From the NCBI GenBank assembly GCA_025331435.1, contig JAIWNI010000115.1:24201-88200 (forward strand): DNA of 64,000 bases. Reading direction: 5' to 3'. The DNA is from Choanephora cucurbitarum (Eukaryota; Mucoromycota; Mucoromycetes; Mucorales; Choanephoraceae). This document shows positions 1-64,000 of this stretch, piece after piece. Numbering within the stretch: the first letter of the stretch is position 1; each line of letters opens with the position of its first letter. The notes below the pieces were generated by a model. The model was not told the origin of the DNA. It was given only the letters and a program-made list of their open reading frames with translations, and ran no database searches. The translations under genes were made by a program, and so were the position numbers.

Positions 1-2627
1 AGATACACTAGCAAGTGACTGGAATCCTGTTTGGCCAAGCACTATTCGTGCCAAGGTTGGTAGTGTCTTGACAAGTTTGTTATTAGAGGCCGCAAAAATC
101 CCTGTTCCCAGCAAAGACCCTGAAACTGGAATGAAAATGTAATTTTATTTGCACATATAACCAGCTGATCAGATATTGATTTCTTCTTATAGTATAGAGA
201 ATATTCCAGCTTTCTTTCATACCTATCAATATGTACATGGTAAAAGAGTAGGTATCATCAAGTTTTCAGAACAATTGACACGAATGCTTTCTCGTGAACC
301 TGTACGTGATACTTTGCACCCACGTCTTTTACCTATGCTTGTGCATCCTCGTCCATGGCTCTCTTACAACTCAGGTGGTTATCTCTCAACTAAGTCTGTT
401 TGTATGAGAATCAAGGATTCTGCTGAGCAGTTGGTTTATTTATCCAAAGCCTCTGAGCAAGACCATCTTACCCAAGTCCTGGCTGGTTTAGATGTATTGG
501 GTTCCACTCGATGGAGAGTCAACAAAGATGTGTTTAAGGTCATTTTAGATGTTTGGAACTCTGGCGAAGCACTTGCCGATATTCCACCTGCCATCGGGGA
601 GCCTGCACCTCTACCTCCCAAGCCTGCTAACTATGATACCGATCCTAAAGCCAAATTCTTATGGGTTTCCGAAGTAAAGCAGCAGCAAACAAACGAAAAG
701 AATTTCCATAGTTTAAGATGTGATGTCAATTATAAAGTCGAAACTGCACGTGCCGTAAGTAGCCTTTGAATTGATAAGAAAGAAGTGACTAAAGATAAAA
801 TACAGTTTTTAAATCTGCCAATGTACTTCCCTCACAACATGGATTTCCGTGGTCGTGCTTATCCTATGCCTCCCACACTGAATCACTTGGGTAATGATTT
901 GTGTCGTGGTCTGTTACACTTTGACGAAGCAAAGCCTCTAGGTCCCCGTGGTTGGAGATGGCTTAAGATTCATTTGGCTAATTTGTATGGTTACGATAAA
1001 CACTCTTTCACTGAAAGAGAACAATATACTATGGATAATATTGAACATATTTTGGATTCCGTCGACAAGCCTCTAGAGGTAAGAACTCCTTTTTCATCAT
1101 GCATAAAATAGGACACTCAATAAATTAACACGTCTTTGTGTGTAGGGCAAACGATGGTGGTTGAAGGCAGAAAACCCATGGCAATGTCTTGCTGCTTGTT
1201 ATGAAGTAGCAGCTGCTTTCCGTAGTGGCAAGCCTGAGGAATTTAAATCTCAATTGCCTGTTCACCAAGATGGTACTTGTAATGGTCTCCAACACTATGC
1301 TGCCCTTGGTGGTGATTTAGCTGGTGCTCGAGCTGTCAATTTAGCTGCGGGCGATCGTCCTGCCGATGTCTATACAGGTGTTGCTGATCTGGTAAACAGC
1401 ACAATCAACAAGTCAGCAGCTGAAGGTGATGAACTGGCCAAACTCCTACAGGGCAATATTAGTCGTAAGGTGGTTAAGCAAACAGTGATGACCAACGTGT
1501 ATGGTGTGACATTCGTAGGTGCCCGTGCACAAATCGAAAACCGTTTGAGAGAAAATCCCAACATTCCTCGAGAGAAGGTCTATGCTCTTTCTGGCTACTT
1601 GGCCAAGGTTGTCTTTTCCTCTTTAGGTGAAATGTTTGCGGGTGCTCGTCAAATTCAAGATTGGCTTACTGACTCTGCTAGACGTATTGCACGCAGTGTA
1701 CCCTTAGAGACCCTTCAAGACGCAGGTATTGTTCCTGGGGGCTCCAATATTGAAAAGACAGTAACTGGACAAAAGGGTAAGCGTTCAAAGAAGAACAAAG
1801 AGTTCTCTGCACGTAACCCTTCTGCCAGTCAGATGAGTTCAGTTATTTGGACAACACCTCTTGGATTACCCATCGTGCAACCTTATCGTCGATCAGGCAA
1901 GAAACAAGTTGCCACTTTGCTACAAACTATCTTTATTGAAGATCCTGATGCTTCCCGTCCTGTGAATGCCATGAAGCAGAGTACTGCTTTCCCTCCTAAT
2001 TTCATTCACTCGCTTGATGCTACCCACATGTTACTGTCTGCTGTTGCTTGTCATAAGAAGGGTATGACCTTTGCCTCTGTACACGACAGTTACTGGACTC
2101 ATGCTTGTGACGTCGATAACATGAACGAAGTCATCCGTGATCAATTTATCGAGCTTCACTCTCAACCCATTATGGAGAATTTGATTGCTGAATTCAAAGA
2201 AAGATATAAGGATTACCGTGTCCCACATTCTGCACTCATGTCTGAAACTAGTACTACTAGTGCAAAGAAGACAGTAGGTGGAAGTGAAGACGATATATCA
2301 GATGATGGTATTGGATCTAGCCTATTTGGCGATCCATTAGCTATGGAGAAAGAACTTGAACAAGAGAAGTTCAAGAAGGAAAGCGAAAAGAAGGATGCTT
2401 TAAAGGCTATTTTCGGTCTTGGAGGTACACCTGAAACAGACGGTGACGGTGATGAAGATTTAGAAGAAGAAGTTGAAGAAGAAGAAGATGCATCTCCTAA
2501 GAAGAAGAAGAAGGGTGCTGCTCAGAAGTACAAACACAGTTGGGAACCACTTACATTTGCACCTTTGCCAGCTAAAGGTGAATTCGATATTAACGAGGTC
2601 AAGAAATCACAATACTTTTTCCATTAG
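1..2627 (+). CDS. RPO41: Mitochondrial DNA-directed RNA polymerase, C-terminal part (5' end outside window)
   Basis: Single-subunit T7-type RNA polymerase that transcribes mitochondrial DNA. Visible exons are about 2-138, 193-754, 806-1078 and 1146-2627; the N-terminus lies to the left of the window. The order of motifs matches the family: DFRGRAY, then DGTCNGLQHYAALGGD with the first catalytic Asp, then RKVVKQTVMTNVYG (the R/K/Y finger helix), then VHDSYWTHACD with the second catalytic Asp, and a C-terminal YFFH, where yeast ends YFFS. Between the palm and the terminal tail sits a low-complexity segment rich in Glu and Lys (about 2250-2520) that is not part of the usual fold. Introns are 51-67 nt with GTAA donors. 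The gene converges on the muniscin gene at 2830. Family assignment is firm; only the missing 5' end is uncertain. Confidence 0.95.
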
Positions 2628-2829
2628 AGCTTTTTTTTTTCTGTTTACATATTATTCCCCCCTATATTTTTCTCTCTCTTTTTTTTTTTAAGAACATGAC
2701 ATTGGTTCATGTATGTATTTTATGTATAAATTAATAAAGATTTCACATTAGAGTAATGTATAACGCTTTCGATATTAGCTTGCTTCTATTCTTTAACAAT
2801 GCTTATTTGGAATAGATTTCGTATATTAA

Positions 2830-5599
2830 TTATAGGTTCTCTGATTGGATGATATTTCCTGTTTGGTTGATTTCAATAGCACTGCTTTGAATGGAAACAC
2901 CAGAGATAGAATAGTTTTTTAAAAGATAATGGAAACAAAGAGGCTGAGGAGTACCTATTTGCTGAACGTAGAATTTGGCAAGTAATCGCTGTTGAGGACC
3001 GTCCTCTCCCTGGTACTGCTGCAGCAAATCTCGAGTATGCCAAGTCAATCGCTTGTTTGATATATCCCAAATGCCTTGAGGCGTACTCTGAACACTTGTC
3101 ACCGTATCATCCATAACAACATAAACACTGCCCTTGATGTCGGTATGAACGATTTCTCTATTTTTACTGTGCTTCACAATCAGATAGGATATACCTTCTA
3201 CACACTTCCAAGAAGCTGACAGCTGCAATGGAAGCGATGATAAGCTTGCAGTTGCCTCATAAGTAAAGCAAGTTGTTGGATGATCTTGACTGAGATTGGT
3301 GGTATCTAGAAGATAATCATCATTTGATCCAGATGTAATTAGAGGTGAACATGGTCTGAGTTCAAGTGATTCGGAGGTATGATTTATATGGATAGGAATT
3401 CTGGCTAGCGAGTTGTCGTGGCAGCTAAGCAAAATTTGACCAGTAACGTATACTTTGTCATCTACAATCCTTATAGTTTCTTGAGTAGATGCAGATAAAG
3501 CTTGTAGGGATGATTCTTGCTGAGTTTGCTGAGTTTCTGGAATTGGTTGGAGCTGCAAAGAAGCTTCAGAAGTTCTCAATCTCAAACTACTTAGAGATGA
3601 TGGGCTGGAAGGCATGTTGAAATTTGATAAAGCAAGTGAGGATGAAGCAATGAATGGATTGGTATCACTGGAGGGTAAGAAAATCATGGAATTGGACCGA
3701 GTTTGGGTTGGATTCGTTGCTGATCCTGCAGCGAACAAAGTGGAGTATGTTTGTGATCGAGGCATGTTTCTACAGGCTGCTTGTCAGATAGTTTGTATCT
3801 CAACTGTGTCCTTTACTTACTCTCTTCGTCCTCTAGGCCGTCTTGAAGCAGTCGGTGTTCTCTATAAGATAGAATGAATATGTCTGTCGAAAGATAAACA
3901 GGAGAAAATAGTTTCCCTTACCTCGCGAAGTATATTTGCCATCTTATTAAATGACTCGTTCGCTTGACTCGTCTCCTCTTGTACTGCGCTCTCCTTAATA
4001 CTCACTTGGTATCGCTGACTCCAACTCAAGCTACAAATGCAAATCAGATACATGTTTGAAAGAGATAGGATAGAGAACGCGGTTTTACCTCTGTAAGTCT
4101 GAATCAATATCTGACGGTGATTCTCTAGAAGAGACATCAGAGCCAAAAGCATGAGCATAAGATGTGGTATTTCTTGAAGGTATAGAATAACCCTCTGAGT
4201 CTACTATAGGCGCCTATGTCGCATGGTTTTCTTTAAGTTGCCTTACTTTGTTTTTGGCTATACTATGTCACTTACAGGACTTGATTGATCTCTAGAAATA
4301 GAAGGTGGGGCTACATCGATGATAGAATTAGGTGCTATGATATGATTAGTATCAGCAGCCACAGGCGTAGTGATAGGATGATTGGGATAGCTAGTGAATT
4401 CCAATAAATAAGTGAGCATAAATGAACTGCAATTTTCTTAACTATCTTACTCAAATTGACTTAGTTGATCTTGACTCTTCTTGCGTCTCCCAAACACCGA
4501 TTTTACTTGATTTAGATAAGTAAATTTGCTGCTTACTTCTATATATGAACTTACATTTATTTACCGAACGAGAGGATTCATGAGAATGTGTAGTAGACGA
4601 CCTTGGTCTCCTGGGAACTGACGCGGACTCTATTGTCTGTAATCCTCTACCTTTTTCTTTACAGAAATCAAGCATATCATGCCCCACATCAAATTCTTTA
4701 GCAGACAATAGAGTTTTATCGGCCATCTAATCAAATGTTGAGTAACCTCGTGCTGCTTCTTCTGTCAACGGAGTTATTCACCTGAACCTGTTTCAATAGC
4801 TGATCAGATTGAATCGTCTCAAACTTTTCAACCATATTTTTGAGTCGGTTAAGTCTAGCCTGATCTGCTTTTTGGTGTAAATTCAGGTAATCGATACCGT
4901 CTGTCTGCCATTCGCCAGTGGTCTCGGCTGATTTCTTTTTGAAGAGAGATCCTCGTACTGATTTCTTTTTTTGAATTGACTGAATGATAGCATCCATCTG
5001 AAACAGTCAAATGAGTATTTAGACTCCTTTTTGCTTGCTGATTCACTTGTTTACCTGCTGAATCTGATGAATTTCTTCAGAGCATGGTGTTCTCATTGGC
5101 TTTTCTATCTCGTGTGTTATCTGTTGGGCAAATTCCAGGTGATAACTTGCTATTTGGCTCAATTCATTCAACAACAATTCCCATACAGGTCCAAAATGTC
5201 TACATTCCCGGTAATATTGTCAGCGAGGAGAAAAGAGAATACATATGCTTATGTGTGTGCGTGTTTACCCTAATACAACTGGGTCTGTCGTATATAGTTT
5301 TTTAGATGCCTTTGAAAGACTTTTGGCATAGTTTTCTTCTATCATTGCTCTGAATTATTTTCTTTTGTTTGAGTGAATTTATCTCAACATTGTTTGGCTG
5401 AAGTAACTCACCTCTCCTTAATATAGTCAGCGAACTCGTTGTCTAGTGCGATGGCATCTTTTAGTCTAGTTTGGACAATCGAGATGCCTTCTCTTGGTTG
5501 CTTTGTCTAGTTGAGTAACACGTTGAAGATGAGTTTTTTTTAAAAGTCATGCGTAAAGGAGATTACCAAGAAAGCATCAACATAGCATGCCTCAGCCAT
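2830..5599 (-). CDS. SYP1: Muniscin-type endocytic adaptor (F-BAR plus mu-homology domain, Syp1/FCHO-like)
   Basis: Muniscins bend membrane and recruit cargo at early clathrin endocytic sites. The proposed start at 5599 reads MAEACYVDAFL. Following exons give an F-BAR pattern (QTRLKDAIALDNEFADYIKER, then AMIEENYAKSLSKASKKL) and continue through helical exons at about 5040-5190 and 4797-4997. A basic linker with SVFGRRKKSQ comes next, then a Ser/Thr-rich region, then the mu-homology domain in the last exon (from about residue ETIRIVDDKVYVTGQILLS to the stop at 2830). I count about ten short introns. One junction near 4520 needs an AAG acceptor and is the least certain. The C-terminal exon alone could be read as a separate 311-aa protein, but its first Met continues in frame from RRPRGRREN upstream. 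Endocytic partners (the EH protein at 36.4 kb) are elsewhere in the window, not adjacent. Confidence 0.8.
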
Positions 5600-6973
5600 C
5601 AAGCTAGAAAAAGAAAAAGGAAATGGTAAAAGACGAGAGAGAGAAAAAAACACAGGAAGTCTATTCAACTAAAGACGCTTAATTTTTTTCGACTGCATTT
5701 GAGAGACAGATAGATTGAGTATCTTTTTTCCGCCTATTTAGATAGATTGACACGGCAAAAGAAAAGAGTGCACACAAACGCGCATTTACTTAATCTGTAA
5801 AGAGAGTCATCTTCTGAATCTGTATCGAATTCAAAGTGAATTGCAATTGTCCTTATAGTATAGTGTGTCGATGATCAAGCAAACACGGTTACACAATCTT
5901 GGCCAAACTTTTTTCTATTTCAAGTAAAAGGTATAAATGTCAAAAAATAAATAAATGGTTAAATTAATTGGCTGAATCATACCGAATGGTCCTTTTATTA
6001 ATTTGTCCTTTCAGGGGCTAATTCAAATCGACGATGCATAAAGACTCCTGTTAATATTGCTGGACAGACATTTTCGTTCGCCTTGACGGTTTCAAACGAA
6101 ACTCTAAGACAACGAGAGGAATTCAGCTTGTTTTGCTGTTCACAGTTGCTTCAGTGCTTCTATAACAACTAGCTTGGTTACAGAATACAAACGGCTATTG
6201 TCTACGATCAAGGCTAAGTTGATTATCATGTAGCGTCCCTTTAAATTTCCTTACCAAAGCTTTTTAGACGGCTAACTTGTTTCAGCAACTCTACAATAGC
6301 TACATTCTCAAACTTATTAGAAAAATAGTTTCAATACTTCAGAATCTCATTTCAGCCTTGCTTTTAACTCATTGACTTCTAGATAGGATGTATAAATACT
6401 GAGAGGCTTATGCAGCTGTCAAATCAAAGGAACACAGGTTTGAATTCGATAGTTGTAACTTTGATATTAAGCTATGATATATTTTGTTAAAAGTATTGAA
6501 ACCATCTTCTCTTACAGGAAAAACCAACGAGATTCTTTTTTTTTTACAACCAGTAATAACAGACAATTTACATTTAATTGCAAAAGCAAGCATTCATCGC
6601 TAAAAAGAAACAGTCTTGAGCATTCCACTTAAAAAAAAAGAGAGACATTCTCGAATACGATTGTTGAATCAATCGTCATTGATTACTCAAGAGTACTGCA
6701 GCCGTCAGTTGGCTTGCAACATATGTATTCTCGAGCTAGTTGTTATTTTGCTTTCTTTTGACAACTCAATATGTAGTGTTTTGCAGTCTAATTCCTTTTC
6801 TTTCAAACAAGATTCACTTGCTATACGTATTCAGAGATGTAGTCAGCAATAAGCGGTGCTCGATAGTTAATAAAAAGGGAGGAACAAAAAAAAAAGAGAG
6901 GATGGGATAGGAGACAAAAGATTAAGCTAGCTCGGAAAGAGAAGATCATTCAGCAAAATTATGATCCGCTTAC
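5600..6973. other. Intergenic stretch without a supported gene
   Basis: About 1.4 kb upstream of the SYP1-like gene. It is AT-rich with scattered short open frames (for example 6408-6593 minus and 6616-6852 plus) that show no recognisable domain and no splice-consistent extension. It probably holds the SYP1 promoter in its first few hundred bases. I see nothing else. Confidence 0.5.
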
Positions 6974-7196
6974 CAACAAGTCTGATAGAAAACTGCAGTA
7001 GGATCAAAAGCAGTACCATTAAAATCCAAGGCGCAAAGTGTACACCACATCACATAAAAAGCAATGATAAAAAGGCAATGAATTTCAGTATATGAAGAGC
7101 CAAGGATATGTGATCAATGGCAATGCCAGGCCACACTCTGATTCTTACTTCTAATTGGGCGTCATCTACAGACACAATAAAACTAGTAACGGACAT
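6974..7196 (-). pseudogene. Hydrophobic coding remnant or misread small exon
   Basis: On the minus strand an ATG at 7196 opens MSVTSFIVSVDDAQLEVR and a hydrophobic stretch that stops after LLFM. A second frame over the same bases gives a plausible membrane segment, EIHCLFIIAFYVMWCTLCAL, then DFNGTAFDPTAV, ending in Cys-Trp exactly at a good GTAAGC donor (6973 downward). No canonical acceptor joins the two frames and no downstream exon was found. The pattern (helix, extracellular loop, Cys-Trp at an exon end) resembles small fungal four-helix membrane proteins of MARVEL type. That is only an impression. It could be a decayed gene divergent from the CENP-M candidate. Confidence 0.2.
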
Positions 7197-7264
7197 TCAA
7201 TATTTGTCAAAACTGACAGTGGTTAGAGCAACATTTTTCTTTCTTTTGTTTTTTTTTGACTATC

Positions 7265-8059
7265 ATGCTTCGACCACAATATACCCGTAGACCTTTCGAA
7301 TTAATGGTATTGGTTATTGAGAAACCCAGACAGAATTCTATGGGCTTACAAATGTGAATGGATTCGTAGATTCTAGGTCGCCCTGGTGCAGGCAAACGTA
7401 CTTTGTCAGATCAATTCTTAAGAGTCAAAGATGTCTTCTTTTCAATGTAAATCAGAATACAATAGAACAAGAAAAAAAAAAGACTAATGCAACTATCTAG
7501 AAATATAGCAGAAGACGTGCCAACAGTCAATGTAGACCGAGTTGATTATATACTGATTCTGGTTGACTTGACACAAGAGGATAGTATGTGGTTACTTGAT
7601 CAAGCATTACAGCAGATGAATGTACGCTTTTTAGTCAAGAAATTGGCCATTGTCGTCACAAAAAGTGAGAAATTGAATACTTGCACCTCTAATAAGCTTA
7701 TTAACAATTTCCCAAGTGGACCAAATCAGGCAAAAGGAAATCGAAATCCATCAAATTCAAAGCACACTTGAATCCTATTTTGATATTCCTATCTTCTATG
7801 TCAATTTGAGTGTACATGTCAGGTTTAATCTTTGTTGTCATTTTAGCTCACATTTTGTTTATAGAGACACTTTGAAAGAACACGATTATGCCAGCAACTA
7901 ACACAGCTGATCAAGACAGATACACTCCAGTGTAGACATGTTAATACGTCAACGCTTGGGTGCATTGATCTGTACGATCCTGAAGAGCCTGTTGCTGAAG
8001 AAGATGAAGATGAAGATCATGAGATGACTGAGACAAGTGTAACAGAACCAAGCCAATAA
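7265..8059 (+). CDS. Probable centromere protein M (CENP-M-like small-GTPase-fold kinetochore protein)
   Basis: CENP-M is a small G-protein-like subunit of the inner kinetochore CENP-H/I/K/M group. Proposed exons are 7265-7306, 7370-7446, 7501-7664, 7717-7811 (or 7817) and 7865-8059, giving about 190 aa; human CENP-M is 180 aa. Matching landmarks in order: an N-terminal RP...FELM, a strand and loop ILGRPGAGKRT (residues 15-25), then VDYILILVDLTQEDS aligning with the vertebrate IDLIVFVVNLH strand, LAIVVTK, YFDIPIFYVNLS aligning with SPLLYCDLE, and a C-terminal helix RTRLCQQLTQLIKT followed by TSTLGCIDLY, which resembles SALNLLSL. An acidic tail ends the protein. Introns 1 and 2 have canonical acceptors and intron 2 has a clear CTAAT branch site; intron 3 needs an AAG acceptor. 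The alternative is another divergent Ras-like or pseudo-GTPase. Confidence 0.6.
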
Positions 8060-8208
8060 GAACCATTTGTTCATATGCTCCTTGCTTTTATTATTATTAT
8101 TTTCAAAAGTTGTTTCAACAAATAAGCTATATTATTTTGGCGTAATTTTACGTATATTTTTTTTGTTGTTATTCTTTTTTTTTTACAGTATTGCTATATA
8201 TAATAGTT

Positions 8209-9491
8209 ATGCAGCAACCTGAATACTATAGTTATATTCTCGATAATTCAAAGCCACTCCAGACAGATGACAACAATAACATTTTTAATAATCTAGACTT
8301 ACCGACATCGCAAAATCTACCGCAACAACCTTTATTAGGCGAGTCCAGTTCTTCAACAAACCCTCAACAACAACAACAGCAGTTGACATCAGCTAAAGGT
8401 ACTACTGATTTTCGCCGCCGAAAGAATTGGTCTGAGCGAATTTTGGTTGAAATTACCGGTCTACTGCATGTCCTTTCACCTACTGGCAAAATACTCTATT
8501 GCTCAGAATCGACTCATGAGTTGACAGGCTTCCGACCTCATGAACTTGTAGGCCAACCCCTGGTTGATTTTTTACATGTAGATGATATTGACGTTTTTAT
8601 TCGAGACTTTCAAATGGCTTTTCATATGCGCTCTCAGATCAAGACATATTATCGATTTCGTAGAAAAGATGACAGTCATGTTATCTTTGAAGTTGTTGGT
8701 CAACCCAAATCAGATCATCCCGGGCAAGCACCTCAATCATTTTTTGGGATTGCTCAACCAGTGCCTACCAGAAGTGGCAATCTGTTGGATACCTTCTTAG
8801 AACTCAAAACAGAAAACAATTGGCTCAAGAAACGAATTGATGAATTGTCAGCCAAGTATGGCCCTGTCAATCCTCAGCGTGAAGAAGACAGTACGATGAC
8901 TAATGCACCTATCGCATTGGATTCTATGAATTCCCATCATCGACTAAGCAATACTTATCCATCTAACAACAACCATTCAAACACTCACCATGATTCCACT
9001 CACTTTTCTCCTCCTGCTCTTCCTCCCTCTAATTCCCATCATTCTAACGATTCATTGAATCATATGCATACACACATAAAATCGGATCCTTGGCTAGATT
9101 CAACCGATATGGATCACCATTCATTTCATACCGAAGATAAACATGTTAGTAATCCTGATCAAGATATGTCTGCGGATAATCTGGAGCGAAAAGATAAATG
9201 GAAAAGACGCGTAAGTATCTCATCATTCTGTCGTATAGTGGATGCTAAGGGAAAAGATAGAAAAAGACAAAGGGATCAGATGAATATGTTTGTGCAGATT
9301 GTGGGACAACCTCTTCCCCAGAATGGCGAAAGGGACCCCAAGGACCTAAAACGTAAGTGTACTAGAGAGAAAGAAAGAAAAATCGATTACGGAGATATTC
9401 ATATATATGTATTGTTGTCATTAGTCTATGTAACGCATGTGGTCTTCGTTGGGCTAAAAAGAACAAAAAGAGAGATTTGAATGATGACTGA
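8209..9491 (+). CDS. wc-2: White collar-2-type PAS and GATA zinc-finger light-response regulator
   Basis: Partner of the white collar-1 photoreceptor in fungal light signalling; binds GATA sites. Exons 8209-9210, 9261-9352 and 9425-9491 give 386 aa. A Gln/Asn-rich N-terminus precedes a single PAS domain (about residues 75-180, from [20 protein letters not shown] to FFGIAQPV), then a short coiled coil ([21 protein letters not shown]), a His/Ser/Asn-rich linker, and a C-terminal GATA finger with Cys345, Cys348, Cys367 and Cys370 (CX2C-X18-CX2C). The finger is split by an intron. The first intron is 50 nt and can be read through in frame, but only its removal yields the finger. The start is the first ATG (8209); upstream in-frame codons lack one. 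Mucorales usually carry several WC-2 paralogues, so which one this is cannot be said. Confidence 0.92.
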
Positions 9492-9630
9492 AACAGGCCA
9501 GGATTCTCCGAATGACTATGATAATACTGCATATAAAGGATACCTCTCTCTCTCTCCCTTACTATCTTTCTTTCCTTCCTTCATTTTTTGACTCTCTCTT
9601 TTAATATATATCTATCTATCTATATACACT

Positions 9631-10233
9631 ATGCTGTTTTATCATGATCAATTAAAGACATTTATTCATAGACCACCTAATCCTCACTTATTATCTTATG
9701 TAACACACCAAGCATCTCTTGTGATCCCTTGTCATCATTCAATGATTGAAGAAGCACAACCATTAATTCCACCTCTAGGTGCCTTTGTCAACCTATTAGT
9801 CAAGCGAGCTTATATACGGACAGGCACTCTGTTAGCTTCCCTGGTCTTGTTGGATCGACTTCGACAACGCCTGACTCAATTCGCGAGAGGAATGCCATGT
9901 ACTTGTCAGCGTATCTTTCTAGCCACCCTAATTGTCACCACTAAATGTCTACATGATACCTCGCCTAAGAACAAGCATTGGACTAAATTTGCAGTTTATT
10001 TTACGCTTGCAGAAATCAACTTGATGGAAAAACAATTTTTATCTTTGATAGATTATCAATTGGTCATTACCGAGAGGGATTTACTGTATAGCTTTATGGC
10101 CTATTCCAACATATCTTCTTCGATACCCAGATCTCTTTCCTGTTCAATCAATGATAGAAAAAAGAAAAAGGAAAGCAGGCAAAGATCAAAACGACACCAT
10201 TCATCATTTTCTCTTTCACAAGAAACCAAATAA
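9631..10233 (+). CDS. Pho85-type (Pcl1/2-like) cyclin
   Basis: Single-exon protein of 200 aa with a cyclin box at about residues 45-150. Landmarks are FVNLLVKRAYIRTGTLLASLVLLDRL, then RIFLATLIVTTKCLHDTS, KHWTKFA and INLMEKQFLSLIDYQLVI, the pattern of PCL cyclins that activate a Pho85/Cdk5-type kinase. The C-terminus is Lys/Ser-rich. The ATG at 9631 follows a long CT-rich and TATATA tract (about 9549-9630), a likely promoter or 5' UTR. The gene follows WC-2 in the same direction by 139 nt and converges on the small gene at 10332. Assignment to the cyclin family is good; the exact Pcl class is inference. Confidence 0.8.
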   Translation: MLFYHDQLKTFIHRPPNPHLLSYVTHQASLVIPCHHSMIEEAQPLIPPLGAFVNLLVKRAYIRTGTLLASLVLLDRLRQRLTQFARGMPCTCQRIFLATLIVTTKCLHDTSPKNKHWTKFAVYFTLAEINLMEKQFLSLIDYQLVITERDLLYSFMAYSNISSSIPRSLSCSINDRKKKKESRQRSKRHHSSFSLSQETK

Positions 10234-10331
10234 ATAAAAATTCCTCTCAAAAAAAAAAAAAGATTATAAAAAACACTACAAGTTCATCATTGATTTGTCA
10301 AATTTCAAACGAGACTTTATTGTAGTGTCAA

Positions 10332-10580
10332 CTACCAGCCTCCAGCTGGGTTGCTGTTAGCGCCTTTGGGTGCTCCCCAACCTGCGTCTTGTGCTTCAGA
10401 GGCATCTCCCCAACCATTGCCTTCCTCATCTTCCTTCAAGCCAAACCGTTCAAAGGCTTCTTTCATTGTCTCACTATCGGATTTAGCCACCTGAACAAAA
10501 GAACACGTTTTGATCTTGTGCCATTCTTCAAAAGTTTGCCATCGATTGTTACCAGGATGGTCTGGAGGAGAAGAACTCAT
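10332..10580 (-). CDS. Small Trp/Gly-rich protein of unknown function
   Basis: An 82-aa open frame starting MSSSPPDHPGNNRWQTFEEW. The middle is a charged helix-like stretch (SDSETMKEAFERFGLKEDEE) and the tail repeats Gly-Trp-Gly motifs (NGWGD, AGWGAP, ending AGGW). No signal peptide or membrane segment. Composition and codon use look like real coding sequence. The ATG lies 55 nt after the CTC1-like stop codon on the same strand. I do not recognise the family. Confidence 0.55.
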   Translation of the reverse strand: MSSSPPDHPGNNRWQTFEEWHKIKTCSFVQVAKSDSETMKEAFERFGLKEDEEGNGWGDASEAQDAGWGAPKGANSNPAGGW

Positions 10581-10635
10581 ATTAGAATAAAAAAAAAAGG
10601 GAATATAAAGAGAAAAAAGTCACACAAACAATGCT

Positions 10636-13600
10636 TTAATTAAGGCTAATTTGACTTAATAAATCATAAGCAACAAGGCGCAGATCAGCAGGTTCAAGAT
10701 CAAGTATCTTGAAACGTAATTTGGGCCGTTCCACAGTCCGAAGAAGGTTCCCGTTATCAGATAGGGTGACTCGGCGAAGTTGATATCGAGTCAAGAGATC
10801 ACTTTCATCCTCTATTCGTGGGGGAGGTTGTATCACACCATACATCCAGAACTGACCTGCCTTTTTAGCATTCTGAACAAGATCTTCAATCGTATAACCA
10901 TACATAGCCTCTCTTTGTCTTTGATTAAAAGGCATGAAATCTAACTGTTCTCCTTCATCGTCTACTGTCGTGATTCGATCTTCATTGCCACCACCATGGA
11001 AGGAAACCATACCATAGTCAAGAATCACCTGTTTCAACGCATCTCTCTGTTTAGCGGTCAATTGAAGTAGTTCAAACACAAGACGTTCACCATCTAAGGA
11101 GGCATTGGCAGCAGCTGTACCATCACTGATATGAACAAATGCATTGGCTATAAATACACGATGAGCATTTTCGCACATACGATAACAATCATGATGGCGT
11201 ACAATAGAGCCACAATCACTGCATTCCCATTTCAAGACAAGGTTGATGACTGAATTAACTTGGCATAGCAACTTGACTACGCCCTTCTTCTTCTCCTCTT
11301 CTTTTTCTTCAAGGTATTCATCTTCTTCAACATCGTCTTGTTCTTTGGACAAGAAAGAGGTTAATAAATGAGTTTCCATTGAGCGAGACGATGTTAATAA
11401 GAGAGTATCACGATCAGGATGTAGCTTGACAACTTGAATTGTAGTAGACTCATTGGCTATACAAAAAAACTGACTTCCAGAAGACGTTTTTTTTGCCTTT
11501 CGATTCAGATTATAGAAGATGACAGTGGCACCTGCAATAAGGCCCAGTGGATAGTGCAATTTATGGATGTTGAGATAGACATCCACAAAATCAAGACTGT
11601 TGGATTGACGTAACTGAATCAGTAGTTTACGTTGTGGTTTGCCTGTGCCTATACCAAGATCTTGATAGAGTTGAAGTGCATGATCACTCCATGGACTGGA
11701 GGCATCAAATCCATCCAAAAATCGTTTCAGCACAATCACACCCTCTAGATGTACGGGTTGTTCATAGAGATTGTTCAGTAATATTGTCTTGCTTGGCATA
11801 GGGTCTGTCTCCGCCGTGCCTATCAGATGACTTACTTGATAGACCTTTGTAGGCGCTAGTGGCTTTGGAGTAGTTGAAGTCGATTTCAATGGGACAACAC
11901 GTTTGCACCAAGGAAAAGATATAGTAGGATAAAGTCGATGCTGTTGACTATCTAACAGAATGGTAGGTCGTCGTTTGTGAGCCGCATGAGGGAAATCGTT
12001 TTGAAGTGAACTATTGATGATCCATTGTGAATCCGTTGTCAGGGCGAAATAGAACTGGAGACTCTGTGTCTTGGAGCTGAGGATCAAAGTGCATTGCTTT
12101 GTCTCCGCCTCGGTAGGAGATGAATCTTTGAGGATTGGAGCATATTGTGCTAATAGACGGCTTTCAAAATAAAGGCGGCCCTGGGCATCGAAGCAGGCTT
12201 GAACAGGAAAAACTTGTTGGACATGAAGTCGAGTCAGATGCATATCTTCAGAGCATACCATTGAGCCAAACAGATTAGGTTCAGCTATATCAAAAGCCAA
12301 TGGTGTTTCTGGACTCAATAGGATCAAATCGCCCTCCTCAGGACATACCAAATATTCATGCCATAGCTCTTGTCGGCTTCCTCTGGTACCGTCTTCAAGG
12401 ACTTTGAGATAAGACAGATCTTCCCGAATCCATTGAGCTCGTCGTATCAGATACAAGCCATTTGATATCTTTTGCTGTGGTTTTGTGGAAGGTGGTAACA
12501 ACAGAATACGAGGCATTGTGTTGTCGTTCAACAGCACGTAAAGACGTCCGTCTGGCGATATACTCAATTGAGCCAATACAGATAGACCTTTGGGTATAAA
12601 GGTCATTGTCTCTGTGTAAACATGATCAATTTCAAATCGATCGCTTGCACCCGATAAGGGTACAGTATGAGGTGTGGGTCTATTCTGATGATGTTGATGA
12701 TAGGCCATCAAACGACTTAAAGAAGCATAGGTTTCTATCGTAACGACCTCTAATTGCTTCATTTTGAAAAAAGGAGAGAGTCCCGTACTTGTGCATTTTC
12801 GATGATGATGACATAAGAACTGAGTCTTCCAATCCTTCGTAATGGTGGACGTAGATGCGGCTTTCTGTTGAACAAGGCGATCATAAGCTTCTTTTAGATG
12901 ATGAGCAGGTTGATCTGAAAAAAAGTGAATTAGTGTGGCATAGATCTCGAGCCGACATAGCAGTTGGCGGAAGCTCGCTTGTCCGGATAAACAATCAAGG
13001 TAAACATGACATTTCAACGGATCTGACAATACAGAAGTTGTTAGTGAAACCAAGTCGCAGTGTGAAGGAAAGGAGAGAATTTCAAGGTCGGTCTGAGCAC
13101 AGCCGACTAGACAGAGATAATGATTGAGCGTATCATGAGACAAAGGTGCCTGGAGTAAATGAGTCAACAAACAACTCTGAAAGCTTTCTTCGTCTTCTTC
13201 TTTTTGTTGAATAGAGACCATGTGGACATGATAGAGCCGAATGCGAGTCTGAACACGTAAAGGTCGCGCAGGAGAATACTTAGGGGAATGATACAAACAC
13301 AATAATATCCGATGATCCACTTCATATAAGCCAAACATAGTATCTAGTACACGTGTAATTGTGCCTGACAATGACATGTTTTTCTTTAAGCTGGGTATAG
13401 AGGGACCGTGGGGTATGATGAGTTGGTCTAATTGGTGTTGATGGATGATCTGACAAGCTGATTTTCCTGGCCTAAACAGGAAAGCATCATGTTCTGGCGA
13501 ATAAGACAAATGCTGAAATGCACAGAGAAAATTGATATGAAACATGAGATAATAAGGAATACAATCATCGCCTTCAAATATCAGGCAGACCTTGTGCGTA

Positions 13601-14100
13601 TCCTCTCTGTTTGTCAATTGAATCATAAACATAGCTGGCTGATCAGGCTGGAGAGCGTGTAGTGCACTGATGGACTGTACTTTGCCGACAAGATGAACAG
13701 CTTCTTTAAGATCATCCTGTGGCTCAACAAACACAGCAGTTCGACTCGCTATCTCGAGTAAAACATTGTCTATTGTCAGACATTCTTCTAAGGCAGACTG
13801 TGTTTGATGGTTTATAAAATAAGTGTTTGTTGTAGAAAACTCGATCCAAGTTAGTTCTTCATGATGCAAAAAGTGCCATTGTTTAATGAGAATAGTGGCC
13901 TGATGAAGTCGAGGATGAAAGTAGTTGATCTGACATGGAAAGCAAGTGTCTGTTGTCACGTCCTTCAAAAGGATCGTACCTCTCGGATGCTCTGCATCGG
14001 TCATGACTATATATAATACGCCTAAGAGATTTGACTCTGTCCATTCGTGATTTGTGCTTTCATGCCATTCTAACAGATCATTCACTGTGATCAGTGACAT
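10636..14100 (-). CDS. CTC1: CTC1-like subunit of the telomere CST complex
   Basis: CTC1 is the large OB-fold subunit of CST, which binds single-stranded telomeric DNA and guides DNA polymerase alpha fill-in. The gene is a single 1154-aa exon. The N-terminal OB fold reads GVLYIVM...GTILLKDVTTDTCFPCQI...ATILIKQWHFL...LTWIEF, matching the CTC1 pattern of a short strand set ending in a WnF and an LEF-like motif. A second region (AVHLVGKVQSISAL...FMIQLTNRED) also fits. Near the C-terminus lies a zinc ribbon with Cys960, Cys963, Cys972 and Cys976 inside another OB-like segment, as in RPA70-type proteins. The middle is poorly conserved and rich in His/Gln/Ser. The start codon is only 32 nt beyond the stop of RBM17. 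The main alternative is another large multi-OB protein of RPA type. Confidence 0.7.
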   Translation of the reverse strand: MSLITVNDLLEWHESTNHEWTESNLLGVLYIVMTDAEHPRGTILLKDVTTDTCFPCQINYFHPRLHQATILIKQWHFLHHEELTWIEFSTTNTYFINHQTQSALEECLTIDNVLLEIASRTAVFVEPQDDLKEAVHLVGKVQSISALHALQPDQPAMFMIQLTNREDTHKVCLIFEGDDCIPYYLMFHINFLCAFQHLSYSPEHDAFLFRPGKSACQIIHQHQLDQLIIPHGPSIPSLKKNMSLSGTITRVLDTMFGLYEVDHRILLCLYHSPKYSPARPLRVQTRIRLYHVHMVSIQQKEEDEESFQSCLLTHLLQAPLSHDTLNHYLCLVGCAQTDLEILSFPSHCDLVSLTTSVLSDPLKCHVYLDCLSGQASFRQLLCRLEIYATLIHFFSDQPAHHLKEAYDRLVQQKAASTSTITKDWKTQFLCHHHRKCTSTGLSPFFKMKQLEVVTIETYASLSRLMAYHQHHQNRPTPHTVPLSGASDRFEIDHVYTETMTFIPKGLSVLAQLSISPDGRLYVLLNDNTMPRILLLPPSTKPQQKISNGLYLIRRAQWIREDLSYLKVLEDGTRGSRQELWHEYLVCPEEGDLILLSPETPLAFDIAEPNLFGSMVCSEDMHLTRLHVQQVFPVQACFDAQGRLYFESRLLAQYAPILKDSSPTEAETKQCTLILSSKTQSLQFYFALTTDSQWIINSSLQNDFPHAAHKRRPTILLDSQQHRLYPTISFPWCKRVVPLKSTSTTPKPLAPTKVYQVSHLIGTAETDPMPSKTILLNNLYEQPVHLEGVIVLKRFLDGFDASSPWSDHALQLYQDLGIGTGKPQRKLLIQLRQSNSLDFVDVYLNIHKLHYPLGLIAGATVIFYNLNRKAKKTSSGSQFFCIANESTTIQVVKLHPDRDTLLLTSSRSMETHLLTSFLSKEQDDVEEDEYLEEKEEEKKKGVVKLLCQVNSVINLVLKWECSDCGSIVRHHDCYRMCENAHRVFIANAFVHISDGTAAANASLDGERLVFELLQLTAKQRDALKQVILDYGMVSFHGGGNEDRITTVDDEGEQLDFMPFNQRQREAMYGYTIEDLVQNAKKAGQFWMYGVIQPPPRIEDESDLLTRYQLRRVTLSDNGNLLRTVERPKLRFKILDLEPADLRLVAYDLLSQISLN

Positions 14101-14132
14101 TTAGACAAGTATATAGAAAGAAATTAAAAAAA

Positions 14133-15782
14133 TTATTTATTGAATTCTTCCCGTGTAGGACCCAAATCTAACTTTTCAAATCGAATGGTGTCAAAAAAGG
14201 TAGCAGAGACAACTCTTCCGCCAAAGAAGCGACCATTGAGATCATTTACTGCTTGTTTAGCAGATTCAATACCTGCAAATTTAACAAAAATGCGTACAGC
14301 ACGATCATCTGGAATCTGTCCTTTTGGCACCTGTACAAAACAAATGTCAATCATTAGTTGCTTTTTTGGATTCTTTATTGGTTACCTCGAAAATAAGGCA
14401 CCGCTCTACTTTGCCGTATTTGGAGCATTCTTCAGCAGTCTCTTGTTGCAACAAATCATCTACTTCACCAGGTCCAACCATGTTGGTAAGTAAAACAACA
14501 TGTGTAGGTGTTTCTAATAAAGGTGGATCTTGTTTGCCTATCTCAATGCATCAATAACACACAATTCTCTCTCACTCTGTGTGTGTATAATCCTAAACCT
14601 TGTTCAGCTGTCAATTTATCTGCTACTTGACGCGCAATATCTTGAGCTGATTTGAGTGAATCTGTCTGTTGTTGGCTTAACATGGCTCTGCGCATATAAG
14701 CATCATCTGCTGTTTCATTCACATTGATTCTAATGGATGGAGCTTCATGATGTATATGAACTTTAGGTGGCGAATGATGTATAGCTTGAAGCGATAGAGT
14801 ACGTCAATACAGTTTATCTTTTTTGTATGCCTTCTTTGCTTACGTTCTGGACTACGGGATCGTGAACGCGATCGACTATAAGAGCGTGATCGTGACCGGG
14901 ATCTTGAGGGAGATGGTGAATAAGAGCGTGATCGTGATCGAGACCAAGAACGACTCTGTCTTTGATTGTGCTGCTCTTGTTGCTTTCTTTCCCATTCCCG
15001 CTTTCGTTTTTGTTGCTCACGTAACTCTTTGCGTTCCTCCTTATATTGTTCATAGTCATTGGGTTTATGTGGGTCATAGTCTTCCATCATATCAAAGACA
15101 ATAGGTTGTGCTTGTTGTTCTGCTGCATCAGCTGCTTTCCCTCTTTTCTTTTTCTTTTTGTTGTACTGTGCTGTATTACGGAATCCGTTGACATCGTCTG
15201 CAGATGTAAAGAGAGGAATAGATCCTAGATCAACCTGAATGCTGTTTGTCTTTTGTGAATTTTCTATCTCCACGGGTGTCTTTTCTATCTCTCTTTCTTC
15301 TTTTGTAATCGTCTTAGTAGAAACAATTGTAGCGCCTGTCGGAATAAAAGGCTTGTTCAATTTAGGTTTTGCTTGAATAGTGGGCCGACGCAGAACAGGC
15401 CTAAACTTATTGATGGCAGACCAACCTTTTTTTTTTCATGAGAATACTGTCAACACTTTTTCTTGTTTGTTTTACCTGCAGTCATCGTTGCTGTTGCTGT
15501 TGTTGTTGCTGTTGTTGTTGTTGCTGTTGTTGTTGCTGTTGTTGTTGTCGTTGCATCTTGATTGGACTGAGTAGGAGGTACAGCAACTGGAGAACCTGAA
15601 TTAAAAGCTTTTTCTTCTGTTATCGTAGCTTCATTCTTTTGGTAATGAGTAGATCCTGTCTCAGGAGCAGGCAAAGACGAATAAAGGCCGCTCGGCTTAG
15701 AAGCAGGCTGATTAGCCTTGTTATTTTCAGAATCCTTTGCTGTTTTAGAAGGAGGTAATGCTCCGTACAGAGAAAACGACAT
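14133..15782 (-). CDS. RBM17: Splicing factor RBM17/SPF45-like protein (UHM type, no G-patch seen)
   Basis: SPF45 binds ULM peptides of SF3B1/U2AF through its C-terminal UHM and influences 3' splice-site choice. Exon 1 (15782-15476) encodes MSFSLYGALPPSK and a Thr/Ala repeat. Exon 2 (from 15425) starts with the conserved GWSAINKF and contains FDMMEDYDPHKPNDYEQYKEER, then an Arg-Ser-rich stretch. Later exons give ETADDAYMRRAMLSQQ, then HVVLLTNMVGPGEVDDLLQQ with TAEECSKYGKVERCLIFE, and the final UHM part RAVRIFVKFAGIESAKQAV...GRFFGGRVVSATFFD. The stop at 14133 overlaps an AATAAA. Introns 1 (15426-15475) and 2 (14785-14843) end in AAG. The G-patch that human RBM17 carries before the UHM is not visible. 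Confidence 0.88.
15486..15554. repeat. Trinucleotide-rich tract (GTT/GCT) coding a Thr/Ala run
   Basis: About 23 units of TTG/CTG-type triplets. On the minus strand it encodes the Thr-Ala repeat at the end of RBM17 exon 1. On the plus strand it produces a spurious poly-Leu open frame. A likely length-variable microsatellite. Confidence 0.85.
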
Positions 15783-16138
15783 AGTTTGAGAAACAGAGAA
15801 AAAGGTGAAGAAACACGAATAAGAAGAAAATAAATCAAAATGTTGCCTTTGATTGGTCAAATAGTGTATCATACACTTTTTTTTTGTTTACAAGTAACAA
15901 TGTATAATATCTTGCGCAAAGAAGAGGATGAGTGCTACTTACCAAAAAGAAAAAAAAGACAAACATAACATCACCCATATGATTCTCTTGTCAATTGAAG
16001 CTTACGAAATCATGCTCAAAAGATAGCAGAACAGGTACAGAAAGAGAAGCAGTTGTCTTTGATTGGCTTATTTGTGATACCCTTCCCCAACAAATTTCAT
16101 ACTCCAAAAAACTTTCTCTTTTTTTTCTCGTAAACACC

Positions 16139-17165
16139 ATGAAGGTCACCATTGCTGCACGCAACTCAAAGTCGAGCAAATTTCCAGTCACTTTGGAGCT
16201 TTCTGGTACTCCCGAGTCATTAAAGACAAGCGACCTGAATAAAGCCTTGCATCAAAAGTTTCCTACTTATTATCCCGATCGTCAACGCTTGACAACCGAA
16301 GACAAAAAGGCACTCGATGTCGACAAGACTTTGAAGGAACAAGGCATCACCGAAGAGACCACTGTTTATTTTAAAGACCTTGGTCCTCAAATTGGATGGC
16401 GTACCGTATTTATGATTGAGTATGCTGGTCCTCTTGTGATTCATCCTATCTTCTATTATCTCTCTAAGACTATCTATGGTTCTTCATTCACTCATTCCCG
16501 TATGCAAGAGGTAACTTATTATATGGTCATGGCTCATTTCTTGAAGCGTGAGTTGGAAACTCTCTTCGTTCACCGTTTCTCTCATGGCACTATGCCTTTC
16601 TTTAATGTATTCAAGAACTCTGCTCATTACTGGTTCTTATCTGGCATCAATCTGGCTTTTTGGGTTTATGGTCCTTGGTTTTCTCAAGGTAAAGGTCTTG
16701 CTGTTCGTAGTGATGTATGGATTTATGGATCCGTTGCTATCTGGGTTGTAAGTATAGCTAAAGAGCAAGAGAGAAAATAGGAAGATAGGAATACTTAACT
16801 TTTTATGTAGTGGGCTCAATTGTCTAACCTTATTACACACATCACACTTCGCAATTTGCGCCCTGCTGGTACTCGTGTTCGTGCTATTCCTTATGGTTAT
16901 GGTTTTGATTTAGTTTCTTGTCCCAACTATTTCTTCGAATTCATTGGTTGGACTGCTGTCTGTTTCCTTACAACCAGTTGGAGTGGTAATATTTGAAAGG
17001 GACTCCATCAAAAACTTACTAATCAATCAATCTATAGCTTTCCTTTTCAACATTGTTGCTACTGGACAAATGTATATCTGGGCTGTCAAAAAGCACAAGA
17101 ACTACAAGAAGGAGTTCAAAGAATATCCTCGTAACAGAGCTGCCATGTTTCCTTTCATTGCTTAA
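16139..17165 (+). CDS. TSC13: Very-long-chain enoyl-CoA reductase
   Basis: Catalyses the last reduction in microsomal very-long-chain fatty acid elongation, feeding sphingolipid synthesis in the ER. Exons 16139-16747, 16811-16985 and 17038-17165 give 303 aa, the usual length (yeast 310). A ubiquitin-like N-terminal domain (about residues 1-80, ending VYFKDLGPQIGWRTVF) precedes steroid-reductase-type membrane helices. Conserved elements include EYAGPL, LKRELETLFVHRFSHGTMPFFNVFKNSAHYW and the C-terminal YKKEFKEYPRNRAAMFPFIA. The ATG at 16139 is chosen because upstream in-frame Mets lack similarity and the N-terminal domain starts there. The next gene begins 105 nt downstream on the same strand. 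Confidence 0.95.
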
Positions 17166-17270
17166 ACATTTTTTATTGCATTTCAATGCGTTTTATTTAT
17201 CTCTTTATACTTGGAAAGAATGCAACAATTAAACTTTATGATTCAAGATATTTTGGTTTTTTAAGAAAAA

Positions 17271-20200
17271 ATGTCTTTCATAGATTCTTTGTCTTTCTTT
17301 TTTCTTTATATCATATTGACTATGTTTTCTGTCAGATCCAGAAAAACATCGGATAGACAAGAAAAAGATCCATTTATAATGGAGGACGATGAAAAATATG
17401 GAAAAAAACATCATGCATACAAGGAATTTATATGGGCTGATAAAATGCAGGATCACTTTCGATTATTCATCTTAACTTGTCTCGGGCTTTACCTGCGTGT
17501 GATGAATCTGGAGTATCCTGCTTTTGTTGTTGAGTCAGAATTAGAGACAACACGGCAAGTCAATTGGTACATGGCTAGCAAGTTCTTCATAGGTAAATTC
17601 CCTCCCTTGCTCGGCATGGTTGCCTCTGGCGTAACTCGCATTGTTGGATATTATGGAACTGAGGATCTTATTTACTCTGGACAGTAAGTTTGATTGACTC
17701 AACAGAGCTGCTTTTTTTTGTTAAGCGATGTTGATGTAGACCTTTTACCGAATTCCCCATTGTTACTGTACGTCGATTCTCTGCCTTATTAGGTGCACTC
17801 TTGATTCCTCTATGCTATTTGACTTTAAGAAACATGAATCATTCGAGATCTTCTGCTACTATGGCAGCTGCTTTACTTGTTTTTGGTATGAATGAAGCTT
17901 ATTGCTCTTGCTTATGTTTTCTTATAAAAAGAACCTTGTCTTCTATAGAGAATGGGATTGTAACGCAATCAAGATATGCAACACCAGAAATATATGTGCT
18001 GTTTTTCAGTGCATTGACTACATGTTTGTGGACCTATATGCATACATTTAGTCAAGAAAGGTAAGCAATACAACAAAAAGGCAGTATATAAAATTTATTT
18101 GTTTATCTTGTAGTCAAAATATGTTGCATATGAGTGCATTGCAAACAGCTACAGGTATCTCTATGGGTTGTGCGATTAGGTAAGGAATTTGAAACAGTGG
18201 TTTAAAATAAACAAATCCTTATTTTAAAAAAAAACATATAAAGTTCAAAATGGACAGGTATCTTAGTATTTCCTATGATCTGGTCTTCGATTGTAATTGA
18301 CACCTGGTACAAGATGTGTGATAAGAAGAATCGAATTAAGCCTATCCTTATCCAGATATTTGGTTATCTGTTTACTGTGGGACTTGTGCCTTTAGCTGTT
18401 TATCTTTCAATCTTTTGCCTCCATTTACAATTGATTCCTAACAAAGGCGATCACGATTTGTCACTGAGTACGAAGCTTCGATACTCACTTGAGGGAAATA
18501 ACTACGATACAAGTCAGCCAGGTAGAATCATCATCCTATTTTAACATTCTCTTTTATTTATCTGCCTTTTTGACTGCTCCTAGACATTGCTTATGGCTCC
18601 CAAATTGTTATTAAACACGAAGCAACTGCAGGTGGCTACCTTCATTCTCATAAAAAACGGTTTTCTGGTGGTAGTACTCGTAAAGTATTTTACGCGCTTT
18701 AGAAAGATAGATGATTTTTTTGCTTATTCTCTCTTTTATAGAACAAGAAGTGACTCTCTATCCTCATATTGACCTCAATAACATCTGGACTGTTCATAAG
18801 GCAGGAGAACTTTGGAATACTTCGCAACCACTTGAGAAAGTTCACAATAGAGATATGATTCGACTTGAACATTTCAGCTCTTCTCGCAAACTTCATTCGC
18901 ATGATGTTCGCCCACAAATTTCAAATAGAAAGGAACATAGCGAGGTTACGTAAGTTCGATCTTTTAAGGAGTTCTGTTCAAAGACAGGTACTTACGATAA
19001 ATGACTCTAGTGCTTATGGGGATAAATTTATAGCTGATCATAATGATTTTTGGGTATTGCACATCATTGATGAACAAGGTTATCCCTCTCTGAATACAAG
19101 TATTCTATGGAAACCCCTCGAACAACGCTTCCGCCTACAACACATTCGTGGTTGTTCTTTAATTAGCCACAATGTTTACTATGCTCCTCCTGAAGGTGAA
19201 AATCATCAAGAAGTAACTTGTATGGCAAGTGCCCATCCCATAATTTCAAATTGGATTGTTGAATCTGCTTTTCATGATAAATGTAAGTCAAATAAGCATG
19301 AATCGAGAAACTTAGAACTAAACATTTAAGGATCTCGCATAGTACAAGACACAACATTGACCACATACGATAACCCTACCTTGCTTCAAAAGATACAGGA
19401 GATCCATGTCTTGATGTATGATTATACAAACATGATTTACGATAGACTTAAAGCGGGAGGTAAAAGCGATACTTCCACTCGTTCAGATGATAGCAACAAT
19501 CAAACACCTTCCGCTTGGTTATTGAAGCGAACTGCTATGCCCCTTTGGAATCTGATGGTGGGCAATGCTACTTATATGACCCTCAACCCTGTCGTTCAGC
19601 GTGCTTCAGTAACAATGATAGCTGTCTACTTTGGCTATTTTGCACTTTACAGTTTCCTAGCCAAACGACAGATGAAATTGCCTTCATGTTTAACTTGGCT
19701 TAACGCTACAGGTAATATACATATGCGTGTGTGAAGGCTCGGCGGATAATTGCGATAAAACAACATGTTTCTAAAAATATGTATGCATTTATATATACAA
19801 TTTAGGTATGGATGCTATTTTGCATGATCATTACACGAAATCCTTCTACTTTTTCCTATGTGCTTTCATCACTCAAGCTGTCTGTCTTCGGTTCCTTCCA
19901 CACCACATACTGTCTATGCCTGATATTTTGAGTGCGGTTTACTATGGTATTGGCCTGACAGGTGTTATGCTTGAAGCATGTACAAATCGCTGGCCTTCAT
20001 TTTGGCGCCGTCTTTGTCTATATGGCCTATTACTTACCTCTATCATTCGGTTTACTCAGCTTTCCCATTTAAGCTATGGTGGACACAAATGGACTCGCTC
20101 TGAATGTGAAAAGTCTCAACTGGATATAGATTGTTACAAATTCCCTCCTGACGAATTAGAACGTCAAGAACTGATAAAAAATAATGGAAACTCAAGCTCA

Positions 20201-20545
20201 TTCATCTTTCAGTTGGACCTACCCCTTCGCTCAGAGTCCTACAAATATGATATGGGAGAAGAAGCAGAGGCAGATAAAAATGTAGCTATTCTGAAGCAGG
20301 CAGTATATCTGAAGGAGGCACAAAAGGCAGCTGGCATATATCGCTACCATCGCGTTCTACCTACACCAGGTATTTCTGCTGAAGAAGCAGCTACATGGGC
20401 AGAAGAAGTGACGGAAGGTGGGTTTAGAAGAGAAGAAGAGGCACGTCGTCAACAGGCAGAAGAGCTTCAAAAGAAGCAAGAAGAAGAACAAGCAGCAAAT
20501 TCAAATCAACCAGTAATTGAAGAAGCCATTGAAGAGCGAGCTTAA
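17271..20545 (+). CDS. Protein O-mannosyltransferase-like membrane protein with degenerate catalytic loop
   Basis: PMTs transfer mannose from dolichol-P-mannose to Ser/Thr in the ER lumen. The first exon (17271-17683) has a membrane segment and then loop 1, YPAFVVESELETTRQVNWY...FPPLLGM, where active PMTs read VVFDEVHF...DVHPPLGK: the catalytic Asp is Ser and the DxHPP Asp and His are absent. Later exons match PMTs: ENGIVTQSRY, SSKWTGILVFP, the MIR-type region (GGYLHSH, GSTQQEVTLYPHIDLNNIW, TAYGDKF) and several C-terminal helices, then an Ala/Glu/Gln-rich tail. About nine introns; one ends in AAG at 18243 and is fixed by the SSKWTG match. The start could also be the Met at 17322. Family membership is firm; catalytic competence is doubtful. 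Confidence 0.85.
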
Positions 20546-20763
20546 TTTTTTTTCTGACATACACCTATATCATTGCATTCGTTTCCCTCTTTTTTCTTTG
20601 TTGGCATATTTACTTTTTGTCATTTTATTTATCGGATCCACTTGCAGACGCCTACAAACCGTGTTCAAACGCCGATAAGCTTAATAAATTGAATCATTTA
20701 AATAAAGAAAAAAAATTGTACCTTCTTTTTTCCCCTTTTTTAACTGAACGTGTCATCCAAATA

Positions 20764-21441
20764 ATGTCTGTCAAAGTACACGAACAAAAAAAGGCAAGTT
20801 GTTGGTCCAAGTGTTTGTTCTTGTTGACTTTGTTCATCGCTATCTTCATTGGATTGGATCAAGTTAAGCATCACTGTTATATCTTTGATCAACATAAACT
20901 TCAAGAAGTAGCTCAACGCAACATCGAAAAGTATGGTCAAAATGACACTCGTGCTATGATCCAAAACATTGCCTTGGATTTGGAAAAGGAATATCCTGGC
21001 CACGTCGCTATTAAGGAAGAATGGGTTTTCAACAATGCTGGTGGTGCTATGGGCTCTATGTGGATTTTGCATGCTTCTATCACTGAATATGTCATTATCT
21101 TTGGTACACCTGTTGGTACTGAAGGCCACACAGGACGTTTCTTTGCTGATGACTACTTTATCATTTTGGAAGGTGAACAATGGGCTGCTTATCCCGGCGA
21201 TCTTCAACGCACTGTCTTCAAGCCCGGAGAAATGCATCACTTGCCTCGCGGTATGTCTCAACAATACAAGATTCATGAACATGCTTGGGCTCTTGAATAT
21301 GCTCGTGGATGGGTTCCTGCTATGTTGCCTTTTGGTTTGTTTGACACCTTTTTCTCCACTGTTGACTTCGTTACCCTTTTCCACACCTTCCGTCTCTACG
21401 GCAAAGCTGTTGTCAAGGAACTCCTTCAAGGAAAGCTCTAA
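20764..21441 (+). CDS. ERG2: C-8 sterol isomerase
   Basis: Moves the B-ring double bond from C8 to C7 in ergosterol synthesis; an ER membrane enzyme homologous to the sigma-1 receptor. Intronless, 225 aa (yeast 222). One N-terminal membrane segment (about residues 15-33) is followed by a cupin-like domain with IEKYGQNDTRAMIQNI, YPGHVAIKEEWVFNNAGGAMGSMWILHASITEYVIIFGTPVGTEGHTGRF and LEYARGWVPAMLPFGL. Full length with all conserved blocks. The start at 20764 gives the family's N-terminal anchor. Confidence 0.97.
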   Translation: MSVKVHEQKKASCWSKCLFLLTLFIAIFIGLDQVKHHCYIFDQHKLQEVAQRNIEKYGQNDTRAMIQNIALDLEKEYPGHVAIKEEWVFNNAGGAMGSMWILHASITEYVIIFGTPVGTEGHTGRFFADDYFIILEGEQWAAYPGDLQRTVFKPGEMHHLPRGMSQQYKIHEHAWALEYARGWVPAMLPFGLFDTFFSTVDFVTLFHTFRLYGKAVVKELLQGKL

Positions 21442-21856
21442 TAGACTTCTCTACTCTTTTCAAAAAATATTGTTTATTTATTATTTCTTAATCTCCTAAT
21501 CGTCCTTCAATAAAGAGCTTATTTTTTCTTAATGACAATCGGTTAATCGTTTCACCGTAAAACTGTATATAAAGAAATGACTTTGAAAAAGCGCTCGTGC
21601 TTCCTTTTTGATGGCTAAACTATTTATAACACAAGATAAAAAAAAGGGAGGATGAGAGTAGGACATCTCAAAAGCGCCTTAATAAAAGACAGAATTGCAA
21701 GTTGCAAGAAAATAATTATTGCCTGTACTGTGAAGTAAACGCTATCATATCGTTAATTTTTAATTCCCTCCAAATGCATAGAGTTGTCCATTGGCTTTTT
21801 ATTTTATTTTTATTCAATTTCCTAACCTTATTGTTACAACCCGCTCTACAACAAAC
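21442..21856. other. Intergenic, ERG2 3' region and VPS55 promoter
   Basis: 415 bases, AT-rich, between two plus-strand genes. Nothing else recognised. Confidence 0.6.
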
Positions 21857-22714
21857 ATGGCAGGCTTGAGAAGTAATCTTGTAATGAAGTCCGTGTCATG
21901 TTCGCTCTAACTTAACATTTTCTTTCTTTTTGTTTGGAAAAAATCTTGTGTTTGGCTGTTGTCTTTTTTTTTCTAGCGTAAGTTTATGTACTTTTCTTTA
22001 GCAAAGAAAAAGAACAAGAATACAGTGAGCTCATCTCTTATTGGCGATTAGCATTATTGCACTAGCATTTGTTCTAGCTATTGGGTTTTTACTTGTTATC
22101 CTCTCATGCGCGCTGTTCTAGTAAGTTGCCAATAGGACACTTATTCATTTTTCGTTTGCTGACGAGTCTTTTAAAGTAACTGGATGCCCTTACTTGTTGG
22201 TAAACATAAGCAAATCCATTCACTCTTCGCATTGTGATTTATGTATTTTGTATAGTGGGTACATTTATTCTTGCACCTTTACCAAATGCCTTATGCAGTA
22301 GATGTGCAGGCGATGATGATATCATGTCAGATTACAATAGGTAAAAGAAAAAAAAATAAGCTGGTTCTTTTACAGAAGAATAATATTTTGTATACATAGT
22401 GGAATTATTGATGCGGGACATTTTGTTACTGGCATGTTAATGGTCACTGGATTCTGTAAGTGAACAAACATAAGAATACAATGAGAGAAAATTGACATCA
22501 ATCTATGACAGGTTTGCCTTTTGTCTTAGCTCATGCTGAAGTGGTAAGAAATAGCGTATATAAGGGTATGTATGCGTAAAGCAGAAAAATAACCAGTTGA
22601 ATTTGGTAGATTACTGTTCCTGCTATGGTGATGAGTATCTCTGGTGGTATTTTAGTTTACGGCACTATCATTGCTTATACTCATTTCTTTGCTCATCAAG
22701 GAGATGACTTCTAA
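21857..22714 (+). CDS. VPS55: Vps55/LEPROT-family endosomal sorting membrane protein
   Basis: Small four-helix protein that acts with Vps68 in late-endosome to vacuole traffic. It is spread over about seven short exons. Read together they give MAGLR..., then IIALAFVLAIGFLLVILSCALF, NWMPLLV, GTFILAPLPNALCSRCAG, DDIMSDYN, SGIIDAGHFVTGMLMVTGF, CLPFVLAHAEV, and ITVPAMVMSISGG with a C-terminal HFFAHQGDDF, which is the family pattern from end to end. The third exon follows an AAG acceptor (22176). The first junction is the weak point: the only in-frame solution adds seven residues between MAGLR and the first helix. It converges on the 22790 gene with a 75-nt gap. Confidence 0.9.
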
Positions 22715-22789
22715 ATATCTTGACTGAAAAGAGAACGAAAGAGAGAAAAGACAGAAGAGGGGGGCATGTATACACATTTTTATTATAAA

Positions 22790-25700
22790 TTAAGCTGTAA
22801 TAGTTGTTTGTAAAAGATCAGAAGTAGACTGTTGTGCTTGTTTAATGATTTGATCACATTCACGCAAATTGCGAGGCACAGGCTATAGATAGAAAGTAAA
22901 AAGAAATGAGCTTCTGATACGTTTTTAAAAAGAAATTCTTACCTGAGCAGAATCAAAGGTAGGTAGATATAACATTTCAACATCAAAGTTACCAACCACC
23001 TTGAGAACATCTTGATCTGGATCTACTTGGCTTCGCTTCTTCTGTCGATGACGCTCTCTAAAGGACCTCGAGTACCATGCATTAAAGCAATGGAAACCAG
23101 CCATATACGATGTCTCTGAACAGACAGGCAACATATGCGCTAAAGCAAAGCGTGCTTGTCCTATAGCACCATCTTCTTTATTGACATAACCCGATAAGCA
23201 TTCCTTCTTTTTCTTTTTGGATGAGAACAATCGAGAGAACGGCAGACGCGACTTCATGACATAGTCTGGTCGAACATGCAATGAGATAGTAATAATCATA
23301 TCAGGGTGTGTGTCAATTACACACTCATAATCGAACACAATACTCTGAGACAGGATTTCGTACCGCGACATGTATTCAAACCGCCCGTCGCTAACAACAC
23401 AGCGCACATAAGCACGTTCCTTTGGTAAAGGTAACAGGATATCTTGGATACCATTGACATGTAGATAGAGTTTGCCATGGCTACTACTGTTGTTTCTTGA
23501 GATCAATGGTCTTGGTATAGAGGAAAAGGTAGCAGGCTGAATAGAAGGAGAAGGCGAAGTAGGCGTGGAAGGTATATCATGAATGGATTTGGCATCTGCC
23601 AAGTTGATCAAGGAGGAGGATCGACGCGAAACCATATTTTCTTCCGTCGGTGTCAGCAAAATGCTGATTGGCTTACGACGGATCGACTGTGTATTTGATA
23701 GTTTAGGCAAGGTTTGAGGTGGCACCAATGTAGCTGTTGATTTGCGGATGGACAATCGACTGCTGGAATGCAAAGTAGACGACATGGAGAATGTGCTACT
23801 TGCACTGCTGACTAGACCGATCAGACTAGAGGTTCTCTTTCTAGTCTTACTGAAAGAAGGTATAGCGAGACCTGTATCTTGCTGTTGTTCTTGTTCCTGT
23901 TCTTCATCTTCTTTTTGTTGGCGTTCTAGATCCTTTTGTTTCTGTCTCTGCTCTTCTTGTGCCAATCGCTGCTGTTCCTTGTACTTTTTAGTAGGATCCA
24001 ATTCATCCAGGTTAAATTCTTTGTCTAAAATAGCAGCCCAAGAGCTCATACTCATTGTCCAAGCAGCCTTTTGACTACCACTCATACGCTTATGCTTTAT
24101 GTTTTCCTGTGCTTCCTGTTCTTGTTTAGCAATCATCGCAAAGTTACTTTTGCGGAGCTCAGAACGTTGTGGTCGCACAGGTGGTGGTACATAATTTGCG
24201 GTATTTGTAATTGTTAATGTGGGTTGTGCCTGTTCCTTTCTTTCCTCCTGTCGCTCAGGTGCAACTAATGCTTCTTTTTCTTCATCATCTTCAATTTCAA
24301 CACCAGAGTCTCTTGAGAGTTTATCGTTATCCAATGGCATTGTATTGTGGTATATAGTTACTGGTTGATAAGTAGTAGGCACCAAGCGCTTAGCTACTTG
24401 AACCGGCGTTAATTCCTCTTCTTCCTCCTCCTCTTCCTCCTCCTCTTCTTCCTCCTCTTCTTCCTCCTCTTCTTCCTCCTCTTCTTCCTCTTCTTCTTCA
24501 ACATCCTCAATATCTTCGTGAGCTTCTTCTTCGTCTGTACTGTCTTGCGAATCAGATGAGAATTCCTGGCTTTGTTTGTCTGACACATAGTACTTGTCAT
24601 TTTCTAATGCAAGTGTGTAATAGCTTGCTACTTCATGCTCTAATGAATCAATCGAATTGCCCATTTGATCCAAATGAGAACCAGTGTCTTCATACAGTGC
24701 TGGTTCCTCTTCGTCCTCTTCTTCTTCTTCATCATCGTCATCATCAGTAAATGTAATAGTACCCTCTAACTCATTAATTGTCATTTTAGCGGTTGGACTA
24801 ACAGCTTTGGTTGGACTCGTAGGGATATCGGTATAACTTGTATTGATGGGCGCTTTAGAAAATCGTCTAGTTGGTACTGTGGGCGCATCTTCATCTGCTT
24901 GAACAAAGACACTTGAGGAAACACAAGATCTTGTTAGCAAAGAAGAGATTACTTTTGAATTACGCTTCTTGGGCTTTTCCTCATTCTCATCCTCCGTCTC
25001 ATGCTCTTGGTGAACATCTGGTTCCGCGGGATCTTGCTGCTCTATTGGCTCCACTATTTCTTCTTTCTTTTCTGATTCATCTGTTGAGTCTTTTTCTGGA
25101 TGCCTTGTGTTGGCTCGAGAAAGAGATGGATAAGCACGTTTTTCCAATTTTTTGAACAGAGGGTTATTTTTAACTGCAGATTTCTTGACCAATTGAGCCA
25201 CTTCTAGTTGCCGTCTCTGTCGTTGTTTTTCCAGTTCAACCACTTCTTCCTCCGTCAATACCTTTTTTTGTGTCTCTTTCACCTTTCCCTTTTTGAAATA
25301 ATGACCTTCTGATTTTTTACGGTCAATAGTGATATTTAACATTTTAGGCTCTTCCGTAGCACCACTGGTTTCTTCAGCCAGCTCTCTAAGTAATTTGAAA
25401 CGATCAGGTGTACTGTAATTGGGTCGAACTGATTTGGCTCGAATCATGTCTTTCTTGGCCTTTTGTTTTTGTTGAGCTTGATTAAGACAGTCCAAAATAG
25501 ATTCGTGTGTGGTAGTATCTCGAGGCAAATACCCCAAATCATTTCGAGGGGTAACTGACACCCCCTTCTCAATCAACAGTTGAACAATAGGCTCATAGGC
25601 TAAAAAGCATACAAGATGCATTGTTGTATTGTTGACTTCACCCCAAAACCGAGTATCTAAATCATGTAGTGAAGATTGCTTGTTTTTATGTGTGAGGGTA

Positions 25701-26009
25701 TGATAGAATTTCCTTATTTGTTTGTCTTACCTCAATTAAGAAAGAAAGGAAATCGAGTCGTTGTTGTGCTTCATTGACATCTTGATTAAACAGACAAGTA
25801 AATTGAATAGCATTGACAGGTTGAAAAGTAGTGCCGAGTTTATCGAGTTCAAGTAGATGGCGTTGGAGATGATCGTCGATGATGTGCGGGATCGGTGTCC
25901 ATAGCAACTCGGGTTCCTTTTCTAAAAGTAACTTTGACTGATCGAGATCGAGTTCTGTCACTGCGGTGGTCCAGTCAACTAAAAGGGCTGATAATTGACC
26001 AGAGACCAT
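22790..26009 (-). CDS. Ankyrin-repeat protein with C-terminal anillin/Bud4-like region
   Basis: Exon 1 (26009-25731) and the start of exon 2 encode an ankyrin-like region ending DTRFWGEVNNTTMHLVCFLA...VQLLIEKGVSV. A long disordered, charged middle follows, with a run of more than 30 Glu. The C-terminus (about 23520-22925) reads KLYLHVNGIQDILLPLPKE and continues as a C2-like region seen in anillin, Mid1 and Bud4. A last small exon adds PVPRNLRECDQIIKQAQQ and stops at 22790, resembling the linker that normally precedes a PH domain; here the protein ends instead. Intron 1 (25679-25730) has an AAG acceptor. Role in septum or bud-neck organisation is inferred from the C-terminal similarity only. 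Confidence 0.7.
24413..24501. repeat. CTC/CTT triplet tract coding poly-glutamate
   Basis: Near-uninterrupted pyrimidine triplets on the plus strand, encoding more than 25 consecutive Glu residues on the minus strand inside the ankyrin/Bud4-like gene. Confidence 0.9.
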
Positions 26010-27498
26010 AATGAATAGTTTATATGTTCAAACCAGAAATAGGTGTGAAAAAAAAAGAAAAAAAAAGAAAAAAAAAAGAGAGAAAGAGAGAGAGAAAGAA
26101 ACGCAAAAAATACTAGCAGGTACTACATAAATAACAGCACAAAGACAAGGTGGAGCTGGAGATCAGGTTTTTCTCAAAATGAAAATAGGCGGATATTTAA
26201 TAAGGTAGCATGGCACATGATTACAATTTTGTTTTAACAGTGGGGTTCAATAAGCTAAAATTATTTTTAGCCGGAGATTATGGCGGTTCAACAGTTTTTT
26301 TTTGGGTATTTGCGCTTGCACTTGGATTAAGGAACTCCTGATGGTTGGTAGAAACTGGTTCGGATATCTCGCTTTACAATGAAATTATTTTCTTTTGGGT
26401 ATGGTGTAGCCTGAGAATTGAGTGAGTCATTCAATTGCCTCTATACTATTTGGATATTGCATTGGGTCTTTTTTTGTGTTTAGAGGACTAAATCTGGCTT
26501 TATTTAAAGTCCTTTAAATGTTATAGTCAGGGAAGAATGTACATAAATCATTTGAAGAAGTAGCAAACTAAATTCAAGAATCATATGTACCTTTGAAGAA
26601 ACTGATTTTCATGAATGGTGGTCAATAATGCTGATAGTTAAGGGAATGTCTTGAAAAGGCCATACAATTGGGCAAAGATCCGCTTATGGGTAAATGTATT
26701 GAGCAACAGGAAAGAAGCATTATATGCAATAAAAAAAATCAAGCACTTAAGAGCGAATAGCCAGTCAAACAAGGGGTTTTGAAGTTTGAGAGGAAAAGCA
26801 AACATTTAGTTTCAGGACAGATGTGACAAGATGAAGACGAGATTTTAGTGTTAAAACAAAAAAAAAAGCTAAATTATTGCAAATCAGAGAAGACGATCAG
26901 AAAGTTGACAGCATTATAAACACAATTATATAGAGCAACACTTATTATGAGTCACTCATCCAATTATATTTTGAGGCAATGACTTTGCCTTGTCATTGAA
27001 AGCAGTATCCCATACCTCTTCACTGAGATCATTGATCGAAATCTTGAATTAGCTGGCCATATAAGCTTTGACCTTTGGACAATTTAACCTTACACAGGTG
27101 AGCAATTTCTTTTCTTTCATAGAAAAAAAGTAAGCATGGTTTGTTTCTTCAATTGATTCAAAAAAAAAAGAAGGTGAAGTATGTGCTTGGAACATATGCA
27201 TGTTTGTATGGCTTTTTCTTCTCATTCCATTGCAATTAGCCTTATATTCAGTTACCATTGAACAAAGGAAGACGGTATTGATATCCTGTGTCTCTTGAGC
27301 ATAAAACAGCTATATCTTCTTTCCAATAGATCTATAAAGCTCTATGCATAAAATCTAACTCAATCAAATCTGGCTCCCCACTCATCTGTTGACTGGTATA
27401 CCAAAAACAAAAACCTTTAAAAGCCCCATTTGTCATATGAAACATATTTATGATAAAGCCATATTCTCTCTTTTTTTTCATCCATATAGCGATTTGCT
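26010..27498. other. Intergenic region without a recognised gene
   Basis: About 1.5 kb between the start of the ankyrin/Bud4-like gene and the 3' end of UBC12. A purine-rich GA/A tract lies at about 26047-26100. The rest is AT-rich with no splice-consistent coding signal. A few short open frames look random. Confidence 0.5.
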
Positions 27499-28271
27499 TT
27501 ATTTCGCCAATACATTGTCATACTGAATGCCGTCAAAATGGCCTCCCATCAATGATTTCTTGACATGATCTTCAAATAATTTTCGGTTGTTTCGAAGCAC
27601 TTCAGCAGCAGCTAGATATGTAGAAAAGAATAAGAACTATGATCTGCATGATCACAACAATACTCTACCTTTGTTCAATGGATCGTCTGCATTAGGTTCA
27701 AGGAACAGATACTGAAGCCCGACAAGGACAGCTTGTAGGGAAAGCACAGGCTTCCAATCCTCACGTAAGATATTGAGACATATGTTACCCTCTAAATCAA
27801 TGTTGGGGTGATAGATCTAATCCATAATTCCGTAAGTTTGACTGAAAAGTGCGAGACCCATATCTCCTTATTTACCTTCTGTGTACAGTGTACTTTTGGT
27901 GGTTCGTGTGGATAGTTGTTGTTGATAGTAAAAGTAAACTTAAATAAACCCTTTGTATAGAAACCTTGAAATAATGTAGAATAAGTAATCAATTCGGCTA
28001 TATAGAAAGGACCTCATTGTTTTCTTTTTACCTTCATCAGGATGAATAGTCACATTGAAGTTTAGGATATTAGAAGCATCAGGAAAATCTAATTTGATGG
28101 TATCAGGGATGTCAAGTTCAGCCAAATCTATTAAAGAAAGTGTTAGAATGAGAAAAAGAACAAAGATCAAGTTCATTTGCCTTTTTGAACACGGATCTGT
28201 GCTGCACTTGTTCTAGGCTTCTTCTTTTCAGCCTCTGCCTCTTTTGACTTTTTTCCCCAAATAGAATACAT
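27499..28271 (-). CDS. UBC12: NEDD8-conjugating enzyme E2
   Basis: Transfers NEDD8/Rub1 to cullins. The start at 28271 gives [30 protein letters not shown], the family's basic N-terminal extension for E1 docking. Later exons give [42 protein letters not shown], then [21 protein letters not shown] with the catalytic Cys, [19 protein letters not shown] and a C-terminal [15 protein letters not shown]. Length is about 180 aa, as expected. Intron 1 uses a GC donor (AAAAG then GCAAAT); the others are GT-AG. Confidence 0.95.
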
Positions 28272-29906
28272 GAGAGAGAGATACACGAAATATAGAAAAA
28301 ACGCAAACGCAACTCTTTTTTTTCTGTATTGTGTCTAAGCCAAAATGAGCCAATCAAAAATCAGACATGTTTGCATTATTAATGATCTATATAAATCACC
28401 TAAGAGAAGTTTTGACAGTTAGATTATGAATTATTAGACTAATTTTTTGCTATTTTTTGCTCAAGTTGTGTAATTATCCTCGCAGTTTACTATCTAATGC
28501 TTAGTCTTTTCGCATTGATAGTAGCAAGCAATTGTTTTGGTTCTGTTCGCTAAGGATACAGCTTGACTCTTTAGCCACAAATGTTGTTTGTTATTCAAAA
28601 ACATATAGCAGAAGCTGGATTCTAATACAGCCTCTTTGTTTGCACTTCACGTAACAAAGTGTTGATACATTACTCGCAAATCATACATATCCTGTGTTAT
28701 CGAACAAAGGAATGTCAAAATAAGAATTGAAGAAATCAATGCATCGTTAGAAGTCTATGCACAATGATTACAAGAAGCAAGCCCAGAAAATGCAATCCAT
28801 TCGCCTCGGAAAAGGACAAGATCTCAAGTAATAGTCATGCCAAGAACCCAGCAAGGCAGCATGAATAAAAGAACAGGAATGAAAAGATAAAGCGATTAGG
28901 AAGCAGTCTAAAGAGCTCGAGGAAATAAGAAAGGAAAGTATACTAAATAGCAAAGATGATCAAATCAGTGAGAAAACAAAGCAAGTATACAGGAAAAAAA
29001 TATTATTTCAGTCTACATAATAATAAAAGGTATCAATAGTGAACAACGTTTTCAGCGCTACTCTCTTCATAAGACTAAAAACGCAGCACATTGTAATAGT
29101 TAAAACAAAGCTATACTACCACTTGTCATAATTTTGAAACAAGCAAATGTACAATAGTCACTTTATTTAAGGGTGCTCATATTCTTGAGAAACACATTCT
29201 TATATTGAGCATACTCTTAAATTGAATAGATTTTAGCGCTTGAAGCGGTTTTCAAATTAAAGGATTGCAACTATACTAAATATACTCTTAAATCGAACAT
29301 GTGTCTATCAAGGTTCTTTTTATATACAACTTCAAAAAGCAAGACTATGTTATGAAGGATAGTCTTTATAAGATTGATAGTCTCTTGCTGTCGTGGCTTT
29401 CTTTTGGTAAGTAAAGGTATGATAATCTTTCTTCAGAAATGTTCATTTCATAGTATCGTATTTCGTTTTTGGTAACAAAATTTCCTTGATGTAATAATCA
29501 GACTTTGCCTTGGTGAAATCTTTCAAGTAATTTCGCCAGAAGTTTTCATTGCGTATCATCGAAGTATACGAAACAAACCTGTGGTTGTACCCATTGTCTC
29601 GTTTTGTTATTCCACATCCTTCTTTATACTAACAAGCATAAACGAGACTGAGTCGATCAGTTCTAAAACCAAAAGAAGACAATATCATTTAACGCGAATA
29701 GCTTTGTCGATATATCCACTCTAACCATTCTCCTTAACTTCTCAAGCTCAATCAAACGCAATTCTTCATAGCAAAAATCTGCTCTGTTTTTTTTTTATTT
29801 TACAATATCAAGTGGAATATATATAAGTGTGCGTGTGTTTGTATGATGTTTATATTCACAATAAAAGTATGCATGTATTAAGAAAAAGAAATGTATAAAT
29901 AATAGT
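28272..29906. other. Intergenic region with a palindromic repeat
   Basis: About 1.6 kb between UBC12 and MCM5. It contains an imperfect palindrome at 29166-29221 and a further related half-site near 29282. No convincing coding sequence on either strand. Confidence 0.5.
29166..29221. repeat. Imperfect palindrome with TTTAAGRGT arms
   Basis: Left arm starts TTTAAGGGTGCTCATATTC; the right arm, read in reverse complement, starts TTTAAGAGTATGCTCAATAT. It resembles the palindrome at 58812-58868 in arms and in the shared core CACATTCT. Possibly a short foldback element. Confidence 0.5.
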
Positions 29907-32544
<2,638 letters not shown>

Positions 32545-32697
32545 ATTAGTGTTTCTCTAAGAAAAACAGGCAAAGATGTACTGAAGAAGAAGAAAAAAAA
32601 AGAAATTAGGGGTAAAAACGCGTAGACACGAAAAAAAAATACAGTAACAACAGCGCGAAAAAAGTCACAAAAAATGGTATAAATTAAAGCTTTCTTT

Positions 32698-32765
32698 ACA
32701 GTGAGGACAGTAAATTTTGTCAGTTTGAGGAAATACGTCTGTTGACGAAGACGAGGATGAAAATG
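32698..32765 (-). repeat. Inverted repeat, copy 1
   Basis: 68 nt whose reverse complement matches 33007-33068 with two mismatches and one 6-nt gap. The arms are separated by about 240 nt. Confidence 0.85.
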
Positions 32766-33006
32766 TGGTAATCGTCCGCCCATCTTGGTTTTCTTAGTTG
32801 AGGCATCGTCTACCATAAAATTTTTTTTTTTTTATTCTTATATATTTCATATCTTACTATCTCCTCCCTCTTCATTCCAAAAATTGAGTCGTTGAGACTT
32901 TTGAAGCTATAAAGGAAAAAGGGGATCACATATATATTTTTTGTTTTTATTATAATTCTCTATCTGTAAAAGGAAAATAAAGCGTGGCTCTTGAAGCTTA
33001 TGACTG

Positions 33007-33068
33007 CATTTTCATCTTCGTCAACAGACGTATTTCCTCAGACTGACAAAATTTACCGTCCTCACTGT
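33007..33068 (+). repeat. Inverted repeat, copy 2
   Basis: 62-nt partner of 32698-32765. It ends 2 nt before the ArgRS stop codon (33071-33073, minus strand). Confidence 0.85.
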
Positions 33069-33070
33069 AT

Positions 33071-35022
33071 CTACATCCGATGAATAGGTTGAATACCTAA
33101 CAAATGAAGACCGTTTCTAAGTGTAATACGAGCAGACCAAAATAAGAGCATACGTGCTTTAGATATCTCTGGAGCCATGCCTTTGACTCTTAAGACACTG
33201 CTTGCTTGACTTGTAGCGTGAGATAATTTGAACAGATAATTGACAATAGTACATGGCTCTAATGTGTTAAACGCAGAATCTACAATATCTGGAAAAGAGG
33301 CAATCGAATGAACGAGCTCAATAGCCTCTTTCTCTTTTAAAATACTAAAATCACAATTGGGTGTCACTTGCACATTAGCATTGCGTTCAATGCTGCAAGA
33401 TCTAGCATGAGCATATTGTAAAAACACACCAGTATCACCTCGAGCGTCTGTCATGCGATCCCAAGAAAATTCATAGTCTTTGCATCGTTTTGATTTCATG
33501 TCTTGAATTAAGATAGCCGATATACCTAATTGATCTGCAATGGATTCAAGGTTGTCTATCTGACTCTTCTTTTCATCTGCTTTCATGTAATCAAGGATTT
33601 TTTCTTTAGCCGTATCAAGCATGTCCTGAAGAAAAACCACCGTCCCATTTCTAGTGGACATACCCTTGATTCTGCCAAATTCAACATGCTTTAGATCTAT
33701 TGAGGGATCAGATAGCATAAGTCGAGTGACATGAAACAACTGCTGGAAGTAATTGGCCTGTTCGCTGCCTACTACATAAATGCCTCTATTAAAGGCGTAT
33801 TTTTCCTTCCGCATCAGGATACTGGCCAGGTCTCGAGTAACATAGAGGGAAGTGCCATCTGCCCGCTGTACAACTACTTTGTCTGAATCCTCATGGCCAA
33901 GATCGACTGCTAAAGCACCATCGAATGTTGGGTTGAGAAGTTGCTTCTGTTCAAGCAAACTGTGCACTTTGGAAAGGTAAGGGTTGACTTGAGACTCTCC
34001 TGAGTACACATCAAACTGAATGTTCAGTCGTTTGTAGATGTCGGAATAAGATTCAATGCTCAAATCTCTAAACTGTTTCCATTGTTCAATAGTATCGGGA
34101 TCACCTAACAAGAAAGAAAAAAGGATGAATTCTACTTGTTCTTTCTTTTTGTCTCCAACTTACCTTGTTCCATCCGCTTAAAGTAATCGTTAGCAAGCTT
34201 ATCGATACTAGAATCGTCTTTTGCTTCGGCATTGATTTTTACATAGACTTCATATAAATGATGAATAGGATCTGATTTGAGCTTTTCTTTATCACCATAT
34301 TTGTTGAATCCAACTGCCAGTAAACCTTTGACAACTAGAATTTAGAAACAAATAAAAGAGGCAAAAGGAAAATCACACGAACTTTACCGTACTGTTTGCC
34401 CCAATCCCCTAAATAGTTGATCCCAACTACGCGATATCCAATAGCTTCATGTATTTTCTGCACAAAATTGCCCAAAATAGTACTTCTTAAGTGACCAGCA
34501 TGAAAAGGTTTAGCAATATTGGGAGAGCTATAATCAATAACAATCGTCTTCTTATCTTCTTCAGGCTTTGGTATATGCGACCAACCATATGCTGTATCTT
34601 CTTGGTAAGTCTGTTGCAAGACTTGTCTTATGAATTCTGAATCTCGAAATCGAAACGTCAACTTGGTACCTTGTGCTTTTACTTGCTCAATATACTCATT
34701 CGTCTCAAACTACAAAGGCAGGCACAGCTTTTTTCTTCAGCTTTGCGAGAAGTAAAACATAACTTTCGTTCCTACCAAAATTCTTTTTGGAGAGGTAGGT
34801 AAAACTTGCCTTGTTTGCTAACTCATGTGTCCATGGTAAAAGTGAAGATTGATCATGTGGAGAAGCAAGCGATGCGTTTAGCTTAGGCATGGCAATATCA
34901 ACATGAGCTTCTTTTAGTTGCTTTGGTGTACGCATAAATGAAATGATCTTCTGAGGACTACATGTTGTGTGATTAGATAGTTGTTTGGCGATAGCCTGCT
35001 TAAAACGAAGCAGAGCTGTCAT
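33071..35022 (-). CDS. Arginyl-tRNA synthetase
   Basis: Class I synthetase charging tRNA-Arg. The start at 35022 ([14 protein letters not shown]) is preferred to an upstream Met at 35133. Visible signatures: [20 protein letters not shown] with the HIGH-equivalent [44 protein letters not shown] (the KMSKS-equivalent loop) and the anticodon-binding C-terminus ending in LGIQPIHRM. The intron after ELANK starts with GC (AAG then GCAAGT). About 590 aa, typical of the yeast-type enzyme serving cytosol, mitochondria or both; the target compartment cannot be decided. Confidence 0.95.
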
Positions 35023-36404
35023 TTGAAAATCAAATAAAAAAAACTTCAAAATGAAAGTCAAGCTAAGCTTTAAATTCACTCTACACATAATGAATCCCAT
35101 TTGTTGGTACTTCTCTCTCACCTTATGCTCCAAGTCATTTGCAATCCATTCATTTCAAAAAAGGGGGCCTGAATGAATAATCATGTTGAAATCTGTAAGC
35201 TAACTAATCACCTAAAATAACCAACAAGAAAGGTTAACAAGCACGCATATCTTAGTTTACATTCGGCCATACCAATATAGGTTGAGATTGCATGTTTTTG
35301 AAGAGACAAGGCCTCAAGATACAAGAAATTACTAAGGCCTATACCTTCATACTATAGATAGAAAGAGAAATATGTGGAGAGTGGACGCGGTTTCTTCAAT
35401 ACTTAATGCTGCTAACAATATTAGAATCAACATAGTATTTTTCTATACAAATTTCTTCTGCTAAAACTGATCTGCAATCGTTTCCTTGAGAAGAAATGAA
35501 AGAACCTCTCTTTAAACATTTCCTTTTTGTTGTTTTTATCTATCTGTTCATATAGAATGTTGATTTTATCCAATCTTATGAGTTACTTGTTCATGTTTCG
35601 TTTATAATTCTTACTAGTAACTCAACTTCTGCACTAAGCTTTTTGTCCAATGACATCTATAGAGACCTTTATCTAACTACACCGCCAGTAGAAACAAAAC
35701 CAAGTTAGTTACAGTACACTGTAGGCAAGCGTCATCTAAAAGGCCATTCCAACACAGTGTTCTCTGAAGAGTTCATGAAAAGTCATAAGCCCAAGACACT
35801 TGATAACTTCCAGGCACTTCTAGAAATGCATGATAAATATAACAGTCAATCAAATTTCAAGCATACGCTGGAAGAAAGCAGTGATTTAACACTGCACCCA
35901 CAGGCTTAGCGAAACAAAAACTTCTTTTTCAGAAATGTTGCTATTAAACTCTAGATAAACATGTCTGTTTCGACAAAAATCTATAAATTGCTAAAGTAGC
36001 CATCCATACAAACAATAGAATATGTAAGTGTTTCAAATACGCCCCTTCTCTTGCATGATTTCAGTGGAAAAAGGCTGTTTGAAAAATGGCACGTGGAAAA
36101 CTGAACTGTTAGCACGAGTTGTTGTAAAAGAATCTTTGTTCCTGCTTGAGATTTAGATTTCGATTTTGATGCTATTTCTTGCTAAGAGTTTATTGTAGCT
36201 TTTACTTCGTACTTATATTTTTCTTTATGTAGGTTGGGACTGTATCAACTACAAAAGTACAGATTTTGGTGTCTTGGTTGGACAAGAAAAGGGAAAAAAT
36301 GAGGTCACTGTAGCCAGCAGGTGTTCAAAGCCAAAATGTTAAATTAGACTTTTATCCGCCCCTTATCTTTTTTCTTCCTTTCTTTTTTGTCTTAAGCTCA
36401 AATT
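35023..36404. other. Intergenic region without a recognised gene
   Basis: About 1.4 kb between divergent ArgRS and the EH-domain gene. AT-rich with no splice-consistent coding signal, RNA gene or clear repeat. It must contain both promoters. Confidence 0.5.
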
Positions 36405-38276
36405 ATGAACACCAGTGCAGGTAACATAATTTGTTTGTTGCTAGCCTGTACATACCATTTACTGATTCATTCCAAAGAATTTGCTCTTCCTTTGCATGAA
36501 CAATCTTTTTATAAGCAGCTTTTCCAGAGAGTAAATACTTGTAATAGAAGTTTTGTCACAAAAGCCGAGGCTATGGCTTTCTTTTCGAACAGTGGTATAC
36601 CTTTATCCTTTCTTGAAGAGGTAAATTATTTCAAGGCAAAACTTAAGTATAAAAAGGAGCAGTACTCACTCTCTTTTATAGATATGGCAGACAGTAGATC
36701 AAGATGCAAAGGGGCTTCTAACTGAATTGCAATTCTACAAAGCACTCAAGCTTATTGCTTGCGCTCAACATGGAGTGGAAGCTTCCGAAGACATTCTCTC
36801 TACTCAAGGTAAGAGAAAAAAGAAAGGAATTTCAAAAAGAAGAGACAAGAACAATCCATCATCTAAGCAAGCCAGAAAATTATAGTATCTCTCCCTCAAT
36901 TTCAAAACACACGTATTGCATCCATGACATCAAGTGAGCGTCAATCCTATATTCAATTGTTCGAATCTTGCCGCCCCATTGACGGACTTGTGTCACCTCA
37001 GCAGGTCAGAGAAGTATTTCAACAATCAGGCCTGCCTGCCGAGACACTTGGAAAAATCTGGCTGTTGGCAGATACGCGACATTCAGGCAGCTTAAACAAA
37101 ACAGAGTTCATTATTGCTATGCATTATATTTCTCGGCTTCTCAAAGATCCAAATCTGATGTTGCCTACAAGTTTACCATCACAAGTATACGCAGAAGCAA
37201 CTGGAAACTTTTCACACACTATCCGACAAAGAAGCCTATACTCACCTAGAATGCAGCCTACTTCGCCTAATCTTTCTCAACATCGATCACCAGTCATGAA
37301 TAAGGCAATCAGCTCTCCTTTGAGTCAGCCTAGTGTTGTTCTTTCCCCTAACATACATCATACACCTTCTACTACTTTGTCTGATTCAGCATTTTCTATT
37401 GACCCTCAAGAAAAGTCTCGCTACATGACTTATTTTGAGCAACTAGACAGTGACAATAATGGATTTATTGAAGCAGAGGAAGCAGTTTACTTCTTTAATC
37501 ATTCTGGTCTACCTAATTCAGATCTAGGCATGATTTGGGAAATAGCAGACAAGCGACATCTTGGAAAATTGGATTTGCATGATTTTTGTGTAGCCATGCA
37601 TCTCATAGAAATGCGTAAGAAAGGAAAGAGCATTGAACAATGTGAGTGCTTTGTCTTAGGTGCATTAAACAATCACAGAAAAAACTCATTCTCCTCTGTC
37701 TTGACAAACTTAGATCTAAATCAACTACCTGTTACGAGCAATTTGCTAAAGCAACAATTGACAGAAATAAGGCATCAAATAGAAGCTGAGACAGAAAGAG
37801 TTCAATCTATTCAAACGCAGCAACAGGTCGAGTCAAAAGCAGTTCAGGATCTTGAAGACCAAATCGCCAAAGTAAAGCAAGAATTAGAGAAAGCAAAAAC
37901 AAAGGTGGAAGAGCTCGAAGTAAACAAATTGCGCTCACACACTGCAACAGTACTCTCGAGCCCAACTGTATCCAGTTCGACGCCTGCACTTTCTTTCACT
38001 ATGTCACCGCGAAGTGAGACAGGTTCATCCATATTTGACTCCTTTGCTGGATTCAATAAAACTAATACAACACTATCGCCCTATATGGGCCAAAGCAAGA
38101 AGCCAATCAAATCAAACGATCCATTTGATCTAAGCGCCTTTGATGCTCTTTCTGTCAAGCCGATACAATCCAGTAGTTCTATCAAGGATGATCTTGCTTC
38201 TCTATTTGCCCCAGTACCCTCTAGCACCTCAAAACCTACTAATACACATTCTGACTTTGATAGTATTTTCCTCTAA
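36405..38276 (+). CDS. EH-domain endocytic scaffold (Ede1/Eps15-like)
   Basis: Early endocytic scaffold binding NPF proteins. Exon 1 (36405-36420) encodes MNTSA and joins across 36421-36477 to EFALPLHEQSFYKQLF, the first EH domain. Two more EH domains follow: SSERQSYIQLFESC...GKIWLLADTRHSGSLNKTEF and SRYMTYFEQLDSDNNGFIEAEEA...GMIWEIADKRHLGKLDLHDF, the last with an intact EF-hand-like loop. A coiled coil (about 37750-37930) and a Ser/Thr-rich tail with an NDPFDLSAFDAL motif (AP2-binding DPF type) complete it. It lacks the UBA end of yeast Ede1 and is shorter. Introns 1 and 3 end in AAG (36477 and 36867). It converges on the HAD gene with a 58-nt gap. Confidence 0.88.
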
Positions 38277-38334
38277 CTAGTAAAAAAAAAAAGATAAAAT
38301 GTTGCATCTAGTCTTTTTTTCTCTTTTTGGCTCT

Positions 38335-39208
38335 TTAATTTGTAAAAGGAGGAAGAGAAAATTGTTCAGGCACAAATTCTGCCATTGACTTTAGCACTAA
38401 AGTAGCGCCGTGATCATGATCACCAGTCAAAGCTTTAATGTTCTCATCTGGAATCCAAACAACCTATTTAGAACAAAACAATAGTAAGAATGAGAGAGAC
38501 GCTGGTTGAAGTAAAATATGCTAAAACTTACATTCATTTTGGCATTCAAGCCAGCTTCAACACCATTGACAGCATCCTCAAAAACAAGACAGTTCTCAGC
38601 AGGTGGGTTACCTAGCTTCTTTTGAGCAGCCAAGAAGAGATCAGGAGAAGGTTTTCCGCGTTTGATCTCTGGATCGTCACCACATACAATAACATCAAAC
38701 AACTCAAAAAGTGGTTTATTGAGCGAGGTTTTGAGCTCAAATTTAGAACGAGTAGAAGAAGTAGCAACTGCGATGGGAATCTTGTGTGCATGTAAATGGC
38801 GAATCAACTTTTCAACACCAGGAAGAAGTTGGGCTTTAGGAAACAAGTCTTCTTGAATAATTGCAGTCATGTCCAAATATTCTTTAGTTGTCATGGGCAA
38901 CTTATAAGTTTCGACGACCATAGCAGCAGACTGAGACAAAGAAACTACTTTAGCTATCTGCTTGTTGACTCAACTAACATCTCAACTAACCTCATCACCG
39001 TTTCTCCCCATTAACTTGCTCTTTACATCCCAAGTAAACTTGACACCGCCTGCATGTTTGTCTAAGATTTGTTGTGTTACTTCTGTATAAACACGCTCAG
39101 TGTCTAGGAGAAGACCATCCTATCACAGTCCATCAATTTTTGTCCTACTTCGTTAAATATACAACGCCTCTTTACCATATCAAATATACAGTGTGTAATA
39201 GGTGTCAT
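38335..39208 (-). CDS. HAD-family phosphatase, pseudouridine-5'-phosphatase-like
   Basis: Exon 1 encodes [11 protein letters not shown] and joins to [14 protein letters not shown], forming the HAD nucleophile motif [10 protein letters not shown]. The middle reads [14 protein letters not shown], then [13 protein letters not shown] (motif 2), [19 protein letters not shown] (motif 3 Lys) and [17 protein letters not shown] (motif 4 acidic pair). The last exon gives [12 protein letters not shown] and ends LPPFTN. Order and spacing follow human PUDP/HDHD1 ([42 protein letters not shown]). About 235 aa. Substrate is inferred; related HAD enzymes act on glycerol-phosphate or deoxyglucose-phosphate. 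Confidence 0.88.
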
Positions 39209-39848
39209 TATGTTTCTTTTAGATATTAGGCAAAAATAAGTGTATCGACTATCATTTATCTCATTTTTTTAGGTTCGCGCATTAAAAATTATAGATTTGA
39301 CTCATTTTTTCCCATGAAATCTTGCGTTCTCTTTTCATGACCTCCTTCTATAAGTCTAAATCACTGTGCTTAGTCAGGCTGGACAGTAACTTTAATCATT
39401 CTTAGAGCAACCCGTTTCGACTAACAAAAACTAACGATATGCCTAATATTCCATGTGAGCATTATCTTCTCTCTTTCTGAGTATACGTAATTGCTGCATT
39501 GGCAGAGATTTTCTTTGTTCTGAGGCTTGAATTTGACATTATGGTTTATCTTATTAGAGAGATCTGAGCAACACAATAAGAAAAGAAAAAAGAAGGCGTG
39601 ATCAGACTTTCTGTAGCTACCGTTTACACCTTTTTCTATTTGTTCTGTATCATCTGATATTGAAACTATGAGAAATTGCTCTAGCTTTCCAGTCAATTCT
39701 GTCAACTATGCAATTGAAAATAATAGAACAATGAACTGCCTAAATTCTCTTTTAGTTTTCCTCTTCCTTTCCATCTTTTTCAATAACCAAAACTATAGCA
39801 TACATATACAAAACCCGAAAGCAACATAAGCAGTTATATGAAGTAATT
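39209..39848. other. Divergent promoter region
   Basis: 640 bases between the HAD gene (minus) and the 7TM-RGS gene (plus). No coding signal recognised. Confidence 0.6.
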
Positions 39849-41495
39849 ATGCTTTATTATACATCTCCTATACCAGACTGTGACAATTCGCAGTATATTT
39901 CTATTAACTTTAATGGGTCAATCGAGACATGCATCTATGAATACCATAAAAGAATGGCAGGCCGAATCTATCTATCGGTAGCTGTCTTTAACGCTATTTG
40001 TATCATCGCTACTACCCTTTTGCTTGTCTATTGTGCATTTCACCCAATTCGAGAACAAGATTCAACTAAACAATTCAAACAAGCATGCAGGCGTCATAAA
40101 ATGAAACAAAGATCTCTTCTTGCCATCAGTATGGGTGCAGTGGGGCATTTGATTTTTAGCACAGCTATTTTTCTTTCAGAAGCATTCGATAGGATGGTTG
40201 GATGTCAAATGGTACTTTGGGGTGTTTTGATTGGATTTTATACATGGATGTATGCATTTTGCATACGTGCTTTCCGCCTTCGATTTCTTTTTGAACTAAA
40301 CCAAATGAGTGTACAACATGCTAGAGTTGATATTCAAGACAAATCAAAATACAACCGCTACCTATCAAAACAGCGTAACAAAGGATTTATTTTGACAATA
40401 CCTTATGTCATATATGCATTCACTATTTGCATCATTTTTATTGTTACAATACCTTCTGAAATGATGTCTTTGGCACGAGACGAGTGTTATCTTCAGTGGG
40501 GTATTGCTTTGCTGATAAGCTATTTTGCTCTGTTTATTGGCATTTTGGCGCCATTTTTACTTTGGTACCTTAGGAATTGTCCTGATGCTCATGGAATACG
40601 AACTGAAATATGGATCAACACTGTTATCGCAATCCCTTTCTTTGTATTACTGGTAGTTTGGTATGGATTTGAACAGACATCCAGACCTCTAAAAATCTAT
40701 TCGTACAAGCTTATTGGACCTGGTAACTGGGCTGTCTGTTTTACTGCTATATCCCACATAGCTTCGGTTGTTATACCCTTATTTGAGTTCTATTTTGCTG
40801 ATAGTAACTGTATAACTAAAGCAAGAAAGCTATACAACAGAAGAAGACTGAGCGTGCAGCAATCACTTGTAGAATCCAACCTCGATTTTGCTTATGAACC
40901 TGTCTTTATACCCGAGCTATCTATCAGATCTCTTGAATATGCATTAACTCAACCAAGTATTTTGAATCAATTGCAAGACCTGGCCATTCGAGATTTCAGT
41001 TCTGAAAACATTCTGTTTTATGAGAACTATCTACAGTTATTCAGGAAATGCAAACACAATTTTACTGATGGTCATTCTATGCAACATTGGCTAAAAAGAC
41101 TCTCTTCTTCTTCTACACCAAACGAAAATTTAGAAGCAAATGAGTTTTTTAAAACACCCATACCAATCAAGCTGTATCCTGATTTCTCTTTGTTTTATGA
41201 AACTTTTATTAGAGAAGATGCATCAAATCAAGTAAACATCTCTCACAGAGCCCGACATACGATAGACAAAGCCTTCACTCATCTCTATAGGCATCATCCT
41301 GAGCTTAATCCAACGGCTAGCGTCATCATAAGAACTACTCAAGATAATGACGATTTGGATTGCAGTGGCAATCTAACTGAACTCAATCTATCAATTTTTG
41401 AAGCAGCTCGTAATGAGGTCTTATGGAATATATTCAATAGTGTATATCCCGAATTTGTAGATATGTATCGAATACAAAACAAGTCAACATTATAA
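39849..41495 (+). CDS. Seven-transmembrane receptor-like protein with C-terminal RGS domain
   Basis: Single-exon 548-aa protein. After a short extracellular N-terminus come seven hydrophobic segments between about residues 40 and 320 (for example IYLSVAVFNAICIIATTLLLVY, LIFSTAIFLSEAF, GVLIGFYTWMYAF, YVIYAFTICIIFIV, ALLISYFALFIGILAPFLLWYL, IAIPFFVLLVVWYG, WAVCFTAISHIASVVIPLFEFYF). The cytoplasmic part (about 355-540) is an RGS fold: LEYALTQPSILNQLQDLAIRDFSSENILFYENYLQL...IDKAFTHLYRHHPE...FEAARNEVLWNIFNSVYPEFVDMY. RGS domains speed GTP hydrolysis by G-alpha. The same architecture occurs in plant RGS1 and fungal GprK-type receptors. Ligand unknown. Confidence 0.9.
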   Translation: MLYYTSPIPDCDNSQYISINFNGSIETCIYEYHKRMAGRIYLSVAVFNAICIIATTLLLVYCAFHPIREQDSTKQFKQACRRHKMKQRSLLAISMGAVGHLIFSTAIFLSEAFDRMVGCQMVLWGVLIGFYTWMYAFCIRAFRLRFLFELNQMSVQHARVDIQDKSKYNRYLSKQRNKGFILTIPYVIYAFTICIIFIVTIPSEMMSLARDECYLQWGIALLISYFALFIGILAPFLLWYLRNCPDAHGIRTEIWINTVIAIPFFVLLVVWYGFEQTSRPLKIYSYKLIGPGNWAVCFTAISHIASVVIPLFEFYFADSNCITKARKLYNRRRLSVQQSLVESNLDFAYEPVFIPELSIRSLEYALTQPSILNQLQDLAIRDFSSENILFYENYLQLFRKCKHNFTDGHSMQHWLKRLSSSSTPNENLEANEFFKTPIPIKLYPDFSLFYETFIREDASNQVNISHRARHTIDKAFTHLYRHHPELNPTASVIIRTTQDNDDLDCSGNLTELNLSIFEAARNEVLWNIFNSVYPEFVDMYRIQNKSTL

Positions 41496-41844
41496 ATCCA
41501 CTAGTCATATATAACCATTAATCATTTACTACTAAACATAATGAAATCATCATTTGTATCAAGCCTTATTCTATCTTAGAATACTTTCTGATACAGTCCT
41601 TCTGTTACCAAGTAATACGGAAACGTATACTCGAGCCGAAAATGAACATACACATAGAATATCTGCCTTAAAAACAGCATCTTCTCGAATATTTCCCTTT
41701 TAAGCCTTTCACACAACTCAAGCCTATTATATTAAGCCAAGTCATACAGTGAGTTCAAAAAATCAAAGAAATGTTGATCGCAGGTGTTTTGTCCATCTAT
41801 TTTTGCTCTCCGATCACTGAGATCAAATCAAATAGTTTTCAGGT
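41496..41844. other. Intergenic; displaced upstream region of the PDI gene
   Basis: 349 bases from the receptor stop to the LTR element. Before the insertion this was continuous with the sequence at 47300, so it probably holds the original PDI promoter. It ends in AGGT, repeated at 47300-47303. Confidence 0.6.
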
Positions 41845-42173
41845 TGAAAGGTGGTAAAATGGTGTGTATTTAGGGAATCATCGATTTGCCCTTTTCTTTT
41901 CTGGTTACTTCTCTGTCTTCTTGTGTATCTGTTACACCTATAGTACAATCCTTTATATATTTATCCTTTATTTTATTACTTTGTTCTTTCTTCGGATTTT
42001 GTCTCAAACATAACTCGAGAATTAGAAAAAGTAAGCCATTTTTTTTTACAATATCAATATCATATCATATACTTATCCAATAAAGCTTTTTACTATATAT
42101 ATTATCTTAAATATATTACAGACTAGTTAAATTCTATCTCCAAATCCAATCCGAAACAAATCCCAATATTTCA
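41845..42173 (+). repeat. 5' LTR
   Basis: 329 bp, TG...CA ends, same sequence as 46971-47299. A 65-aa open frame inside it is not a gene. Confidence 0.95.
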
Positions 42174-42218
42174 ATAGTTTTTCTAAATAAGAGAACATCA
42201 TCAAGTAAAGAAAGTAAC

Positions 42219-45200
42219 ATGGCGCAAGTGAACATGCTAGCTGCTGGTGTGATTCGCATTCCAGAGTTCAACGAGAAAATGGACCCTGCCCAGTGGTTAA
42301 AGACATTTGAAGCTAATATGAATGTCATCAAAATGGACGATGAGCAAAAACTGAGCTTAGTCACTGGTTATCTTGCATCAACCTTAATCTCAAGCTGGTA
42401 TTACCAACACGAATTCTCTGATTGGAATCAGTTTAAGACCAAGTTAACCGAAAGGTTTCAAGCACCTAAAGTCAATATGAATACACTCTTGGGGAAGATA
42501 CTGTCTGCAGGCCGTCTGGAAAATGAATCTATCAAAGACTATAATAATAGATTTGACCAAATGGTAGCTAGTTATGACAAGGCGAGAAGCAAGAATGAAG
42601 GCTGGGGTTCCATCAACACCAAGGTTCTCAAAGATACATATGTAGATGGGTTGAAGCCTCACTATTTAAAAATCATTGTCAAACAGCATGTCCCAAAGGA
42701 TTTGATCGAAGCACAAAAGATAGCTCTTAGAGAGTGCGATGATGCCGAAGAAGTAATGCTGACTAAACATGTTGTGAAAGGTGTCACGGCAGAAGTCCAA
42801 CTCAAGGAGGACAATGTGTTCATGAAGGACAAGGCCACAAAGAAGCAAGAAAACTATCCCGAAAAGAAACACAAGGATATAGAAAAGAAAGTCGAGGATC
42901 TTACTGAATCTCTTCAACGTCTCACACTTCTGGTCGAAAGGAATCAAGTACCCTCTAAAAATACTTGTTACAACTGCCAAGAGTCAGGACATGTAGCCAA
43001 TAACTGTAGGAAGAGTTGTAAACTTTGTCAAGGACAGTTAGGAGAGCATTTGTTTTGGAATTGCCCAAAGTATGAGAAAAGGCCCACTTCAAGTTCCTTC
43101 CTAGTTATGAAAGCTAATAAAGAAGAACCTTCTACAAACTATACTGAAACCTATGCTGTGGAGAAAAGAAAACACGAGAGTAGTTCTGAAAGGGATGTAC
43201 GAGTATCTCGAAGTGGAAAGAGAAATAAGGTTCATGACACCATCCCACCTCACTTAAAGAAGAAACAGGTTACACCGGGCAAAGTAACTCCAGAAACACA
43301 AGGGAAAAACACTCCGGATATGGTAAAAACTCCCAAAACCAATGATTCCAAGGACCTTGTGCAAGGAATAGACATCAACGAGATCTTGCATTCCAAGAGG
43401 TATACAAGTTCCTTAGATGAACTGATGAAGATCCCAGGAGTAAGAACAGCTATATTGAGGAAGACTAAGAAGACTCGAAAATCTCCCAAAACCAAAAGCA
43501 TCTCAAATAAAGAAATTGTTGAAGTGTATAGAGTAGAAAGAGGCAACACTATTCGTCAATTTGCTAATAACATCAATAATGGTACCGGGGCTCCTCGTGT
43601 GGAAGCAATCGTGGGTGGCGAAATGCTAGTTGATGCCATTCTTGACGCGGGATCTCACTGCTCTATTATGAGTCGAAGTCTCGCCGAGGACCTTAATGTA
43701 CCTATTACGAATGGTGATTCCACTGCTGGAAGTCGTATGGCAGATGGCAACTTAGTCAGACCGATTGGTGAAGTAAAGGAATTGCTAGTATCAGTCCAAG
43801 GTGTATTGGTTAAAATGTCTTTCGTTGTCTTCAAGAACCCGCCGTATGATCTGCTATTGGGTAGTGATTGCATGAAGCTGTTAGGTATCGCAGCTGATTA
43901 TTCCACATCTCACTTCTCCATAAGAACAGATAATGGACTGGTCCCATTAGAAGTTGCATTCGATACACACATACTCAGGAAGCAAAGGTTGAATCAAGGA
44001 GAACTTTCGTCCTCTGAGAGTGAAAAAGACTACACTTCGGATGAAGACGGATCTACTGAGGACGATACATATGACTCCTATTACGAAAGTTACCTTGTTA
44101 TTCCTTGTAAAGATGAGGGTGAAACATACTACACTATGGCTAATGAAAGATATAATGACCAGGCAATTGTTCCATTGGATCCAACTGAACCCACATCAGA
44201 TGAAGTGAAAACACAAGTATTGGAGACAAAAATAGGAGAATGTATTGAATTGGACGAGAATCAGAAGCATCAATTATTGAACATACTCAAGGACTACCTA
44301 GTGGTATTTGGAATAGATTATAATGATCTTAAACAAACCCATCTAGTAAAATTGCACATCGAAACAGGAGACCACCAACCAATACTCAAGAAACCGAATA
44401 AATACATGTCGCACTCCGAGCTAGAAGACTTGAAAATGGAACTTGACAAAATGTTGAAGACCGGTCAAATTGTCCCTACAATGCATCTCCCAAACAAGGA
44501 AGGCAAAAATTCTTTCGGATGGGCTTTCCCTGTCATGTATGTTGGAAAAAAGAACACGAAAGAAAGGAGACTCGTAGTACAGTTCCAAGAATTGAATGCG
44601 ATCACGAAAAGGGATCCATGGCCTCTGCCATCTATAACGCACCTAATGGAGTCATATGCAGGTGCAAAATATTTCACAACAATAGACCTTCTGAAAGGGT
44701 TCAACCAAATCCAAGTTGAAGATGACAGCATACACAAACTGACTATGACTACACCGTGGGGTTGTTATTCTTACAAAGTCATGCCTTTTGGGATTGTGAA
44801 TGGACCTGCTTGCTTCTCTAGGGCCATTTATCTGGCGATGCAAGACTTTATTGATCAATTCGTTACGACGTATATCGATGATATAACTATATACTCGAAG
44901 ACATTTGACGAACATTTACAGCATATTGCTATGGTGTTAAAAAGATTAGCAGAAGTGAATATGACAGTAAAACCATCCAAAGCTCAATTTGCAAACAAGG
45001 AGGTCGAAGTCCTTGGGTTCTCTATATCCAGTCAAGGAATCGCGCCGTGTCAAGCAAATATAGATAAAGTCATAGCCTTCCCTGTGCCCAGAAACAAAAC
45101 AGACATTAGAGCCTTCTCCGCCTTAGCAGGTTTTTATCGACGCCATATCAATTGTTTCAGCGATATAATTAGTCCCTTGAACGATCTTCTAAAGAAAGCC

Positions 45201-46958
45201 GCAAAGTTTGTATGGGAACGAAAACACCAGGAAGCCTTTGAAGAAGTTAAGAATGCTATTGGTAATGCAACACAATTGAAGTATCCAAATCCTAAGGCAC
45301 AATACAAGTTATATTGTGATGCTAGTGATCTAGGTATAGGAGCCGTGCTGGTGCAATGGGATCAAGAAATAATGGAAGACAGACCCGTCTGTTTCCTCTC
45401 ACGAAAGTTGACCCCTACAGAATCCAATTACCCTACGGTTGAAAAGGAGTGTCTATCATTGGTGTTTGCGTTGTCCAGGTTGAGAAGATATGTGTTGGAT
45501 AAAGAGCTGGTTATCCTTACAGACAGCACCGCAGTAAAATATTTGTTTACAAAATCAAATCCGGGTAGCCGTCTGCAACGATGGATAGTAGCAGTACAAG
45601 AATTCAAATACCAAGTACAGCACTTGCCTGGGAAGAGGAACATCGCTGCTGACGTTATGTCACGTTACCCGCCTATGAAACTAGAAGAAGGAGATGAAGA
45701 ATCACCCGACTACCATCTATACAATTCTTGGTTGATTGAAAGAGTAGAAGAAAGATATGAGACTCACTTAGCACAAATACATGAGGCATTACAAAAAGAA
45801 GCAAATGGAGAAAATACTGGTGACAAGAAACATCGAAATCTCTCCAGGTTTAGATTAGGAAAAGAAAAGTCGTTGTTACGCAAAGTTGGTGATAGATACG
45901 TGAAGGTGCCCACCTATGAAGAAAGGGAGAAGATATTGAAAGAAGTGCACGATGGACATGGCCATTTTGGTCAGGAAGCAACCTGGCAACGTCTGTACAG
46001 CCAATATTGGTGGCCGGAAGCTTACCAGACAGTAAAAGAATACGTCAAGACTTGCGAAGAATGTCAAATTCATTCTTATTTGCCCAACAAATTAGAATCA
46101 AAAGGGATCGTTCCAATTAAGAACCTATTTGAAAGGTTTGCCATAGATTATGTGGGGCCATTTCCCACCAGTGACAGAAAAAACAAGTATATCATTACCG
46201 CAGTGGAATACTATACCGGTTGGCCTATCGCCAAGGCAGTAAGAAGAGCCGATTCTGATACTACGGTGAAGTTCTTGTACGAAGACATCTTCTGTAACTT
46301 TGGTCCCAGTGCAAAGTTATTATCCGATAACGGCACCCACTTTACAAGCGAAGAAGTAGAAAAATTCGTCCAGTTCGTCAACACAACTCACCAGTTCGCA
46401 GCACCATATCATCCACAAACAAACGGAAAAGTAGAACATTTGAACGGGGTCTTGGTCCGAGGTATCAGGAAAATGGTGGAAAATAATCCTAAGAATTGGG
46501 ACACATACCTGCCGGTCATATTGTACGCCTATCGAACGAAAGTTCACAAGACATTTGGTATATCACCCTTCGAAGCCCTATATGGAGTACCGCCTAGGTC
46601 AACAGATAACGATCCATTGCAAACACTTGGTAGAAAACTAGGTATAGAAAGACTGTACTTATTGTTGGACAAGAGACTGGGTGATGAAGAAGCGTATTTT
46701 GCTCGTCAAGAAAGGAAAGAAGCAGCGAAGACCAAATTAGAAATTGGTGATCAAGTTATTAGGACCAAAGCAATCAAGAAGAATAAGCTGGATGCAAACT
46801 ACCAAGACCACGTATATGTAATCCTAGGCAAATTTCACAACAATACATATATCTTGATGAATCATCAAGGTCAAAAGATTAAGAGAGCAGTCAATGGCAA
46901 CCATTTGAAGAAATTTAATGCAAGAAAGAATCAAGCATTAAATATATTCAAGGCTTAA
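42219..46958 (+). CDS. Gag-Pol polyprotein of the Ty3-type element
   Basis: Uninterrupted 1579-aa frame. A retrotransposon gag domain (about residues 25-140) is followed by a zinc knuckle CYNCQESGHVANNC (about 249), a basic linker, an aspartic protease segment with DAILDAGSHCSIM (Asp-Ala-Gly instead of the usual Asp-Ser/Thr-Gly), reverse transcriptase (TTIDLLKGFNQI, VMPFGIVNGPACF, and YIDD at about 884), RNase H (LYCDASDLGIGAVL, about 1030), and integrase with an HHCC motif (HDGHGHFG...CEECQ, about 1244) and the DDE residues in FAIDYVG, LLSDNGTHF and NGKVEHLNG. No frameshift between gag and pol and no obvious chromodomain at the end. Confidence 0.96.
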   Translation: MAQVNMLAAGVIRIPEFNEKMDPAQWLKTFEANMNVIKMDDEQKLSLVTGYLASTLISSWYYQHEFSDWNQFKTKLTERFQAPKVNMNTLLGKILSAGRLENESIKDYNNRFDQMVASYDKARSKNEGWGSINTKVLKDTYVDGLKPHYLKIIVKQHVPKDLIEAQKIALRECDDAEEVMLTKHVVKGVTAEVQLKEDNVFMKDKATKKQENYPEKKHKDIEKKVEDLTESLQRLTLLVERNQVPSKNTCYNCQESGHVANNCRKSCKLCQGQLGEHLFWNCPKYEKRPTSSSFLVMKANKEEPSTNYTETYAVEKRKHESSSERDVRVSRSGKRNKVHDTIPPHLKKKQVTPGKVTPETQGKNTPDMVKTPKTNDSKDLVQGIDINEILHSKRYTSSLDELMKIPGVRTAILRKTKKTRKSPKTKSISNKEIVEVYRVERGNTIRQFANNINNGTGAPRVEAIVGGEMLVDAILDAGSHCSIMSRSLAEDLNVPITNGDSTAGSRMADGNLVRPIGEVKELLVSVQGVLVKMSFVVFKNPPYDLLLGSDCMKLLGIAADYSTSHFSIRTDNGLVPLEVAFDTHILRKQRLNQGELSSSESEKDYTSDEDGSTEDDTYDSYYESYLVIPCKDEGETYYTMANERYNDQAIVPLDPTEPTSDEVKTQVLETKIGECIELDENQKHQLLNILKDYLVVFGIDYNDLKQTHLVKLHIETGDHQPILKKPNKYMSHSELEDLKMELDKMLKTGQIVPTMHLPNKEGKNSFGWAFPVMYVGKKNTKERRLVVQFQELNAITKRDPWPLPSITHLMESYAGAKYFTTIDLLKGFNQIQVEDDSIHKLTMTTPWGCYSYKVMPFGIVNGPACFSRAIYLAMQDFIDQFVTTYIDDITIYSKTFDEHLQHIAMVLKRLAEVNMTVKPSKAQFANKEVEVLGFSISSQGIAPCQANIDKVIAFPVPRNKTDIRAFSALAGFYRRHINCFSDIISPLNDLLKKAAKFVWERKHQEAFEEVKNAIGNATQLKYPNPKAQYKLYCDASDLGIGAVLVQWDQEIMEDRPVCFLSRKLTPTESNYPTVEKECLSLVFALSRLRRYVLDKELVILTDSTAVKYLFTKSNPGSRLQRWIVAVQEFKYQVQHLPGKRNIAADVMSRYPPMKLEEGDEESPDYHLYNSWLIERVEERYETHLAQIHEALQKEANGENTGDKKHRNLSRFRLGKEKSLLRKVGDRYVKVPTYEEREKILKEVHDGHGHFGQEATWQRLYSQYWWPEAYQTVKEYVKTCEECQIHSYLPNKLESKGIVPIKNLFERFAIDYVGPFPTSDRKNKYIITAVEYYTGWPIAKAVRRADSDTTVKFLYEDIFCNFGPSAKLLSDNGTHFTSEEVEKFVQFVNTTHQFAAPYHPQTNGKVEHLNGVLVRGIRKMVENNPKNWDTYLPVILYAYRTKVHKTFGISPFEALYGVPPRSTDNDPLQTLGRKLGIERLYLLLDKRLGDEEAYFARQERKEAAKTKLEIGDQVIRTKAIKKNKLDANYQDHVYVILGKFHNNTYILMNHQGQKIKRAVNGNHLKKFNARKNQALNIFKA

Positions 46959-46970
46959 GAGGGGGATGAC

Positions 46971-47299
46971 TGAAAGGTGGTAAAATGGTGTGTATTTAGG
47001 GAATCATCGATTTGCCCTTTTCTTTTCTGGTTACTTCTCTGTCTTCTTGTGTATCTGTTACACCTATAGTACAATCCTTTATATATTTATCCTTTATTTT
47101 ATTACTTTGTTCTTTCTTCGGATTTTGTCTCAAACATAACTCGAGAATTAGAAAAAGTAAGCCATTTTTTTTTACAATATCAATATCATATCATATACTT
47201 ATCCAATAAAGCTTTTTACTATATATATTATCTTAAATATATTACAGACTAGTTAAATTCTATCTCCAAATCCAATCCGAAACAAATCCCAATATTTCA
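46971..47299 (+). repeat. 3' LTR
   Basis: 329 bp, matching the 5' LTR. Its right end lies 66 nt before the PDI start codon, so it now supplies the immediate upstream region of that gene. Confidence 0.95.
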
Positions 47300-47364
47300 A
47301 GGTTTATTAAAGGCATTGAACGACCATTTTTGCTTTTTCTATTCTTTTCTTGTTCTCTAATATC

Positions 47365-48871
47365 ATGAAAGTTCAATACCTGAGCACAACCTTGTTGACT
47401 ATCTGGGCCAATTTGGCTTTGACACACGCTTTTTATGGTCCTAGAGATGATGTGGTTGAACTGACACCTCGTAACTTTAAAACAGCATTGTTAGATACCA
47501 ACGTAAGTTGTTCTATCTACTTTTCGTATCTTTCAAGCATTAAGCTCAATTTCTTTGGTTTTTCTTGAAAACTTTCTAGCATCTTGTTGCTGTTGAGTTC
47601 TATGCGCCATGGTGTGGTCACTGTCAAAGACTAGCACCTGAATGGAAAAAGGCTGCCACTAATCTGAAAGGTCTTGTTTCAGTTGCTGCTATCAACTGTG
47701 ATGAAGACAACAACAAAGGTCTTTGTGCACAGTATGACATAAAAGGCTTCCCAACAATTAAAGTCTTTAGCCCTGAGTTAAGAAAAAACAAACGTACAGG
47801 TGAACTGACCAAATCCGCTTCTGGTAAAGCTATTTTTATAAAAGAGAGGGAACTTGAAATTGCAGCAAGTTAATCTTTCTACAGATTATCAAGGACCTAG
47901 GGATGCCAAATCTATTGTGGATCATTTGCTGTCTTATCAGCCCTCCCAGGTTCTGTTTGTCAAGTGGAACGAAAAAGATGTCAAGTCCAAAAAAAGTATC
48001 TCGTTGGACAACTTTTTGAATACGAAAGTAAAGTTATAGGCATCGATTGGTACATACTACTTCATACTGACATGCAAATATAGAATGAAACTTTACCCAA
48101 GGCCCTATTGTTCACAAACAAGCCTACAACAACACCTTTGTACAAAGCATTATCTATCGATTTTAAGGACAAGATGTTAGTGGGTGAAGTAAAGAGTTCA
48201 GAAAAGAATATTATTGCTGAATTTGGCATACAATCATTTCCAACCTTGTTGGTTATTTCACCCGAGCATGGATCCGTTCAATTTGAAGGCAAATTGAACC
48301 ATCAAAACCTTAAAGAATTCATGAAAAAGTACGCGTTATCTTCACCTTCTTCTGAAAAGCAACCACCTGTAAAATCAGCTGTAAAGGAGCCCAAGCCAGG
48401 TATTTATTTATCTATCCTAGCCAACTTGTCCATTACTCAAACTATAATATAGTTGTTGCGTTAGAAGACAACGATAGTTTTGCTAAATCCTGCCTAAAGG
48501 CAAGCACAAGTACTATCTGTATCGTTGCCATTACCAATCAAGATGATAAGCAAGATACAGTGGATATGCTTAATACACTTAGAACCAAATTTACTCCCAC
48601 AAATGGTCTGGACTTTCAATTTGCTTGGCTATATGCCGATCAATCACAGAGTATTACAAACAGTTTGCAAGTTCCTCAGGATTCTCATTCAATCTTCTTC
48701 CTGCGTCCCAGCAAACAGCTTTATAGAAACTACATAGGTTCTTGGAGTGAACAGAACCTCTTGAATTGGTTGAACCAAATTAATACTGGTCGCATTCAAG
48801 CGTGGCCCTACAAAGATGATCTTAAAGTAGATTTGAAGCCAGTTGACGAGCCTATTCACGATGAACTTTGA
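47365..48871 (+). CDS. ER protein disulfide isomerase (Mpd1/PDIA6-like) with HDEL tail
   Basis: Oxidises and isomerises disulfides in the ER lumen. The start at 47365 gives a signal peptide (MKVQYLSTTLLTIWANLALTHA). The first thioredoxin domain carries VEFYAPWCGHCQRLAPEWKKAA with a CGHC active site and GFPTIKVF with the cis-Pro. A second thioredoxin-like segment lacks the Cys pair (LPKALLFTNKP...FGIQSFPTLLVI). The protein ends PIHDEL, with the HDEL retrieval signal. About four introns, including one after LLDTN. The 5' flank is now a retrotransposon LTR. Related to yeast Mpd1 and P5-type PDIs; exact orthology is not resolved. Confidence 0.92.
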
Positions 48872-49892
48872 TTCAAATAAAAACTTTAACATCAACAGAA
48901 AATAATGAATTTCTTTTGATTTCAAACTTATCCCTTTTTCTTCCTTCTTGTACACCGTTTTTTCAAAATATAACTGCACAAAAAACCTCTACCTTCCCTT
49001 CAGGCAGTATTGGTAGAAAAAGAGTAAAGATGATACACCTTCAGAAAATAAACCGCTAAGTGTGCAGATTCAAAGAGGTTGTTTACATAGATCTGCTTGT
49101 AATTTTGAATCAGGATGACAATATAGTCCTCAAAGATGCTTTTGATAGACAATGTTGTATACAATAGTTATCTATAAAAAAAAAAGAAAATGATTACTTA
49201 ACCTATATAGTTATAATGCATAAAAAATAAAGGTAAATGTAGGATACAGCATAGAAAATACACATGGATTATAGTAGTGAGAATTCTTTACTGTAGCAAA
49301 TAACCACTCTGACTGATTCTTGTTCTGGTAATTCTCTTATTTTTGGGTGACAAGAGATATACTTGAATTAACAACCACAATGCTGTTTGACGAGATGGTC
49401 TGAATATTCAGCTTTTTAACTTACAAGTCATATATGCAATTTCGAAAAAAAAAAAAAAGCTTATCTGACAAATATGTTTGCTCTTTTTCTTCTCATACGC
49501 ACGTCCTGTTATTTTATTTTTCTTTCCCTTTACTTCTCTTCCAATCCATATCCATACAAGCAACTATCTGAATACTACAAAAACGAAAAATGAACGAACC
49601 TTGACGGTAACAAGAGTGATGTAAACATGAGCATTAAATCTTTCTCTATTTTTAGTCTCAGGCCAAAGGTTGCATTTGGTACGCCTAAAATGCAACGCGA
49701 AATATTGAAATGCCGAACTACTATTCTTTTTTTTTCTCTTTCTTTCCTCTTAGTTATTGAAATAGAGTCTACTACAAACAAGAAGAGAAGAGAAAAGAAA
49801 GCCTGTGTTTGCCTATACAGAAACGAAAAGATAAATTGGCTATTTTGAATATACATAGAAGAGGATAAACAAGAAAATACAGACTTGCAAAT
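48872..49892. other. Intergenic region without a recognised gene
   Basis: About 1 kb between PDI and the UBP15 start. A/T runs and short open frames only; no RNA gene seen. Confidence 0.5.
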
Positions 49893-52800
49893 ATGGTATG
49901 ACTATCTATATAAAATAACGAAATCAACTAAATAGAAATCTATAGAACGATGAACAGCAGACACCACCTCAACAACCACAAATTGAACAAGAGCTGGAAC
50001 AATCGCTTCCCACTCCACCTGGAGCCACGTTTGATGTAGACCGTCCAATGTCAGAAGTGGAACCAGCTCCCAGTCTTTCTGTTTTGGATGATTGTATGTA
50101 GTTTTTTTTTTGTAAACGCATACTTATGATATTGACCAGCCATCTATAGTTGAACAAATTGCTAACAAAGAGCTTCAACCGCTAGAAGAAGAAATCATTG
50201 AAACAAAATGTTTTCATTGGGACATTGAACATTGGAGTCAACTCGATCAACGCGTTATTGGTCCTGTTATGCAGGCAGGAGGTCATGATTGGTAAATGAC
50301 ACTGTGGCAACGCAAATGGATGGAAGGTTTACTTGACTTAAAATAGGAACATTCTCCTGTTTCCCGGTGGAAACCATCAAGCAGAGTATGCTTCTGTCTA
50401 TTTGGACTTAAGCAATGCTAAAGAAAACCCTGAAGAGTATGCATGTGCTCAGTTTGTCATTCTTCTTTCAAAACCATCCGATCCTACTCGACACCAAATC
50501 CATCATGCTCAACATCGATTTACTAGCGAAGAGTCCGACTGGGGCTTCACTCGTTTTATGCCCCTCGAAAGCATATCAAGCCCTCATAGCTTGATTGAGA
50601 ATGACGCAGTCCGAGTCACAACCATTATTCGCGTAGTAAAAGATTCTACAGGTGTACTTTGGCACAATTTTGTCAATTACGATTCCAAGAAGCAAACTGG
50701 CTTTGTTGGCCTTCAGAACCAGGGTGCAACATGTTATATGAATTCACTTTTTCAATCACTGTATTTCACAAACTCATTTAGAAAAGCTGTCTACCAGATC
50801 CCTACTGAAAACGACGAACCTTCTAAAAGTGTTGCCCTTGCTTTACAACGCTGCTTTTATAATTTACAACATAGTTCAGAACCTGTAGGAACAACAGAAC
50901 TAACAAAATCGTTTGGTTGGGATTCATTAGAGGCTTTTAGACAACACGATGTACAAGAATTCAACCGTGTTCTTCAAGATAGTTTGGAGACAAAGATGAA
51001 GGACACACCTGCTGATGGAGCCATAAAGAATCTGTTTGTGGGTCGAATGAAGAGTTATATTAAGTGTATCAATGTCGACTATGAATCATCCCGATCTGAA
51101 GATTATTACGATATTCAGTTAAACGTCAAAGGATGCAAAAACCTGGAGGAATCATTTCAAGACTACGTCACTGAAGAAACACTTGAAGGTGATAATAAGT
51201 ACATGGCCGAGGGGTATGGTCTTCAGGATGCTAAGAAGGGTGTTATCTTTGAGAGTTTTCCTCCCGTTTTACACCTTCAGTTAAAACGATTTGAATATGA
51301 TATGATGAGAGATATGATGGTTAAGGTAATTCATAGGCTATTTAATGTGTATAATCATAAGCTGTGTATTGACACTTATTAGATCAATGATCGCCATGAA
51401 TTTCCTACTCATATTGATCTTGAACCTTATCTCAGTGACACTGCTGACAAATCAATGGGCCATAAATATGCCCTCCATGGGTAATATATTTATACACACA
51501 TGTACAGTTAATGTGAGTTTGATTGATTAACTCATTTATGATTAGCGTCTTGGTTCATAGCGGTGATTTGAGTGGCGGTCATTATTTCGCTTTCGTCAAG
51601 CCAGGAAAGGAAGATAAATGGTTCAAGTTTGATGATGATCGGGTTGTTCCTTGCAATATGAAAGAAGTCTTGGAAGACAATTTCGGTGGCGAGCACCCGG
51701 GCCTTGCTGGATTTCGTCCCAATGGTCGTCCTATGAACCGCTTTACCAATGCTTATATGCTGGTGTACATTCGTGAAGCTCTATTAGATCAAGTGCTCGC
51801 TCCTGTCACTAACAATGATATACCCGCTCACGTTGCAGAACGAATTCAAACAGAAGAGCGTCTCCGTGAAATAAGACGCAAAGAAAAAGAAGAGCAGCAT
51901 CTGTACCTGAAAGCATTGATTGCTGACGACGATACATTTAGAGCCAACACTTCATTTGATTTCGCCAATTTTGATGAGAAGGACAATTGTGTGTATGTAC
52001 ACAAAGTAAAGAAGACACAAACATTTGGGGATTTCAAAAAGGAGGTAGCCGATAAAATTCAGTTGCCTCCCTCAGAATTCAGGTTTTGGATTATGGTCAA
52101 CAGACAGAACCGCACAGTGCGCATTGATATGCCTATCTCTGAAGAAGATGATAAATTACGTAAGTATGTAATGTTGAAGAAGAAGTCCAAATCTAATTGT
52201 TTTTTGTTTCACTTTAGCTGTGGATGAGATTCGTACAAAATACGCTACTACTCAACCCAACTTAAGGCTTTACCTTGAACGTGCATCTTTACATGACAAG
52301 AATGGCATTCCTACATTTCCACCCCATCCTACTGCATCAGATGTCATTTTGATCTTCATCAAGCTATTTAGACCAGAACATCAAGACATTCATGGTGCTG
52401 GGCATATATATGCTCGTAAAGATGCAAAAGTAAGCTCAATAGTAGATGACTTGAAGCGAATGGTAGGATTTCCCGAGTCTCAACCTGTTTTGCTATTTGA
52501 AGAAATCAAATCAACAATGATCGACAGAGTGGATACTAGTTTAACTTTCACTCAAGCTGAACTTCAGGACGGAGATATTCTTTGCATTCAGAGAGAACTA
52601 ACAACTGAAGAAATCACAGAATTAAGAGAAAAAGATGCAAAGGCAACTGTGGACACTTTTATGTCACACGAACTAGGCAAAATCATTGTTCACTTCATGC
52701 CTAACAACTATGACCGAGATGCCCCTGAGTTCGAGCTTGTCTTGCATGAAAACATGGATTATGAAAAGGTGGCTGCTGTTGTAGGCAAGCATCTAGGTGT

Positions 52801-53650
52801 TGATAGCGATAAGTTGCGCTTGATAAACCCTTATGCTCGTCATCAGAATTTCAAGAACATACCTCAAAAACGATTTGCAGGACTCAAGCTGGGTAAGCTA
52901 TTCCAAAACTACAACCATCACCAACGTCCTCGTCTTATATATGAAAAGCTTGAAGTCAGCCTCGAAGAGATGGAAAGTAAATGTCCTGTGACAGTGACAG
53001 TGTGCGCACCAACATTGAAGGATGTTCAGACAATTGAGGTGCTGATGCCAAAAGATAGTGGCGTCAATGATCTGAAAGCTATCTTGGTTGAGAAAGGTGC
53101 ACAGTTTGGCACAGACAACTATGATCATATTCGCATTTTTGATGAAATGGATGGCAAATTTGATAAGCAATATGACGATAAGATTTGGCGCAATGCCATT
53201 GCTACAAAACCTTCCGTTCGGGTGTTCGCTGAGAGGATTCCTGAAGAAGAATTGAAAATGGATCTTGAAACAGATGGTATTATTGACGTGTTCCATTTCC
53301 AACGAGTTATCAGTCGCACACATTCAGTGCCCTTCAAATTTGTTGTTCATGAAGTAAGTACCGCTGATCACCCCTTCTTTGTTATATTAACATCTTGTTT
53401 GTAGAAGGAAACCTTGCTCGAAATGAAAAAAAGACTTCAATCCCGAACTGGTCTCGACGACAAAGAATGGGCTAAAGTTAGACTTTTCATTGTTAGCGAT
53501 GATGAAGAAAATGCTACTTTGGTGGAGAGTGAGGATGATAAGCCATTGTTCTACTCATATCAATACAACAACGGTGACATGATTGGGTTAGATCATATCG
53601 ACAAAACATCAAAAGCGGATAAGACAGGCGCCATCTTTATTAGAGGCTAG
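49893..53650 (+). CDS. UBP15: Ubiquitin carboxyl-terminal hydrolase (UBP15/USP7-like)
   Basis: Cysteine-protease deubiquitinase. The proposed first exon is only the start codon (49893-49895), followed by a 50-nt intron and NDEQQTPPQQPQ. A MATH/TRAF domain comes next (CFHWDIEHWSQL...FPGGNH...SVYLDL...FVILLSKPSD...DWGFTRFMPLESI), then the peptidase domain: GLQNQGATCYMNSLFQSLY with the catalytic Cys, FRQHDVQEFNRVLQDSLE, and HSGDLSGGHYFAFVKPG with the catalytic His, followed by FKFDDDRV. The long C-terminus holds ubiquitin-like domains as in USP7. About eight introns. In yeast, Ubp15 acts in endocytosis and cell cycle; that role here is inference. Confidence 0.95.
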
Positions 53651-53985
53651 CGCTTGCATCTTGATTTCTTTTCTATTTGAACTCATTATTATCATTTCAT
53701 GCATGAAAATATTTATACATATACATATGTCTATAAAAATTCCATTATTTCCGAGATCATCTACCACTCATTTATCTTTTTTTTTTTCGGTTCTCCTTTC
53801 GACAGTAAAAAAAAAGGGCAAACAACAACGAGCGATCCGACTCTTCTCCTTTCTTTTTTTTTTATTATAAACATTCTATTTTCGTTTTAGTAATTAAATC
53901 ATTATTAAATATGGTAGAGAATAATTAGACGATTAAATATGAAATTAAATAGATTTCGATATAGGATTTAATTCGACAAGATGAC
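53651..53985. other. Short intergenic region
   Basis: 335 bases, very AT-rich with T runs, between UBP15 and the Num1/Mcp5-like gene. Nothing recognised. Confidence 0.6.
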
Positions 53986-56292
53986 ATGTTACATACAACC
54001 AGTTTTCTGGAATATGAATCGCCGGAACTATCCGAGCTATATACTAATAAGACATCGACTGAATACGCATGTGTTGGTGAAGCACCCACAACCTTCAGAA
54101 GGCTTACTCCAAGGCCAGTTCGAAAACAGGCCTTTCAAGAACATAGTCTACAAACACCAGACAGTCTCCTTATGCAAGGAGACGCTGCCCTTGCATCACT
54201 CAAGGTCGAAATTGCAGATAAACAGCAGGAGATTACTTATTTGATGAACAGTAAAGCAAAAGCAGAAGGCAAGTAGATCTAAGTCTTTTTCTCTTTCTTT
54301 CTTGATATCATCTCACTCGGATGTTTTTTTTTTGTTAAACGACTACGATGCTACAGAAAGATACAAAGACGAGATATGGAGCCTGGAGCTTGAGAAACAA
54401 GATTTGTTGCAGAGAATAAACGACTTAACAAACAATCTCGTTAAATCAAATTTGGACCTTGCGCGTCTTGAACAGCAAGAAAAGAGTTTGTTTAATGAAC
54501 TGGAACATCTAAAAATTCTAAGAGATGAAGAGATGAATGAAACAAAAACAAAGCACGAGCAGGAAGTCATGGCTTACAAAGAGATGATTTTGGTTCAACG
54601 AACCGAGAAAGAAAGAGCACTCAAAGAATTACAAAGGCTAAATCAAAAGCCACAGCTACGATCAAACTCTGTTATTCTAAGGCCCATTTCTCATCGCGCT
54701 AACGATTATGGACATGCAGATTCTGCGTCGATAGCATCAGCACCATCACCACCTCAGTCTCGCTGCATGTTTGCTGTAGGCCAATCTCAATCAATTCACA
54801 AGAAAGACGAATCACTCGAAATGAAGTCACTTAGGATATCTTTGGATCAAGCTCATGATATTATCAAATCAATGCAAGATAGGATCAATAAGGAAACTGA
54901 AGAGAGAACAAAGACGGATAAACTACTAAGAGAAGCACAAGAAATGGCGGAGCACTTTCGAAATAGCAAAAACAGGCAAACAGCATTCGACTCAAACAAT
55001 CGATCCTTGAAATCAGTAGTTGACCAGGAACAACTACAGCGTAAGAAATCGAAAAAGATGATGGTATCTGAACAGATTCCGATCAGCTTATTGTCTGATG
55101 AACTTGAAAGATGTCAAAAACAGTCGATAGTAGATTCTTTGTCATCTTTGAAATCACATAAGGAAATGAAAAAACAAGCGTTAGAAGGAGAAGAGATGCT
55201 GGACAGGCATCTTCTTTGCACAGAATTGCAACAGGTTTGCACAAGTTCAATTGATTTGAAACCTAATGCGGCTACGAGTACTAAATGCCAAACCAGTCCT
55301 CATTTATACCAGACAAGAAAGCCTCCTATTCTGCTCCGTATCAGAGAACTCGATTCATTCTCTAACAGTCCAACCACTCGTTTTGCTGACAAAGCAAACG
55401 AGAATGTTAAGAGAGACAATATGAAATTTCTGGAAGAATCTTTGAAAAAAGAAAACGATTTGAAAAGCTTTGCATTCAGTGATAAGAAAAACAATCAGCA
55501 GTCATCAAACGCTCCTGCAGTTGACTTCAATACGCAAGTGAGTCTTGATTTGTTATTGAAGCCTTTATCCAAAGATCAAATTCAGGAAGTATTGGCGGCT
55601 TTGACTCGATGTATCATTGGCGAATGGGTATGGAAATACACTCGAAAGGTGGTGGGTGTTGGCTTTTCAGAAAAAAAACATCGTCGTTTCTTTTGGATCA
55701 ATCCATATACACGAGTATTACATTGGAGTACGCATAAACCAGGTTCATCTGCACAGGCTCATTCAAAAAGTGGTAAAGAATCCTTCTGTTTTTCAGTAAG
55801 ATTGGTCGTTTTATTTATCATTCTATTCCATGTAGCCTTTGTTGAATCGTTCCGTATAATTTGTGACAACAAAAAAGCATCAACTGTTCCTTATCTTTTA
55901 ATCAAGACGTCTGAAAGAAATGTCAAAATACAGTGCTTGGATTTGGATTGCCATTATTCATGGGTTAAGGTTTGAAATACTTCTAAAAGAGATTGGTTTA
56001 ATTATTTCGATTAACTTCTTTTTCTGAATAGTCGTTGAGTGCATTACCAACTGATTTATCTTATAAGAAAAAGCAATTTGAAGATGAGGAGGCTGAATCG
56101 GTCACTAAACCATCTTCCTCGTTTGAATGCCTCAGCAAGCCAGACAGCAGTCAATCAAACTCAAACAATAATGTGATAGCTCTACCCCAAGAGCCATCAT
56201 CCGATGTGATGTGTAGCAGTTCAACATTGATTGATTTTCCTTTGGACATAAATGAGCCTCTTATAGATTTGAACATTTTGAAAAAATACTAG
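53986..56292 (+). CDS. Num1/Mcp5-like cortical protein with coiled coils and PH domain
   Basis: Family members anchor dynein or mitochondria at the cell cortex. The start at 53986 (MLHTTSFLEYESPEL) begins exon 1, which ends at 54268; the intron has a GC donor and exon 2 starts at 54357. Coiled-coil segments follow (ERYKDEIWSLELEKQDLLQR... and SLEMKSLRISLDQAHDIIKSM...). The C-terminal PH domain of Mcp5 type reads ALTRCIIGEWVWKYTRKVVGVGFSEKKHRRFFWINPYTRVLHW, then AFVESFRIICDN and VPYLLIKTSERNVKIQC. A 63-nt intron starting GTAAAG near 55774 restores HSKSAFVESF. A Ser/Asn-rich tail ends at 56292. Shorter than yeast Num1 and without its long repeats. Confidence 0.82.
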
Positions 56293-56474
56293 AAAAGCAG
56301 CAATAAAAATCAAATTAGAAATTCTCTTTCTTAAAGAAGGTACAGACATAATTGAAATTGCCTTTAAGACCATTTTTTGACTGAACATTTTTTTGTTTTA
56401 CTATGTTTCTTTTTTTAAGGCTACGTACACTGCTTGATAGCCTGTTTTGTTTATTTGACAGGCAAAATAGTTTT

Positions 56475-57667
56475 CTATCTAATACTATTTGTGATGATGC
56501 CGTAGACATGTTCCGGCATAATAATAGGTGAAGCACCATTATGATTTACTGCGCAAGTATTTAATAAAATACAACGTGTAGCTATAGGTATAGTAGTACT
56601 TTCTCGCTTGGCTTTCTTTGGACTTTTGCACATATGGGTTTTTCTTATTCGCTCAGCTCTACGATACCACATTCTTTTTCTTGTAAAAGAGTTATTGGAG
56701 GGAAGTGTGCTCCATTTCTCCCAATGCCAGTCTGCATAATGCCACCGATTATCAGTAACTGTCCATTCTGGGTCTATCCAATGCCACTCGGTTATATCTT
56801 GTTGTTCACAAAAATCAGATGTGCTAGGTGGTAAGCAAAAATCGTTAGTTGAAGGAGTTGGTCTTGAATAAACATCCGTCCTGGCATTAACAATAGAGCA
56901 TGAGATAAGAGTACGAAAGAAAGTATAAGCATTATTTACCATTCAGATGGATCTTGAGATAATAGAATATCAGTCCATCCAATTAAGAACCACCATCTCT
57001 GATGTTGTTGTATTTGGAAGCAGTAGATTTTTCGATCCTCACTTTTTGTGCAATCAATAGGGTTTTTCTTTAGGGGCAATGGATCTTTTATCGTCTTATT
57101 ACTCCTTAAGAGAAGCCGTAGTTCAATTGAGTACGTAGCAATCAGAATAGAAAACTGGACTGTAAGTAGAACCCTCAAATGTTTCAGCAGTGGCCGATAC
57201 GTTTCATAGTAAAAACGAATCGTTCCAAAGCAAACGAAAAAGTAGCATTCTCTGAGTTGAAAGGCTGAATATGTACAAGAAGCAGAAGACTTCATGTTGT
57301 CTCTTGACCATTCAAAAACGCTCTTTAATCGCTGCTTGTACTTGCTTATCCTTTTGCGAGTACATAGCGGTATTCTGTCAAACGGTTTGTCTAGCGCGTC
57401 CAACATAGTAGTATCCCAGAACCAGTACGTATAGCCCAAAAATAATAGTAATATTAAACACCATGAATCTACTCGAAAGCGGAAGTATGGCACAGTCTGG
57501 TTTATCACTTTTGTTTTCCAATGTAGCACACTAGTTTCAAAAACTGTCATGTAAGGATTTGAGTGCAGCATATATGTGCTATTTTTGCCTATTGCAAATG
57601 GCAAATCCATGTTAGTAATAACGAAATAAAAATGAAGAAAGTTGAAAACAAAAACATATCGAAGCAT
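56475..57667 (-). CDS. Pex23/dysferlin-domain membrane protein (Pex30/Spo73-like)
   Basis: Two exons joined at QDPSEW/TDVYSRP near 56943, which rebuilds the conserved DPxxWTD motif of the Pex23 family. The N-terminal half has hydrophobic segments (SWCLILLLFLGYTYWFW, LLTVQFSILIATYSIEL). DysF features follow: YCFQIQQHQRWWFLIGWTDILL, then ITEWHWIDPEWTV, RWHYADWHWEKW and RKRMWYRRAERI. Such proteins shape ER at peroxisome or prospore-membrane contact sites. The start may be Met at 57667 or at 57610. It converges on the PH gene with a 182-nt gap. Confidence 0.75.
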
Positions 57668-59257
57668 GTTTTATTTTGCTTAGAGCGACAATTCCTTGCT
57701 ACAATGTTCACGTGCAGGCACTAATTTTGTTCTGATAGACATCAAGCTAGCAGTCAACAAGCTCCCCCAATATGTCTTGATCAATTATTTGTCGTATTGT
57801 GTGGCAACATGAAGATACAAATATAAAACTAACTGTACGCATTAAAGGTATCTGACATAATACTGATGTTGATCAGTATATATCTTTCCCTCCCTCTCTA
57901 GAAAACAATACAGTTTTAGCATCCTTCAGAAAGCGAGATATTATTTATGCCATCAGATAAGATAGCATGTACATTTTTTAAGCAGACATAATCGACAGTG
58001 CAGTTGGTTTCGAACTTTTTTTAAAATATAACCACCTAATTTTCCAGGGACAAAAAAAGAGAAAAATGAAACACAAAAGCATCTTCTGTGCTTGTCTTTA
58101 CTAATCTGTCTACTGCAGCGTTTATATGAATATCTCCTGTGTCCTTTAGATGATACAGGTTTGGAAAATAATTTAAGCTTCTTTTTTGATTGTGCAATCT
58201 AAGTTACCTTCTTACAAATCAGAACCGACGTGTGCTTCTCTAACTGATGAAAATTTGATGTCCTTTTTTTCGAAATTGGTACATGCTGTTCCAAATAGCT
58301 AATTATCTACTTTATTGTTTATAGCACAACTCAAAACAAGAAAAGACTAGAAAGGCTACAACACCGTTTTGATTTGCAACGTATTTTTTCGAAATTGTTG
58401 TCAAAGTTGATTTAGAATATGCAGTTTCAAAAAAATCGATAGAGGTTTTGAGTGGAAGTGCTAAATCAGTGTCGTCTAGCTTTGCTTAAGTGTTACCGTC
58501 CAATTATGCTATTCAATGCTCCCTTAAAACAACAGTAGTCTTATGTACAGTTATTCGCAAAACTTCTTCTAACACTCGATTAATTTTTGACCTCTTTCAG
58601 CTCCTTTGAAATCAAGACTGCATTTCAGGCCCATTTGACAGATTTTCTGATACCTTGCTAAGAAGCAACTATTCAAATATGTTGTTCTGATTTTTATATC
58701 GCATCTATAGAAAATGGATTATTAGTACATATACATAATCTATCATTGATTTGGCTATTTGAATAAGTAGTTTCCAAGCCCAGCATGACTTTTAGAATGG
58801 TACATACATTGGTCGCTTCATTTAAGAGTGAACACATTCTTGAGGAATGTACTCTTAAATCGAGCGACTACTGTAGACTCTTTGAGTCTTTCTCTGTCAA
58901 TAAACTTAAATTTTATCTATCTTACTTACTTTACACTTGGTCGTAGTTTGACACATATTCAATACCTAAATTCACTTATTTGATTAGTTCCCTTGATGCT
59001 TGTTGCAGGTTATGTATTCTTTTACTACATCTCTTCTTTGCAATACTTTACTTTAAGGTTTGTTACCTAAACAAAATGATGCTCATTACATATAACCTTG
59101 CTGCCTATTGTTCCATTATATCTCTTTGCTTCTCTTTTACAAGTTACTGCAAAAACTATCCTTTGATCAAGAAATAGACATGTAACATTAATCTTAACAA
59201 AAAATAAAAATATCTGAATTCTGAAACTCAGTTAGAAATCAAGATAGAAGGATATCT
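57668..59257. other. Intergenic region with palindromic repeat
   Basis: About 1.6 kb with no supported gene. A short open frame at 58980-59177 has no recognisable features. A 57-nt palindrome lies at 58812-58868. Confidence 0.5.
58812..58868. repeat. Imperfect palindrome GTCGCT...AGCGAC
   Basis: Left arm GTCGCTTCATTTAAGAGT; the right arm in reverse complement reads GTCGCTCGATTTAAGAGT, a match with two differences over 18 nt, then a core related to CACATTC. Same TTTAAGAGT arm as 29166-29221. It may be a short foldback element or the trace of one. Confidence 0.6.
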
Positions 59258-59330
59258 TGGAGAAGCTGGGCGTCGATCCCAGTGCCTCTCGCATGCTAAG
59301 CGAGCGCTCTACCATTTGAGCTACATCCCC
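59258..59330 (-). tRNA. tRNA-Ala (anticodon AGC)
   Basis: Read on the minus strand, 73 nt starting GGGGATGTAGCTC and ending CTTCTCCA fold into a cloverleaf. The anticodon arm CTCGC-TTAGCAT-GCGAG carries AGC; the T arm is CTGGG-ATCGACG-CCCAG. The acceptor stem has one T-T mismatch (position 6/67) and one G-T pair. No intron and no encoded CCA. The T loop begins with A instead of T, which also occurs in some plant tRNA-Ala genes. The 5' end directly abuts a LINE copy. Confidence 0.88.
59317..59330. repeat. 14-nt junction repeat, copy 1 (within tRNA-Ala)
   Basis: TGAGCTACATCCCC, the 5' end of the tRNA gene seen on the plus strand. Repeated at 61084-61097 and 62851-62864, at each boundary between LINE copies. 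Interpreted as the target-site duplication. Confidence 0.85.
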
Positions 59331-60802
59331 TCTGGAATGCTCTGGCTGATTCCTCTCTACCCCGCCCACTTCTTGGATTGCTCATCAACTTGTTTGATGA
59401 CGTTCAGATTTCGGTGCTGATCGCTAACCATTCCTCTGCGCCTTTCTCTCCTGTCACTGGTGTTCTCCAAGGCTCTGTTCTCTCCCCGCATCTGTACTCT
59501 CTGTACATCAACTCTCTTCCCTCTGCGCTTCGCTCTGCTGCCTCGGCTGGTACTACTTTGGTATGTCCACCTGGTTCGCCTTCTACCTCTCCAATTCCTC
59601 TGAATTGTCTTCTTTTTGCGGACGACGTTGCGATCATTGGCTCTCGTAGTCAGGTCCAACGGATGCTGAACATTGCTGCTGAGCATTCTCGCTCCCTCGG
59701 ATATCGCTGGAGTCCGTCTAAATGTGCTGTCCTCAACGCACGACCTGATGGCCCACGATTGACGTTGTACGATGAACCGTTACCGCTCGTTGACGAATTT
59801 GTATACCTCGGTGTACCTTTTCGCTCAAAGGGCATTTCTGGTCCAGATCTTGTCTCTTTTCGTGCAGCTAAGGCTGTCAAGACCATGGCCCTGCTGGTCT
59901 CAGTAGGTGTCCACCGTAACGGCTTCTCTCTCCTCCTGTCCTCTCGACTGTATGCCTGCTTTATCCGTCCCAAGATAGAGTATGGCCTGGCTATTGCCCG
60001 TATCTCCTCTTCAGATATGAAACAGCTCGATGACCTTCAAAACCGGCTGGTCCGTATGTTCATTGGTGGCTCTTGGTTTCAAGTAGCAAAACACATCACT
60101 TGCCTGCCTGCCATGATTCATAGGTACAATGTCCTTGTCACAAGGTACGTCCTTCGTGTACAATACCTCCCTGATGACTGCTTGCTTGTGCTCTTACGTG
60201 ATCAACTACGGTACCCTCGCCTCTCTAAGCTTCTTCAACAGAATGCTCTCTACCTCTCTCTCCCTGATCCACCGCCTGTCTCTAATGTTGAGCTTCGTGC
60301 TCACTTTAGGCGATATTGGCAGGATCAGTTCAACCGCCAAATGGCAACTCAAGCTTCTCGTGGCCGTGCTGTCCTCTTGCGTGCCTGTCGTCCGTGCACT
60401 TCAAAGCCGGATCCAATCCTCTACCTCCCAATGACAACTACTGCTCGCAGTAGGCTTGTTCGTTGGCGTCTTGGTCGCTTTGCGAATCTTCGTGAAGAAT
60501 GTCCCTGCCTCTCCGGTGCCTACATTTCAAGAGATCATTTCTTGTCTTGTAGTGCACTTGATCCATCCCTCTTTTTCGACCTCCCTTCTCCTCCGGCTGG
60601 CGTTCATCCGATCGACCATGCCCTCAACTCTCTGCCTGTAAAGGCTTCCACTGGTCCTCCTCCTTTTTGGTCCTCTCTTCTCCAATTGCTTCATGCAATA
60701 GACTCTCTGGTGCATCCTCTTGCTACCATCGCTCCAGAACCTGATCCAAATGGATCATGGCTTCCTCCTCCTCCTCCTCCTTCTCCTCCGATCTCTCCAT
60801 AG
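59331..60802 (+). pseudogene. LINE ORF2 remnant, copy A
   Basis: C-terminal two thirds of a LINE polyprotein: palm and thumb of reverse transcriptase plus zinc knuckle and a Pro-rich end (PPPPPPSPPISP). No internal stop, but endonuclease and RT motifs 0-2 are absent, so it cannot be autonomous. Confidence 0.85.
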
Positions 60803-61083
60803 ACAAAATGACCTCTTTAGCCTGCTCACTGCGCAACCACGGTGGTAAGTGATTATCAAAGTTCCCATCCGTTGGTGCTGCCTTTGGGCTCTAAAGTTGT
60901 CTCAGTACTCTGTTGCTCTCTCTTCCTGTCCTTCTGTTTCCTCTTTTCCCTTTTGTTCGTTTTTCTGCTGGGTTTTTTGTACTTTTTCCCACTCTTTTAT
61001 TTAGTTTAGTTCATCCAATTCGGCTTATGCTCCATAGAGTTGCCCAAAGAATTGTTGTATATAATAAAATATAATGTTTCACC
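59331..61083 (+). mobile_element. LINE copy A, 5'-truncated non-LTR retrotransposon
   Basis: Starts directly after the tRNA-Ala gene inside the reverse transcriptase. The frame is open to the stop at 60802. Motifs: GVLQGSVLSPHLYSLYINSLP, LLFADDVAII (catalytic FADD) and a C-terminal knuckle CPCLSGAYISRDHFLSC (CCHC type). The 3' UTR (60803-61083) ends in an AT-rich stretch TATATAATAAAATATAATG without a long poly-A. Endonuclease and N-terminal RT are missing. Base composition is CT-rich and less AT-rich than the host genes. Confidence 0.92.
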
Positions 61084-61097
61084 TGAGCTACATCCCC
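61084..61097. repeat. 14-nt junction repeat, copy 2
   Basis: Same 14 nt as 59317-59330, exactly 1767 nt further on. Confidence 0.85.
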
Positions 61098-62569
61098 TCT
61101 GGAATGCTCTGGCTGATTCCTCTCTACCCCGCCCACTTCTTGGATTGCTCATCAACTTGTTTGATGACGTTCAGATTTCGGTGCTGATCGCTAACCATTC
61201 CTCTGCGCCTTTCTCTCCTGTCACTGGTGTTCTCCAAGGCTCTGTTCTCTCCCCGCATCTGTACTCTCTGTACATCAACTCTCTTCCCTCTGCGCTTCGC
61301 TCTGCTGCCTCGGCTGGTACTACTTTGGTATGTCCACCTGGTTCGCCTTCTACCTCTCCAATTCCTCTGAATTGTCTTCTTTTTGCGGACGACGTTGCGA
61401 TCATTGGCTCTCGTAGTCAGGTCCAACGGATGCTGAACATTGCTGCTGAGCATTCTCGCTCCCTCGGATATCGCTGGAGTCCGTCTAAATGTGCTGTCCT
61501 CAACGCACGACCTGATGGCCCACGATTGACGTTGTACGATGAACCGTTACCGCTCGTTGACGAATTTGTATACCTCGGTGTACCTTTTCGCTCAAAGGGC
61601 ATTTCTGGTCCAGATCTTGTCTCTTTTCGTGCAGCTAAGGCTGTCAAGACCATGGCCCTGCTGGTCTCAGTAGGTGTCCACCGTAACGGCTTCTCTCTCC
61701 TCCTGTCCTCTCGACTGTATGCCTGCTTTATCCGTCCCAAGATAGAGTATGGCCTGGCTATTGCCCGTATCTCCTCTTCAGATATGAAACAGCTCGATGA
61801 CCTTCAAAACCGGCTGGTCCGTATGTTCATTGGTGGCTCTTGGTTTCAAGTAGCAAAACACATCACTTGCCTGCCTGCCATGATTCATAGGTACAATGTC
61901 CTTGTCACAAGGTACGTCCTTCGTGTACAATACCTCCCTGATGACTGCTTGCTTGTGCTCTTACGTGATCAACTACGGTACCCTCGCCTCTCTAAGCTTC
62001 TTCAACAGAATGCTCTCTACCTCTCTCTCCCTGATCCACCGCCTGTCTCTAATGTTGAGCTTCGTGCTCACTTTAGGCGATATTGGCAGGATCAGTTCAA
62101 CCGCCAAATGGCAACTCAAGCTTCTCGTGGCCGTGCTGTCCTCTTGCGTGCCTGTCGTCCGTGCACTTCAAAGCCGGATCCAATCCTCTACCTCCCAATG
62201 ACAACTACTGCTCGCAGTAGGCTTGTTCGTTGGCGTCTTGGTCGCTTTGCGAATCTTCGTGAAGAATGTCCCTGCCTCTCCGGTGCCTACATTTCAAGAG
62301 ATCATTTCTTGTCTTGTAGTGCACTTGATCCATCCCTCTTTTTCGACCTCCCTTCTCCTCCGGCTGGCGTTCATCCGATCGACCATGCCCTCAACTCTCT
62401 GCCTGTAAAGGCTTCCACTGGTCCTCCTCCTTTTTGGTCCTCTCTTCTCCAATTGCTTCATGCAATAGACTCTCTGGTGCATCCTCTTGCTACCATCGCT
62501 CCAGAACCTGATCCAAATGGATCATGGCTTCCTCCTCCTCCTCCTCCTTCTCCTCCGATCTCTCCATAG
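61098..62569 (+). pseudogene. LINE ORF2 remnant, copy B
   Basis: Same protein as in copy A, with GVLQGSVLSP, FADD and the CCHC knuckle. 5'-truncated and non-autonomous. Confidence 0.85.
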
Positions 62570-62850
62570 ACAAAATGACCTCTTTAGCCTGCTCACTGCG
62601 CAACCACGGTGGTAAGTGATTATCAAAGTTCCCATCCGTTGGTGCTGCCTTTGGGCTCTAAAGTTGTCTCAGTACTCTGTTGCTCTCTCTTCCTGTCCTT
62701 CTGTTTCCTCTTTTCCCTTTTGTTCGTTTTTCTGCTGGGTTTTTTGTACTTTTTCCCACTCTTTTATTTAGTTTAGTTCATCCAATTCGGCTTATGCTCC
62801 ATAGAGTTGCCCAAAGAATTGTTGTATATAATAAAATATAATGTTTCACC
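61098..62850 (+). mobile_element. LINE copy B, same as copy A
   Basis: Same truncation point and same sequence as copy A over 1753 nt by eye. Its open frame ends at 62569. Read upstream, the frame continues through the 14-nt junction into the 3' UTR of copy A to an ATG at 61040, making a chimeric 509-aa frame that is not a natural start. Confidence 0.92.
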
Positions 62851-62864
62851 TGAGCTACATCCCC
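62851..62864. repeat. 14-nt junction repeat, copy 3
   Basis: Third copy of TGAGCTACATCCCC, again 1767 nt after the previous one, now followed by a different LINE segment. Confidence 0.85.
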
Positions 62865-63778
62865 GTTTAGGTCCAGGTTTAGGACTAGTGTCTCGCGCTT
62901 GGGTGATGCACTGTCCGCTCTGGTTGCTTCTCCTCCTACATGCCGCCCTGACATTGATGGTCTGAATGCTACTCTTAATGAGTGCTTCTACGATTCCTTG
63001 GATGGATCGGTTGGTGTGAGAGCACCTCGGTCTGGTAAGTGGTGGAAGAAATACTGGACTTCGGAAATCGAGTCTGCTGCTCGTGAACGCGATCGCTGTT
63101 ATAGTATGTGGCGTCACGCCCTAGGTGTTGACAAAGCGTACTGGTGGTCGTTGCATCTTGATGCTCATCGTTCGTTCCGTCGTTTGGTATCAAAGGCAAA
63201 ACGTCTCTCTTGGAAGAATTTTTGTGCCCAACTGGAAAAAGATTTCTCAAAAGCTACGGCCACTCTTTCAAGGATAAAAAGGCGTCGTGACTGCTCATCA
63301 ACCTATGCTCATCCTGACGGTCCTGCTGCATCAGTGGATACCATGGCCTCTCACTTGGCCACTGTCTACAATGGTTCCCTTTTGCCTGCGCCTGACGCTC
63401 GCCCTTCTGCTCCATCACCTCACGATAGTTTGCTTCCTTTTGCTCTGCCTGATGATTTGGACATTTTCTCTGTAGATGCTATCATGGATCACATCAAGCG
63501 GTTACCTCTACGCAAGGCACCGGGTAGCGATCACCTGAAAGCAGAAATGCTGAAGGCCGTTGCAACGGACCTTGCCCCGCTCCTCTCTCTCTTCTTCTCT
63601 CTGTGTTATCAATGGTCTTACACTCCTTCTCTCTGGCGTCTAGCCAGTGTATTTCCGATACACAAGAAAAACGATCCCTCTGATCCTGCAAACTATCGGC
63701 CAATCTCTCTGACGTCGGTTATGCGTAAGCTCTTTGAGTTTGCCATCTCTGACTGTCTCTATTGTGATAAAAAAAAGG
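62865..63778 (+). mobile_element. LINE copy C, fragment from upstream of and into reverse transcriptase
   Basis: Begins after the third junction with a frame reading FRTSVSRLGDALSALV and continues through the linker (KWWKKYWTSEIESAARERDRCYSMW) into the RT start: LPLRKAPGSDHLKAEML, PSLWRLASVFPIHKKND and NYRPISLTSVMRKLFE. It breaks off at about 63765 into an A-rich run (63769-63797). This part of the LINE is absent from copies A and B, so it is an independent insertion or rearranged piece, probably of the same or a related family. Confidence 0.85.
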
Positions 63779-64000
63779 TAAAAAAAAAAAAAAAAAGAGG
63801 AGTCGACTATATTCGTCTTTATTGAGGATTAGTCTCCAGTCTTTTCTATACTAATGATCTATCACTATTTATATGATTTTGTTACGTTCCTGAATTATAG
63901 TGAACAGTAATTTTCCGACAGAATAGTTAACCTTAAATTATTGGTGATTGTAGAATAAACTATCATTCCTATTTCTCTGCTGTGCTTTTAAAAGTATCTA
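63779..64000. other. A-rich run and unassigned sequence to window end
   Basis: Starts with an A-rich stretch (to about 63797), then AT-rich DNA with no recognised feature. Confidence 0.5.

Follow-up and report, generated by a model that had tools for sequence, protein, structure and literature searches.

Insertion of a two-ORF LINE family at one position inside tRNA genes of Choanephora cucurbitarum

The window analysed here is the whole stretch of 64,000 nt from C. cucurbitarum, and its last part (59258-64000) holds a tRNA gene and a row of LINE segments. The tRNA-Ala(AGC) gene lies on the minus strand at 59258..59330, as found by ARAGORN and Rfam RF00005 (54.4 bits; G000:C19:83458-83530); it is the target and is still intact. 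Because the ARAGORN gene covers 59258-59330 on the minus strand, 59317-59330 are the first 14 nt of the tRNA-Ala. On the plus strand these nucleotides (59317..59330, tRNA positions 14 to 1) are the first copy of a 14-nt target-site duplication, the other copies being located at 61084..61097 and 62851..62864 on the same strand; all three were identified by exact 14-mer search and a two-sided test. Between them lie LINE unit A (59331..61083, plus strand), a 5'-truncated copy with the C-terminal part of ORF2 and the 3' UTR that ends in ...ATAATGTTTCACC, and LINE unit B (61098..62850, plus strand). The two units are the same 1753-nt 3' piece of the LINE, 100% identical and with the same truncation point, and unit A shares 99.8% identity over 1753 nt with the copy on contig C90. 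LINE segment 3 (62865..63762, plus strand) is a more 5' piece of ORF2, also 5'-truncated, and corresponds to positions 1975-2873 of the C40 copy. Among 11 longer copies compared, eight show 97.2-99.3% identity to it, and the other three (C40, C235_u1 and C251) 95.2-96.5%. This segment is interrupted by another dispersed repeat (63763..64000), found at eight places in the genome including this one, with which the contig ends; the 3' end of segment 3 itself is absent from the contig.

The 14-mer TGAGCTACATCCCC occurs in the window exactly at 59317-59330, 61084-61097 and 62851-62864, and no further site appears even with two mismatches allowed; 100 shuffles of the window gave a mean of 0.25 matches and a largest value of 2. 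These results agree with the sequence-only reading, which had placed the 5' 14 nt of the tRNA-Ala at three LINE joins. In the whole assembly (33.4 Mb, 357 contigs) the exact Ala 14-mer is present five times, at one tRNA-Ala gene with the element and at four LINE 3' ends. That reading also proposed repeated insertion at this gene. The target duplication was borne out; a count of three insertions was rejected, since units A and B do not differ at any base, share their 5' truncation point and are not countable as two independent events, so that at most two insertions are shown. With this complete identity and single truncation point, the two units may have arisen by duplication of a single insertion, or be an assembly effect.

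The complete element measures about 4.8 kb and is a LINE with two ORFs and an APE endonuclease. Pfam matches of ORF2 above the cut-offs were Exo_endo_phos_2, Exo_endo_phos and RVT_1, and an N-terminal APE-like domain occupies residues 28-240; neither an RNase H family nor zf-RVT (PF13966) was found among the ORF2 matches at E up to 1. The NeSL/R2-like elements have a C-terminal restriction-like endonuclease and no APE domain; the fungal LINE, with its N-terminal APE endonuclease, falls outside that class. The predicted ORF2 model best matched full-length human L1 ORF2p (E 3e-30). L1-like ORF1 proteins carry a coiled coil, an RRM and a C-terminal domain; the ORF1 model consists of a long helix followed by an alpha/beta domain, and the fold search returned no PDB match at E <= 0.001. 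No direct terminal repeat was seen at the copy ends, which speaks against an LTR element, and the copies share a common 3' end (...TTTCACC) that is not poly(A). The typical features of LINEs are present, including a single ORF for the APE-like endonuclease and the reverse transcriptase, 5'-truncated copies, and target-site duplications. ORF2 is open in C303, C347, C90 and C235, and its dN/dS is 0.11-0.20 over six pairs.

A search with the 3'-end pattern of the element gave 22 matches; two (L039 and L060) were dropped as no element sequence precedes them, leaving 20 element ends. Directly after the element, 17 of the 20 show 14 nt that are identical to positions 14 to 1 of a tRNA. They belong to Ala (4), Lys-CTT (4), Ile (3), Tyr (2) and Lys-TTT (1), the other three having a tRNA-like 14-mer; for 14 of the 17 the corresponding tRNA gene is present in the assembly. 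The sequence after the 17 ends reads TGAGCYA plus 7 nt varying with the tRNA, and TGA follows 19 of all 20 ends. Because the 14 nt vary with the tRNA, they are a target duplication and not LINE sequence; internal LINE sequence was also rejected by the alignments, where the match of other copies to unit B begins at the first base of that unit and not before it. At its 3' end the element meets the tRNA at one fixed point, between positions 14 and 15, and the 14-nt duplication equals tRNA +1 to +14. The tRNA-targeting retrotransposon proposed from the window alone is supported by the genome-wide ends, with two refinements: several types of tRNA share the target site, and the 3' junction of the element falls within the tRNA gene.

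The exact Ile 14-mer is present six times in the assembly, at three tRNA-Ile genes, all with the element, and at three LINE 3' ends. The 14-mer at the three C235 ends is tRNA-like, and no intact tRNA gene containing it is present in the assembly; the exact sequence recurs only on C76 and C112, at sites that are not tRNA genes. C112 also carries a Lys-TTT gene, which is without the element. The RF00005 search, in which the best 63 of 1531 candidates were scored, listed at least 52 tRNA genes, and the element is present at 5 of the 52 listed. A box-A tRNA pattern gave only five matches and is no census of tRNA genes.

The two-sided test was applied to 13 copies, and a matching duplication was found in 11, always of 14 nt except for one that reads 15 because of a shared next base. 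The other seven of the 20 ends, outside this test, were C113a, C347, C147, C235 (three ends) and unit 0 of C294, several of them because the contig ends. At seven loci (Ala, Ile x3, Tyr x2 and Lys) the insertion borders on an intact tRNA gene at its 5' side, and the duplication copy adjoining the element ends 0-1 nt from it; about 20 nt beside the tRNA at C303 do not align to the element. Moreover, when the element is taken out and the flanks at tRNA-Tyr are joined up, they align with a paralogous tRNA-Tyr gene on C9 that carries no element; the likeness outside the tRNA is modest, but includes the upstream CCGGA motifs. Because the duplication spans tRNA +1 to +14, the tRNA gene remains whole, as had been claimed for the window, and the insertion site is rebuilt. 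The elements are directed away from the tRNA and form stacked arrays.

Scoring of the 3' ends across the genome, the check suggested with the sequence-only reading, thus upholds the tRNA site in the 17 ends, with exceptions. The copies on C175 and C251 are without a matching duplication: C175 lies between a tRNA-Ile and the Ala 14-mer, and at C251 no tRNA is present on the 5' side. The remaining three of the 20 ends (C113b, C5 and C147) lie away from a recognised tRNA gene. Two of these off-target copies have clean 14-nt duplications beginning with TGA, and ARAGORN found no tRNA in 7 kb around each, of which only about 100 bases lie downstream of the C5 copy. The C147 3' flank (TGTGCTATTCGCC) was tested as a mutated tRNA copy; its sole other match, on C22, is not a tRNA.

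Taken together, the locus very probably represents an active or recently active fungal family of tRNA-gene-specific APE-type LINEs, which would integrate as follows. Judging from the anatomy of the copies, the endonuclease of the element would make a nick behind A14 on the tRNA-sense strand, in box A (TRGCTCA^). The 3' end set free there (...GCTCA) would serve as primer for target-primed reverse transcription of the element RNA, and the other strand would be cut at a distance of 14 bp, at the -1/+1 boundary. Repair would then copy the 14 nt, so that a full tRNA gene with boxes A and B would be rebuilt on one side; the rebuilt target would be open to the next insertion, and older copies would be pushed outward.

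The site recognition could be explained in two ways. The specificity probably comes mostly from the DNA sequence itself, with TGAGCYA as the core; help from a Pol III factor in targeting is possible. The off-target 14-nt duplications also begin with TGA, and therefore direct reading of the DNA by the element is suggested. We lean slightly towards a fuller model, in which the element's own APE endonuclease reads the box A core (TGAGCYA on one strand), enters many tRNA types at one nucleotide and cuts the other strand at the first base of the tRNA; the gene would always be rebuilt, providing a harmless self-renewing niche without a Pol III factor. A rather less probable explanation, differing only in site recognition, is that Pol III transcription factors guide the element, as for TRE5-A and Ty3, and that the position is set by TFIIIC/TFIIIB and not by the DNA sequence. 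The targets are indeed Pol III genes of several types, and TFIIIB is described as interacting with TRE5-A ORF1 (reviewed in PMC5911963); however, the position is exact to the nucleotide, with TGA at 19 of the 20 ends, and duplications likewise of 14 nt and starting with TGA occur at the two off-target copies, around which ARAGORN found no tRNA in 7 kb (with only about 100 bases downstream for C5).

The repeated blocks might also be tandem duplications of a single insertion, through unequal crossing-over or assembly. The 100% identity and shared truncation point of units A and B would fit this, as would the 99.8% identity of units 1 and 2 of C294 and the contigs C19, C113, C235 and C347, which end inside or near LINE copies. 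Other array members are more diverged (94.9% between units 1 and 2 of C235; 89.6% between units 0 and 1 of C294), 5' truncation points vary within arrays, and copies are also found at separate Ile and Tyr genes; the duplication model is very unlikely, leaving the family as a whole unexplained, and is refuted there. It is more improbable still that a tRNA fragment primed reverse transcription and was joined to the element end, with no cut in the gene. C251 and C175, carrying a 3' tRNA 14-mer without the same tRNA at the 5' side, agree with such a primer; whereas the matching intact tRNA stands on the other side at C90, C303, C292, C40 and C294, and the distal Tyr flank resembles the upstream flank of tRNA-Tyr, which refutes it for copies readable on both sides.

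Some similarities with known tRNA-associated elements were observed. The TRE5 and TRE3 elements of Dictyostelium are described as two-ORF APE LINEs at tRNA genes, and TRE5, like the fungal LINE, runs in the reverse orientation relative to the tRNA and may occur in tandem (PMC5391098, PMC5911963). TRE5 inserts about 47 bp upstream within a range of positions, TRE3 inserts downstream, and both TRE5-A and TRE3-A have an oligo(A) end; whereas the fungal insertion adjoins tRNA +1, its 3' junction is nucleotide-fixed inside the gene at 14/15, and the element ends in ...TTTCACC. The nearest position in the openly licensed literature searched is that of NLTR-A from Dictyostelium purpureum, a non-LTR element that lies upstream of tRNA genes at a distance of 2-6 bp (PMC5006619). 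NLTR-A is described there with an RNase H domain and a variable distance; no RNase H was found in the fungal LINE among the Pfam matches, and its duplication ends 0-1 nt from the element. The NLTR-A nick may also lie within the tRNA.

Other non-LTR elements reported as tRNA-gene-specific are the NeSL-related families NeSL-1_TV (tRNA-Pro), LIN15_SM (tRNA-Arg) and LIN25_SM (tRNA-Glu) (PMC4640811); each is named for one tRNA, whereas the fungal LINE uses several types. The Dada DNA transposons of Perkinsus are described with putative TAGCTC box A duplications in tRNA-Ile and tRNA-Tyr genes, each family keeping to its own tRNA genes (PMC3706591). The target appears convergent, Dada being cut by a DDE transposase and sharing no machinery with the fungal LINE. 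Grem-LINE1 of Mucor is an L1-like Mucoromycotina LINE with two ORFs, described as pericentric and with zf-RVT (PMC7377519); the latter domain was not found among the Pfam matches of the fungal tRNA LINE.

No fungal LINE inserting inside tRNA genes was found in the openly licensed literature searched. The tRNA-targeting APE LINEs in that literature are from social amoebae and insert beside the gene, TRE5-A depending on Pol III factors; here a fungal APE-type LINE goes into the body of tRNA genes of several types at a single nucleotide position, and its 14-nt duplication is exactly the stretch required for a whole tRNA. The system lends itself to a clear test of how sequence specificity arises in an APE endonuclease and of any effect that LINE arrays beside tRNA genes have on tRNA expression.

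The genome search with ORF2 gave at least 45 matches, the best 41 of 184 candidates being scored. One relative on C146 (65-70% protein identity) starts about 0.9 kb from a tRNA-Thr; no ORF1 was found in it, and its 3' end is missing. No tRNA was present in 1.2-1.3 kb at the 3' sides of C326 and C357. The ORF1 of C295 lies about 6 kb from an Rfam tRNA match, and this copy is therefore not tRNA-adjacent. In the viral and genome contig collections scanned, no close DNA-level relative was detected, only distant reverse transcriptases (21-31%). Named Mucorales, among them Mucor velutinosus, Gilbertella persicaria and Rhizopus stolonifer, have matching proteins, ORF2 relatives reaching 66% identity (Mucor saturninus), and therefore the age of the tRNA habit is testable.

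The 14-mer TGAGCTACATCCCC was confined to three places in the window (59317-59330, 61084-61097 and 62851-62864; mean 0.25 in 100 shuffled controls). It equals positions 14 to 1 of the target gene, because this tRNA-Ala(AGC) gene lies on the minus strand at 59258-59330. The three places coincide exactly with the joins of the plus-strand LINE units A (59331-61083), B (61098-62850) and a third segment (62865-63762), as the sequence-only reading had described; the junctions are precise to the base. Units A and B are identical. The third segment has a different 5' truncation point, and is broken at the contig end by a dispersed repeat (63763-64000), which starts in an A-rich stretch and occurs at 8 genomic places (window copy included) with 69-100% identity. 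The window (C19:24201-88200) and its contig share this end, in an assembly of 33.4 Mb and 357 contigs.

A 3'-end pattern was searched in the whole genome and gave 22 matches, versus 8 for the backwards control; more diverged ends would escape this pattern. Two loci (L039 and L060) had no element upstream of the match and were dropped, leaving 20 element 3' ends, at which all junctions were read. The motif TGAGCYA and seven further bases directly followed 17 of these ends, whereas about 1 in 8,000 is expected by chance per given site (equal base frequencies). The earlier claim that the LINE targets one tRNA position is largely supported genome-wide. The 17 ends correspond to tRNA-Ala (4, including the two identical window units), Lys-CTT (4), Ile (3), Tyr (2), Lys-TTT (1) and GCTTCCTTGGCTCA (3), and for the last no matching intact tRNA gene was found in the assembly. 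An intact tRNA gene adjoins the 5' side at seven loci. Genome-wide there are five exact matches to the Ala 14-mer (one in the gene and four at LINE 3' ends) and six to the Ile 14-mer (three in genes, all occupied by an element, and three at LINE 3' ends). Two of the three tRNA-Tyr genes found by pattern are occupied and one is empty; the sole Lys-TTT gene found is without an element.

Both sides were compared in 13 copies, excluding seven of the 20 ends (C113a, C347, C147, three of C235, and C294 unit 0; such names denote LINE copies by their contigs). A 14-nt match was found in 11 of these copies; one of them reads as 15 nt since the following base is also the same on both sides, and in two a single additional base separates the 14-mer from the element. 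The C303 copy has about 20 nt unaligned between tRNA and element. The tRNA-Tyr flanks of C90 and C303, rejoined after removal of the element, align with the empty tRNA-Tyr gene on C9; their likeness beyond the tRNA is modest, yet upstream CCGGA motifs are shared. On this alignment, the sequence past the element looks like the upstream flank of the tRNA displaced by insertion. Motifs of the CCGGA type precede tRNA-Tyr genes and are found beyond the LINE where the gene is occupied (loci L067, L024 and L030); similar ones lie past the Ala 14-mers in L025 and L026, and they possibly represent a tRNA upstream element.

No match between the sides was found for C251 and C175. In C175 the element is preceded by tRNA-Ile but followed by the Ala 14-mer; the 5' side of C251 is without a tRNA. 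These mismatches may come from recombination (between copies for C175) or from assembly joins. Inverted copies of a roughly 500-bp repeat (71-75% identity; L032 1-509 and 5365-6000, L028 627-1115) bracket the C251 element, and this repeat also lies on one side of the C235 array.

Copies at random sites with unrelated duplications, which the sequence-only reading had held to count against targeting, were found in part: three of the 20 ends are off-target, and two of these carry 14-nt duplications starting with TGA (TGAAATAACCAATT on both sides of C113b, TGAGTGGTCAATAA on both sides of C5). No tRNA was found by ARAGORN in 7 kb around each (about 100 bases downstream covered for C5). The third, C147, has TGTGCTATTCGCC on its single readable side. 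The TGA and 14-nt spacing, kept away from tRNA genes, favour direct reading of the target sequence by the endonuclease. Target-primed reverse transcription is an established process, and is combined here with the observed junctions, from which we infer nick order and recognition. The first nick would fall on the tRNA-sense strand after A14, and the ...GCTCA end would prime reverse transcription; a second cut at the first base of the tRNA, followed by repair, would give the 14-nt duplication and rebuild the whole tRNA gene.

Repeated insertion at one site had also been proposed for the window. It holds for the arrays with diverged units elsewhere. At C294 (tRNA-Lys), four elements lie head to tail, the Lys 14-mer follows all four 3' ends, and a fragment of one further element is at the contig start; the outermost of the four belongs to an older subfamily and shares 89.6% identity with the element next to it. 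At C235, one 14-mer is common to three elements; unit 1 shares 94.9% identity with unit 2, which in turn is 98.5% identical to the C292 copy. These arrays evidently arose by repeated insertion at a single place. For window units A and B, which are identical, a duplication or an effect of assembly is just as probable.

The near-full-length copies are about 4.78-4.84 kb; most full-length copies start near CTTTTCTTTCGC, and a few leading bases vary. In the predicted fold of ORF1 (about 317 aa), an alpha/beta domain comes after a long helix. ORF2 (about 1,120-1,130 aa) contains Exo_endo_phos_2 / Exo_endo_phos and RVT_1 domains, with no RNase H among its domain matches. The top structural match of the predicted ORF2 model (mean pLDDT 79.9) is full-length human L1 ORF2p, followed by R2 and the isolated L1 endonuclease. 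ORF2 is open in C303, C347, C90 and C235, and other copies have stops or frame shifts. The dN/dS of 0.11-0.20 in the six pairs among these four argues that the LINE proteins stayed under selection while copies spread. The copies (C303, C90, C235, C40 and C294) are mosaic: divergence is 15-24% in some 5' UTR/ORF1 blocks, whereas later blocks are mostly >94% identical, C40 dropping to 87-91% at its 3' end. For example, identity between C303 and C90 rises from 76% over the first 500 columns of the alignment to 99.6-100% in its final four blocks. This pattern suggests recombination or template switching between copies. The 5' junction of C303 (L030) has GTGAAAC and a T run ahead of the 5' UTR; the same seven bases, reverse-complemented (GTTTCAC), occur close to the 3' end of the element itself. 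Named database matches to the LINE proteins were mainly from Mucorales (Mucor, Gilbertella, Rhizopus), and an ORF1 99% identical to that of the element was found on an ENA contig. For one host gene, the highest-ranking named matches were from Jimgerdemannia (60% identity), Acaulospora (51%), Cunninghamella (63%) and Absidia (70%, covering 64% of the query), which places the host securely in Mucoromycota and probably in Mucorales.

Known site-specific LINEs work similarly. The literature describes TRE5 insertion about 47 bp upstream and TRE3 downstream of tRNA genes, NLTR-A 2-6 bp and NLTR-B 39-64 bp upstream, NeSL-1_TV, LIN15_SM and LIN25_SM as tRNA-specific, and Dada transposons with putative box A duplications (TAGCTC). 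Rhizopus Ty3-like elements, which are not LINEs, are reported to co-localise often with tRNA genes (PMC2699053). A 2018 review states that target specificity was not yet fully understood for the retrotransposons of fungi, including LINEs, and anticipates a part for Pol III targeting (PMC5911963). No element combining an APE endonuclease, a fixed in-gene position, several tRNA types and a fungal host turned up in the literature searched. The window also contains a Ty3/gypsy-type element (41845-47270), lying between repeats that match perfectly for at least 300 nt; its one 1579-aa ORF has RT, RNase H, integrase, aspartyl protease and zinc knuckle domains, and a weak gag match.
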